A DNA stretch of 36,483 bases. Source: Oscillospiraceae bacterium. Its GTDB lineage: Bacteria > Bacillota > Clostridia > Oscillospirales > Ruminococcaceae. This document shows positions 1-36,483 of the stretch, piece after piece (the first letter of the stretch is position 1; each line of letters begins with the position of its first letter). The position numbers and the translations under genes are program-made. Location: contig JAQYLI010000024.1 in NCBI GenBank assembly GCA_028720105.1, positions 1-36,483 of the forward strand, given 5' to 3'. The notes below the pieces were generated by a model that saw nothing but the letters and a program-made list of their open reading frames with translations, was not told the origin of the DNA and searched no databases.

Positions 1-1
1 T

Positions 2-1054
2 ATTTTATTTGCCGCCGCTCTCATTTGGGCAGGACGTGAGGCGGCGCAGGAATGTGCTAAAGCGGCGGCTCTGTGCATTTCTACCCTCATTCCCTCGCTG
101 TACGCATTTACCGCCGCTTCAAAGCTGCTTATCGAAACGGATACATATAGGCTCCTGGGGAGACCTTTTTCACTTTTTTCAAGATACGTCCTCCGAATGC
201 CCGAGGAGTTTTTCCCCGTATTTGTCATAAGCCAGCTTGCGGGATATCCCATCGGGGCGGCGCTCATAAGCAGTATGCTTGAAAGCGGTCGTATCACAAA
301 GGCGCAGGCGGAAGAATTTTTATGCTTCTGCATTGCCCCGGGACCTGCCTATATTATGGCGATATCCTCAATTGCGGCTCCCGACTGCAAGGGAGCCTGG
401 ATATCCGTAATGCTTGCCGTTACGGGCACGAACCTGCTTGCTGCTCTAATTTCCGCACCCTTTCGGTCTGTTCCCGATAAATTCACCGAAAAGATTATAC
501 CGAGACTTTCGGCGGAAAATATCACAGGTGCCGCACGTTCAGCCGCCGAGAGTATGACTATGATATGCGGTATGGTGCTTATTATGGCGGCTCTTATGGG
601 GATATTTTCAAAGGCAGGGCTGCTTTCGGGCATATCGGTGCTTATATCACGTTTGACAGTTGCTCACCCTGCACAGATCTATCCCTTTGTGCGGTCATTT
701 TTTGAGATAAGCAATTTAAGCGGTGTTTTCGGCGACCCGACCCGGCTTCTGCCCCTTGCCGCCGCAATGCTCTGCTTCGGGGGACTGTGCGTTCATATGC
801 AGATACAGGCGGTATGCAGGGGCTTCTCGCCGCTTCAAGCCTTGCTTTGCCGTATTCCCTGCGCTGCTGCCGCATTTATCATATGCCAAAAACTTCTCCC
901 AAAATTCTATACGGTAAGCGTTATTGCCGTAAATGCACCCGTAAGTAAGGAAATTAAATTTGGTGATTTCTCACCAATGCTTTCGATAATTTTGTTGATT
1001 ATGACGATTTTGATATTATCGCAAAAAAATATAGCCAAACCCGAAAAAATGTGA
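2..1054 (+). CDS. YlbJ-like nucleoside-gate membrane protein (5' partial)
   Basis: The frame is open from the first bases of the window, so the gene starts upstream; 350 residues are visible. The protein is highly hydrophobic with about eight membrane segments. It has a GYPIGA motif about 80 residues in, typical of the sporulation integral membrane protein YlbJ and the wider nucleoside-recognition (gate) family, and a Gly/Pro-rich IAPGPAYIM segment shortly after. B. subtilis YlbJ is about 400 residues, so roughly the first 50 are probably missing. The family sits in the cytoplasmic membrane; YlbJ is needed for spore cortex formation, but the transported substrate is not established. No sporulation neighbour is visible, so I name the family and not a role. 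The internal ATG at 197 is not the start, because conserved-looking membrane sequence continues upstream of it. Confidence 0.75.
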   Translation: MLFAAALIWAGREAAQECAKAAALCISTLIPSLYAFTAASKLLIETDTYRLLGRPFSLFSRYVLRMPEEFFPVFVISQLAGYPIGAALISSMLESGRITKAQAEEFLCFCIAPGPAYIMAISSIAAPDCKGAWISVMLAVTGTNLLAALISAPFRSVPDKFTEKIIPRLSAENITGAARSAAESMTMICGMVLIMAALMGIFSKAGLLSGISVLISRLTVAHPAQIYPFVRSFFEISNLSGVFGDPTRLLPLAAAMLCFGGLCVHMQIQAVCRGFSPLQALLCRIPCAAAAFIICQKLLPKFYTVSVIAVNAPVSKEIKFGDFSPMLSIILLIMTILILSQKNIAKPEKM

Positions 1055-1060
1055 TATAAT
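1055..1060 (+). promoter_or_regulatory. Extended -10 promoter for the small Cys protein
   Basis: A consensus TATAAT preceded by TG one base upstream (TGATATAAT, extended -10 type) overlaps the end of the preceding gene. The -35 at 17 bp spacing is poor (TAGCCA), which suits an extended -10 promoter. The next gene starts about 40 bases downstream. Confidence 0.5.
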
Positions 1061-1101
1061 ATAAAAAAGATGTATCTTGCTACGCAGAAAGGAATGTTTA
1101 T

Positions 1102-1311
1102 ATGGCAAAGAAGAAATACTTCGGAAACGATATTGAGCCTCAGTGCCAGTACTGCGCTTTCGGAACAAGAGCTAAGGACGGCGGCAAGGTTCTCTGCGAA
1201 AAAAGAGGTCTTGTTAACGGAGACGCTTCCTGCAATAAATTTTCGTATTCTCCCTTGAAGAGAATTCCCGTAAAGCAGCTCCATATCCCCGGCAACTTTG
1301 ATGATGAGTAA
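1102..1311 (+). CDS. Small conserved-looking 4-Cys protein, function unknown
   Basis: A 69-residue protein with an AAAGGAA ribosome site about 10 bases before the ATG. It has a C-x2-C pair near residues 15 and 18 and further Cys near 31 and 43 (LCEKRG and ASCNKF), a spacing that could bind one zinc. It is rich in Lys and Arg with no membrane segment, so it is probably a small cytosolic zinc-ribbon-like protein. It follows its own promoter and is followed by the folded element at 1338-1523. I do not recognise a named family. The overlapping frame beginning at 1070 is an out-of-frame shadow. Confidence 0.7.
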   Translation: MAKKKYFGNDIEPQCQYCAFGTRAKDGGKVLCEKRGLVNGDASCNKFSYSPLKRIPVKQLHIPGNFDDE

Positions 1312-1337
1312 TTCTCTGAATACATAAGTGTCTCTAT

Positions 1338-1523
1338 ATGCCGACAATTCGTCGGCATCAGCGTGTCGCTGAAGCCACCTCGCTTAAAGATAGAAATATT
1401 TTTCTCGCTTTGTGGCTCGGTAACGTAAGTATTGAAGCCAAATTCTGTAATCAGATTTTTTATTTGGCTCAAGTTTTAAGCTTTTTCAAAAGACTGATGC
1501 CGACAATCCGTCGGCATATTTTT
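1338..1523 (+). repeat. Folded intergenic element bounded by twin hairpins
   Basis: Two near-identical hairpins bound this stretch: an 8-bp stem ATGCCGAC/GTCGGCAT with loop AATTC at 1338-1358 and the same stem with loop AATCC at 1497-1517. Between them lie further inverted repeats: CAGCG-TGT-CGCTG (1359-1371), AGCCAC...GTGGCT closing an AT-rich inner loop, and AGCCAAAT...ATTTGGCT. The second boundary hairpin runs into ATTTTTTC and can act as a rho-independent terminator for the preceding gene. The whole stretch has no credible coding frame. It could be a structured RNA, a MITE-like repeat or tandem terminators. Confidence 0.5.
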
Positions 1524-1556
1524 TCGGGTAAATTTTATATTTTTTATGGTGGTTTT

Positions 1557-2198
1557 ATGAAACGTGTAATTGACATTTTCCTCCGTGCGGTAATGACGGG
1601 CTTTGCAATCGGCATTGGCGGAGCGGTCTTTCTTTCCTGTGACAACAAATATATGGGCGCTTTCCTTTTCGGAACGGGTCTGTTCGTGATACTTTCCTTC
1701 GGCTTCAACCTGTTTACGGGCAAGGTGGGCTACGCAGTTGAAAACAAGCCCTCGTACATAATCGACCTTATTCTGATATGGCTGGGAAACCTTGCGGGAA
1801 CTGCCGCTATGGGCGGTATGCTTCTCTGCACACGAATTTCCTCTGCAATAAGCGAAAAGGCGGCGCAGATCTGCGAGGTCAAGTTTAACGATAATTTACT
1901 GAGCATTTTTATTCTCGCTATTTTCTGCGGAATGTTGATGTTTATCGCCGCAGACGGCTACAAAAAGATAGAGAACCCTGTGGGAAAAATGCTGGCGGTA
2001 TTTCTCCCCGTTATGGCGTTTATCCTCAGCGGTTATGAGCACTGTGTTGCCAATATGTTTTATTTCACCATTGCAAAGGTTTGGTCGGCAAATACTTTGC
2101 TGTATCTTCTGGTGATGACATTGGGAAATGCTGTGGGCGGTATGTTTATCCCCTTTGTGAGGAAGGCGTTTATTTTGCCCGAGGCACAGAAAAATTAA
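1557..2198 (+). CDS. Formate/nitrite transporter (FNT) family channel
   Basis: A 213-residue polytopic membrane protein starting at MKRVIDIF. Two hallmark FNT signatures are visible: the GFNLFTGKVG segment (the L-F-T-G broken-helix motif) and GYEHCVANMF, the central-His motif of the second half. About six membrane helices are evident. FNT proteins are pentameric channels that pass formate, nitrite or hydrosulfide across the cytoplasmic membrane; in a fermenting anaerobe formate or another small acid anion is the likely substrate, but residues do not settle this. At 213 residues it is shorter than the usual 250-285, mainly because the N-terminal helix begins almost at once. The start was chosen because upstream in-frame codons cross the hairpin element. 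The ribosome site is weak (GGTGG). No pfl or nir genes are adjacent. Confidence 0.85.
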   Translation: MKRVIDIFLRAVMTGFAIGIGGAVFLSCDNKYMGAFLFGTGLFVILSFGFNLFTGKVGYAVENKPSYIIDLILIWLGNLAGTAAMGGMLLCTRISSAISEKAAQICEVKFNDNLLSIFILAIFCGMLMFIAADGYKKIENPVGKMLAVFLPVMAFILSGYEHCVANMFYFTIAKVWSANTLLYLLVMTLGNAVGGMFIPFVRKAFILPEAQKN

Positions 2199-2210
2199 AA
2201 ATGGTCACTC

Positions 2211-2231
2211 TTATGCAATATTATTGCATAA
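2211..2231. promoter_or_regulatory. Perfect 10-1-10 palindrome before the DUF4177-like gene
   Basis: TTATGCAATA and its exact reverse complement are separated by one T. It lies between the FNT stop and the ribosome site of the next gene. It can be a dimer-bound operator or, as RNA, a hairpin followed by AAAAA; the absence of a T-run on the + strand argues against a terminator. Confidence 0.35.
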
Positions 2232-2257
2232 AAATATATTATAAGGAGTAGATTAAA

Positions 2258-2530
2258 ATGGCAGGATTTGGATTTGACGCAGGACACGGAAGTGCAGATG
2301 TAAAAGGTGGTGAGGCTTACATAGTTCTTCAAGTTGTACTTACAGAAAAACTTATTGGTACAGGTTCCGGTACATCAAGCCTTACCAATCTTCAAAATGT
2401 TATCAATCAGCAAGTTGCTAAGGGTTACAGACTTCATACTATTTCAACGACTTCATCAGGCTCAAAAGGATTTTTGGGTGGTGACAAAATTCAGGCAACT
2501 ATGGTTTTTGAACGCATTGATTTACGGTAA
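2258..2530 (+). CDS. DUF4177-like small protein
   Basis: A 90-residue soluble protein with an AAGGAG ribosome site ten bases before ATG. The layout resembles DUF4177: an N-terminal beta strand (YIVLQVVL), a helix (LTNLQNVINQQVAKGYRLHTIS, the counterpart of the LN-ELG-x-GWELV motif) and a closing strand (QATMVFER). Family function is unknown. The gene is more AT-rich and uses more T- and A-ending codons than its neighbours, which hints at either high expression or different ancestry. It stands alone between a palindrome (2211-2231) and a terminator hairpin (2662-2704). Confidence 0.65.
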   Translation: MAGFGFDAGHGSADVKGGEAYIVLQVVLTEKLIGTGSGTSSLTNLQNVINQQVAKGYRLHTISTTSSGSKGFLGGDKIQATMVFERIDLR

Positions 2531-2619
2531 AAATGCTAATCTAAAATATTGCTCAACAGCAAAATACAATTTGCGGCTCATTTTTTCGGGCATAAAAAAC
2601 AATTTCGCTTAAGCTTATT

Positions 2620-2638
2620 TATCCCACTCAATGGGATA
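2620..2638. other. Small hairpin in the DUF4177-SOD gap
   Basis: TATCCCA and TGGGATA are separated by CTCAA, giving a perfect 7-bp stem in the 160-base gap 2531-2689. No T-run follows it, so it is not a convincing terminator. Confidence 0.3.
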
Positions 2639-2661
2639 TAATTTCATAATATATAAATCAA

Positions 2662-2704
2662 ACACCTCCTACAGCGCATATAATACGCTATGGGAGGTGT
2701 TTTT
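2662..2704 (+). terminator. Rho-independent terminator overlapping the SOD start
   Basis: A ten-bp outer stem (ACACCTCCTA with TGGGAGGTGT, including one G-U pair), one mismatch and a 4-bp AGCG/CGCT inner stem with a nine-base loop are followed by five T. It would end transcription from the DUF4177-like gene. It also contains the only ATG (2690) and the only Shine-Dalgarno-like run (GGGAGGTG, 2692-2699) of the following gene. A TATAAT at 2679-2684 spans the loop and the edge of the inner stem. Confidence 0.65.
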
Positions 2705-3160
2705 ATAAATACAGTTTACGCAAAAGCCGTTATTCACGGCAGCAATAAATATCCCGATATTTACGGCTATGCCGCATTTGTCCCCGACAGGGAAAAAACT
2801 ATGGTGACGGTCTCGGTCTACGGTCTGCCAAAGGGGGAAAAATGTGACTGCCATATCTTCGCAATGCACCTTCATGAGGGAGGAAGCTGTACAGGTACAG
2901 CGGAAGACCCCTTTGCAGACGCAAAAACTCATTATGACCTGGGCGGCTGCCCTCACCCCTGCCACTCGGGAGATATGCCGCCCCTTTATGCCGATAAAAA
3001 CGGCACAGCCAAATTCGCCTTTGTCACCGACCGCTTTACGCCCGAAGAAATAATCGGCAGAACTATTATTATCCACGCAAACCCCGACGATTTCCACACC
3101 CAGCCCTCGGGCAATTCGGGAGAGAAAATCGCCTGCGGAGTTATCGAGAAAATGGGATAA
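2690..3160 (+). CDS. Cu/Zn superoxide dismutase-like protein (cytosolic)
   Basis: A 156-residue Cu/Zn-SOD fold protein. The complete metal-ligand pattern is present in order: MHLHE (two Cu His), KTHYD (bridging His), PHPCH then HSGD (Zn His, His and Asp), and IIIHANPDD (last Cu His), with TQPSGNSGEKIACG near the end. There is no signal peptide or lipobox, unlike most bacterial SodC, so it should act in the cytosol, where it would detoxify superoxide or bind copper/zinc. Such proteins occur in anaerobic Clostridia, but activity there is not well established. Start choice is a problem: ATG 2690 has no upstream ribosome site and lies inside a terminator hairpin, whereas ATA at 2705 sits 5 bases after GGGAGGTG and would begin M-N-T-V-Y. 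It converges on murB with a 3-base gap. Confidence 0.8.
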   Translation: MGGVFINTVYAKAVIHGSNKYPDIYGYAAFVPDREKTMVTVSVYGLPKGEKCDCHIFAMHLHEGGSCTGTAEDPFADAKTHYDLGGCPHPCHSGDMPPLYADKNGTAKFAFVTDRFTPEEIIGRTIIIHANPDDFHTQPSGNSGEKIACGVIEKMG

Positions 3161-3170
3161 ATTTTATCCC
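3154..3170. terminator. Bidirectional hairpin made of two convergent stop codons
   Basis: GGGATAA-ATT-TTATCCC is a perfect 7-bp stem. Its left arm contains the TAA of the SOD gene and its right arm contains the TAA of murB on the other strand. On the + strand it is followed by CGTTTTATT; on the - strand by ATTTTC. It plausibly terminates both convergent transcripts. Confidence 0.5.
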
Positions 3171-4081
3171 CGTTTTATTATCTCGGGCTCGCACTCTAAG
3201 CTTATGCCCCGTTTTTCATAAACCGTTTTTTTAACGTGTTCTATTACGTTCATAACGTCCTCAAAGGAAGCAGTTCCCTTGTTTATCACAAAGCCGCTGT
3301 GCTTAACGCTTACCTCGGCATCACCGCAGGAATATCCCTTTAAGCCGCACTCCTCGATAAGAAGAGCCGCAAAGGTGCCCTCGGGACGCTTGAAGGTGCT
3401 GCCTGCGCTTCGGTATTCAAGGGGCTGCTTTTCCTTTCGCTTTGCGGTAAGCTCTGCCATTTTTGCGGATATCTCATCGGTATTTCCCGGGGAAAGCTTC
3501 AGCTTTGCGGACAGGATAATATATCCGCCCCCCGAAAATACGCTGTGACGATAGCCGAAATCAAGCTCTTCTGCGGAAAATTCACGGATATTACCAAAGA
3601 AGTCCGAAGCGGTCACGCTGATAACAGCGTCCTTCATCTCGCCGCCGTATGCCCCTGCGTTCATATAAACCGCCCCGCCCACGTTACCGGGTATGCCGTA
3701 GGCAAACTCAAGCCCCGTAAGCCCCCTGTCACGGGCAAATGCGCTGACCGCCGAAAGAGCGGCTCCCGCCTGACAGGTTATAATGCCATTTTCCTCTGAA
3801 ATATCAGAAATATCTTTTCCCATATGGAGAAAAACCATAGGAATTTCCCCGTCCTCCACAAGAAGATTTGAGCCTTTTCCGATAACGTAAAAGGGGATTT
3901 TTTCCGCAGACAGCGCCTTAATAAGCTCCGCTGCGCCATTTTCGCTCCCAATCTCTATCATCAGAGGGCAATTTCCGCCGATACCGAAGGTGGTATATCG
4001 GCTGAGAGGTGCGTTTTCAAGACATTCAAAGCTTAAAGTCTCCGCAAGTTTCTTTATTTTATTTATTTCACTTATTGTCAT
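3164..4081 (-). CDS. murB: UDP-N-acetylenolpyruvoylglucosamine reductase MurB
   Basis: MurB reduces UDP-GlcNAc-enolpyruvate to UDP-MurNAc with NADPH and FAD, the second committed step of peptidoglycan precursor synthesis in the cytosol. Visible signatures are RYTTFGIGG at the N-terminus, GKGSNLLV, the FAD-binding AYGIPGNVGGAVYMNAGA stretch, the active-site Ser segment AGSTFKRP, and the C-terminal SVKHSGFVIN and LECEPEI with the conserved Glu. The length of about 305 residues is normal. I start at ATG 4081 with a weak GGGTG site; an in-frame GTG at 4090 would add three residues. It is last in a - strand run after hprK, a small membrane gene and a PHP gene. The hprK/murB linkage is common in Clostridia. 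Confidence 0.93.
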   Translation of the reverse strand: MTISEINKIKKLAETLSFECLENAPLSRYTTFGIGGNCPLMIEIGSENGAAELIKALSAEKIPFYVIGKGSNLLVEDGEIPMVFLHMGKDISDISEENGIITCQAGAALSAVSAFARDRGLTGLEFAYGIPGNVGGAVYMNAGAYGGEMKDAVISVTASDFFGNIREFSAEELDFGYRHSVFSGGGYIILSAKLKLSPGNTDEISAKMAELTAKRKEKQPLEYRSAGSTFKRPEGTFAALLIEECGLKGYSCGDAEVSVKHSGFVINKGTASFEDVMNVIEHVKKTVYEKRGISLECEPEIIKRG

Positions 4082-4112
4082 AGTTATCACCCATTATCCA
4101 TTATGCCATAAA

Positions 4113-4835
4113 TTAGCTGAAAATAATGCCATTTTTTCTGTTTATCCTTTCAAGAAGCAGTTCTCTGTCCGTATTAACAATAAGCCGCCGCGGAAAATCA
4201 AGCTCCTCAAGCAGCGAAATTGAACGGCTCACCTGCCCTACAGCCGCAAAAAAATGAGCGTCGGTGTTTACGATAACGCTGACCTCATATTTTTTGCACA
4301 AGGGAATTATTTCACGATAATTTTTCTCCGAATTTTTCCAGAGCAGGGTGCTTTCGTTAATCTCCACAAGCTTGTCATATTCCTTGAATGCCTTTATCCC
4401 CTTTTCGTAATCAAAAAGGAATTTTGTGTTTCCCGGGTGACCGATAACGTCCACAAGGGGATTTTTTGCAAGTCCCAGATAGGCATTTGTGTTCTGTTCG
4501 ATAGTTCCCGAAGGAAGTATATCCGTATGCACCGAACCGATTATCCAGTCGAGAGCCTTACATTCCTCGTCGGGCAGATCAATATGCCCCTCAAAATCTA
4601 CCACGCTTGACTCCGCCCCGTATATCATCTTCACCCCGAAAAGCTCACGGGGAATTGCCTTATGGAGATTATGAAAATGCCATATATGAGGTCCGTCTGT
4701 GGAGTTCGGCGTGTGGTCGGTTATTGCAAGAAACTCAAGCCCCCTGTCCCTCGCCGCCTCAGTCATTTCCTTGACGGTGGAATATGCGTGGGTGGAGGCT
4801 ACTGTATGGGTGTGCATATCTGCGATTATTTTCAT
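4113..4835 (-). CDS. PHP-domain phosphoesterase (YcdX-like)
   Basis: A 240-residue PHP-family metal-dependent phosphatase. Metal-binding motifs are in order: DMHTHT near the N-terminus, AITDH, a conserved Glu in GAESSVVD, GSVHTD, GHPGN, and INTDAH-type VNTDAH near residue 200. This matches the trinuclear-metal YcdX branch and not the polymerase or histidinol-phosphatase branches; the physiological substrate is not known. The start at 4835 (MKIIADMHTHT) is preceded by AAAGGA at good spacing; a TTG eight codons upstream would place the ribosome site inside the gene. It lies between a 48-residue membrane gene and murB. Confidence 0.87.
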   Translation of the reverse strand: MKIIADMHTHTVASTHAYSTVKEMTEAARDRGLEFLAITDHTPNSTDGPHIWHFHNLHKAIPRELFGVKMIYGAESSVVDFEGHIDLPDEECKALDWIIGSVHTDILPSGTIEQNTNAYLGLAKNPLVDVIGHPGNTKFLFDYEKGIKAFKEYDKLVEINESTLLWKNSEKNYREIIPLCKKYEVSVIVNTDAHFFAAVGQVSRSISLLEELDFPRRLIVNTDRELLLERINRKNGIIFS

Positions 4836-4896
4836 TGGTTTAGTTCCTTTAATTTTCAAAAAGTGTGAGCCTTGGCATAACTACATAACTATATTG

Positions 4897-5043
4897 TCAG
4901 ACCGATGCCAAATTTGCAGCTGTTGATACCCAGAAAATCAGGGCAATAACAACTGCAAAAGGCAGTATTTTAAGCAGTGTTACGCCGATCCACAGTAATA
5001 TCGCAAGGATATCCCTTTTTCTCTGTTCGTCATTGTTATTCAT
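4897..5043 (-). CDS. 48-residue single-span membrane protein
   Basis: A short gene in the gap between hprK and the PHP gene. Its ATG overlaps the hprK stop codon (TGATG arrangement), which suggests translational coupling. It encodes a polar, charged N-terminus (MNNNDEQRKRD) followed by one long hydrophobic stretch of about 25 residues (ILAILLWIGVTLLK to IALIFWV) and a short tail. The charge layout predicts a single membrane helix with the N-terminus in the cytoplasm. I do not recognise a family. The coupling and the lack of any alternative content in the gap support it as real. Confidence 0.6.
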   Translation of the reverse strand: MNNNDEQRKRDILAILLWIGVTLLKILPFAVVIALIFWVSTAANLASV

Positions 5044-6005
5044 CAATAAATATCCCACTTCTTGATGGTGTCCTTGTGCTCCATCTCAAGACCCAGATTA
5101 TCAAGCAGCTCCTGAGCAGCATTGTAGCCCATCTTCTTCTGACGGTTGTTCATTGCGGCAACCTCAAGGATAACAGCAAGGTTACGTCCGGGCTTTACGG
5201 GAATGGTGGAGCAGGGAACCTTTACGCCAAGAATAGACGTGTATTCGCTGTCAACGCCCATTCTGTCGTAAACCTTTTCCGAATCCCAAGGCTCAAGTTC
5301 AACTATCATATCAATCTTTTCCGTTACCTTTACGGCACCCATACCGAACAGGCGGCGGGCATTGACAATGCCTATGCCTCTCAGCTCAAGGAAATGGCGG
5401 ATATTCTCGGGGGACGAGCCTACGAGACTGATATTTGAAACCTTTCTTATCTCAACAGCGTCATCGGCAACAAGTCTGTGACCGCGCTTGATAAGCTCAA
5501 CGGCAGTCTCGCTCTTACCAACACCGCTTTCGCCCAGGATCAGCATACCCTCGCCGTACACCTCGATAAGAACGCCGTGGCGGGTAATTCTCGGAGCAAG
5601 GTGAAGATTAAGATAGGCGATAAGTGCGGACATAAAGCTTGAGGTGCTGTCCTTGCAGCGGAGAAGAGGTATCTCATACTGCTGGGCAAGCTCTATCATT
5701 TCGGGGAAATAGGGCAGCTCACGGGTGATGATGATACAGGGAACGTGCTGTGCAAAGAGCATTTCAAGATGCTCTCTTCTCACGTTTTCCTCCATAGTGG
5801 CAAGGTAGGCAAACTCCGCCTTTCCCACTATCTGAATACGCTCTTTATTGAAATATTCGTAAAATCCCGAAAGCTGAAGTCCGGGACGGTTTATTTCGGT
5901 CTCAATAACAAGAAGCTTTGAAGCATCCATAGGAAGATGGATAGTTTCAAGATGGAACTCGTCAATTATCTCCTTTAAGGTAACGCTGAATTTCTTTTCT
6001 GCCAT
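5043..6005 (-). CDS. hprK: HPr kinase/phosphorylase
   Basis: HprK phosphorylates and dephosphorylates Ser46 of HPr, setting catabolite repression and PTS activity in Firmicutes. The 320-residue protein has the usual two parts: an N-terminal MurF-like domain (1 to about 130) and a C-terminal P-loop kinase domain with GESGVGKS at 158-165, the conserved His of TRHG near 143, VADDAVEI near 179-186, and the HprK signature LELRGIGIVNARRLFG at about 207-222. The start at 6005 has a textbook GGAGGG five bases upstream; the longer frame beginning at 6053 lies within the promoter. It heads an operon with the small membrane gene, PHP gene and murB. Confidence 0.95.
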   Translation of the reverse strand: MAEKKFSVTLKEIIDEFHLETIHLPMDASKLLVIETEINRPGLQLSGFYEYFNKERIQIVGKAEFAYLATMEENVRREHLEMLFAQHVPCIIITRELPYFPEMIELAQQYEIPLLRCKDSTSSFMSALIAYLNLHLAPRITRHGVLIEVYGEGMLILGESGVGKSETAVELIKRGHRLVADDAVEIRKVSNISLVGSSPENIRHFLELRGIGIVNARRLFGMGAVKVTEKIDMIVELEPWDSEKVYDRMGVDSEYTSILGVKVPCSTIPVKPGRNLAVILEVAAMNNRQKKMGYNAAQELLDNLGLEMEHKDTIKKWDIY

Positions 6006-6044
6006 AATAACCCTCCAAATAACAAAATCGGCATACATATTTAT

Positions 6045-6072
6045 ATTATACACCTTTTGAAAAAATTTTCAA
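6045..6072 (-). promoter_or_regulatory. Sigma-A promoter of the hprK operon
   Basis: On the - strand TTGAAA (6072-6067), a 16-bp spacer and TATAAT (6050-6045) precede the hprK ribosome site by about 30 bases. Confidence 0.7.
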
Positions 6073-6148
6073 GAGGAATTGAAATATTCGTGAAACTTTC
6101 GGAGGTAAATAAACTGTGAACTGCAATTTATAGCCGATTCGCAGCCAT

Positions 6149-6177
6149 TTGTAACCAAATTGTAACCTTTTGTAATC
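6149..6177 (+). promoter_or_regulatory. Direct repeats upstream of the OmpR-type regulator promoter
   Basis: TTGTAACC occurs at 6149-6156 and 6160-6167, and TTGTAATC at 6170-6177, so the period is 11 then 10 bp. They end about 20 bp upstream of the -35. One-turn direct repeats are the normal target of OmpR/PhoB winged-helix regulators, so autoregulation is the simplest reading. Confidence 0.5.
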
Positions 6178-6198
6178 CATTACCACATAATGAAAGAC

Positions 6199-6227
6199 TT
6201 GACAAATACGGATAAGTGTGATATAAC
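6199..6227 (+). promoter_or_regulatory. Sigma-A promoter of the OmpR-type regulator
   Basis: TTGACA at 6199-6204, a 17-bp spacer and TATAAC at 6222-6227. The predicted start of transcription falls at about 6234, at the edge of the CTGTATTA/TAATACAG repeat block. Confidence 0.7.
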
Positions 6228-6267
6228 TGTATTACACCAACTAATACAGTTAATACAGATAATACAG
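6227..6267 (+). repeat. Three 9-bp-period TAATACAG repeats plus an inverted copy
   Basis: TAATACAG is repeated exactly at 6242-6249, 6251-6258 and 6260-6267. Its exact reverse complement CTGTATTA sits at 6227-6234. As DNA this is an operator-like array over the transcription start; as RNA the inverted copy could pair with any one of the three repeats just before the ribosome site. Confidence 0.6.
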
Positions 6268-6282
6268 CAAGGAGGAACAGCA

Positions 6283-6993
6283 ATGGATATAAATAAACAA
6301 AGCCGCCCGAAAATATGCATATACGCCCCCGAAGAAAGCGGCGTGGGCGCAAAGCTTGAAGCATATCTGAAAAGCGAGGATATGTCCGCACGAAGCGTCA
6401 AAACGCTCCCCGACAGCTTTGAAGATATCTCAATGGCGATAATCTGCGACGGCGGCGTTATGTCGCCCCGTTTTGAAGAAATATCGCGGATAAGAGCCTG
6501 CTCGGATATCCCCATAATGACGGTTTCCCGTTCCTGCGACGAGATATATCGCATAGTGGCTCTTGATAAGGGCGCAGACATTTGCCTGTCCGCAGACAGT
6601 CTGGGCAGGAACGAATTTACCGCAAGAACAGCGGCAATGCTCAGAAGATATCTCTATGCCGCCCCTGCCCCCGCACGTGTCCCCGACACTATCGTTAACG
6701 GCAGTCTCGCCGTTGACAGAAAGCGCAGGGAATTTTTTGCAGGTGGAAGATCCATAAAGCTAACCTCCACCCAGTTCGGAATAGTTGAGTATCTTATGGA
6801 AAACTGCGGCAGGGTATGCTCCATAGAGGATATTTATCAAAGTGTATGGAACGAGACTCCCTACGGCGTTCACCGCACTGTGGTGGACCACATTCGCCGT
6901 ATCAGAGGAAAGATAGAACCCGACCCCCACAATCCCCGATACATAAAGGCGGTTTTCGGGGTGGGGTATAAGATGGAAAGAGCGATTTCATAA
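6283..6993 (+). CDS. OmpR/PhoB-type regulator with degenerate receiver
   Basis: A 236-residue transcription factor; ATG 6283 follows AAGGAGG at 7-base spacing. The C-terminal half is a clear winged-helix DNA-binding domain (LTSTQFGIVEYLMENCGRV, then RTVVDHIRRIRGKIEPD and YIKAVFGVGYKME). The N-terminal half aligns in layout to a receiver but lacks its chemistry: the usual N-terminal Asp pair is replaced by APEES, the phospho-Asp loop reads ICDGGVMSP, and the conserved Lys-Pro is replaced in ICLSADS. It is therefore probably a phosphorylation-independent pseudo-receiver. No histidine kinase is nearby. Repeat arrays at its promoter suggest autoregulation. Targets are unknown. Confidence 0.85.
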   Translation: MDINKQSRPKICIYAPEESGVGAKLEAYLKSEDMSARSVKTLPDSFEDISMAIICDGGVMSPRFEEISRIRACSDIPIMTVSRSCDEIYRIVALDKGADICLSADSLGRNEFTARTAAMLRRYLYAAPAPARVPDTIVNGSLAVDRKRREFFAGGRSIKLTSTQFGIVEYLMENCGRVCSIEDIYQSVWNETPYGVHRTVVDHIRRIRGKIEPDPHNPRYIKAVFGVGYKMERAIS

Positions 6994-7001
6994 AAGAAAA
7001 A

Positions 7002-7024
7002 GCAGCTTTCGCATAGAAAGCTGC
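7002..7024 (-). terminator. Terminator of the PIN cassette
   Basis: GCAGCTTTC-GCATA-GAAAGCTGC, a perfect 9-bp stem. On the - strand it is followed by TTTTTCTTTT, so it mainly ends the - strand PIN transcript; on the + strand no T-run follows. Confidence 0.75.
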
Positions 7025-7033
7025 CGAAAAAGA

Positions 7034-7240
7034 TTAAACAGTGGTATCATTTCTGCTGCAAATAACAGCCTGAGCGTTAAGCTCTTCAAGAGACATATCA
7101 TCAAATTGGTCTTTTCGCCACTCGGTGTAGTCAAAGGGTTCACGCAGCAGTGCAGAGATAAAAATCTCGGTTTCGACTACTCCTAAGGTTTTTATTAAAC
7201 AGTTCATAGCATCGTTTACGATTACGTTTGTTGTTCTCAT
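7034..7240 (-). CDS. Small partner protein of the PIN gene (putative antitoxin)
   Basis: A 68-residue soluble, acidic protein. Its GGAGGTG ribosome site lies in the last codons of the PIN gene and its ATG follows that stop by two bases, so the pair is translationally coupled. The sequence has a helical N-terminal part (TNVIVNDAMNCLIKTLG) followed by a segment containing FISALLREPFDYTEWRKDQF and an acidic SLEELNAQAV helix. It has no recognised DNA-binding motif that I can defend. Position and size suggest an antitoxin or accessory to the PIN protein, although in this order the toxin-like gene comes first. Confidence 0.65.
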   Translation of the reverse strand: MRTTNVIVNDAMNCLIKTLGVVETEIFISALLREPFDYTEWRKDQFDDMSLEELNAQAVICSRNDTTV

Positions 7241-7242
7241 AA

Positions 7243-7686
7243 TTACACCTCCGGAACGTAAATGAAATTTACTGGATTGATTACTTGTATTTTATCTGTC
7301 TGATATTTCAAAAGTCTGATATCCGTTGAAAGAAAATAATCCGCTTTGCCGATTATAGCAGCAGCAATATGAAGAGAATCCATTTTCTTCACACCTGTTT
7401 CCATAATCTTCGTGGCTTCCGACAGAATTTGCTCCGAATATGATTCATCAACATAAACCGAAGCATTTTTAAAGAAATCGGCAATTGAAGTTTTTCTGTT
7501 GACATTCGGGTTTCTGAAATTTTCATATACGGAAATATATGAGTAAACAAGGCTTAACTTTTTCTCAACTATCAGCTGCTGAATGTGGAGTTTTGCCTGT
7601 GTTTCAAGGCTGATACGAAGCTGGGACTGATCATCATAAGGTCGGTTGTAGCAGCAATTATCCAGATAAACGCTGATGTTATTCAT
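7243..7686 (-). CDS. PIN-domain protein (putative toxin RNase)
   Basis: A 147-residue PIN-fold protein. The acidic residues that hold the catalytic metal are visible: VYLDNCCYNRP near residue 9, a central YENFRNP Glu near residue 55, KKMDSLHIAAA near 106 and DYFLSTDIRLLK near 120. PIN proteins of this size are typically VapC-like RNases. The gene has a good GAGGAG ribosome site and its own consensus promoter, and is followed by a coupled 68-residue gene and a strong terminator, making a self-contained cassette. Its base composition is more AT-rich than the flanking genes, suggesting acquisition. Activity and target are unproven; some members of this branch may be solitary nucleases. Confidence 0.8.
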   Translation of the reverse strand: MNNISVYLDNCCYNRPYDDQSQLRISLETQAKLHIQQLIVEKKLSLVYSYISVYENFRNPNVNRKTSIADFFKNASVYVDESYSEQILSEATKIMETGVKKMDSLHIAAAIIGKADYFLSTDIRLLKYQTDKIQVINPVNFIYVPEV

Positions 7687-7716
7687 AAAAAATTCTCCTC
7701 AATGTTTCTTAACATT

Positions 7717-7745
7717 ATTATACATCATTATCGTAAAAACGTCAA
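7717..7745 (-). promoter_or_regulatory. Sigma-A promoter of the PIN cassette
   Basis: On the - strand TTGACG (7745-7740), a 17-bp spacer and TATAAT (7722-7717). It lies back to back with the start of the GntR operon, whose own promoter is not obvious in the same 90-base gap. Confidence 0.7.
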
Positions 7746-7775
7746 TACAAAAATATGTTAGAAAGGAGCAGCTAA

Positions 7776-8150
7776 ATGTTCGACATAGATCTTCAAAGCA
7801 GGACTCCCATTTACGAGCAGCTCTATAAGCGGGTAGTGGAACTGACGGTGAAAAAGCAGCTGCGCCCCGGAGATAAGCTGCCCTCGGTGCGAGAGCTTGC
7901 CAAGGCACTGGGAGTAAATCCCAACACCGTTTCAAAAGCATTCCAGAACCTTGAGCGTGACGGAATGATATACTCTCTTCCGGGACGCGGAAGCTTTATT
8001 TCCGACAAAAACGGCGATATAATAAAGCAAAACGCTGCAGAGGCGTTCACCCTTGCGGCGAAAGAAGCGTCAGCAGCAGGGCTTTCGGCAGAAGAAATGA
8101 CCGAAATAATACGAAAAATTACCGAGACAGGGGGAAACAAAATTGATTAA
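7776..8150 (+). CDS. GntR-family regulator, YtrA type
   Basis: A 124-residue GntR regulator, too short for an effector domain and so of the YtrA subfamily. The winged helix is clear: TPIYEQLYKRVVELTVKKQL, then PGDKLPSVRELAKALGVNPNTVSKAFQNLERDGMI and the wing LPGRGSF. The remaining 50 residues form a helical dimerisation tail. YtrA regulators usually repress the ABC transporter operon they head, responding to envelope stress or antibiotics. It has an AAAGGAGC ribosome site and overlaps the ATPase gene by 8 bases, so it is expected to control this operon. The inducer is unknown. Confidence 0.9.
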   Translation: MFDIDLQSRTPIYEQLYKRVVELTVKKQLRPGDKLPSVRELAKALGVNPNTVSKAFQNLERDGMIYSLPGRGSFISDKNGDIIKQNAAEAFTLAAKEASAAGLSAEEMTEIIRKITETGGNKID

Positions 8151-9039
8151 GCTTACAGGCGTTACCAAAAAATTCGGAGACTTCACCGCTCTTGACGGAA
8201 TAGACCTTATGATACCCAAAGGCACCTCATTCGGACTGTTAGGCTCCAACGGAGCAGGCAAATCCACCATTCTGAGACTTCTCTCGGGAATTTACTCAAA
8301 GGACGGCGGAAGCGTTCAGATAGACGGCGAAGAGGTTTTCGACAACACCTCCGTAAAGGAAAAGGTATTCTTCATAAACGACGAGACCGTTCAGTTCGGA
8401 AGCTTTACCTTAAAGGGACTGAGAGATTATTACAAGGGCTTTTACCCAAATTTCTCCGATGAAATTTTCGAAGAACTGAGAAATACCGTAAATCTTCCTA
8501 TGGACAAAAAGCTTGACCATTTTTCAAAGGGAATGAAGCGGCAGGCAATAGTTATCACAGGACTTGCCTGCCGAACCGATTATCTTCTCCTTGACGAAGC
8601 CTTTGACGGTCTTGACCCCACAATGAGGATAATCGTGAAGCGAATGTTGGTAGACGCAATGCTGGACCGTCAGCTCACCACAGTTATTTCATCTCACAAC
8701 CTAAAGGAGATAAACGAGGTCTGCGACAGCGTGGCGCTTTTACATCAGGGCAAAATGCTCTTCAACCGTGACCTTGACAGCGTAAAGGGCAGCATACACA
8801 AGGTACAGGCGGCATTCAAGGAAGAATATTCCAAGGAAGATTTTGAGAAATACGGTATTCTCCACTACAGCCGCAGCCAGAGCATACATTATCTGATAAT
8901 GAAAGGCTCGGAGGAGGAAATAAGGGAAAAGCTTTCGGAGAAAAACCCCATAGTTTTAGACCTTATACCGCTTTCACTTGAAGAAATATTTATCTACGAA
9001 ATGGAGGGAATGGGTTATGACGCAGGTCAGCTCGACTAA
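8143..9039 (+). CDS. ABC transporter ATP-binding protein
   Basis: A 298-residue ATPase starting with TTG (MIKLTGV) after GGGGG. Motifs: Walker A GSNGAGKST near 36-44, an atypical signature DHFSKGMKRQ (usual LSGGQ), Walker B YLLLDEAFDGLDP and switch His in ISSHNLKE. The SKGM form of the signature is normal for YtrB/BcrA-like ATPases paired with ABC-2 permeases. The C-terminal 80 residues form an extra regulatory-looking region. It should power the very large permease encoded next, whose start it overlaps by 23 bases. Expected role is export or envelope-stress detoxification, substrate unknown. Confidence 0.92.
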   Translation: MIKLTGVTKKFGDFTALDGIDLMIPKGTSFGLLGSNGAGKSTILRLLSGIYSKDGGSVQIDGEEVFDNTSVKEKVFFINDETVQFGSFTLKGLRDYYKGFYPNFSDEIFEELRNTVNLPMDKKLDHFSKGMKRQAIVITGLACRTDYLLLDEAFDGLDPTMRIIVKRMLVDAMLDRQLTTVISSHNLKEINEVCDSVALLHQGKMLFNRDLDSVKGSIHKVQAAFKEEYSKEDFEKYGILHYSRSQSIHYLIMKGSEEEIREKLSEKNPIVLDLIPLSLEEIFIYEMEGMGYDAGQLD

Positions 9040-11626
9040 AAAGGAAAAAAGCTTCTTTACCGGAGCAATGGGGCATAATTTCAAATTTAACGTGAAAGAT
9101 AATTTCAAACTGATGATAGTTATATTCGTGCTGCATTTTGCGGCAGCACCCCTGCTTCTTATCACATCACTTGCGGAAATTCTTACAACAGGCAGACACG
9201 GCGGCTTTGACGATGGCTTTATAACCGCAGCGGTCATCGGAACAGGACTTGCGGCAGCCTCGGGAATGATATGCGCCCTTACCGTTTTCAAGTATCTCTA
9301 CAATAAATCGGCGGTGGATATGAGACTGTCTCTGCCAATGACCACATCACAGCGTTTCATCTCGGATTTCCTGTCGGGACTTTTCATCTATATCGTCCCC
9401 TATATCGCAGCGGAAATAATAAGCTGGCTTTTACTGCTTGCAGGACATATCCTCTGCGACGGAAAGACCTTTTCCTATATACTCCCCGACCAAACCGATC
9501 CCCGACAGGAAAAAACCTATTCCTGGGTATGCAACTTTTTCGAGCAGGCAGCCCCCTTCCTCTGGAGAGGAATGTTAGGCGGACTTATGCTTATGATAAT
9601 GTTCTATGCAGTTACCGTCCTTGTGGCAGGCTGCTGCGGAAATATTTTCGAGTCGGCGGCGTATGATATTCTCTTAAACTGCCTTGTTCCCGTTTCGGTA
9701 TATCTTGGAATTTATTCGGTAAGCAGCAATGTTACGGGATTTTTGGAAGATGTATACATTCAGAAGATCATCCCCTACTGCGGACCCTTCGGAGGAGCAT
9801 ACGGGGTTATCCTGTCCCTTGAAAATCTGAATGCACAGCTTGAAACCCCCTATCATTATTCAATGTATTCCCCCTCGCTCATTGAACCGCTGAGCTTCGG
9901 CATATGGTTCCTGCTTTTCACCCTCTGCACACTTGCGGTTATGGGTATATCCTACCTCATTTACAGAAAGCGCAGAGCGGAGGACACAGGCAAGCCCGTT
10001 GTATTCGGCATTTTCCACCACATCATAATGACTCTCGGCATATTCTCCCTCTGCTATCTTATGGTAGTTGACGGCACGCAGAATTTCGTACCCGTTATCG
10101 TCATAACCTTTATTGTTTACCTTGTAATGCACGTTATACGAAACAGAGGCTTCGGAAAAATAGTGTCGGGACTTGTGATATATGGGGCGACCATAGTGTT
10201 TTCCATCGGCTCATTCCTTCTTATCCACGACACAAAGGCATTCGGAGCAGGTGACTATGTTCCCGACCCCGAAAGCATTGCAAGTGCGCAGATAACCTAT
10301 GTGGGAATGTTCGGAAAAGGCGCAAGAAACGAGGGTCTCATAAGCGAGCTTACCGATATATCAGCACTTAACACCCTCACCGAGACCCATAAGCAGATAA
10401 TCGAATATCATAACAACAATGACGAAAGCTCTGATCTGTACAAATGCCATATGGACGACACATTCAGCATAAAATACAAATTAAAGTCGGGCAGAACGGT
10501 AATGCGCAGCTACTATTACCTGGGCAACACTGCCGTAAACACCCTCAGCACCCTTGATACGACCCGAGAGGTAACACAGTCAAGAGCGGAGCACGTAAAA
10601 AGGTCTGTGACCGAGTATGTTATCGCCTCTCTTAATGAATATGAAGAAAACTCTGACTATATGGGCAATAAGCAAAAGCGCACCGACCTTTATGCCGAGC
10701 TTACACCCCAGTGGATATACAGCAGCGGCGGCAAGGACTATCACGACTCCTGCCGCAAGGGCTACAGCGAGCTTCCCGAGGATTTCCTTCAAAGGCTTGG
10801 CGACTGTCTCTATAACGATATCCTTTCCGAATCCCCCGAAGAATACTACACACCCTCGGGCAGAGTATGGCAGTTTAATATCTTCAATATGAATTACATC
10901 AAGCTAAAGGAAAGCTACACCGAAACAATGGCATATCTTTCCTCCTGCGGCTTTGACACACTGCCCGAGCCTACAGAGGAGCTTGTGAAAAAGTTCATCA
11001 CCTCGCCCATAGACGGCATAGGAATATCAATGAGCAGCCAGCCGCTTATCGAATATATGACAGGTGAAGATCTGCCCACCGCCACCTATTATTACCTTAA
11101 CGGCGGCTATTTCAGATACAAGGACACCTCCATAACACCTTACACCTTCTCAGCGGCATACGAATACTACGACGATCTTTTAACGCTTATTAAGCACAGC
11201 TATAAGGAGTATAAATCCGACGAAAGCTGTTATACTATAAGCGTGAGCGGAAACAGCGCCGTTATCTCCGAGGAATACAGCGACGTGGCTGAACGAGTAT
11301 TCATCAGAATGACCGCCGACAGAGCAAGCTATATGGCAGAGCAGGATTTCTTTGAAGCTCCCTTTGAAAGAGACGACAACGGAAACTCCTTCTACGGCTA
11401 TTCGGAATACCTCTCGAAGTTTATAGAATTCTACGGCAAGGATAAGATAGTTTCGGCACTGAGCTGTTACTATGACAGCAAAACAGCTGAGGATACCTAC
11501 AAAAACCTTACCGAATGGGCAAAGGTCAATACGAATTTCGGCGATGAGTACAGCGAAATTTACGATGCTCTCGCAGCCGAAGGCTATAAAGTCGTGACCG
11601 AAGCCTATACAGTACCGTTAGACTAA
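9017..11626 (+). CDS. Large ABC-2-type permease with long C-terminal soluble domain
   Basis: An 869-residue protein; ATG 9017 has GGAGGGAATGGG just upstream and lies inside the ATPase gene. The N-terminal half carries about nine membrane segments (roughly residues 20-45, 60-80, 105-127, 178-203, 210-230, 288-312, 327-347, 352-372 and 380-400). After that there are about 460 residues without a membrane segment, rich in Tyr, Ser, Asp and Glu, so they should form a folded domain outside the membrane core. The arrangement resembles GntR/ABC operons of gut Firmicutes in which the permease carries a DUF6449-type tail; I recall this family but cannot confirm it here. Typical YtrC/D permeases are far shorter. 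Substrate unknown; a role in envelope defence is inference from YtrA-type context. Confidence 0.8.
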   Translation: MTQVSSTKKEKSFFTGAMGHNFKFNVKDNFKLMIVIFVLHFAAAPLLLITSLAEILTTGRHGGFDDGFITAAVIGTGLAAASGMICALTVFKYLYNKSAVDMRLSLPMTTSQRFISDFLSGLFIYIVPYIAAEIISWLLLLAGHILCDGKTFSYILPDQTDPRQEKTYSWVCNFFEQAAPFLWRGMLGGLMLMIMFYAVTVLVAGCCGNIFESAAYDILLNCLVPVSVYLGIYSVSSNVTGFLEDVYIQKIIPYCGPFGGAYGVILSLENLNAQLETPYHYSMYSPSLIEPLSFGIWFLLFTLCTLAVMGISYLIYRKRRAEDTGKPVVFGIFHHIIMTLGIFSLCYLMVVDGTQNFVPVIVITFIVYLVMHVIRNRGFGKIVSGLVIYGATIVFSIGSFLLIHDTKAFGAGDYVPDPESIASAQITYVGMFGKGARNEGLISELTDISALNTLTETHKQIIEYHNNNDESSDLYKCHMDDTFSIKYKLKSGRTVMRSYYYLGNTAVNTLSTLDTTREVTQSRAEHVKRSVTEYVIASLNEYEENSDYMGNKQKRTDLYAELTPQWIYSSGGKDYHDSCRKGYSELPEDFLQRLGDCLYNDILSESPEEYYTPSGRVWQFNIFNMNYIKLKESYTETMAYLSSCGFDTLPEPTEELVKKFITSPIDGIGISMSSQPLIEYMTGEDLPTATYYYLNGGYFRYKDTSITPYTFSAAYEYYDDLLTLIKHSYKEYKSDESCYTISVSGNSAVISEEYSDVAERVFIRMTADRASYMAEQDFFEAPFERDDNGNSFYGYSEYLSKFIEFYGKDKIVSALSCYYDSKTAEDTYKNLTEWAKVNTNFGDEYSEIYDALAAEGYKVVTEAYTVPLD

Positions 11627-11643
11627 ACTCCCCGTGATATACG

Positions 11644-11665
11644 GCAAACGGGTTTGCAGCTTTTT
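11644..11665 (+). terminator. Weak terminator after the ABC operon
   Basis: GCAAA-CGGG-TTTGC is followed by AGCTTTTT. The stem is only five to six base pairs, so termination may be partial. Confidence 0.35.
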
Positions 11666-11731
11666 CCGTTCATCATTTCTGATATTGAACACGCAGGGGG
11701 CACAAGCTCTGCGGGAAAGGATAGCAGACGT

Positions 11732-12121
11732 ATGAAAAAGAAAGCAGCATTACTGCCCTTGCTTCTCGGTTTTGGCATAATGTTCACCGCCTGCGGCGCA
11801 AACAACGCACAGACAGGTAACGGAGAGAACGGACAAAACGGTCAGAGTGCAGGCTCCACCGCCAATTCGTCAGGCGCAAACAGCGGCACAAGCGTTAACA
11901 ACGGAGCAGGCACAAACAATCCAGGGAACGGAAATGGTTCCGTTATCGGTGACAACAACGCCCGCACAGGCGATGTAGACGGCGATGGTATCATTGAGGA
12001 CATCGTAACAGGAGCCGAGGACGTGGTAAACGGCGTCGCAAGAGGCGCAGACAACATTCTTGAGGACATCGCCCCCGGCGAGCAAGATAACGCAACTCAG
12101 ACAACAACGGTAAACAGATAA
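11732..12121 (+). CDS. Small Gly/Asn-rich lipoprotein
   Basis: A 129-residue lipoprotein precursor. MKKKAALLPLLLGFGIMFTAC is a signal peptide with a lipobox ending in Cys 21, so the mature protein should be anchored to the outer face of the membrane. The mature part starts with a Gly/Asn/Ser/Gln-rich spacer (about residues 22-75), then an acidic segment with DVDGDGIIEDIV, which resembles a Ca-binding DxDxDG loop, followed by a short helix-like part. The upstream start at 11654 adds an unrelated 26 residues, and AAAGGA precedes ATG 11732. Small proteins of this kind are common in Ruminococcus-like genomes with no known function. Confidence 0.75.
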   Translation: MKKKAALLPLLLGFGIMFTACGANNAQTGNGENGQNGQSAGSTANSSGANSGTSVNNGAGTNNPGNGNGSVIGDNNARTGDVDGDGIIEDIVTGAEDVVNGVARGADNILEDIAPGEQDNATQTTTVNR

Positions 12122-12130
12122 AAAATCTCT

Positions 12131-12177
12131 ATCTCCCATACGGCTGAGCTTTATTAGCCGCATGGGAGATTTTTATT
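12131..12177 (+). terminator. Strong rho-independent terminator
   Basis: A stem of ATCTCCCAT + CGGCT against AGCCG + ATGGGAGAT with one mismatch (14 paired bases), loop of about ten bases, then TTTTATT. Confidence 0.9.
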
Positions 12178-12433
12178 CATTTTTGAAATATCAAAATGCT
12201 TTAGCTTCATTTCTGCTTTATATCAAGGTTCCCGACAGCATACCAAAGTGAAAATCTCCCCATATCCCAAACCACGCATCTAAGCGATTTTATTATGATA
12301 ACAATATCTTTTTTCACAATGTTAAAAAAATATACATTGACATTACAGTAGGATAAGGAGTTATAATATAACCATAAAAATGAAATTTGCAAATCAAAAT
12401 CCTGCAAATTCAAACCTGAAAGGACTGTATAAT
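12178..12433 (+). promoter_or_regulatory. Promoter and leader region of the urease operon
   Basis: This AT-rich non-coding stretch separates the terminator from the urease operon. TTGACA at 12337-12342 is followed by TATAAT at 12362-12367 (19-bp spacing; GTTATA at 17 bp is an alternative). The leader then holds AATTTGC...GCAAATT, a 7-bp inverted repeat at about 12383-12409, just ahead of the AAAGGA ribosome site. A hairpin-like CATTTTTGA...TCAAAATG sits near 12179-12199. I see no known riboswitch or clear regulator box for nickel or nitrogen. A short - strand open frame here looks accidental. Confidence 0.55.
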
Positions 12434-12814
12434 ATGGCTTGTTTTATCGTACCCGGCGCAGAGGCAATAATCGCCGCCGCAGCTTCAAAGATCATCGCAG
12501 TAAGTGAGGAAAAGGGACATATCCATTCTGAGGAAACTGCAGCAAAGCTTTCCGAAAAGGTAAGCTGGCTTGCAAAGCTTGGAGGCGGCGGCTCTGCACT
12601 CCTCGCCTTTGAACACCTCTGGCACGGTGAAATATCCCCCTTCTTCCCCTTCCTCACCGCCGCAGCAGACCCGGAGGAAACAAACATTATGCTCCACGAA
12701 ATGGCAACAGTGGGAACGGCAATGTCCCTGCTCATAACCGCCGTATGGATAGGAATGCTGGTGATAACAGCATCCGTAAAAAAGAAAGCTGCAAAGGAGA
12801 CGAATGCAAAATGA
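12434..12814 (+). CDS. Unknown membrane protein heading the urease operon
   Basis: A 126-residue protein starting MACFIVPGAEAI after AAAGGA. It has a hydrophobic N-terminal helix (about 4-23), a second hydrophobic Gly-rich part ending in ALLAFEHLWHGEISPFFPFL (about 50-77), and a C-terminal membrane helix (about 91-113) before a Lys-rich cytosolic tail. His residues are placed in pairs or next to Glu: His29/His31 in GHIHSEE, His61/His64 in EHLWHGE, His88 in LHEM. I believe similar proteins exist in other gut bacteria but know of no function. It is co-directional with and coupled (ATGA) to the next small membrane gene, then urease. A nickel or urea/ammonia-related role is inference from position and His pattern. 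Confidence 0.75.
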   Translation: MACFIVPGAEAIIAAAASKIIAVSEEKGHIHSEETAAKLSEKVSWLAKLGGGGSALLAFEHLWHGEISPFFPFLTAAADPEETNIMLHEMATVGTAMSLLITAVWIGMLVITASVKKKAAKETNAK

Positions 12815-13122
12815 CCCTGCTTGTCACAATTTTTGCCGCCGTAATATCCACCGCAGTGTGGTACTCAAGTGAAAAAGCAAGAAGCCTCAAGGTAAGCTCC
12901 CTTATGTTTATGTACTGGGGCGCAGCCCTGATGTGGCTTGTAGATGCCGTTTTTGAATACACGGAACTGAGAGCGGACTATTTCACCCCCGCTCCCGCCG
13001 ATATGATAAACGATCTTTTCTTAGGTTTTGCCGCCGTAGCCTTCGGACTTGTGATATGGACGGTAATTTTACTTGTAAAAGACCCCAAAGGTGTATTAAA
13101 AGCAGCGCTTATAAAGAAATAA
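12811..13122 (+). CDS. Unknown small membrane protein, second in the urease operon
   Basis: A 103-residue protein whose ATG overlaps the previous stop (ATGA), with AAAGGAG upstream. Three membrane helices are apparent: about residues 2-19 (LLVTIFAAVISTAVWYS), 30-50 (SSLMFMYWGAALMWLVDAVFE) and 70-90 (FLGFAAVAFGLVIWTVILLV), with an acidic loop containing EYTELRADYF between the last two. The C-terminus is Lys-rich and so cytosolic. I do not recognise a family. Overlap with the preceding gene suggests that the two form a complex; ureAB follows after 24 bases, so the three are probably co-transcribed. Confidence 0.75.
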   Translation: MTLLVTIFAAVISTAVWYSSEKARSLKVSSLMFMYWGAALMWLVDAVFEYTELRADYFTPAPADMINDLFLGFAAVAFGLVIWTVILLVKDPKGVLKAALIKK

Positions 13123-13146
13123 AACACGAATGTGAGGTAATAAAAA

Positions 13147-13839
13147 ATGCGGCTTACCCCAAGAGAGCAGGAGCGCCTGATGATACATCTTGCAGGCGGA
13201 CTTGCCAAAGAAAGAAAAGCAAGAGGCGTAAAGCTAAACTACCCCGAAGCCATAGCGTACATAACCTCCGAGCTTTTGGAAAAGGCTCGTGACGGGCATA
13301 CCGTCACCGAGCTTATGAGCGAGGGCAGAAAGCTTCTCACCGCCCAAGATGTAATGGACGGAGTTCCCGAAATGCTCAGCGAGATACAGCTTGAAGCCAC
13401 CTTTCCCGACGGCACCAAGCTTGTGACCGTTCACGAGCCCATCGTCCCCGAAAATAAGCTTATTCCCGGGGAAATAATCACCGAGGACGGGGACATTGAG
13501 ATAAACAAGGGCAAGGAAGCTGTCCCCCTTTCCGTAACAAACACCGCCGACCGCCCTGTGCAGGTAGGCTCCCATTTCCATTTCTTCGAGGTAAACAAAG
13601 CTCTGAAATTTAACAGAGCAAAAGCCTTCGGTATGCGACTTGACATTCCCGCAGGAACGGCAGTCCGCTTTGAGCCCGGCGAAAGCAAGGAAGTAAGCCT
13701 TATCCCCATAGGTGGAAACCGTCAGGGCTTTGGACTAAATGACCTTGTTTCGGGAAATATGGACGACAGCGAAATAAAAGCTGCGGCTCTGAAAAAAGCC
13801 CAAGCTTCGGGATTTAAGGGGGAATACGGCAATGTTTAA
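13147..13839 (+). CDS. ureAB: Urease gamma/beta fused subunit
   Basis: A 230-residue fusion of the urease gamma (UreA, about 1-100) and beta (UreB, about 103-230) subunits. Gamma signatures: [40 protein letters not shown]. Beta signatures: IPGEI near 130, [28 protein letters not shown] and [10 protein letters not shown]. The same two-in-one layout is known from Helicobacter UreA, but gamma and beta are usually separate genes in Firmicutes, so a fusion here is noteworthy. With UreC it forms the nickel enzyme that splits urea to ammonia and carbamate in the cytosol. It overlaps ureC by 8 bases. Confidence 0.95.
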
Positions 13840-15544
13840 AATGTCACGCAGACAATATGCGGATATGTACGGTCCCACCACAGGCGACAGGATACGTCTG
13901 GGCGATACCTCACTCATAATCGAGGTTGAAAAGGACTACGCAGTCTACGGTGAAGAAGCGAAATTCGGCGGCGGAAAATCACTCCGTGACGGAATGGGAC
14001 AATCCTGCTCCGTAAAGGATGCCGACTGCCCCGATACCGTCATCACAGGCGCAGTAGTAGTTGACTGTACGGGAATTTACAAGGCTGATATCGGCATAAA
14101 GGACGGAAAGATATGCGGCATCGGCAAGGCGGGAAATCCCGATATAATGGACGGCGTGACCCCCTCTCTGGTATTCGGCGCAGGCACGGAAGCCATAGCA
14201 GGCGAGGGACTTATCCTCACCGCAGGGGGTATCGACACCCATATCCATTTCATCAGCCCCACACAGATCGAGACCGCCCTCTATTCGGGCATAACCACAA
14301 TGATAGGCGGCGGAACAGGCCCCGCAGACGGCACCAACGCCACCACCTGCACCCCCGGAAAATTCAACATAGAAAAAATGCTTGAAGCCGCCGAGGAATA
14401 CCCTATGAACTTAGGCTTTCTCGGCAAGGGCAACAGCGGCAGTCTTGACACCCTCACCGAGCAGATTGAAGCAGGCGCCTGCGGACTGAAAATACACGAG
14501 GACTGGGGCTCCACTCCCTCGGTAATAAATAAGGCACTCACCGCCGCAGACAAATACGATGTTCAGGTGTCAATCCATACCGACACCCTTAACGAAGGCG
14601 GCTTTGTGGAGGATACCATAACGGCAATAGGCGGCAGAACTATACATACCTACCATACCGAAGGCGCAGGCGGCGGTCACGCCCCCGATATAATCAAGGC
14701 TGCAGCATTCCCCAACATTCTCCCCTCCTCCACCAATCCCACAATGCCCTTTACGAAGAACACCCTTGACGAGCATCTCGATATGCTTATGGTATGTCAT
14801 CATCTTGACAGCAAGGTGCCCGAGGACGTGGCATTTGCAGATTCAAGAATTCGCCCCGAAACCATAGCCGCCGAGGACGTGCTTCACGATATGGGCATAT
14901 TCAGTATGATGTCCAGCGACAGCCAGGCAATGGGACGAGTAGGCGAGGTCATTACAAGAACCTGGCAGACCGCTTCAAAAATGAAGGACCAGCGGGGCGC
15001 ACTTCCCGAGGACAGCGACAGAAACGACAATTTCCGTGTAAAGCGCTACGTTTCCAAATACACCATAAACCCTGCCATAACTCACGGCATATCCGAATAC
15101 GTAGGCTCCGTCGAGGTGGGAAAAATTGCAGACCTCGTGCTGTGGAAGCCCGCAATGTTCGGTGCAAAGCCCGAAATGATAATCAAAGGCGGATTTATCT
15201 GCGCTTCACGAATGGGTGATGCCAACGCCTCTATCCCCACCCCCCAGCCCGTCATCTACACAAAGATGTTCGGAGCGGAAGGACTTGCGAAAAAGCGCAC
15301 CTGCATAAGCTTCGTGTCAAAGGCGGCGGCTGACAGCGGTATAGCAGAGCGGCTGGGACTTCAAAAAATCGTTCTTCCCGTAAAGAACTGCCGAAATATC
15401 GGCAAAAAGGATATGCGCTTCAATGACCGTACAGGCGATATCAGGGTAGACCCCGAGACCTACAGCGTAACGGTAGACGGCGAACCCATTACCTGCAAGG
15501 CGGCAGAAAGCCTTCCCCTCACCCAAAGATATTTCCTGTTCTGA
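13832..15544 (+). CDS. ureC: Urease alpha subunit (catalytic)
   Basis: A 570-residue catalytic subunit. All nickel and active-site residues are present at a constant offset of three from Klebsiella numbering: His137 and His139 (DTHIHF), the carbamylated Lys220 and His222 (GLKIHEDWG), His249 (SIHTD), His275 ([11 protein letters not shown]), flap Cys322 and His323 (VCHH), Arg339 and Asp363 (SSDSQAMGR). Full length and intact, so an active enzyme is expected once UreDEFG insert nickel. I start at [15 protein letters not shown] with GGGGGAA upstream; ATG 13841 is a possible alternative. The gene is followed by a 70-base AT-rich gap, the largest break inside the urease block. Confidence 0.97.
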
Positions 15545-15547
15545 TAT

Positions 15548-15576
15548 ATTATAGCACAAATATTCTGCTTTGTCAA
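15548..15576 (-). promoter_or_regulatory. Consensus antisense promoter at the end of ureC
   Basis: Read on the - strand: TTGACA (15576-15571), a spacer of exactly 17, and TATAAT (15553-15548) preceded by TGC, making an extended -10. Both hexamers match the consensus fully. Transcription would begin near 15541, at the ureC stop codon, and run antisense through ureC. No - strand gene downstream explains it. Confidence 0.65.
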
Positions 15577-15614
15577 TAGTAAAACAAAACAAATTTTCTA
15601 ATGGAGTTTTATAT

Positions 15615-16109
15615 ATGATAACCGAAAAAATAACAGGCAAGCTTACCCAAACAGATAAGCAGGTAGACTATGTATCAATCGACTGGTTTGAGCGAGACAA
15701 AAAGCTGCTGAGAAAGACCACAGACAAGGGCGAGGAAATTGGCATAAAGATACCCACCCCCTTAAACGAAAACGATATAATTTACGAGGACGATGACCGC
15801 ATTATAGCCGTAACCATCGCCCCCTGCGACCTTATCGCCGTAAAGATATCGGATATCCGTGAAATGGGCAGGCTTTGCTTTGAGCTTGGAAACCGCCACC
15901 TTTCCCTTGCCATCGGAGAAGATGAGGTAAAATGCCCCTATGACGAACCTACCTTTGAATATCTGAAAAAGCTGGGCTTTAAAGCGGAAAAGATATACGG
16001 CAAATTCACAGGCTACACCGAATGTCGTGGGCACGCACACTCTGACGTTGAGCATTCTCACGGGAATGAGCATCATTCCCATAACCACGAGCATACTCAT
16101 ACCCACTAA
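15615..16109 (+). CDS. ureE: Urease accessory protein UreE (nickel chaperone)
   Basis: A 164-residue UreE. It starts at MITEKITGKL eight bases after GGAG; the in-frame ATG at 15570 lies in the AT-rich gap. The N-terminal domain (1-75) precedes the metal-binding domain, in which the dimer-interface His is visible in GNRHLSLAI. The last 26 residues contain 11 His (motifs HAHS, HSHG, HHSHNHEHTHTH), a nickel-storage tail as in Klebsiella UreE. UreE delivers nickel to the UreG GTPase. Its stop overlaps the ureF start (TAATG), so the two are coupled. Confidence 0.93.
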   Translation: MITEKITGKLTQTDKQVDYVSIDWFERDKKLLRKTTDKGEEIGIKIPTPLNENDIIYEDDDRIIAVTIAPCDLIAVKISDIREMGRLCFELGNRHLSLAIGEDEVKCPYDEPTFEYLKKLGFKAEKIYGKFTGYTECRGHAHSDVEHSHGNEHHSHNHEHTHTH

Positions 16110-16786
16110 TGACTATGAACACAGACATAAAGCTTATTCGTCTTGCCCAGGCTCTTGACCCTCTTTTCCCCATAGGCTCTTTCACCCTCTCAAACGGCAC
16201 GGAGACCTATACGGCGAAAAATATCGTCACCGATAAAGCCTCGCTTACAGAACTGCTGAATGCCTATGTCTACACTCTCCCCACAGGGGACTTAGGCTTC
16301 GGGGCAAAGGCAGCTTCGGGCGAGGATATCACCCTGCTTGACGCTCTCTGCACCGCCTCCAAGTCCCCATATGAGCTTCGTGACGGCAGTTCAAAGCTGT
16401 GCAGACGATTTATAAAGGCACAGTCGGCACTCTGCCCCACCCCGCGCCTGACGGATTATTCGGAAAAGATAGAAAAGGGCGAATGTACGGGCTTTCACCC
16501 CATAGCTGTCGGGCTTTTCATCGCAGATATCGGAGCAGATATATCCGAGGGGCTTTCCCTATATGCCTACAACCTGCTTTCGGCAATGGCAAACCACGCA
16601 GTAAAGCTTGTGCCCCTAAGGCAGCTTGACGGTCAGACGGCACTTTATACGGCAATGGAAAGAATACCCGAAGCAGTGGAAAAAGCCCTTTCGGTGCCTT
16701 TGGACGACTTGGGAATAAGCGGCAGCGGCTTTGAGCTTCGCTCAATGCAGCACGAAAAGCTGTTCACAAGAATTTACATTTCATAA
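16109..16786 (+). CDS. ureF: Urease accessory protein UreF
   Basis: A 225-residue, mainly helical UreF. The N-terminal [26 protein letters not shown] segment is the family signature (usual LPVGSFSYSxGLE), and HPIAVGLF plus the C-terminal [14 protein letters not shown] match the regions that contact UreD and UreG. UreF gates the GTPase activity of UreG and, with UreD, forms the maturation complex on apo-urease. There is no ribosome site; the ATG shares one base with the ureE stop, so translation should depend on reinitiation. Confidence 0.9.
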
Positions 16787-16802
16787 TTTCGGAGTTGATA
16801 AA

Positions 16803-17414
16803 ATGTCATACGTAAAAATCGGAGTGGGAGGACCCGTAGGCTCGGGAAAAACCGCCCTCATCGAACGTCTCACAAGAAAAATGTCGGAGGAGTACAGCAT
16901 TTGCGTTGTCACCAACGACATCTACACTAAGGAGGACGCAGAATTTCTCATAAAAAATTCCGCCCTTGACCCCGAAAGGATAGTTGGCGTTGAAACAGGC
17001 GGCTGTCCCCATACCGCCATACGTGAGGACTGCTCGATGAACCTTGAAGCGGTGGACGAGATGGCGAAAAAGTTCCCCGGTGTACAGATAATTTTCATCG
17101 AAAGCGGCGGCGATAATCTGTCAGCCACCTTCTCCCCCGACCTTGCAGACGCTTCCATATATGTCATAGATGTGGCACAGGGGGAAAAGATACCCCGAAA
17201 GGGCGGTCCCGGCGTTACCCGTTCCGACCTGCTGGTAATAAACAAGACCGATCTTGCCCCTATGGTAGGAGCAAGCCTTGAGGTGATGGCAAGGGACTCG
17301 AAGCGTATGAGAGGAGAGCGCCCCTTTATGTTCACAAATCTTATGACTCTCGAAGGTGTTGACGACATTATCGGCTGGATAAAAAAATACGTACTTATGG
17401 AAGACCTGAAATAA
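16803..17414 (+). CDS. ureG: Urease accessory GTPase UreG
   Basis: A 203-residue SIMIBI GTPase that provides energy and nickel for urease assembly. It starts [19 protein letters not shown], with the P-loop GPVGSGKT at about 10-17. Other motifs: [15 protein letters not shown], the nickel-site segment [18 protein letters not shown] (Cys-Pro-His), [17 protein letters not shown], and the guanine-specificity motif NKTDL. GGAG lies eight bases upstream of ATG 16803; upstream in-frame codons belong to the end of ureF. Confidence 0.95.
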
Positions 17415-17415
17415 A

Positions 17416-18168
17416 ATGAGCGTGCTGAAGATCACCGCCGAATACAAAAACGGCAGAACGGTAATAACAAACAGCGAATTTACCGCTCCCTTAAAGATAG
17501 CCCTCCCCTTTTACCGCAAAAACCACACCGAAGTAATGATGATGGCGGCAAGCGCAGGAATTTTAGAGGGTGATTTTTACGATATTGAAATAACCGTCAA
17601 GGAAAACGCCTTTCTGAAATTCACGGGGCAGTCCTACACAAAGGTGTTCAAATCGGATAAAACAGGAGCGGCGCAGAATGTGCGAATAAATTTGGAACAG
17701 GGCGGCACACTTGTCTATGCCCCCTGCCCCGTCATACCCTTCGGCGGAAGTATTTTTGATACCCGAACCGAGGTAAATATACACCCCCGCAGCCGCCTTG
17801 CAATGACCGATATCCTCGCATCGGGACGGACGGCAATGAATGAGGAGTTCGCCTTTAAAAGCTTTCGCTCAAGAACGGTGGTCTGCATTGACGGAAAGCC
17901 CGTTTATCTCGATAACAGGCGGCTTGTCCCCGAGGAAACAGAGCTGCGGGGCATAGGCTTTTTCGAGGGATACACCCACGCAGGCTCCGCATATTTTTAC
18001 GGCGCAGACAAGCAGGCGCTTGAAGAAGCGCTTTCGGAATATTCCTCGGGAGAAGCGGCAGTGAGCAATGCAGCGGCAGGCATATCCGTACGAGCCGCAG
18101 GAAACGGTGCCGATCCCATTCACAGACTTTTTGAAAAAATGACCGAAACCCTGTCAGCAAACTGCTAA
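17416..18168 (+). CDS. ureD: Urease accessory protein UreD/UreH
   Basis: A 250-residue UreD, the beta-rich scaffold that binds apo-urease and conducts nickel from UreG/UreF. Features: PLKIALPFY near residue 30, the MMMAASAGILEGDFYDIEI segment (usual SAGGILGGD), GQSYTKVFK, and the conserved DILASGRTAMNEEFAFKSFRSR region. Length is normal to slightly short. It starts one base after ureG with GGAA upstream, and closes the gene set ureAB-C-E-F-G-D. Confidence 0.88.
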   Translation: MSVLKITAEYKNGRTVITNSEFTAPLKIALPFYRKNHTEVMMMAASAGILEGDFYDIEITVKENAFLKFTGQSYTKVFKSDKTGAAQNVRINLEQGGTLVYAPCPVIPFGGSIFDTRTEVNIHPRSRLAMTDILASGRTAMNEEFAFKSFRSRTVVCIDGKPVYLDNRRLVPEETELRGIGFFEGYTHAGSAYFYGADKQALEEALSEYSSGEAAVSNAAAGISVRAAGNGADPIHRLFEKMTETLSANC

Positions 18169-18219
18169 AAGCATTTTTGAGACGACGGAAAACCCTCTCC
18201 CGAAAGGAGCGTCCCGTAA

Positions 18220-18978
18220 ATGTACCGAATACTGCTGGCGGAGAGCGACCCGTTCTGCCGCCTTTCCTACAGAAAAATGAAGGTCTGGGAAGAATACGGC
18301 TTTGAAATATCCGCCGAAGCGGTAAACGGCAGAGAAGCTCTGAGGCTTATTGAAAAAGAGCCCTTTGACCTGCTGATTTCCGATATAAAAATGCCTGTAA
18401 TGGGCGGCATAGAGCTGCTCCGTACCCTTCGCAGCAGCGGGCTTGACCTTGCCGCCGTGTTCATCAGCGCACGTACAGAATTTGAGTACGCAAGAGAAGC
18501 GATGATACTGGGGGCAATGGATTTTCTGAAAAAGCCTGCTTCCGAGGAGGCGGTGGGCGAAATGCTCTCACGCGTCCGCCGCAGTCTGGGCGGCACGGAG
18601 AAAACGGAGGTAAACAGCATTGTTGCACGAGTAATGGAGCAGATCGGTGCAGATACGGACAGGGACGTTTTTCTTCACAACGTCAGCCTGTTTCTTTCGG
18701 AAAATATCTGCCGTGCAGTGACAATGACCGAAGCGGCTGAGAATATGAAAATGAGCCGCGATTATTTCGGAAAATGCTTCAAGCGCCGTTCGGGAAAGAG
18801 CTTCAACACGGTTTACACAATGATAAAAATGGAGTATGCCAAAACTCTTATTGACTCGGGCAAATACAAAAACTACGAGATATCCGAAAAGCTGGGCATC
18901 TGCGACCCGGATTATTTCACCAAGCTTTTCAAGTCCGTTACGGGAACGACCCCGACGGGATATAAAAACAGAGCATAA
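18220..18978 (+). CDS. YesN/AraC-type response regulator (orphan)
   Basis: A 252-residue protein with a receiver domain (1-120) and an AraC-type HTH (about 155-252). Asp55 in LLISDIKMP is the phospho-acceptor and the Lys-Pro of FLKKPAS is present, so the receiver may be functional, but the usual N-terminal acidic pair is AESD. The C-terminal part ends in DPDYFTKLFKSVTGTTPTGYK, the canonical second AraC helix-turn-helix. AAAGGAG precedes the ATG. YesN-type regulators normally pair with a YesM kinase and control sugar genes; no kinase is visible. It lies 51 bases after ureD, so it could be co-transcribed with urease, or simply next to it. Confidence 0.87.
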   Translation: MYRILLAESDPFCRLSYRKMKVWEEYGFEISAEAVNGREALRLIEKEPFDLLISDIKMPVMGGIELLRTLRSSGLDLAAVFISARTEFEYAREAMILGAMDFLKKPASEEAVGEMLSRVRRSLGGTEKTEVNSIVARVMEQIGADTDRDVFLHNVSLFLSENICRAVTMTEAAENMKMSRDYFGKCFKRRSGKSFNTVYTMIKMEYAKTLIDSGKYKNYEISEKLGICDPDYFTKLFKSVTGTTPTGYKNRA

Positions 18979-18988
18979 TAACCATAAT

Positions 18989-19028
18989 GCGCCTCTCACC
19001 GCTGCGGCGGAGAGAGGCGCTGCTGTAT
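18989..19028 (+). terminator. GC-rich hairpin after the AraC-type regulator
   Basis: GCGCCTCTC pairs with GAGAGGCGC, with CCGC/GGCGG extending the stem inward. It is followed by TGCTGTATTTTC, a poor T-run, so efficiency is uncertain. Confidence 0.55.
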
Positions 19029-19061
19029 TTTCACTTCCCGTAAGCAAAGGCAAAAATCCTG

Positions 19062-19090
19062 TTGACAAAACCGAAGTAAAATGCTATATT
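19062..19090 (+). promoter_or_regulatory. Sigma-A promoter of the Thr-rich lipoprotein
   Basis: TTGACA at 19062-19067, a 17-bp spacer and TATATT at 19085-19090, about 55 bases before the start codon. Confidence 0.7.
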
Positions 19091-19144
19091 ATAATTATAT
19101 TTGCAAATAAAGACTTATGAAAAATATAAAGGAATGATAGCAAA

Positions 19145-19798
19145 ATGAAAAAAACGATTGCCGCCCTGATCTGCGCGGCAGTTCTCACCGCCTGCGCAGG
19201 CGGTTCTCCCGAGGAGACTGCGCCCGTGACCGAAGCCCCCGAATCGGAAAGCACTGTTTCCGAGACCGCCCCCGTCACATCGGAAGAGACCACCACAGTT
19301 ACAACCACAGTAACAACTTCTGCCACAACCACCGAGACCACCACCGAATTTACCCAAAAGGAGATACCTTTTGAGGATACTGTGCAAAACGCCTACGAAA
19401 GGCTTCTTGCCTCCTTTGAAACGGAGCGCGGCATTGTATATCCCGAGGATTACGGCGGAGTTTACAGCTATGCGGGAACGCTTTTCGTAAATATCACCGA
19501 AAGCGAGCCTCCCGAAAGCTACACAAAGGTTTTAGCGGATTACACCTGCGTCCGCTATCAGACGGTAGAGCGCTCTTTTAACAGGCTCACCGAGATAAGC
19601 CTTGAAGCCCGTGACCTGCTTGACGAACAGTTCGGAGTAGAGGAATGTTTCGTTGACGTTCCCGAAAACACCGCCGCCGTCACCATAAGAAACGAAGATC
19701 CCAAAAAGGCGCAGAATTTCCTCAAGACCGTCACCGACAAAAGCTTTGCCTTAGACGAGCTTTCCATAAGTATGGCTGAGCCGGAAGAGGAAAATTAA
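19145..19798 (+). CDS. Lipoprotein with Thr-rich stalk, function unknown
   Basis: A 217-residue lipoprotein precursor. The signal peptide MKKTIAALICAAVLTAC ends at lipobox Cys 17. Residues of about 20-70 form a Thr/Glu/Ser/Pro stalk (many TTT and TTV units) that should span the cell wall. The remaining 145 residues form a globular domain with alternating strands and helices, containing VQNAYERLLASFE, GTLFVNITE and EEC...AAVTIRN. I do not recognise the domain. It is monocistronic: own promoter, and the next gene has its own promoter. Confidence 0.75.
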   Translation: MKKTIAALICAAVLTACAGGSPEETAPVTEAPESESTVSETAPVTSEETTTVTTTVTTSATTTETTTEFTQKEIPFEDTVQNAYERLLASFETERGIVYPEDYGGVYSYAGTLFVNITESEPPESYTKVLADYTCVRYQTVERSFNRLTEISLEARDLLDEQFGVEECFVDVPENTAAVTIRNEDPKKAQNFLKTVTDKSFALDELSISMAEPEEEN

Positions 19799-19847
19799 AA
19801 CGGGATTAGATTTTACTTTGAAATTGACAAAAAAACTCGTCAGGCTC

Positions 19848-19876
19848 TTGTAATTTCAAAATCTTTGTGGTATAAT
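19848..19876 (+). promoter_or_regulatory. Sigma-A promoter of the structured leader
   Basis: TTGTAA at 19848-19853, a 17-bp spacer and TATAAT at 19871-19876. A perfect TTGACA at 19824-19829 is not correctly spaced for any -10 and is probably a decoy or older site. Transcription should start near 19883. Confidence 0.65.
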
Positions 19877-19880
19877 AAAA

Positions 19881-20026
19881 ATATGTTCAGGGAAACATAT
19901 TCTCCCGGAATAAAAAATTTGGAGATATGTTTTAAAATCATTTTATCAAACCGAGTTTTGTTTCTTTGTTAAAGTAAAGCTTTCCTTGAGAAAGCCGCAA
20001 AACTCTGAGAAAAGGAGGATAATATT
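19881..20026 (+). ncRNA. Structured 5' leader with alternative hairpins
   Basis: About 145 bases precede the 96-residue gene. Hairpin A pairs ATATGTT (19881-19887) with AACATAT (19894-19900). Hairpin B pairs AACATAT+CTCC (19894-19905, one bulged T) with GGAGATATGTT (19921-19931). A and B share the same strand and exclude each other. Next, GAGTTTTG (19953-19960) pairs perfectly with CAAAACTC (19998-20005) and encloses two hairpins: CTTT-GTT-AAAG (19964-19974, extendable) and GCTTTC-CTTGA-GAAAGC (19979-19995), a three-way junction. The ribosome site AAAAGGAGG begins five bases after the junction stem. This looks like a regulatory RNA; no known riboswitch class is recognised. Confidence 0.6.
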
Positions 20027-20317
20027 TTGAAAGGTTTAGGTGTTGCAATACTCACAATGCTCGCTGCCGCTGCAGGAGCCGCTGCCGCAGTTTATGCCGT
20101 TAAGAAGCGCGAGGAGCTTGAGCAGTACGACTACAGCTTCGACGATGACGACGAGATCTACTTCGGCGACGATGATGAATGCTGCGATTGCTGCGGCTGT
20201 TCCGACAAGGACGAAAAAGCCGACGACGTAGAGGAGCTTGAGGCTCTTGACGGCGCAGACGATGCAGACGTTGAAGCTGCTTCTTCCGAGGACAAGGACG
20301 AAGAAGCCGATTTCTGA
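20027..20317 (+). CDS. Acidic single-span membrane protein with CCDCCGC cluster
   Basis: A 96-residue protein starting with TTG, eight bases after a strong GGAGG. Residues 2-24 form one Ala-rich membrane helix (GLGVAILTMLAAAAGAAAAVY), followed by a Lys/Arg anchor (VKKREE), so the tail should be cytosolic. The tail is extremely acidic (long Asp/Glu runs) and holds a compact Cys cluster, CCDCCGC, at about residues 52-58, then ends in EEADF. The Cys cluster in an acidic tail suggests metal binding (inference). Its expression is probably controlled by the long structured leader. I do not recognise a family. Confidence 0.75.
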   Translation: MKGLGVAILTMLAAAAGAAAAVYAVKKREELEQYDYSFDDDDEIYFGDDDECCDCCGCSDKDEKADDVEELEALDGADDADVEAASSEDKDEEADF

Positions 20318-20350
20318 TCTTCGGAATGTTTTCAAACTTTATGTTAATAT

Positions 20351-20412
20351 GCCCCTCTTACATTGCTCCGAAACTATTCGGACTTGCTGTAAGGGGGGCT
20401 TATTCTGTTTTA
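20351..20412 (+). terminator. Strong terminator between convergent genes
   Basis: GCCCCTCTTACA (20351-20362) pairs with TGTAAGGGGGGC (20388-20399), with an inner TCCGAA-ACTA-TTCGGA hairpin. TTATTCTGTTTTATT follows on the + strand. It sits just before the stop of the - strand AraC gene. Confidence 0.85.
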
Positions 20413-20422
20413 TTATGACGTA

Positions 20423-21223
20423 TTACATTTTCATCGCCGCAGCCCTTCGGAACTCGGTAGGGCTTGAGCCTGTCATATCACGAAAGCGCCTGCTGAAATA
20501 AAGGGGGTCTTCATACCCTGCCGCCATTGCCACCTCTCCCACAGACATAAGAGTTGAGCTTAGCAGGCGGCGTGCCTCGGACATTTTCAGCCTGTCGTGA
20601 TACTGCTGCATTGACATTCCCTTTTCTGCCTTAAAAACCGCCGCAAGCCGCTTGTAGCTAAGGAAAAATTCACCCTCGAGAGCCTTTGCGGAAAAGGGAG
20701 CGGAGATATTTTCCGAAAGGAACTCACAGATCCTGTCCGAAAGCTTCAGCGGAGCGGCGTTTTCCCTTTTGTTATAGGCAAGAAAGCTCAGAAGCTCCGC
20801 AAATCTCAGATTTATATACCTGTCTCTGCTGCCGTCTTCCAAAGAGCAGAAATCGCAAAGATCCATTATCCGCTCCTCCGCGCCGCTGCCCAAAAGTCCC
20901 TCAAGGCATTTGGGCAGCGGCGCAAAAACGCTTTCGTAAACAGGCTGCTCATTAAAATAAAAATGGGCATAAAACCATCTTGTTCCCTTTGGTATCTCCC
21001 TTTTTCCGAAATGATGTATACCATTTTTCAGAAAAATAAGTCCGCCCCTTTCTATTTCGTAATCCGAACCGTCCTCGGTGACGTATATCGCCCCTTCAAG
21101 AACATATATCATCACATTGAAATCAGCCGTTCTGTCAATATGATAAAAAGGCTCGGAAGCCGCCAGCAGACCGCAGCCGCTCACAACGGGCATGGACGTA
21201 TTGTTGAAAATTATCTCGTTCAA
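20423..21223 (-). CDS. AraC-family regulator with cupin-like sensor domain
   Basis: A 266-residue regulator starting with TTG, six bases after GGAGG on the - strand. The N-terminal half is a cupin-type AraC sensor (FNVMIYVLEGAIYVTEDG, then the GGLIFLKNGIHHFG turn). The C-terminal 100 residues hold two helix-turn-helix units, ending in AAGYEDPLYFSRRFRDMTGSSPTEFRR. Such regulators sense a sugar and activate the neighbouring gene. It is divergent from a GH127 gene across a 112-base gap with an inverted repeat, so it is very likely the local activator for arabinoside use. Confidence 0.9.
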   Translation of the reverse strand: MNEIIFNNTSMPVVSGCGLLAASEPFYHIDRTADFNVMIYVLEGAIYVTEDGSDYEIERGGLIFLKNGIHHFGKREIPKGTRWFYAHFYFNEQPVYESVFAPLPKCLEGLLGSGAEERIMDLCDFCSLEDGSRDRYINLRFAELLSFLAYNKRENAAPLKLSDRICEFLSENISAPFSAKALEGEFFLSYKRLAAVFKAEKGMSMQQYHDRLKMSEARRLLSSTLMSVGEVAMAAGYEDPLYFSRRFRDMTGSSPTEFRRAAAMKM

Positions 21224-21262
21224 GATTATCCTCCATATATTTAAGAATATTATCTATTTATT

Positions 21263-21300
21263 TATGCTTTTTATAAGATTATAATGCATATAAAAGCATA
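21263..21300 (+). promoter_or_regulatory. Inverted repeat over the GH127 promoter -10
   Basis: TATGCTTTT (21263-21271) and its reverse complement AAAAGCATA (21292-21300) flank TATAAT at 21280-21285. The -35 at normal spacing is poor (TTTATT), which fits a promoter that needs an activator. The site is a candidate operator for the divergent AraC protein. Confidence 0.5.
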
Positions 21301-21335
21301 TGTCAAGGATATTTTCAAATATGGAGGGAAAACAA

Positions 21336-23240
21336 ATGAAAACTCAGAACAGGATACCCGTAAGCGCCTACCGTCCGTCGGGATTTATGGGCAGATACTG
21401 CGAGCTTGTACGCAAAGAGATGATACCCTATCAGTACAAAGTGCTTCGTGACGAGGCGGAGGACGCCGAGAAAAGCCACGTTATCGCCAATTTCATAAAC
21501 GCAGGAAAGGCGCTTCGGGGCGAGGATACGGGAGACGGCTTTTACGGTATGGTCTTTCAGGACAGCGACGCCGCAAAATGGATAGAAGCTGCGGCATATT
21601 CCCTGGCATTGCACCCCAACAAAGAGCTTGAAAGCGAAACTGACGGGCTGATCGACCTTATCGCCGCCGCTCAGGACAAGGACGGCTATCTGAACACACG
21701 CTTTACCGTTACCGACAGGGACAAGCGCTGGACAAATCTCCTTGAGGGACACGAGCTTTACTGTTCGGGTCATATGATGGAGGCTGCCTGCGCCTATTTT
21801 GAAGCTACGGGAAAGAGAACGCTCCTTGACGTTATGGAAAGGAATGCGGAGCATATCTACCGCCGCTTTATCACAGATAAGACCCCGGGATATCCGGGAC
21901 ACCCCGAAATTGAGCTTGCCCTTATGAAAATGTACCGCACAACCGGCAATGTCCATTGCCTTGAGCTGGCGGAGCATTTCATAAACTGCCGCGGTGCCGA
22001 CCCCGAATATTACGAAAAGGAAAAGGCGGCAAGGGACTGGTATGTCTGGGGCAACAACCCCTGCGACCACGATTACCAGCAGAGCGGCAGACCTGTGAGA
22101 GAGCAGTCCGACGCCACGGGACACGCCGTAAGAGCGGTATATCTTTACACGGGAATGGCAGACCTTGCCTCGGAAACGGACGATAAGGAGCTTTTTGCCG
22201 CCTGCCGCCGTCTATGGGAGAGCATTGTGAACAGGCGTATGTATGTTACGGGAGGAATTGGCTCAACGGTTCACGGAGAAGCCTTTTCCGCCGATTACGA
22301 CCTGCCTTCGGACACGGCATATTCCGAGACCTGCGCCGCTATCGGGCTTATGTTCTTCGCTTCCCGTATGCTTGAAAACGATGTGAACGGCGAATACGGC
22401 GATATTATGGAGAGAGCCTTTTATAATACCGTCCTTGCGGGCATTCAGCTTGACGGAAAGAGGTTTTTCTATGTAAATCCTCTTGAAACTGTTCCCGGGA
22501 TAACGGGAGCGGTGCAGACACAAAGGCACGTGCTTATGACCCGTCCCAAATGGTATGCCTGCGCCTGCTGTCCACCCAATGCGGCAAGGCTCATTTCCTC
22601 GGTGGGTCAGTATGCCTACGGCGAAAAGGACAACACGGTATACTGCCATATGTTTGCGCCCGGAGAGGTCACATTCTCAAACGGCGTAAGGCTTCTGTGC
22701 GAAACAGGTTATCCCTACAGCTTTGAGATATGCTACACCGTTTCGGGAAATGGCAGGCTTGCCGTCAGAATACCTGGTTGGAGCGGAAAATATTCGGTAA
22801 GCAAAAACGGCACGGAATTTGTTCCCGAATTGGAAAAGGGCTATGTATACATAAATGTTTCGGACGGGGACAGGATAAATATTTCTCTTGACGGAACACC
22901 CCGCTTTGTCTATGCTTCGGAAAAGGTGCCCTCACTTTCGGGCAAGGCAGCACTTTGCAGAGGTCCCCTCGTATACTGCTTTGAGGGAGCTGACAACAAT
23001 GGAGACGTGCTTTCCCTGTCGGCAGATACAAAGGGAGATATACGTCCGATGGGATTTGATGAGGAGCTTCTCGGCGGTACGGAACCCATAGCCGTACCGG
23101 GATATAAACGGGAGCCGCAGAAGGAGCTTTACTCTTCCGATGCGCCGAAAAATACTCCCGTTACCCTTTATGCCATACCCTACAGCCTGTGGGGCAACAG
23201 AGGCGAAAATCAGATGAGGGTATGGATGGATATCAGCTGA
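21336..23240 (+). CDS. GH127 beta-L-arabinofuranosidase-like glycosidase
   Basis: A 634-residue glycoside hydrolase of family GH127 (former DUF1680), intracellular (no signal peptide). ATG 21336 follows GGAGGG at seven bases. The zinc/cysteine centre is intact: Glu331 and Cys333 in YSETCAA and the adjacent Cys411-Cys412 in CACCPPNAAR correspond to Glu338, Cys340, Cys417 and Cys418 of bifidobacterial HypBA1, in which one Cys is the nucleophile; Glu315 in HGEAFS matches the acid/base Glu322. The N-terminal two thirds form an (alpha/alpha)6 barrel, followed by beta domains. Expected activity is release of L-arabinose from beta-arabinooligosaccharides, as on plant hydroxyproline-rich glycoproteins. 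No transporter is adjacent. Confidence 0.93.
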   Translation: MKTQNRIPVSAYRPSGFMGRYCELVRKEMIPYQYKVLRDEAEDAEKSHVIANFINAGKALRGEDTGDGFYGMVFQDSDAAKWIEAAAYSLALHPNKELESETDGLIDLIAAAQDKDGYLNTRFTVTDRDKRWTNLLEGHELYCSGHMMEAACAYFEATGKRTLLDVMERNAEHIYRRFITDKTPGYPGHPEIELALMKMYRTTGNVHCLELAEHFINCRGADPEYYEKEKAARDWYVWGNNPCDHDYQQSGRPVREQSDATGHAVRAVYLYTGMADLASETDDKELFAACRRLWESIVNRRMYVTGGIGSTVHGEAFSADYDLPSDTAYSETCAAIGLMFFASRMLENDVNGEYGDIMERAFYNTVLAGIQLDGKRFFYVNPLETVPGITGAVQTQRHVLMTRPKWYACACCPPNAARLISSVGQYAYGEKDNTVYCHMFAPGEVTFSNGVRLLCETGYPYSFEICYTVSGNGRLAVRIPGWSGKYSVSKNGTEFVPELEKGYVYINVSDGDRINISLDGTPRFVYASEKVPSLSGKAALCRGPLVYCFEGADNNGDVLSLSADTKGDIRPMGFDEELLGGTEPIAVPGYKREPQKELYSSDAPKNTPVTLYAIPYSLWGNRGENQMRVWMDIS

Positions 23241-23255
23241 TCTCATATCATTCAT

Positions 23256-23300
23256 AACATACCGCACAAAGCCGTCTGAAGCGGCTTTGTGCGGTATGTT
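23256..23300 (+). terminator. Long perfect-stem terminator after GH127
   Basis: A perfect 19-bp stem (23256-23274 with 23282-23300) and a seven-base loop, starting AACATACCGC. The T-run is mostly in the stem itself, followed by TTCAG. Confidence 0.85.
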
Positions 23301-23407
23301 TTCAGATAATGCCCTCTACCCATTACAAACTAATGACAAATATTTCGTATAAATTTGTTAAATATGATGATTTTCTGAGATTTTTGAATTTTTTTATTCG
23401 TTCCATA

Positions 23408-23436
23408 TTGCTTTTAGGTTTACAATATGGTATAAT
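23408..23436 (+). promoter_or_regulatory. Promoter of the polysaccharide cluster
   Basis: TTGCTT at 23408-23413, a 17-bp spacer and TATAAT at 23431-23436. A leader of about 60 bases follows up to the TTG start at 23503. It is the first clear promoter for a run of nine co-directional genes. Confidence 0.6.
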
Positions 23437-23502
23437 GTCAAAGAAAGATGGTTAAACTATATGTTCTTGAAGACAAGCTTCTGACAAAAAGGAGTTTTAG
23501 AA

Positions 23503-24612
23503 TTGATAATATATATTCTGCTCCCGATAGTCCTGCTTATTCCGGGTATTTTTTTATGCCGTGAAAAAACAGGCAAGGCAGGCAAAGCTGTGTATTCTGC
23601 TTTTTTCGGAATAGTGATATTTCTCCTTATGGCATTTCGCAGCTTTGTAGGAACAGATTATCTTTCCTATGCGCAGCTTTACAACTATTTTAATTTCTCG
23701 GAAATGACCGATGTCTCAGGGCTTGCCCACGAAAAGGGCTTTGTGGTACCGCTGAAGATACTCTGTGATATTTTTGACAATTATCACGCCCTGTTTGCGG
23801 TCACAGCGTTTATCATCGCTGCTGCCTGCGCAGTATACATATATAAATTCTCCTCAAATCCCTGCATAAGCGCTCTGGCTTTTGTCTGCTTCGGTATGCT
23901 GTTTTATTCTATGAATTTTATCAGGCAGGTCATAGCAGGCATTATCGTAATGTACGCGCTGGAGTTTATCAAGGAAAAGAGCTTTCTTAGATATCTTGTC
24001 GCCGTGCTGCTTGCGTCCTGTTTCCATTGGTCGGCGCTGGTGATGATACCCTTCTATTTTATCCTGCAGATAAAGCTCGAGCCCCTTATCCTGGCTGCAT
24101 ACGCGGCAGTCTCGGCAATGCTGGTGGTATTTGCACCCGATATAATAGACTTCGGGCTGAAAACGTTCTATACCAAATATCTCACAGATTATACCCCCGA
24201 TCTCGGCAGTGGGATATCTCCCGCATATCTTCTGTGCTACGGCGCAGTCTTTGCGGTGGCATTTGCTTTAAGGAAGCGGCTTTATGAGAAAAACGCAATG
24301 AACAGCGTTTATCTTTCCTGCCTCTTTTTCATAGTAATGTTCGAGCTTCTCGGAGCCGGCTATGCAATGCTTTCCAGATTTGGACTGCTGTTTGTAATGC
24401 CTGCTTTTATGGGTCTTGCGCCCGACCTCATCTCCTCAGCTGAAGAAGCCTGTGCAGAAAAGCTTGCCGGAAAGCCCCGTCTTGCAAAACTATGCGTTTA
24501 CGGCGCGTTTGCGCTTATCGCCATAGGCTTTTATCTGTGGCTTATTCTCACAAACAGCAACGGAGCCGTTCCTTACCGCACGGTTTTTGAATACACACAG
24601 GAGCTATGGTAA
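23503..24612 (+). CDS. EpsG-family polysaccharide polymerase
   Basis: A 369-residue polytopic protein with about ten membrane helices. It starts with TTG, eight bases after AAAGGAG. The EpsG-type signature is visible as FRSFVGTDYLSYAQLYN near residues 45-61, followed by FHWSAL near 174, which corresponds to the H-xSAl motif of Wzy-like polymerases. EpsG proteins join repeat units of exopolysaccharide at the outer face of the membrane. It heads the polysaccharide block, though no Wzx flippase is visible in this window. Confidence 0.85.
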   Translation: MIIYILLPIVLLIPGIFLCREKTGKAGKAVYSAFFGIVIFLLMAFRSFVGTDYLSYAQLYNYFNFSEMTDVSGLAHEKGFVVPLKILCDIFDNYHALFAVTAFIIAAACAVYIYKFSSNPCISALAFVCFGMLFYSMNFIRQVIAGIIVMYALEFIKEKSFLRYLVAVLLASCFHWSALVMIPFYFILQIKLEPLILAAYAAVSAMLVVFAPDIIDFGLKTFYTKYLTDYTPDLGSGISPAYLLCYGAVFAVAFALRKRLYEKNAMNSVYLSCLFFIVMFELLGAGYAMLSRFGLLFVMPAFMGLAPDLISSAEEACAEKLAGKPRLAKLCVYGAFALIAIGFYLWLILTNSNGAVPYRTVFEYTQELW

Positions 24613-24625
24613 AGGAGCTGAGCCG

Positions 24626-25126
24626 ATGTTTGGCAATATTTGCATAGAAATCGCAAAAAAGGAAAGCAGACACAGCGCCGCAGGAAATGCGCTTACCTGT
24701 GCTGCTATCACTCTCGTTTTCGTGTTCTGGCGGTTTGAGGGCTATCTGTCCCCTTCAATAATGTCGCTGATGACCAAGGGAGCTGCCCTGCTGATGATAT
24801 TCTGCTGGTTCAGTATGTCCTTTTCATCTGGACTTCTGGAAAGATGCAGCTTCGCGGTCTTTACCGCATTATTCTGGAATATTCCGTCTGTGGTATGCCT
24901 TTGGGCGGACAGTATGACTCCCCGCAGCTTCAACAGCGCCCTGTATCTTGCAGGAGAATATTCACGTCTGCTGGTTCCCTATTCTCTGGGAGGACTGCCG
25001 ATTTTCAGCAGTATGGATTATGTGACATCTGCGGCGGTTTTTTCCGGGGTATGCTTGATAATTTATATCTCGGGAATGTTGTCGCTTAAAGCGAGAACGC
25101 TCCCCGACAGCAAAAGTAACGTCTGA
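24626..25126 (+). CDS. Unknown four-helix membrane protein
   Basis: A 166-residue protein starting MFGNICIEIAKKE eight bases after AAGGAG; the longer frame from 24587 overlaps the polymerase end. About four membrane helices: residues 21-38, 43-65, 72-92 and 133-153. Trp, Phe and Cys are frequent in the helices. I do not recognise the family. It lies 13 bases after the polymerase and is presumably co-transcribed, so it may be a partner of the polymerase or of the secreted protein encoded next. Confidence 0.7.
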   Translation: MFGNICIEIAKKESRHSAAGNALTCAAITLVFVFWRFEGYLSPSIMSLMTKGAALLMIFCWFSMSFSSGLLERCSFAVFTALFWNIPSVVCLWADSMTPRSFNSALYLAGEYSRLLVPYSLGGLPIFSSMDYVTSAAVFSGVCLIIYISGMLSLKARTLPDSKSNV

Positions 25127-25204
25127 TATTTGTCTCGAAAGAGTCAAATTATCCGGCTGCGTAAAAGCAGTCAACATATATATCATTTTAGGAGGATAAC
25201 TACC

Positions 25205-25942
25205 ATGAAAATGAAAAAAAGTGTAGCATTTGTATGCGCTTGTGCAATGGCATTATCTATGGTTTCCATTTCCGCTTACGCAGTTGACTACGGTAACGGA
25301 GGAAGCGGCGGAAGCTCAAGCGGAAGCACAGGCGGCGGAACTGCATCACCTATCGTAACTCCCATTGAGGACAATAAGGAAGAAAACTCCGGCGAGGAAA
25401 AGACCGAGGAAGCTCCCAAGGTTGAGACAGTTGTTGAAAGCAAGGCTGTAAACGAAGCTATCGCTACCGGCGAGCCCGTTCCCGTAAAGGGCGATTCCAT
25501 CGTTCTCGGAAAGGCTGCTGTAGCTGCTATCTTAAAATCAGAAACTCCCGTTTCATTTGAAAACCAGGATACCGGTATTACCATTACCATCGACCCTGCA
25601 AAGGTTCAGAATGTCGGCAAGCTCGACCTCGGTATGGATGTCCAGAAAAACGATACAGGCTTAGAGATCACTCCAGCAATGACAGGTGATTTTGGTCTTA
25701 CTCTCTCTGTTACTATCCCCAAGGCAAACATTCCTGCTACTGTTGATGTAAACAATGCCCGCCTTTTCTATGTTTCCGATGAAGGAAAGGTAACAGACCT
25801 CGGCTCCATCAAGCCTAATGAGGACGGCGGATTTACCATCGACATTACTCACGCTTCCAGCTACATTATTTCTTCGGCTGCAATTGAGGACATCTCCGCA
25901 GGCGCAGGACTTGACGGTACAGGCGACGTTATCGAAGACTGA
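25205..25942 (+). CDS. Secreted beta-domain protein within the polysaccharide cluster
   Basis: A 245-residue precursor. MKMKKSVAFVCACAMALSMVSISAYA is a signal peptide with an AYA-V cleavage site. Next come a Gly/Ser spacer (GNGGSGGSSSGSTGGG) and an acidic Glu/Lys segment, then one beta-rich domain (about 95-230) ending in FTIDITHASSYIIS, a pattern common at the end of surface beta-sandwich domains in Firmicutes. There is no sortase motif or lipobox, so it is either released or held non-covalently. The ribosome site GGAGG is strong. Codons are notably richer in T-ending forms (GCT, GTT) than the genes around it, as in highly expressed genes. Function unknown; association with the polysaccharide is inference. 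Confidence 0.75.
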   Translation: MKMKKSVAFVCACAMALSMVSISAYAVDYGNGGSGGSSSGSTGGGTASPIVTPIEDNKEENSGEEKTEEAPKVETVVESKAVNEAIATGEPVPVKGDSIVLGKAAVAAILKSETPVSFENQDTGITITIDPAKVQNVGKLDLGMDVQKNDTGLEITPAMTGDFGLTLSVTIPKANIPATVDVNNARLFYVSDEGKVTDLGSIKPNEDGGFTIDITHASSYIISSAAIEDISAGAGLDGTGDVIED

Positions 25943-26108
25943 TTTCGTTTCTCCTCCATAAACAGGGCATTATGGCAGCTGCATTATTTCTGTTTTGATC
26001 AGTTTAATGCGGGCCGCATATGTCCTGTTTATGTTTCATTACTCTATGATAAATATGGGTCTGATGACGGGACAGATGCTCAGATTCATGAATAAGGGAT
26101 GTTGGGCA

Positions 26109-27305
26109 TTGTCTAAAAAAGTATTGTTTGTTGCCTCAGTTGTCAAAAAACATATAAATCAGTTCCATCTTACATATCTGAAATGGTTTAAGGAACGGGG
26201 ATATGAGGTTCACGTCTGTGCAAGGAACGATTTCGAGGACGGGGAAAAATGTGTTATCCCCTATTGTGATAAATATTTTGACCTGCCTTTCAGCAGATCG
26301 CCCCTTTCACTTTCCAACCTGACAGCGTTTTTTAAGCTAAAAAACATTATAGACAGCGGAGATTATGAGCTTATCCACTGCCATACTCCCGTTGCAGCGG
26401 TCATTACAAGGCTTGCGGCAGTAAGATTCAGGCAAAAGGGCAAAAAGGTCATTTACACCGCTCACGGTTTTCACTTTTTCAAGGGTGCTCCCGCAGTGAG
26501 CAGGCTGTATTACGTTGTCGAAAAATTTCTTGCTCCGTTTACCGACGCCATAATCACCATAAATCAGGAGGATTATGAAGCAGCAGAAAAATTCTGCAAA
26601 AAATGCGGCTGCAAAAGCTATCTCGTTCACGGAGTGGGCGTAGATACGATAAGAATAAGAAACACAAAGGTAGACCGCAGCGCCGTCAGAAAAAATCTCG
26701 GAATTCCCGATGATGCATTTGTAATAATGACTACCGTTGAGATAAACCGCAACAAGAACATTGCAACGGCTCTCAGAGCCTTTGAAAAGGTTAAAAAGCC
26801 GAATATGTTCTATCTGGTCTGCGGCAGCGGAGATATGAAGAGTCATTGTATGGAGCTTGCCAAAGCTCTCGGTATCTCGGATAATGTTATCTTCGCAGGC
26901 TACAGGTACGATGTTTTCACCCTGCTCCATATTGCCGATGTATTCCTTTTCCCGTCATACAGAGAAGGCTTGGGCATAGCTGCCATTGAGGCAATGTCCG
27001 CAGGACTTCCTGTCATTGCTTCCGATATTAGAGGCGTGACTGAGTATGCCGTGAACGGAAAGAACAGTCTCCTTTTCCGTCCCGACGATGTGGACGGCTT
27101 TGCGGGCGCGATAGCAACCCTGGAAAGCAACGAGAAACTGAGAAAAGAACTTGGTGCCGAAGCGGAAAGATCCGTGTACAAATTTGATATCCGCTGCTCT
27201 GTCAAAGCAATGTCGGAAATATACTGCGAATATGCGGATATTCCCGTAAGCGGCAATCACGAATGTACCGAAAACGCTTCCGATTATGAAAGAGCAAGCG
27301 TATGA
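26109..27305 (+). CDS. Glycosyltransferase family 4
   Basis: A GT-B-fold glycosyltransferase of about 398 residues. I start at TTG 26109 (SKKVLFVASVVKKHINQFH), nine bases after AAGGGA, because this matches the usual N-terminus; in-frame ATG 26088 or earlier codons would add an unrelated hydrophobic stretch. Seen: CHTPVAAVITRLAA, TAHGFHFFKG in the acceptor domain, VHGVGVDT, the nucleotide-binding TTVEINRNKN segment and the GT4 E-x7-E motif in YREGLGIAAIEAMSAGLPVIASDIRG. It should add a sugar from a nucleotide donor to the growing lipid-linked repeat unit on the cytosolic face. It overlaps the next gene by 4 bases (ATGA). Confidence 0.88.
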   Translation: MSKKVLFVASVVKKHINQFHLTYLKWFKERGYEVHVCARNDFEDGEKCVIPYCDKYFDLPFSRSPLSLSNLTAFFKLKNIIDSGDYELIHCHTPVAAVITRLAAVRFRQKGKKVIYTAHGFHFFKGAPAVSRLYYVVEKFLAPFTDAIITINQEDYEAAEKFCKKCGCKSYLVHGVGVDTIRIRNTKVDRSAVRKNLGIPDDAFVIMTTVEINRNKNIATALRAFEKVKKPNMFYLVCGSGDMKSHCMELAKALGISDNVIFAGYRYDVFTLLHIADVFLFPSYREGLGIAAIEAMSAGLPVIASDIRGVTEYAVNGKNSLLFRPDDVDGFAGAIATLESNEKLRKELGAEAERSVYKFDIRCSVKAMSEIYCEYADIPVSGNHECTENASDYERASV

Positions 27306-28567
27306 AACAGCAAGATTCAGCTGCATACAGGTCAGAAGAGCCTGTTTTTGCCGCTGTAAAGGATAGCATCGCTCCTGTGATCTATATGTTTGCACTGCAT
27401 ATCGTCAGAAGAGCACAGGCTCTTAACATCAAAAGGCTGTACTTTTTCTCCCGTGACGGTTATTCCGTTATGAGAGCCGCCGAAGAGATATGCAGAAAAG
27501 AAAATATCAGCCTTGAAATGACGTATTTTTACTGTTCAAGGTACTCTCTGAGAATGGCGGCATACCGCTTTAAGGACAGCTGCGCTTATGAGAAGCTGTT
27601 CTGTGAAAGCTACCGTATGTCTCCGAAAAACATTCTTATGAGGGCAGGTCTTGACGAAAATGAGCGTTTGACGGTTTACAAGGACCTGAACCTTGAAGCG
27701 TCCGTTGAAGACGAGCTTATGGACAGAAGCAGAGCTAATGACTTCTGCGGCAGACTTAGAGGCTCTGAATGTTTTGAACGCATACTTACCCAAAAATCAG
27801 ACAGGGCTTATGCTGCTGCCGAAGAATATTTCAGACAGTGCGGTATGGACGAATATGACCATATCGGAGTTGTCGACCTCGGCTGGACAGGTTCTATGCA
27901 GTATACGCTTAAACGTCTGCTGGAGTCCTGCAAAATAAATTGCAGGATAACAGGCTTCTATCTGGGACTTCTGGAAGAACCTTTGAATTACCCCGACAGC
28001 ATTTATGAGCCGTGGCTCTTTGAAGGCGGCAAAAATTCATTTATCAAGGCGTGGTTTTCCCAAAACCTCCTTGAATGTATCTGCACAGCCCCTCACGGAA
28101 TGACCACAGGCTATGAAAAGACCGAAACGGGCATTACTCCCGTTTTCGCTGAAAATGAAAACGATCCTGAGCTTATCCGCAGGCTCTCCGACATTATGGC
28201 AGAGTATGCGCGGCAGGCTTCGGGTTTTGAATACAATGTAAAGAGAAATAGAAAAGCTGCGATAAGGAAGCTGAAAGGACTAATGTTCACGCCCTGCAAG
28301 GAAACGGCGGAGAGCTTTGCCGCTTTCGGCTTCTGCGACGATATAAGCGAATGCTATCACGGCAGTCTTTGCGGAAAAATGACGGCAAAGCAGTTTTCCG
28401 ACTGCTTTTTCCGCAGAAAGGGCACTGTAAGACCATATTGGTTTTATGGAGCTTTAGCCCGTTCGGGACTGTTTCCGAAGATGTTGTACAGGTATCTGTA
28501 TTACTTCTCCGAAGCGGCAAGGTACTTTATCGTCACGAACAAAAAGAGGGTGAACAACAATGGCTGA
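27302..28567 (+). CDS. COG5610-like protein lacking the HAD domain
   Basis: A 421-residue protein that resembles the C-terminal half of the HAD protein encoded at 29357. Shared landmarks are LYFFSRDGYSVM (there LFLSRDGYIVKK), a YFYCSRYSLRMAA segment (there YVYWSRAAAAKL), and VVDLGWTGSMQYTLKRLL (there TVDCGWAGSGNIMLEAF). It has no N-terminal HAD nucleophile motif of the DxFDT kind, so it is a stand-alone version of the second domain. Such domains occur in polysaccharide clusters next to glycosyltransferases and are uncharacterised. It overlaps genes on both sides (4 and 8 bases), so it is tightly co-expressed with the GT4 and GT2 genes. Confidence 0.75.
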   Translation: MKQQDSAAYRSEEPVFAAVKDSIAPVIYMFALHIVRRAQALNIKRLYFFSRDGYSVMRAAEEICRKENISLEMTYFYCSRYSLRMAAYRFKDSCAYEKLFCESYRMSPKNILMRAGLDENERLTVYKDLNLEASVEDELMDRSRANDFCGRLRGSECFERILTQKSDRAYAAAEEYFRQCGMDEYDHIGVVDLGWTGSMQYTLKRLLESCKINCRITGFYLGLLEEPLNYPDSIYEPWLFEGGKNSFIKAWFSQNLLECICTAPHGMTTGYEKTETGITPVFAENENDPELIRRLSDIMAEYARQASGFEYNVKRNRKAAIRKLKGLMFTPCKETAESFAAFGFCDDISECYHGSLCGKMTAKQFSDCFFRRKGTVRPYWFYGALARSGLFPKMLYRYLYYFSEAARYFIVTNKKRVNNNG

Positions 28568-29360
28568 ACCGCTTCTTTCGGTAATTATGGGCGTGTACAA
28601 CTGTCCCACCGAGGAAATGCTGATGAGGGCAGTCAGATCTGTCCTTGAACAGACCTTTTCCGATTTTGAATTTATTATCTGCGACGACGGCTCGAACAAC
28701 GGAACCTATGAGTGGCTAAAAAAAGCCGCTGAAGAGGACAGCAGGATCGTCCTTATCAGAAACAAACGCAATATGAGCCTTGCTTACTCGCTGAATAAAT
28801 GCATCGAGACAGCACGAGGCAGATATATCGCACGACAGGACGCAGACGATTATTCTATGCCCCGACGCTTTGAAACACAGATAAACTACCTGGACAGCCA
28901 TTCTCAGTATGCATTTGTGGGCAGCGATTGCTGCTTGTTTGACAGCAGCGTTTACGGCAGCAGAAAAATGCCCCATCACCCTAAAAAAATTGATTTTCTT
29001 TTCAACTCCCCTTTTATTCACGGCTCGGTAATGTTCAGACGCGAGGTATTTGACCGCGAGCTTTACCGCCCCTGCGGATATTCACGCAAATATGAGGACT
29101 ATGACCTCTTTATGCGCCTTTACAGGGACAAGCAGTTCGGAGCTAACATCAATGAACAGCTATATGCCTTCTATGCGGATATGTCCGAGAGGCACGTCCC
29201 GAAAATTATGCGAATTGATGAAGCGGCTGTGCGTTATAACGGTTTTAAGGAGCTGGGACTTCTGCCAATGGGATTTATCTACGTAATAAAGCCCTTTGTG
29301 CTGGCGCTTCTCCCCCACGCCTGCCTTATTTCCCTTAAACGCCAGTTCAACCGCATATGA
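28560..29360 (+). CDS. Glycosyltransferase family 2
   Basis: A 266-residue GT-A-fold enzyme. Motifs: LSVIMGVYNCPTEEMLMRAVRSVL at the N-terminus, FIICDDGSNNGT, RNKRNMSLAYSLN, the metal-binding DADD in ARQDADDYSMPRR, and KYEDYDLFMRL (the ED base motif). A C-terminal hydrophobic stretch (about 240-256, FIYVIKPFVLALLP) may dock it on the membrane. It should add a sugar to the lipid-linked repeat unit. It overlaps the preceding gene by 8 bases and the next by 4, a translationally coupled series. Confidence 0.9.
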   Translation: MAEPLLSVIMGVYNCPTEEMLMRAVRSVLEQTFSDFEFIICDDGSNNGTYEWLKKAAEEDSRIVLIRNKRNMSLAYSLNKCIETARGRYIARQDADDYSMPRRFETQINYLDSHSQYAFVGSDCCLFDSSVYGSRKMPHHPKKIDFLFNSPFIHGSVMFRREVFDRELYRPCGYSRKYEDYDLFMRLYRDKQFGANINEQLYAFYADMSERHVPKIMRIDEAAVRYNGFKELGLLPMGFIYVIKPFVLALLPHACLISLKRQFNRI

Positions 29361-31312
29361 AGCTCAGATTATATTCGCTGCTTGTAAACCGCAGCCCTGC
29401 GGTCAAGCGCAGATATGAAAGCTTTGTTAATGCTCACAGAAGGCTTCACGCCTGCTTTCCTGCCGTTTCCTGGGTATATCTTATCCTGCTTAACATAAAA
29501 TATGTTATACTGCAGGTCCCCGACATACCTACGGTAAAAACCGGAAATGAAAGCGGCAGCTTTGCTGTTTCAGCTGAGGAAATCTCAGAACAGCTTTGCA
29601 GATGTGATGTGGTCTCTTTCGATATATTTGATACTCTGATAATACGCCCGTTTTCAAAGCCGGAGGATCTGTTTTATATTGTCGGCGAAAAACTGGGCGT
29701 TCCTGATTTCAGAAGGCTTCGTATTGAGGCTGAACGCACAGCCCGTGCCGAAAAAGCCGCAAAAGGTCAGGGTTCCGAGACGGATATCTATGAGATCTAT
29801 GCAGTTCTTTCCCGTATGATAGGGATTTGTGCCGAAACGGGTATTGAAGCCGAATTGCAGACAGAGCTTGAGCTTTGCAGAGCAAATCCTTTTATGAAAA
29901 AGGTATTTGATAATGTGAAGACGGCGGGCAAAACAATTATCATCTCATCGGATATGTATCTGCCCCGCAGTTTTATATTGCTGCTGCTTGAAAAAAACGG
30001 ATTTAACGGCTATTCCGAATTATATCTGTCAAATGAAAAAGGCTGTGGAAAATGGGACGGCGGACTTTACAGCATTATCTGTTCAGACCATAGCGGAAAA
30101 AGTATCGCCCATATCGGTGATAATACTTTTTCGGACGTCCAAAATGCCAAAAAGCACGGCTTATCCCCATTCCATTACCCTAATGTAAACCGGTCGGGAG
30201 AGAAATTCCGCCCGAGAAATATGTCGCCCATAACAGGCTCGGCGTATTCGGGGATAGTAAACAGCACCCTTTACACCGAAAGATTTCCGCCTGCTTTTGA
30301 ATACGGCTTTAAATGCGGAGGTCTGCTTATTCTCGGCTTCTGCGGTTTTATACACGAACATTCCCTGCGTTTCGGCGCAGATAAAATACTGTTTCTGTCC
30401 CGTGACGGGTATATTGTAAAAAAAGTTTACGATATGCTCTATCCCGAGGATAAAACCGAATATGTATATTGGTCAAGAGCGGCTGCCGCCAAGCTTTGCG
30501 CGGATATTTTCCCGCAGGAATATGTCAGACGTTTTATTGTACAGAAATCCGAAAAGGGTTTTACAATAGGCGAAATTCTGCGTTCTATGGGAATTAGCGG
30601 CATATCACTCCCCTTTGACCCTGCGGAAAAGCTTACCCGTAAAAATATGGAGAAGCTTATTGCCGAAATACATCTGCATATGCCCGAAATATCCTCCTGC
30701 TTGAAAACAAACCGTCGGGGTGCTGAGAGATATTTCCGTGAAATATTAAAGAACTGCTGCAGAGCGGTCACTGTTGACTGCGGCTGGGCAGGCAGCGGAA
30801 ATATTATGCTTGAAGCTTTTGTCCGCTGCACTATGGGGGCAGACATAGCTTTTAAGGGGCTTCTTGCAGGCAGCAACAGCGCAAATCAGGACGACAGCGA
30901 TTTCAGCGAGACCTATTTTAAAACCGACAGGCTTGCCGCATATTGTTTTTCCTCTGACGCTAACCGGAATTTTTACGAATTCCATTATCCTGCAAAAAAG
31001 CACAACGTTTTTTTTGAGCTGCTTTTCGGCGCTCCCTGCCCGTCCTGCACAGGCTTTGACGAAAACGGTCCCGTATTTGACAATGAAGCCGAGAATTCTG
31101 AGCTTATAAACGAGATACATAACGGCGAGCTTGAATTTATCCGAAGATATCTTGATATTTTCGGGAATATCCCGTATATGCTGAAAATATCGGGAAGCGA
31201 CGCTTATGCGCCCTTTGCGGCTGCGTTATCTGACGGCGGCGATCACCTGCGCGGGATTTTCAGAAGCGCAGTATTTGACGAGCTTGCCGACGGAAGGAAA
31301 GAGAAAGTTTAA
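29357..31312 (+). CDS. COG5610-like HAD hydrolase with C-terminal SRDGY domain
   Basis: A 651-residue two-part protein. Residues 85-290 form a HAD domain: motif I VVSFDIFDTLI with nucleophile Asp89, motif II TIIISSDMY, the Lys of GCGKWDGG (motif III) and HIGDNTFSD (motif IV). Residues of about 330-640 match the neighbouring 421-residue protein (FLSRDGYIVKKVYDM, YVYWSRAAAAK, TVDCGWAGSG). The first 55 residues contain a short hydrophobic stretch. This is the architecture of COG5610 predicted hydrolases of polysaccharide loci. The HAD half may hydrolyse or transfer a phosphate on a glycan or its carrier; that is inference. ATGA overlap with the GT2 gene. Confidence 0.82.
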   Translation: MKLRLYSLLVNRSPAVKRRYESFVNAHRRLHACFPAVSWVYLILLNIKYVILQVPDIPTVKTGNESGSFAVSAEEISEQLCRCDVVSFDIFDTLIIRPFSKPEDLFYIVGEKLGVPDFRRLRIEAERTARAEKAAKGQGSETDIYEIYAVLSRMIGICAETGIEAELQTELELCRANPFMKKVFDNVKTAGKTIIISSDMYLPRSFILLLLEKNGFNGYSELYLSNEKGCGKWDGGLYSIICSDHSGKSIAHIGDNTFSDVQNAKKHGLSPFHYPNVNRSGEKFRPRNMSPITGSAYSGIVNSTLYTERFPPAFEYGFKCGGLLILGFCGFIHEHSLRFGADKILFLSRDGYIVKKVYDMLYPEDKTEYVYWSRAAAAKLCADIFPQEYVRRFIVQKSEKGFTIGEILRSMGISGISLPFDPAEKLTRKNMEKLIAEIHLHMPEISSCLKTNRRGAERYFREILKNCCRAVTVDCGWAGSGNIMLEAFVRCTMGADIAFKGLLAGSNSANQDDSDFSETYFKTDRLAAYCFSSDANRNFYEFHYPAKKHNVFFELLFGAPCPSCTGFDENGPVFDNEAENSELINEIHNGELEFIRRYLDIFGNIPYMLKISGSDAYAPFAAALSDGGDHLRGIFRSAVFDELADGRKEKV

Positions 31313-31329
31313 CCCGAAAGGAAATTATA

Positions 31330-32463
31330 ATGTCCGATAATAAATTCACCCTTGAGGATATCCTTGCGGAATATGATAAAAAGATACCCGCCGATACCCA
31401 TATATCCGATAAACCAAAGCCTGCTCCCGCTCCGAAGCCCGTTCAGGCAGCTGCGCAAAAGCCTGCTCCCGCTGCAAAGCCTGTCCAGACAGCTGTACCA
31501 AAGGCTGCTCCTGCTCCGAAGCCCGTCCAAGCTTCCGCGCCCAAAGCTGCTGTACAAAGCGAACCCATAAAAAAATCGCCTGCCGAAAACAAGGAAAATG
31601 CAGCGGCAGTAAAAAAAGATACTCCTCAGAGCGGTGCGCCTGCGGGGGAAAAAAAGAGGGTCCATAACTCGGGTATCAGAGTTCAGTCAAACTCCCCTAT
31701 AAAGCTTCGTATCGAACAGTACAGCTTTCTTTTCAAACAGCTGGTCAAAAGAGATTTTAAGGGCAGATATAAAAGAGCCGCTCTCGGAGTGCTGTGGAGT
31801 ATGCTTTCGCCAATGTTCTCATTTGCGGCTCAGGCAATAATCTTCTCCGTTCTTTTCAAGCGCGGGGAACACTATATTTCCTATCTTATTGTGGGAAATG
31901 TTGTATTTCATTATTTCACAGACTCTGCAAACGCCGGAATGTTCTCAATGGCGGGCAACGGCGGTATCCTTTCAAAGATAAACGTGCCCAAAAGCATTTT
32001 TCTTTTGTCAAAGAATGTATCCTGCCTGATAAACTTTCTGCTGACAATGGTAATTATGTTTATAATTACCACAATTGACGGCATAGCAATTACGCCGATG
32101 TGTGCGACTATCATCATTCCTATGACGCTTATGACGATATTTAATCTGGGATTAGGCTATGCCCTTTCATCCTGGTTTGTTTTCTTCAAGGATACCCAGT
32201 ATCTTTTCAGTATTTTCACTCAGGTGCTGATGTATTTCTCGGCGATATTCTACCGCATTACAGCATTTCCCGAAAACGTTCAGAAGCTTTTCTACCTTAA
32301 TCCCGTTTACTGCTATATCACCTATTTCAGAATGGTCGTGATAGACGGAGTATTTCCAAGTCTGAAGCTTAATTTTGCCTGCGTTTTCTATGCTGTGATA
32401 ATGCTGCTGATTGGTCTGGCGGTTTATAAGAAAAGCAATAATAAATTTGTTTTCTATTTCTGA
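31330..32463 (+). CDS. Wzm-like ABC-2 polysaccharide export permease with repeat arm
   Basis: A 377-residue permease. Residues of about 115-377 are a normal ABC-2 polysaccharide exporter: an amphipathic lead (LFKQLVKRDFKGRYKRAALGVLWSMLSPM) and six membrane helices. It is preceded by an unusual cytosolic arm of about 115 residues with three 14-residue repeats (31-44, 45-58, 59-72; consensus PAPAPKPVQAxAxK) and a Lys/Ala-rich linker. Ordinary TagG/Wzm proteins are 250-270 residues and lack it. AAAGGA lies upstream of ATG. With the next gene it forms the ABC exporter for a polysaccharide or teichoic-acid-like polymer. Confidence 0.88.
   Translation: MSDNKFTLEDILAEYDKKIPADTHISDKPKPAPAPKPVQAAAQKPAPAAKPVQTAVPKAAPAPKPVQASAPKAAVQSEPIKKSPAENKENAAAVKKDTPQSGAPAGEKKRVHNSGIRVQSNSPIKLRIEQYSFLFKQLVKRDFKGRYKRAALGVLWSMLSPMFSFAAQAIIFSVLFKRGEHYISYLIVGNVVFHYFTDSANAGMFSMAGNGGILSKINVPKSIFLLSKNVSCLINFLLTMVIMFIITTIDGIAITPMCATIIIPMTLMTIFNLGLGYALSSWFVFFKDTQYLFSIFTQVLMYFSAIFYRITAFPENVQKLFYLNPVYCYITYFRMVVIDGVFPSLKLNFACVFYAVIMLLIGLAVYKKSNNKFVFYF
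31420..31545 (+). repeat. Three 42-bp tandem coding repeats in the permease gene
   Basis: The repeats encode PAPAPKPVQAAAQK, PAPAAKPVQTAVPK and AAPAPKPVQASAPK. Short shared DNA words such as AAGCCTGCTCCCGCT recur, so copy-number change by slippage is possible. Confidence 0.7.
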
Positions 32464-32478
32464 TAAGGGAGTATTTAA

Positions 32479-33234
32479 GTGGTTGTTGATGTTCAGAACG
32501 TTTCTATCCGTTATCTCCTCGGAGATTTCAAGGATATCGGTATAAAGGAATATCTTGTTCAGAAGCTCACAGGCACCTACGAGGTGCAGGAGTTCTGGGC
32601 TGTAAAGAATGTTTCATTTTCCTTAAATGCAGGCGATTTTCTCGGGATAATCGGAACCAACGGCGCAGGAAAATCCACGCTTCTAAAGGCTGTGAGCGGC
32701 ATCATAAAGCCTCAGAAGGGCAAGATCGTCACAAACGGTCAGATAGCGGCGCTGCTTGAGCTTGGAACAGGCTTTGACGGCGATCTTACCATAAAGGAAA
32801 ATATTTATTTCAGAGGCGCTCTTTTAGGCTACACCGAAAAGTTTATGAATGAGAAGTATCCCGAAATAATCGAGTTTTCGGAGCTCCAGGATTTTGAAAA
32901 CCGCAAATTCAGACAGCTTTCCTCGGGAATGAGATCAAGACTTGCTTTTTCCATTGCAAGTCTAATCGATCCCGACATTCTTATTCTTGACGAGGTACTT
33001 GCGGTAGGCGATGGTGCTTTCCGTGCAAAAAGCGAAAAGAAAATGCTGGAAATAATTAACAGCGGCGTTACCACCCTGTTCGTTTCTCATTCCACGGCTC
33101 AGATGCGTAAGCTTTGCAATAAAGTGCTGTGGCTCAATAAGGGTGAGCAGATGGCTTTCGGCGACGCAAAATCGGTTTGCGACGAGTATGACAAGTTCAT
33201 CAGAGCTAAAGGAAACTCAGCAAATAAAACTTGA
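32479..33234 (+). CDS. Wzt-like ABC polysaccharide export ATPase
   Basis: A 251-residue ATPase starting with GTG, after GGGAG. It has the TagH/Wzt features: an N-terminal VSIRYLLGDFKDIGIKEYL region longer than in ordinary ABC proteins, Walker A GTNGAGKST, the LLELGTGFDGDLTIKENIYFRG segment typical of this family, signature FRQLSSGMRSRLAF, Walker B DILILDEVLAVGD and switch His FVSHST. It ends after the ATPase core, without the C-terminal carbohydrate-binding domain of O-antigen Wzt. It pairs with the permease encoded 15 bases upstream. Confidence 0.93.
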   Translation: MVVDVQNVSIRYLLGDFKDIGIKEYLVQKLTGTYEVQEFWAVKNVSFSLNAGDFLGIIGTNGAGKSTLLKAVSGIIKPQKGKIVTNGQIAALLELGTGFDGDLTIKENIYFRGALLGYTEKFMNEKYPEIIEFSELQDFENRKFRQLSSGMRSRLAFSIASLIDPDILILDEVLAVGDGAFRAKSEKKMLEIINSGVTTLFVSHSTAQMRKLCNKVLWLNKGEQMAFGDAKSVCDEYDKFIRAKGNSANKT

Positions 33235-33250
33235 CAAAATCTCCCGGTTG

Positions 33251-33275
33251 CTGCAAGCTTGTATAGAGCTTGCAG
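33251..33275 (+). terminator. Hairpin after the polysaccharide cluster
   Basis: CTGCAAGCT-TGTATAG-AGCTTGCAG, a perfect 9-bp stem 17 bases after the ATPase stop. No T-run follows, so it may protect the 3' end more than terminate. Confidence 0.45.
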
Positions 33276-33294
33276 AGACTTTAAAGATATGTTG

Positions 33295-33333
33295 ATTTAA
33301 ACAGGATATTCAAGGGGAATCCGCGGTTTAAAT
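33295..33333 (+). other. Second hairpin between the cluster and the tRNAs
   Basis: ATTTAAAC pairs with GTTTAAAT (8 bp); inside, GGATATTC and GAATCC can pair with one bulge. It lies 40 bases before the tRNA promoter. No open frame is present in 33235-33430. Confidence 0.4.
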
Positions 33334-33373
33334 TATTTCTCGCAAATTAAATCATTTTTTTTTGAAAAATCAC

Positions 33374-33402
33374 TTGACAAATGTCTTTTTTTATGATAGA
33401 AT
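33374..33402 (+). promoter_or_regulatory. Promoter of the tRNA-Ser pair
   Basis: TTGACA at 33374-33379, a 17-bp spacer and TAGAAT at 33397-33402, about 28 bases before the first tRNA. Confidence 0.75.
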
Positions 33403-33430
33403 AAATATGTTGTTGATAACCACTAAAATT

Positions 33431-33519
<89 letters not shown>

Positions 33520-33549
33520 ACAGAATACCATATATTTTGTTACCATTAT

Positions 33550-33639
33550 GCAGAAGTACTCAAGTGGTGACGAGGCGCCCCTGCTAAGGGCGTAGGTCGG
33601 GAAACCGGCGCGAGGGTTCAAATCCCTCCTTCTGCGCCA
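33550..33639 (+). tRNA. tRNA-Ser (anticodon GCT)
   Basis: Acceptor stem GCAGAAG/CTTCTGC, discriminator G and encoded CCA. The anticodon stem CGCCC/GGGCG closes loop CTGCTAA, giving anticodon GCT. A long variable arm and the T arm GAGGGTTCAAATCCCTC complete a class II tRNA-Ser. It is 30 bases after tRNA-Ser(TGA) and probably shares its transcript. Its 3' end borders the prophage region, so it is a candidate integration site. Confidence 0.95.
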
Positions 33640-33643
33640 AACA

Positions 33644-33690
33644 AAAATCGCTTATCTACGAAAAACCACGTAGGTAAGCGATTTTCTTTA
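33644..33690 (+). terminator. Terminator of the tRNA pair
   Basis: AAAATCGCTTATCTACG pairs with CGTAGGTAAGCGATTTT with one T-G wobble, loop of eight bases, then CTTTATG. The A-rich 5' arm and T-rich 3' arm make it work on both strands. Confidence 0.85.
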
Positions 33691-33728
33691 TGCTTGTAAG
33701 TAATAAAATATTTGTAAAATCAATGAAA

Positions 33729-33771
33729 TATGACACGAAATTATGCACATATGACACGACATATGACACGA
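33729..33771. repeat. Three TATGACACGA direct repeats beside tRNA-Ser
   Basis: TATGACACGA occurs exactly at 33729-33738, 33750-33759 and 33762-33771. They lie between the tRNA terminator and the phage lysis genes. Short direct repeats of this size next to an attachment site are typical of arm-type binding sites for a tyrosine integrase. The stretch 33691-33887 otherwise holds no credible gene; CCGATATCGG (33863-33872) is a perfect palindrome within it. Confidence 0.45.
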
Positions 33772-33887
33772 AAACCATCAATCGGAATAATAATCTATGC
33801 TATAGCTTTTATAATATTGCACAAAATACAACAAATTTATTTGTGCAAACACACAAATCTAACCGATATCGGATAATTTTTATAAAA

Positions 33888-33935
33888 ATCCCCCCTCCGC
33901 ACTCAAGAAGAGAGAGCAGAGGGGGATATTTTTAC
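33888..33935 (-). terminator. Terminator of the phage lysis genes
   Basis: ATCCCCCCTCCGC pairs with GCAGAGGGGGAT with one mismatch/bulge; loop of about 15 bases. On the - strand it is followed by TTTTTATAAAAA. It ends the - strand lysis transcript just after the endolysin stop. Confidence 0.8.
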
Positions 33936-34645
33936 ATTTCTATAGCCTTTTCAGAAATAAATCCACCAAGAGACGGAACATAAACGAACCCGTCCGCAAC
34001 GTTGATATCAGCGCCGCCCTTGACGGTTTTGATAATCGTGCTATCGGTAGAAGGAAGCTTTCTCACATTCCAGGTGCCAGCTTTCAGACGTACTTTCTTG
34101 CACTTTACACCTACAGTCTTAGGTGCATTTTCTTCCTGCTTCGGCTCGGTCTCTGTGGCAGAACTATCGGAATAGTCAATCCAGGGACACTTACCCCACC
34201 ACTTCCAGGGGCGGGATTTCAGCGCAGTTTTTACAACGCCATACTGATGACCTCGGGCTTCGATAACAAAGCCGCCGCCGATGTATATACCAACGTGACC
34301 GTCCATAAAAACAAGAATACCTGGAACATCGGGCATTGTCAAAATGCTGCCATTTTCCTTACACCTTGCAAGCATACCGTTTGCACTAACGTCCTGCGAA
34401 CTGTTATATTTTGGTGTAGCCGTTGCGGTTTCAGACCATAAATAGCCCTTAATAAGCCCTACGCAGTCGTGCACTCTCTTTCCGTACTGAGTGGGGAAAT
34501 CATTCCACGATTTGTAAAGCTCGGGATACTGCTTTTTCTTAGCCGCATATAATTCGGCGGTTGCCTTCTGTCCGAATGTTCCGTACCAATAGGGCAGACC
34601 CAGCTGCGCCTTTGCGTATTCAACAAGACCTTTTGCTGTTTTCAA
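33932..34645 (-). CDS. Phage endolysin, NlpC/P60-type with SH3-like tail
   Basis: A 237-residue cell-wall hydrolase. The catalytic NlpC/P60-like (CHAP-like) domain covers about 1-140, with Cys61 in HDCVGLIKGYLW, His117 in DGHVGIYIGGG and an acidic Glu129. After a Ser/Thr/Glu linker the C-terminal 65 residues form a bacterial SH3-type wall-binding domain (VRLKAGTWNVRKLPSTDS, VKGGADINVADGF). It starts with TTG after GGGGG, three bases from the holin stop. It should cut stem peptides of peptidoglycan during lysis. Confidence 0.9.
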   Translation of the reverse strand: MKTAKGLVEYAKAQLGLPYWYGTFGQKATAELYAAKKKQYPELYKSWNDFPTQYGKRVHDCVGLIKGYLWSETATATPKYNSSQDVSANGMLARCKENGSILTMPDVPGILVFMDGHVGIYIGGGFVIEARGHQYGVVKTALKSRPWKWWGKCPWIDYSDSSATETEPKQEENAPKTVGVKCKKVRLKAGTWNVRKLPSTDSTIIKTVKGGADINVADGFVYVPSLGGFISEKAIEM

Positions 34646-34647
34646 AG

Positions 34648-35079
34648 CTATTTATCCCCCTTGTTTTTCATAATGTCAATAATTTTATCGAACAATTTCT
34701 TTACAGGCTCGGGCAGCACACCCATCAGCGCCGCATTTTCGCATATGGAAATCAGCTCGGACGCACAGAACGCAATTACAACAGCATTCCGTATGTAATC
34801 ACAGCCTAACAGCACATCAGCGTAATGTGCGCACACCACAAGCAGGATAGTGCATATTTTTTTGATAATGCCCTGCCAGCAGGCTTTAGAGGATAACGCC
34901 CCGTTTTCGGATTTGTTGGATTTGTTCCAAAAAATAGCACACGCCAATCCCGTTGCAAAATCCACCGCCATAAAAATCAGTAGCGCAAGAACCGCATTGT
35001 CCCAACCGCCGAGAAACTGTGCAATAAAAGACCCCACAGCGCCAATTGTGCCACATACAACAGCCATTTTTTCATTCAT
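34648..35079 (-). CDS. Phage holin family protein
   Basis: A 143-residue holin with about three to four membrane segments, including AVLALLIFMAVDFATGLACAIF, the family signature (VDxxTG) of the toxin-secretion/phage-lysis holins (TcdE/Cph1-like). The charged C-terminus EPVKKLFDKIIDIMKNKGDK is typical. The ribosome site GGAGG overlaps the stop of the upstream gene. It forms the membrane pore that lets the adjacent endolysin act. Confidence 0.9.
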   Translation of the reverse strand: MNEKMAVVCGTIGAVGSFIAQFLGGWDNAVLALLIFMAVDFATGLACAIFWNKSNKSENGALSSKACWQGIIKKICTILLVVCAHYADVLLGCDYIRNAVVIAFCASELISICENAALMGVLPEPVKKLFDKIIDIMKNKGDK

Positions 35080-35081
35080 GA

Positions 35082-35303
35082 TTACGCCTCCGCATCATCA
35101 AATTCGGGGATAACGTCCTCCGCAGGCTCAGGCTCGGGGACATATGTCTCCGCCTCGAAGCGTTCAATGTCCGCTTCTGTTATTTTGCCCTTGATGTAGT
35201 AGTTAGCCAGCTGAACCGCCGCCCATTCCTTTGAAAACTTTCCGTTCTTCACGCCTGAAATTAAATTGTTTACTACCCATGTGTTAAATTCAAAAACTGC
35301 CAT
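35082..35303 (-). CDS. Small phage protein, XkdX-like
   Basis: A 73-residue acidic protein with GAGGA upstream. The N-terminal half (FNTWVVNNLISGVKNGKFSKEWAAVQLANYYIKGKITEADI) resembles short XkdX-like proteins that stand between tail-fibre genes and holins in Firmicutes phages. The last 20 residues are Pro/Glu/Asp-rich. Function is unknown. Confidence 0.7.
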   Translation of the reverse strand: MAVFEFNTWVVNNLISGVKNGKFSKEWAAVQLANYYIKGKITEADIERFEAETYVPEPEPAEDVIPEFDDAEA

Positions 35304-35324
35304 TTTAACATTCCTCCTATTTTT

Positions 35325-36344
35325 TTATTCTATAGTTTCACCATTGGAAACAATAATAGCTGTGGTCAATTCGTCGATTTTATCCCATATTTTCTTGACA
35401 GCCGCATTTTTACGAACGCCCGTTACAGACAATTCGCCTTCCGAAACGCTGATATTATTCAGCCCGTCAACCTGTCGAATGTCATTCGGAACGGTGTACG
35501 GATTGCTGTCGGGTGTTATGGTGTAATCTGTACCATTAACATTCACCGTCAATTGCCTGCCCGTGATAGGCGGTTCGTATTCGGTGGGGGTGGAGCCGAG
35601 TTCGAGTTGGGGACGGAATACAAGATTATCAACTGTTGCACCTGCGATAATAACAATTGCCAGACTATTATTTTCTGAAAAAATATGCTGATATGGAATT
35701 ATGCGCCCAGAACCATAATCGTTATAATTTTTTTGAGTAACGCCTGTATGATTTTGATACCAGTTGATATAAAATGAATTATTTCCACCGCCAGAGGGAC
35801 ATCCGCTTAGAAAATACTTACCTTCATTTTCAAATCCAAAATTTCGAGCTAAGAAAAACGTAGCATTTGCGGTTGCCGTTCCATTTGCTGTGATAGTACC
35901 GTCTCCATTGTCGGTGAATGTGATACCATTTACTGTTTTAGTCGATTCAGTATATGGATATGTTATCAAATTTTTTCCGCTCACAACCATCTCACTAAAC
36001 GGCACACCCCCCTGCAGCCCGTCAATCTGAACAGGATTACCGCTTGCCATCACGCCCCCGTCAGCGACAGGGGCATTACGAAAAGGGGGGAATTTATCAC
36101 CCTGATTTGTAATCTGGAATTTGCCTGCGCCGAGAATATAGACCTTTCCGCCAAGGTTTTCGACCATAGTGCTACAGCCTGCCGAAAGCACCTTAACGTT
36201 GTCCCCGTCAGGCACGATATTTTCGTTTCCCGATACATAAACGGTCGTTGAGCCGAGATTTTCAATCCAGTAGAAACGACTCGCCGCACTGCCGAAATCA
36301 ACGACATTCACGCCGTCAACAGTTGTTATTGTTTTGATGTTCAT
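35325..36344 (-). CDS. Phage tail/receptor-binding-type structural protein
   Basis: A 339-residue beta-rich protein with no signal peptide and GGAGG seven bases before the ATG. N-terminal residues 1-80 form one small beta domain. After a linker (FRNAPVADGGVMASG) comes GKNLITYPYTESTKTVNGITFTDNGDGTITANGTATANATFFL through ELGSTPTEYEPPITG, a carbohydrate-binding-like module found in tail proteins of Clostridia phages. The C-terminus has a short helical segment (NAAVKKIWDKIDELTTAI). Gene order tail-XkdX-holin-endolysin supports the assignment. It may bind the host surface; the exact structural role is inferred. Confidence 0.75.
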   Translation of the reverse strand: MNIKTITTVDGVNVVDFGSAASRFYWIENLGSTTVYVSGNENIVPDGDNVKVLSAGCSTMVENLGGKVYILGAGKFQITNQGDKFPPFRNAPVADGGVMASGNPVQIDGLQGGVPFSEMVVSGKNLITYPYTESTKTVNGITFTDNGDGTITANGTATANATFFLARNFGFENEGKYFLSGCPSGGGNNSFYINWYQNHTGVTQKNYNDYGSGRIIPYQHIFSENNSLAIVIIAGATVDNLVFRPQLELGSTPTEYEPPITGRQLTVNVNGTDYTITPDSNPYTVPNDIRQVDGLNNISVSEGELSVTGVRKNAAVKKIWDKIDELTTAIIVSNGETIE

Positions 36345-36356
36345 AAATAGACCTCC

Positions 36357-36482
36357 TTATAGATTAAAATCAGAATAGAAATTGCTCAGCGTTTCTCCAA
36401 GCAGCGATAAATTATTTTGATCTGTAAGTACAGCACCAAGAGATGTAGTATACTGGAATAATGATATATTTATTGTATTTGA
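36357..36482 (-). CDS. Phage structural gene, C-terminal end only
   Basis: An open - strand frame runs from the window edge to TAA at 36357-36359, giving 41 residues (ends GETLSNFYSDFNL). Its stop lies just before the GGAGG of the tail gene, as expected for an operon partner. Too little is visible for a family; a tail or baseplate gene is expected at this place. Confidence 0.5.
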   Translation of the reverse strand, partial: SNTINISLFQYTTSLGAVLTDQNNLSLLGETLSNFYSDFNL

Positions 36483-36483
36483 A

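Follow-up and report, generated by a model that had tools for sequence, protein, structure and literature searches.

A degenerate copy of a dispersed, structured repeat, probably a MITE-like guest, between an old ribosome site and the start codon of an Oscillospiraceae gene

The window, a stretch of 36,483 nucleotides from the genome of an Oscillospiraceae bacterium (contig JAQYLI010000024.1), carries a gene for a protein of 96 residues, in which a Pfam scan found no match. The features of this gene and its leader are:

19848..19876, + strand: promoter of the 96-residue protein gene, TTGTAA and TATAAT separated by 17 nt, with TG before the -10
19884..19912, + strand: ancestral leader with a small hairpin, UGUUC.GGGA...UCCC.GGAAU
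19921..19926, + strand: old Shine-Dalgarno (SD) sequence GGAGAT, by comparison with AAGGAGATGACTTT-ATG of the orthologous locus L002
19929..20016, + strand: inserted structured repeat, a degenerate copy, scoring 65.7 bits with model R1 and 56.1 bits with model R2
19929..19951, + strand: decayed 5' hairpin of the repeat (family consensus GTTTGAAAATC-AAA-GATTTTCAAAC)
19953..20005, + strand: junction closed by GAGTTTTG/CAAAACTC, with inner stems A and B between the arms in the family
20010..20018, + strand: SD brought by the repeat, AAAAGGAGG, now the SD adjoining the start codon
20027..20317, + strand: gene for the 96-residue protein, with a TTG start; the protein is acidic and Cys-rich, with a hydrophobic N-terminus

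The TATAAT region of the promoter can be aligned in eight orthologous leaders, and the -35/-10 pair predicts a transcript start at about 19883. A sequence-only reading of this leader had proposed a switch of mutually exclusive hairpins followed by a closed three-way junction. The pairings themselves exist as letters: ATATGTT (19881-19887) can pair with AACATAT (19894-19900), and AACATAT together with CTCC can, after one bulged T, pair with GGAGATATGTT (19921-19931). The 8-bp stem of GAGTTTTG (19953-19960) and CAAAACTC (19998-20005) is exact, and is followed by AAAAGGAGG. The first arm of the proposed switch is probably only partly transcribed, because the predicted start falls inside it. The right arm straddles the joint between the old SD and the inserted repeat.

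Folded as a single strand, the full leader is not markedly more stable than its shuffles (19881-20026: z -1.58, 15 of 200 shuffles equally good; 19884-20060: z -0.60, 52 of 200; 19929-20026: z -0.74). The only part that stands out is the junction at 19949-20009 (z -2.76, 2 of 200 shuffles). The hairpin of the ancestral leader is weak (z -0.96 in the window), and a GGGA-type hairpin folds in L002-L005 too. The earlier reading had the 8-bp stem enclose two hairpins; in the family, stems A and B lie between its arms, but the best fold of the window copy's junction is a rod within the 8-bp stem, with the inner stems rearranged. The window copy folds best with UCAUUUU-AUCA of the decayed 5' arm paired to AAAAGGA of the SD; over the fold ensemble this SD is 0.61 unpaired, against 0.33 with the element shuffled.

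Matches to the 96-residue protein were found in 22 of 61 related genomes. The closest relatives (L002-L005, 80–93% protein identity) have their start codon at the usual distance after the SD, whereas in the window about 100 nt separate the old SD at 19921 from the start codon. The repeat is absent from the 21 other orthologous loci, and the covariance model matches one of the 22, the window's own. A structured, RNA-like module does lie just 5' of the ribosome site, but this gene does not have it as a conserved leader.

The inserted stretch is a member of a dispersed family. A DNA search with it revealed numerous copies, partial or full, in this genome and a few sister species; 40 matches were fetched, one of which (L072, from G016) is not a copy, leaving 39. 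The element measures about 90–125 nt and consists of a 5' hairpin, a closed multi-hairpin junction and an SD. Its consensus runs from the GTTTGAAAATC-AAA-GATTTTCAAAC hairpin through GAGTTTTG, stem A, stem B, CAAAACTC, TCAAGAAAGGA and sometimes ATGGTCATAA to the start codon, and the inner part holds from zero to three hairpins across copies. The pattern GAGTTTTG-(6-60)-CAAAACTC occurs at 17 places in this genome and at 52 in 20 genomes of the genus, compared with one for the backward-read control; among the 52, G011:C136 shows a plain hairpin instead. Across the family the junction greatly exceeds chance expectation. A second match of the repeat model in the window (7367-7476, E 0.12) was taken as chance.

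An alignment of the window copy with 24 of the 39 copies, those of regular inner length, shows two-sided changes in 10 of 30 pairs, and 95.7% of it is paired, compared with 24.8–59.0% in slid controls. A larger alignment was built from 99 preselected loci with matches at E<=1e-4 (L097, L098, L112-L115, L122, L192 and L211 were left out). Its 99 distinct rows show two-sided changes in 25 of 30 pairs; 95.6% of the cells are paired, against 84.5% when shuffled and 27.9–64.9% in slid controls, and two-sided cells number 300 against 69 (0 of 500 shuffles), in an alignment that was fitted to the model and is therefore biased toward structure. The family fold is backed by covariation. Covariation, which the earlier reading had proposed to test among leaders of the 96-residue protein gene, is strong across the dispersed copies; the module is absent from the other orthologous leaders. 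One copy (L092, G000:C13) is interrupted by another palindromic sequence, GCGGATTTTCGAGC...GGCAAAAATCCGC.

Within the genus there are 74 model matches at E<=0.01 (tandem units counted singly), in at least 7 of 20 genomes, one of them weak; 24 of the matches belong to this genome. Matches were found in at least 33 of 396 genomes and at least 15 of 126 genera of the family, and in at least 15 of 394 genomes of the order, eight of which belong to five other families. These genome counts are lower bounds, as few candidates per genome were scored. The order search supplied 17 fetched rows, including 14 of its 15 matches outside the family. The same layout was recognised by eye in 12 of the 17, among them 9 of the 14 outside the family, with at least one in each of the five families; it is not clearly the same in L216 (two rows), L217, L219 and L224. 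From G004, 10 of 11 matches were fetched, and L193 and L194 were left out of the analyses. A search for an exact 34-mer gave nine stretches, in five named Oscillospiraceae/Ruminococcus MAGs of which three derive from water deer gut. Phage and plasmid collections gave no match to the element, and origin from a phage or plasmid was rejected on that ground; one exact pattern searched in viral contigs also had no match.

Orthologous loci are mostly empty. The PdxS locus is filled in one of six cases, that of this genome, and at 99% protein identity G018 reads GAAAGGAACGATAT-TTCAATG, where the window's genome has the element between these two parts. At TrpS only this genome is filled among the 15 loci examined (L151 and L153 of an original 17 were set aside, the gene start lying off the contig), and at Fmt, a protein with formyltransferase domains, only G018 among 17; the names PdxS and TrpS were assigned by eye. 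The scan of orthologous loci also gave two weak opposite-strand matches (E 0.04 and 0.1), which overlap true copies. The empty TrpS site in G018 could have arisen by excision, given the SD-like letters at either flank of the element there. Furthermore, a 90-nt copy is 100% identical in two genera (L175 and L177), where it precedes different genes, one transporter-like by eye and the other a response regulator. The empty orthologous sites and this identical copy in two genera indicate that the element is mobile.

Tandem copies occur as well. At L210 two whole elements abut at GGTCATAA|GTTTG, and in G011 (L112, L113 and L114) subfamily units about 90 nt long follow one another head to tail, with TTATTATG or a similar sequence at the joints. 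The genes after L113 and L114 start almost identically (MSKIKFITDSASDI...). Looked at for terminal inverted repeats and a target-site duplication, the element shows arms of internal hairpins and joints ending AA or AT, and the four empty sites compared fix no duplication. The element resembles a MITE in being short, in its many dispersed copies and in its presence or absence at four orthologous sites. It has no conserved coding capacity, its reading frame not being kept.

Placement was scored on 105 copies, 68 from the genus and 37, mostly the best-scoring, of 104 matches outside it; eight tandem-unit rows of L112-L114 were left out. A loose test for a downstream open reading frame was uninformative (94 of 105 copies, but also 46% of random positions). 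Under a strict gene-start rule, 90 of 105 copies precede a gene on the forward strand compared with 21% of controls, and 55 do so with a recognised SD compared with 5%. On the other side and the reverse strand the rule finds 26 of 105, near the control rate, one of them with an SD. In six of the 15 misses a start codon was recognised by eye (L078, L081, L053, L191, L200 and L208); L192 was missed since it was scored on the wrong strand, the other strand reading ...GAAAGGATGGTCAAAATAATG; and L080, L092, L119, L052, L069, L186, L188 and L211 are without a clear downstream gene.

An SD-like 5-mer lies within 17 nt 5' of the element in 72 of 102 copies (L192, L115 and L211 further left out), compared with 12.8% of random positions drawn from those loci. 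The corresponding figure for the 3' end, 93 of 102, is partly circular, as the model includes the SD. When L186, L188 and L092 are also left out, the joint ends in AA or AT in 76 of 99 copies, and GGTYAT (GGTCAT or GGTTAT) follows the element's SD in 31 of 99, against 123 of 3960 controls. Most copies examined stand in a single orientation directly 5' of a start codon, as a rule with an older SD before them. Nine loci from other genera (L182, L183, L189, L210, L218, L220, L225-L227) have an extra hairpin, e.g. GCATTTTCCC..GGGAAAATG, which separates the element's SD from the start codon and often precedes GGTCATA.

Over the same 99 copies the element's SD is predicted to be unpaired at 0.67 natively, compared with 0.43 when the element is shuffled (p 3e-16). 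This suggests that folding tends to keep the SD insulated, a behaviour that fits a tolerated guest better than a switch. For a switch that hides and frees the SD, the pairing is missing in the eight relatives and the SD is mostly free over the 99 copies, but part of it is paired in the window copy's best fold. On account of that pairing, we keep a regulatory effect, local to the window copy or general, under consideration. A Pfam search of 19 downstream genes, the window protein not among them, gave a diverse set that includes IMP cyclohydrolase, SecA, RuvA, a formyltransferase, ALAD, IspD and urease. No shared functional theme was found among the 19, and a regulon was rejected on this basis.

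The window stretch is quite probably a worn copy of a mobile structured repeat, most likely a MITE-like guest that replaces the ribosome site it interrupted. Such an element would insert after an SD-like sequence, with a joint usually ending in AA or AT, and its 3' end would bring a new SD, so that the interrupted gene would still have a ribosome site at the usual spacing. The hairpin and junction would fold on themselves and leave this SD mostly free, and therefore the insertion would be tolerated. It would most likely be spread in trans by a mobilising enzyme, as MITEs are, with inner hairpins gained and lost along the way. The single orientation may reflect a strand-specific SD-like target motif together with the loss of insertions inside genes; it could instead come from selection or function.

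Which enzyme might act in trans was explored for the Y1 transposase (PF01797). It shows no association with the element, being present in 16 of 33 element-bearing genomes and 159 of 363 others, and was rejected as a partner. At E<=0.001 none was found in the element-rich genomes G000 and G002, the genome of the window included, which are drafts in which a gene may have been missed.

More tentatively, the element may target the translation initiation site itself, inserting in sense between SD and start codon, perhaps at the level of mRNA or of single strands, and holding its replacement SD open. The occurrence of copies in tandem suggests that every insertion restores the target it used.

The strong structural conservation, and the position and orientation at the start codon, would also suit a global cis-regulatory RNA. 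Here the hairpin and junction would bind a protein or sense a state such as translation, temperature or an RNase at many genes at once, and copies would have spread since genes thereby come under that control. Copies that sister species have in common before the same gene (L073/L057, L074/L056/L068 and L089/L058) and the partly paired SD of the window copy speak for it as well. We nevertheless consider it unlikely: the downstream genes are without a common theme, presence at PdxS, TrpS and Fmt is lineage-specific, inner hairpins are gained and lost, copies such as the window's have decayed, and the SD is mostly open in predicted folds. That the hairpins of a mobile element serve as RNase sites or stabilisers, separating the expression of operon neighbours as described for ERIC, is a similarly minor prospect; stable hairpins do lie between the old and the new SD, but no test run here points to cleavage.

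That the element codes, as an N-terminal leader peptide (reading MFENQRFSNRVLF...) with translation from the old SD, is highly improbable and was rejected: the consensus copy is open in frame and 32 of 102 copies have an ATG at the left joint, but the other 70 do not, the frame where present runs from 2 to 142 codons, and the stem letters change in pairs. Least probable of all, and rejected, is a riboswitch or protein-responsive leader specific to the 96-residue protein; the pairings are real and the module adjoins the ribosome site on its 5' side, but the module occurs in 1 of 22 orthologous loci, AACATAT is found in none of the eight aligned leaders, the first arm straddles the predicted transcript start, and copies are dispersed before unrelated genes. 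The comparison of homologous leaders, which the sequence-only reading had named as its own refuting test, therefore goes against it. The metal or stress ligand that it had tied to the Cys-cluster protein finds no support, since the module stands before unrelated genes.

Bacteria commonly carry small interspersed repeats, and it is to these that the preferred reading, a mobile guest, assigns the element. IS200/IS605-derived palindromic elements (PATE, REP) have hairpins near their ends. The present repeat is like them in this, and in that the flank and the element's 3' end often end in AT, possibly without target duplication; it differs in the missing association with a Y1 transposase. Riboswitches and protein-responsive leaders (Rfam) are likewise folded RNAs before an SD, but the repeat is not tied to one pathway and its SD is mostly open. 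In keeping with the earlier impression of an undescribed structure, the Rfam scan gave no family at its gathering cut-off and only chance-level matches (E 0.23 or worse). Our literature search found no description of the element, which may exist as an unnamed candidate, e.g. in supplementary tables, nor any repeat lying mostly between ribosome-binding site and start codon with a ribosome-binding site of its own.

BOX of Streptococcus pneumoniae comprises short, dispersed, transcribed repeats that are held to be parasitic (PMC3049150). In the part of that source drawn on here, BOX resembles the present element in its variable internal modules and low current mobility, and differs in not being described as confined to the interval from SD to start codon and in bringing no SD along; the two are set apart by description, not by boxA/B/C sequence (PMC3049150). 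ERIC/RU, NEMIS (Correia), RUP and YPAL MITEs are comparable in length (roughly 100–170 bp) and non-autonomous, and ERIC is transcribed together with neighbouring genes (PMC2229807). RUP targets TA and YPAL dyad symmetry, rather than a start codon, and the portion of the source used describes no restored SD (PMC2229807). Rickettsia palindromic elements are similar as palindromic repeats of 105–146 bp tolerated at genes, but are, in the same portion, also fused in frame inside genes, whereas the present repeat lies before the start codon and keeps no reading frame (PMC2229807). The present element behaves as small interspersed repeats of the MITE type do, which does not imply membership of a named family.

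If the preferred reading holds, a mobile part has taken the place of the translation start region in a number of gut Oscillospirales genes, whose start codons may be wrongly annotated, and the question arises of what recognises an initiation site. Should start-site targeting also hold, the element would count as a new class of RNA-structured mobile elements, given its spread over several families within the order. The case also cautions that a convincing 'riboswitch' in one genome can be a repeat.

Elsewhere in the window, Rfam 5_ureB_sRNA matches with 72 bits at 13982-14276 (- strand), antisense within the urease alpha open reading frame, which probably reflects conserved coding sequence. The family of the 96-residue protein (window 20027-20317, L001-L022) is uncharacterised; its members have a hydrophobic start and an acidic tail, together with a motif like VKKREELEQYDYSFDDDDEI, and only some of them have the Cys cluster. 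Three species (L007, L008 and L009) have another leader in common, CAGGGTGATTT...AAAAAGTCCGATGAT, directly after the promoter, and at L017 tandem repeats of roughly 90–95 nt (CGGGTAACAGCGGCGTTTCGC...) lie on the 3' side of the orthologue.
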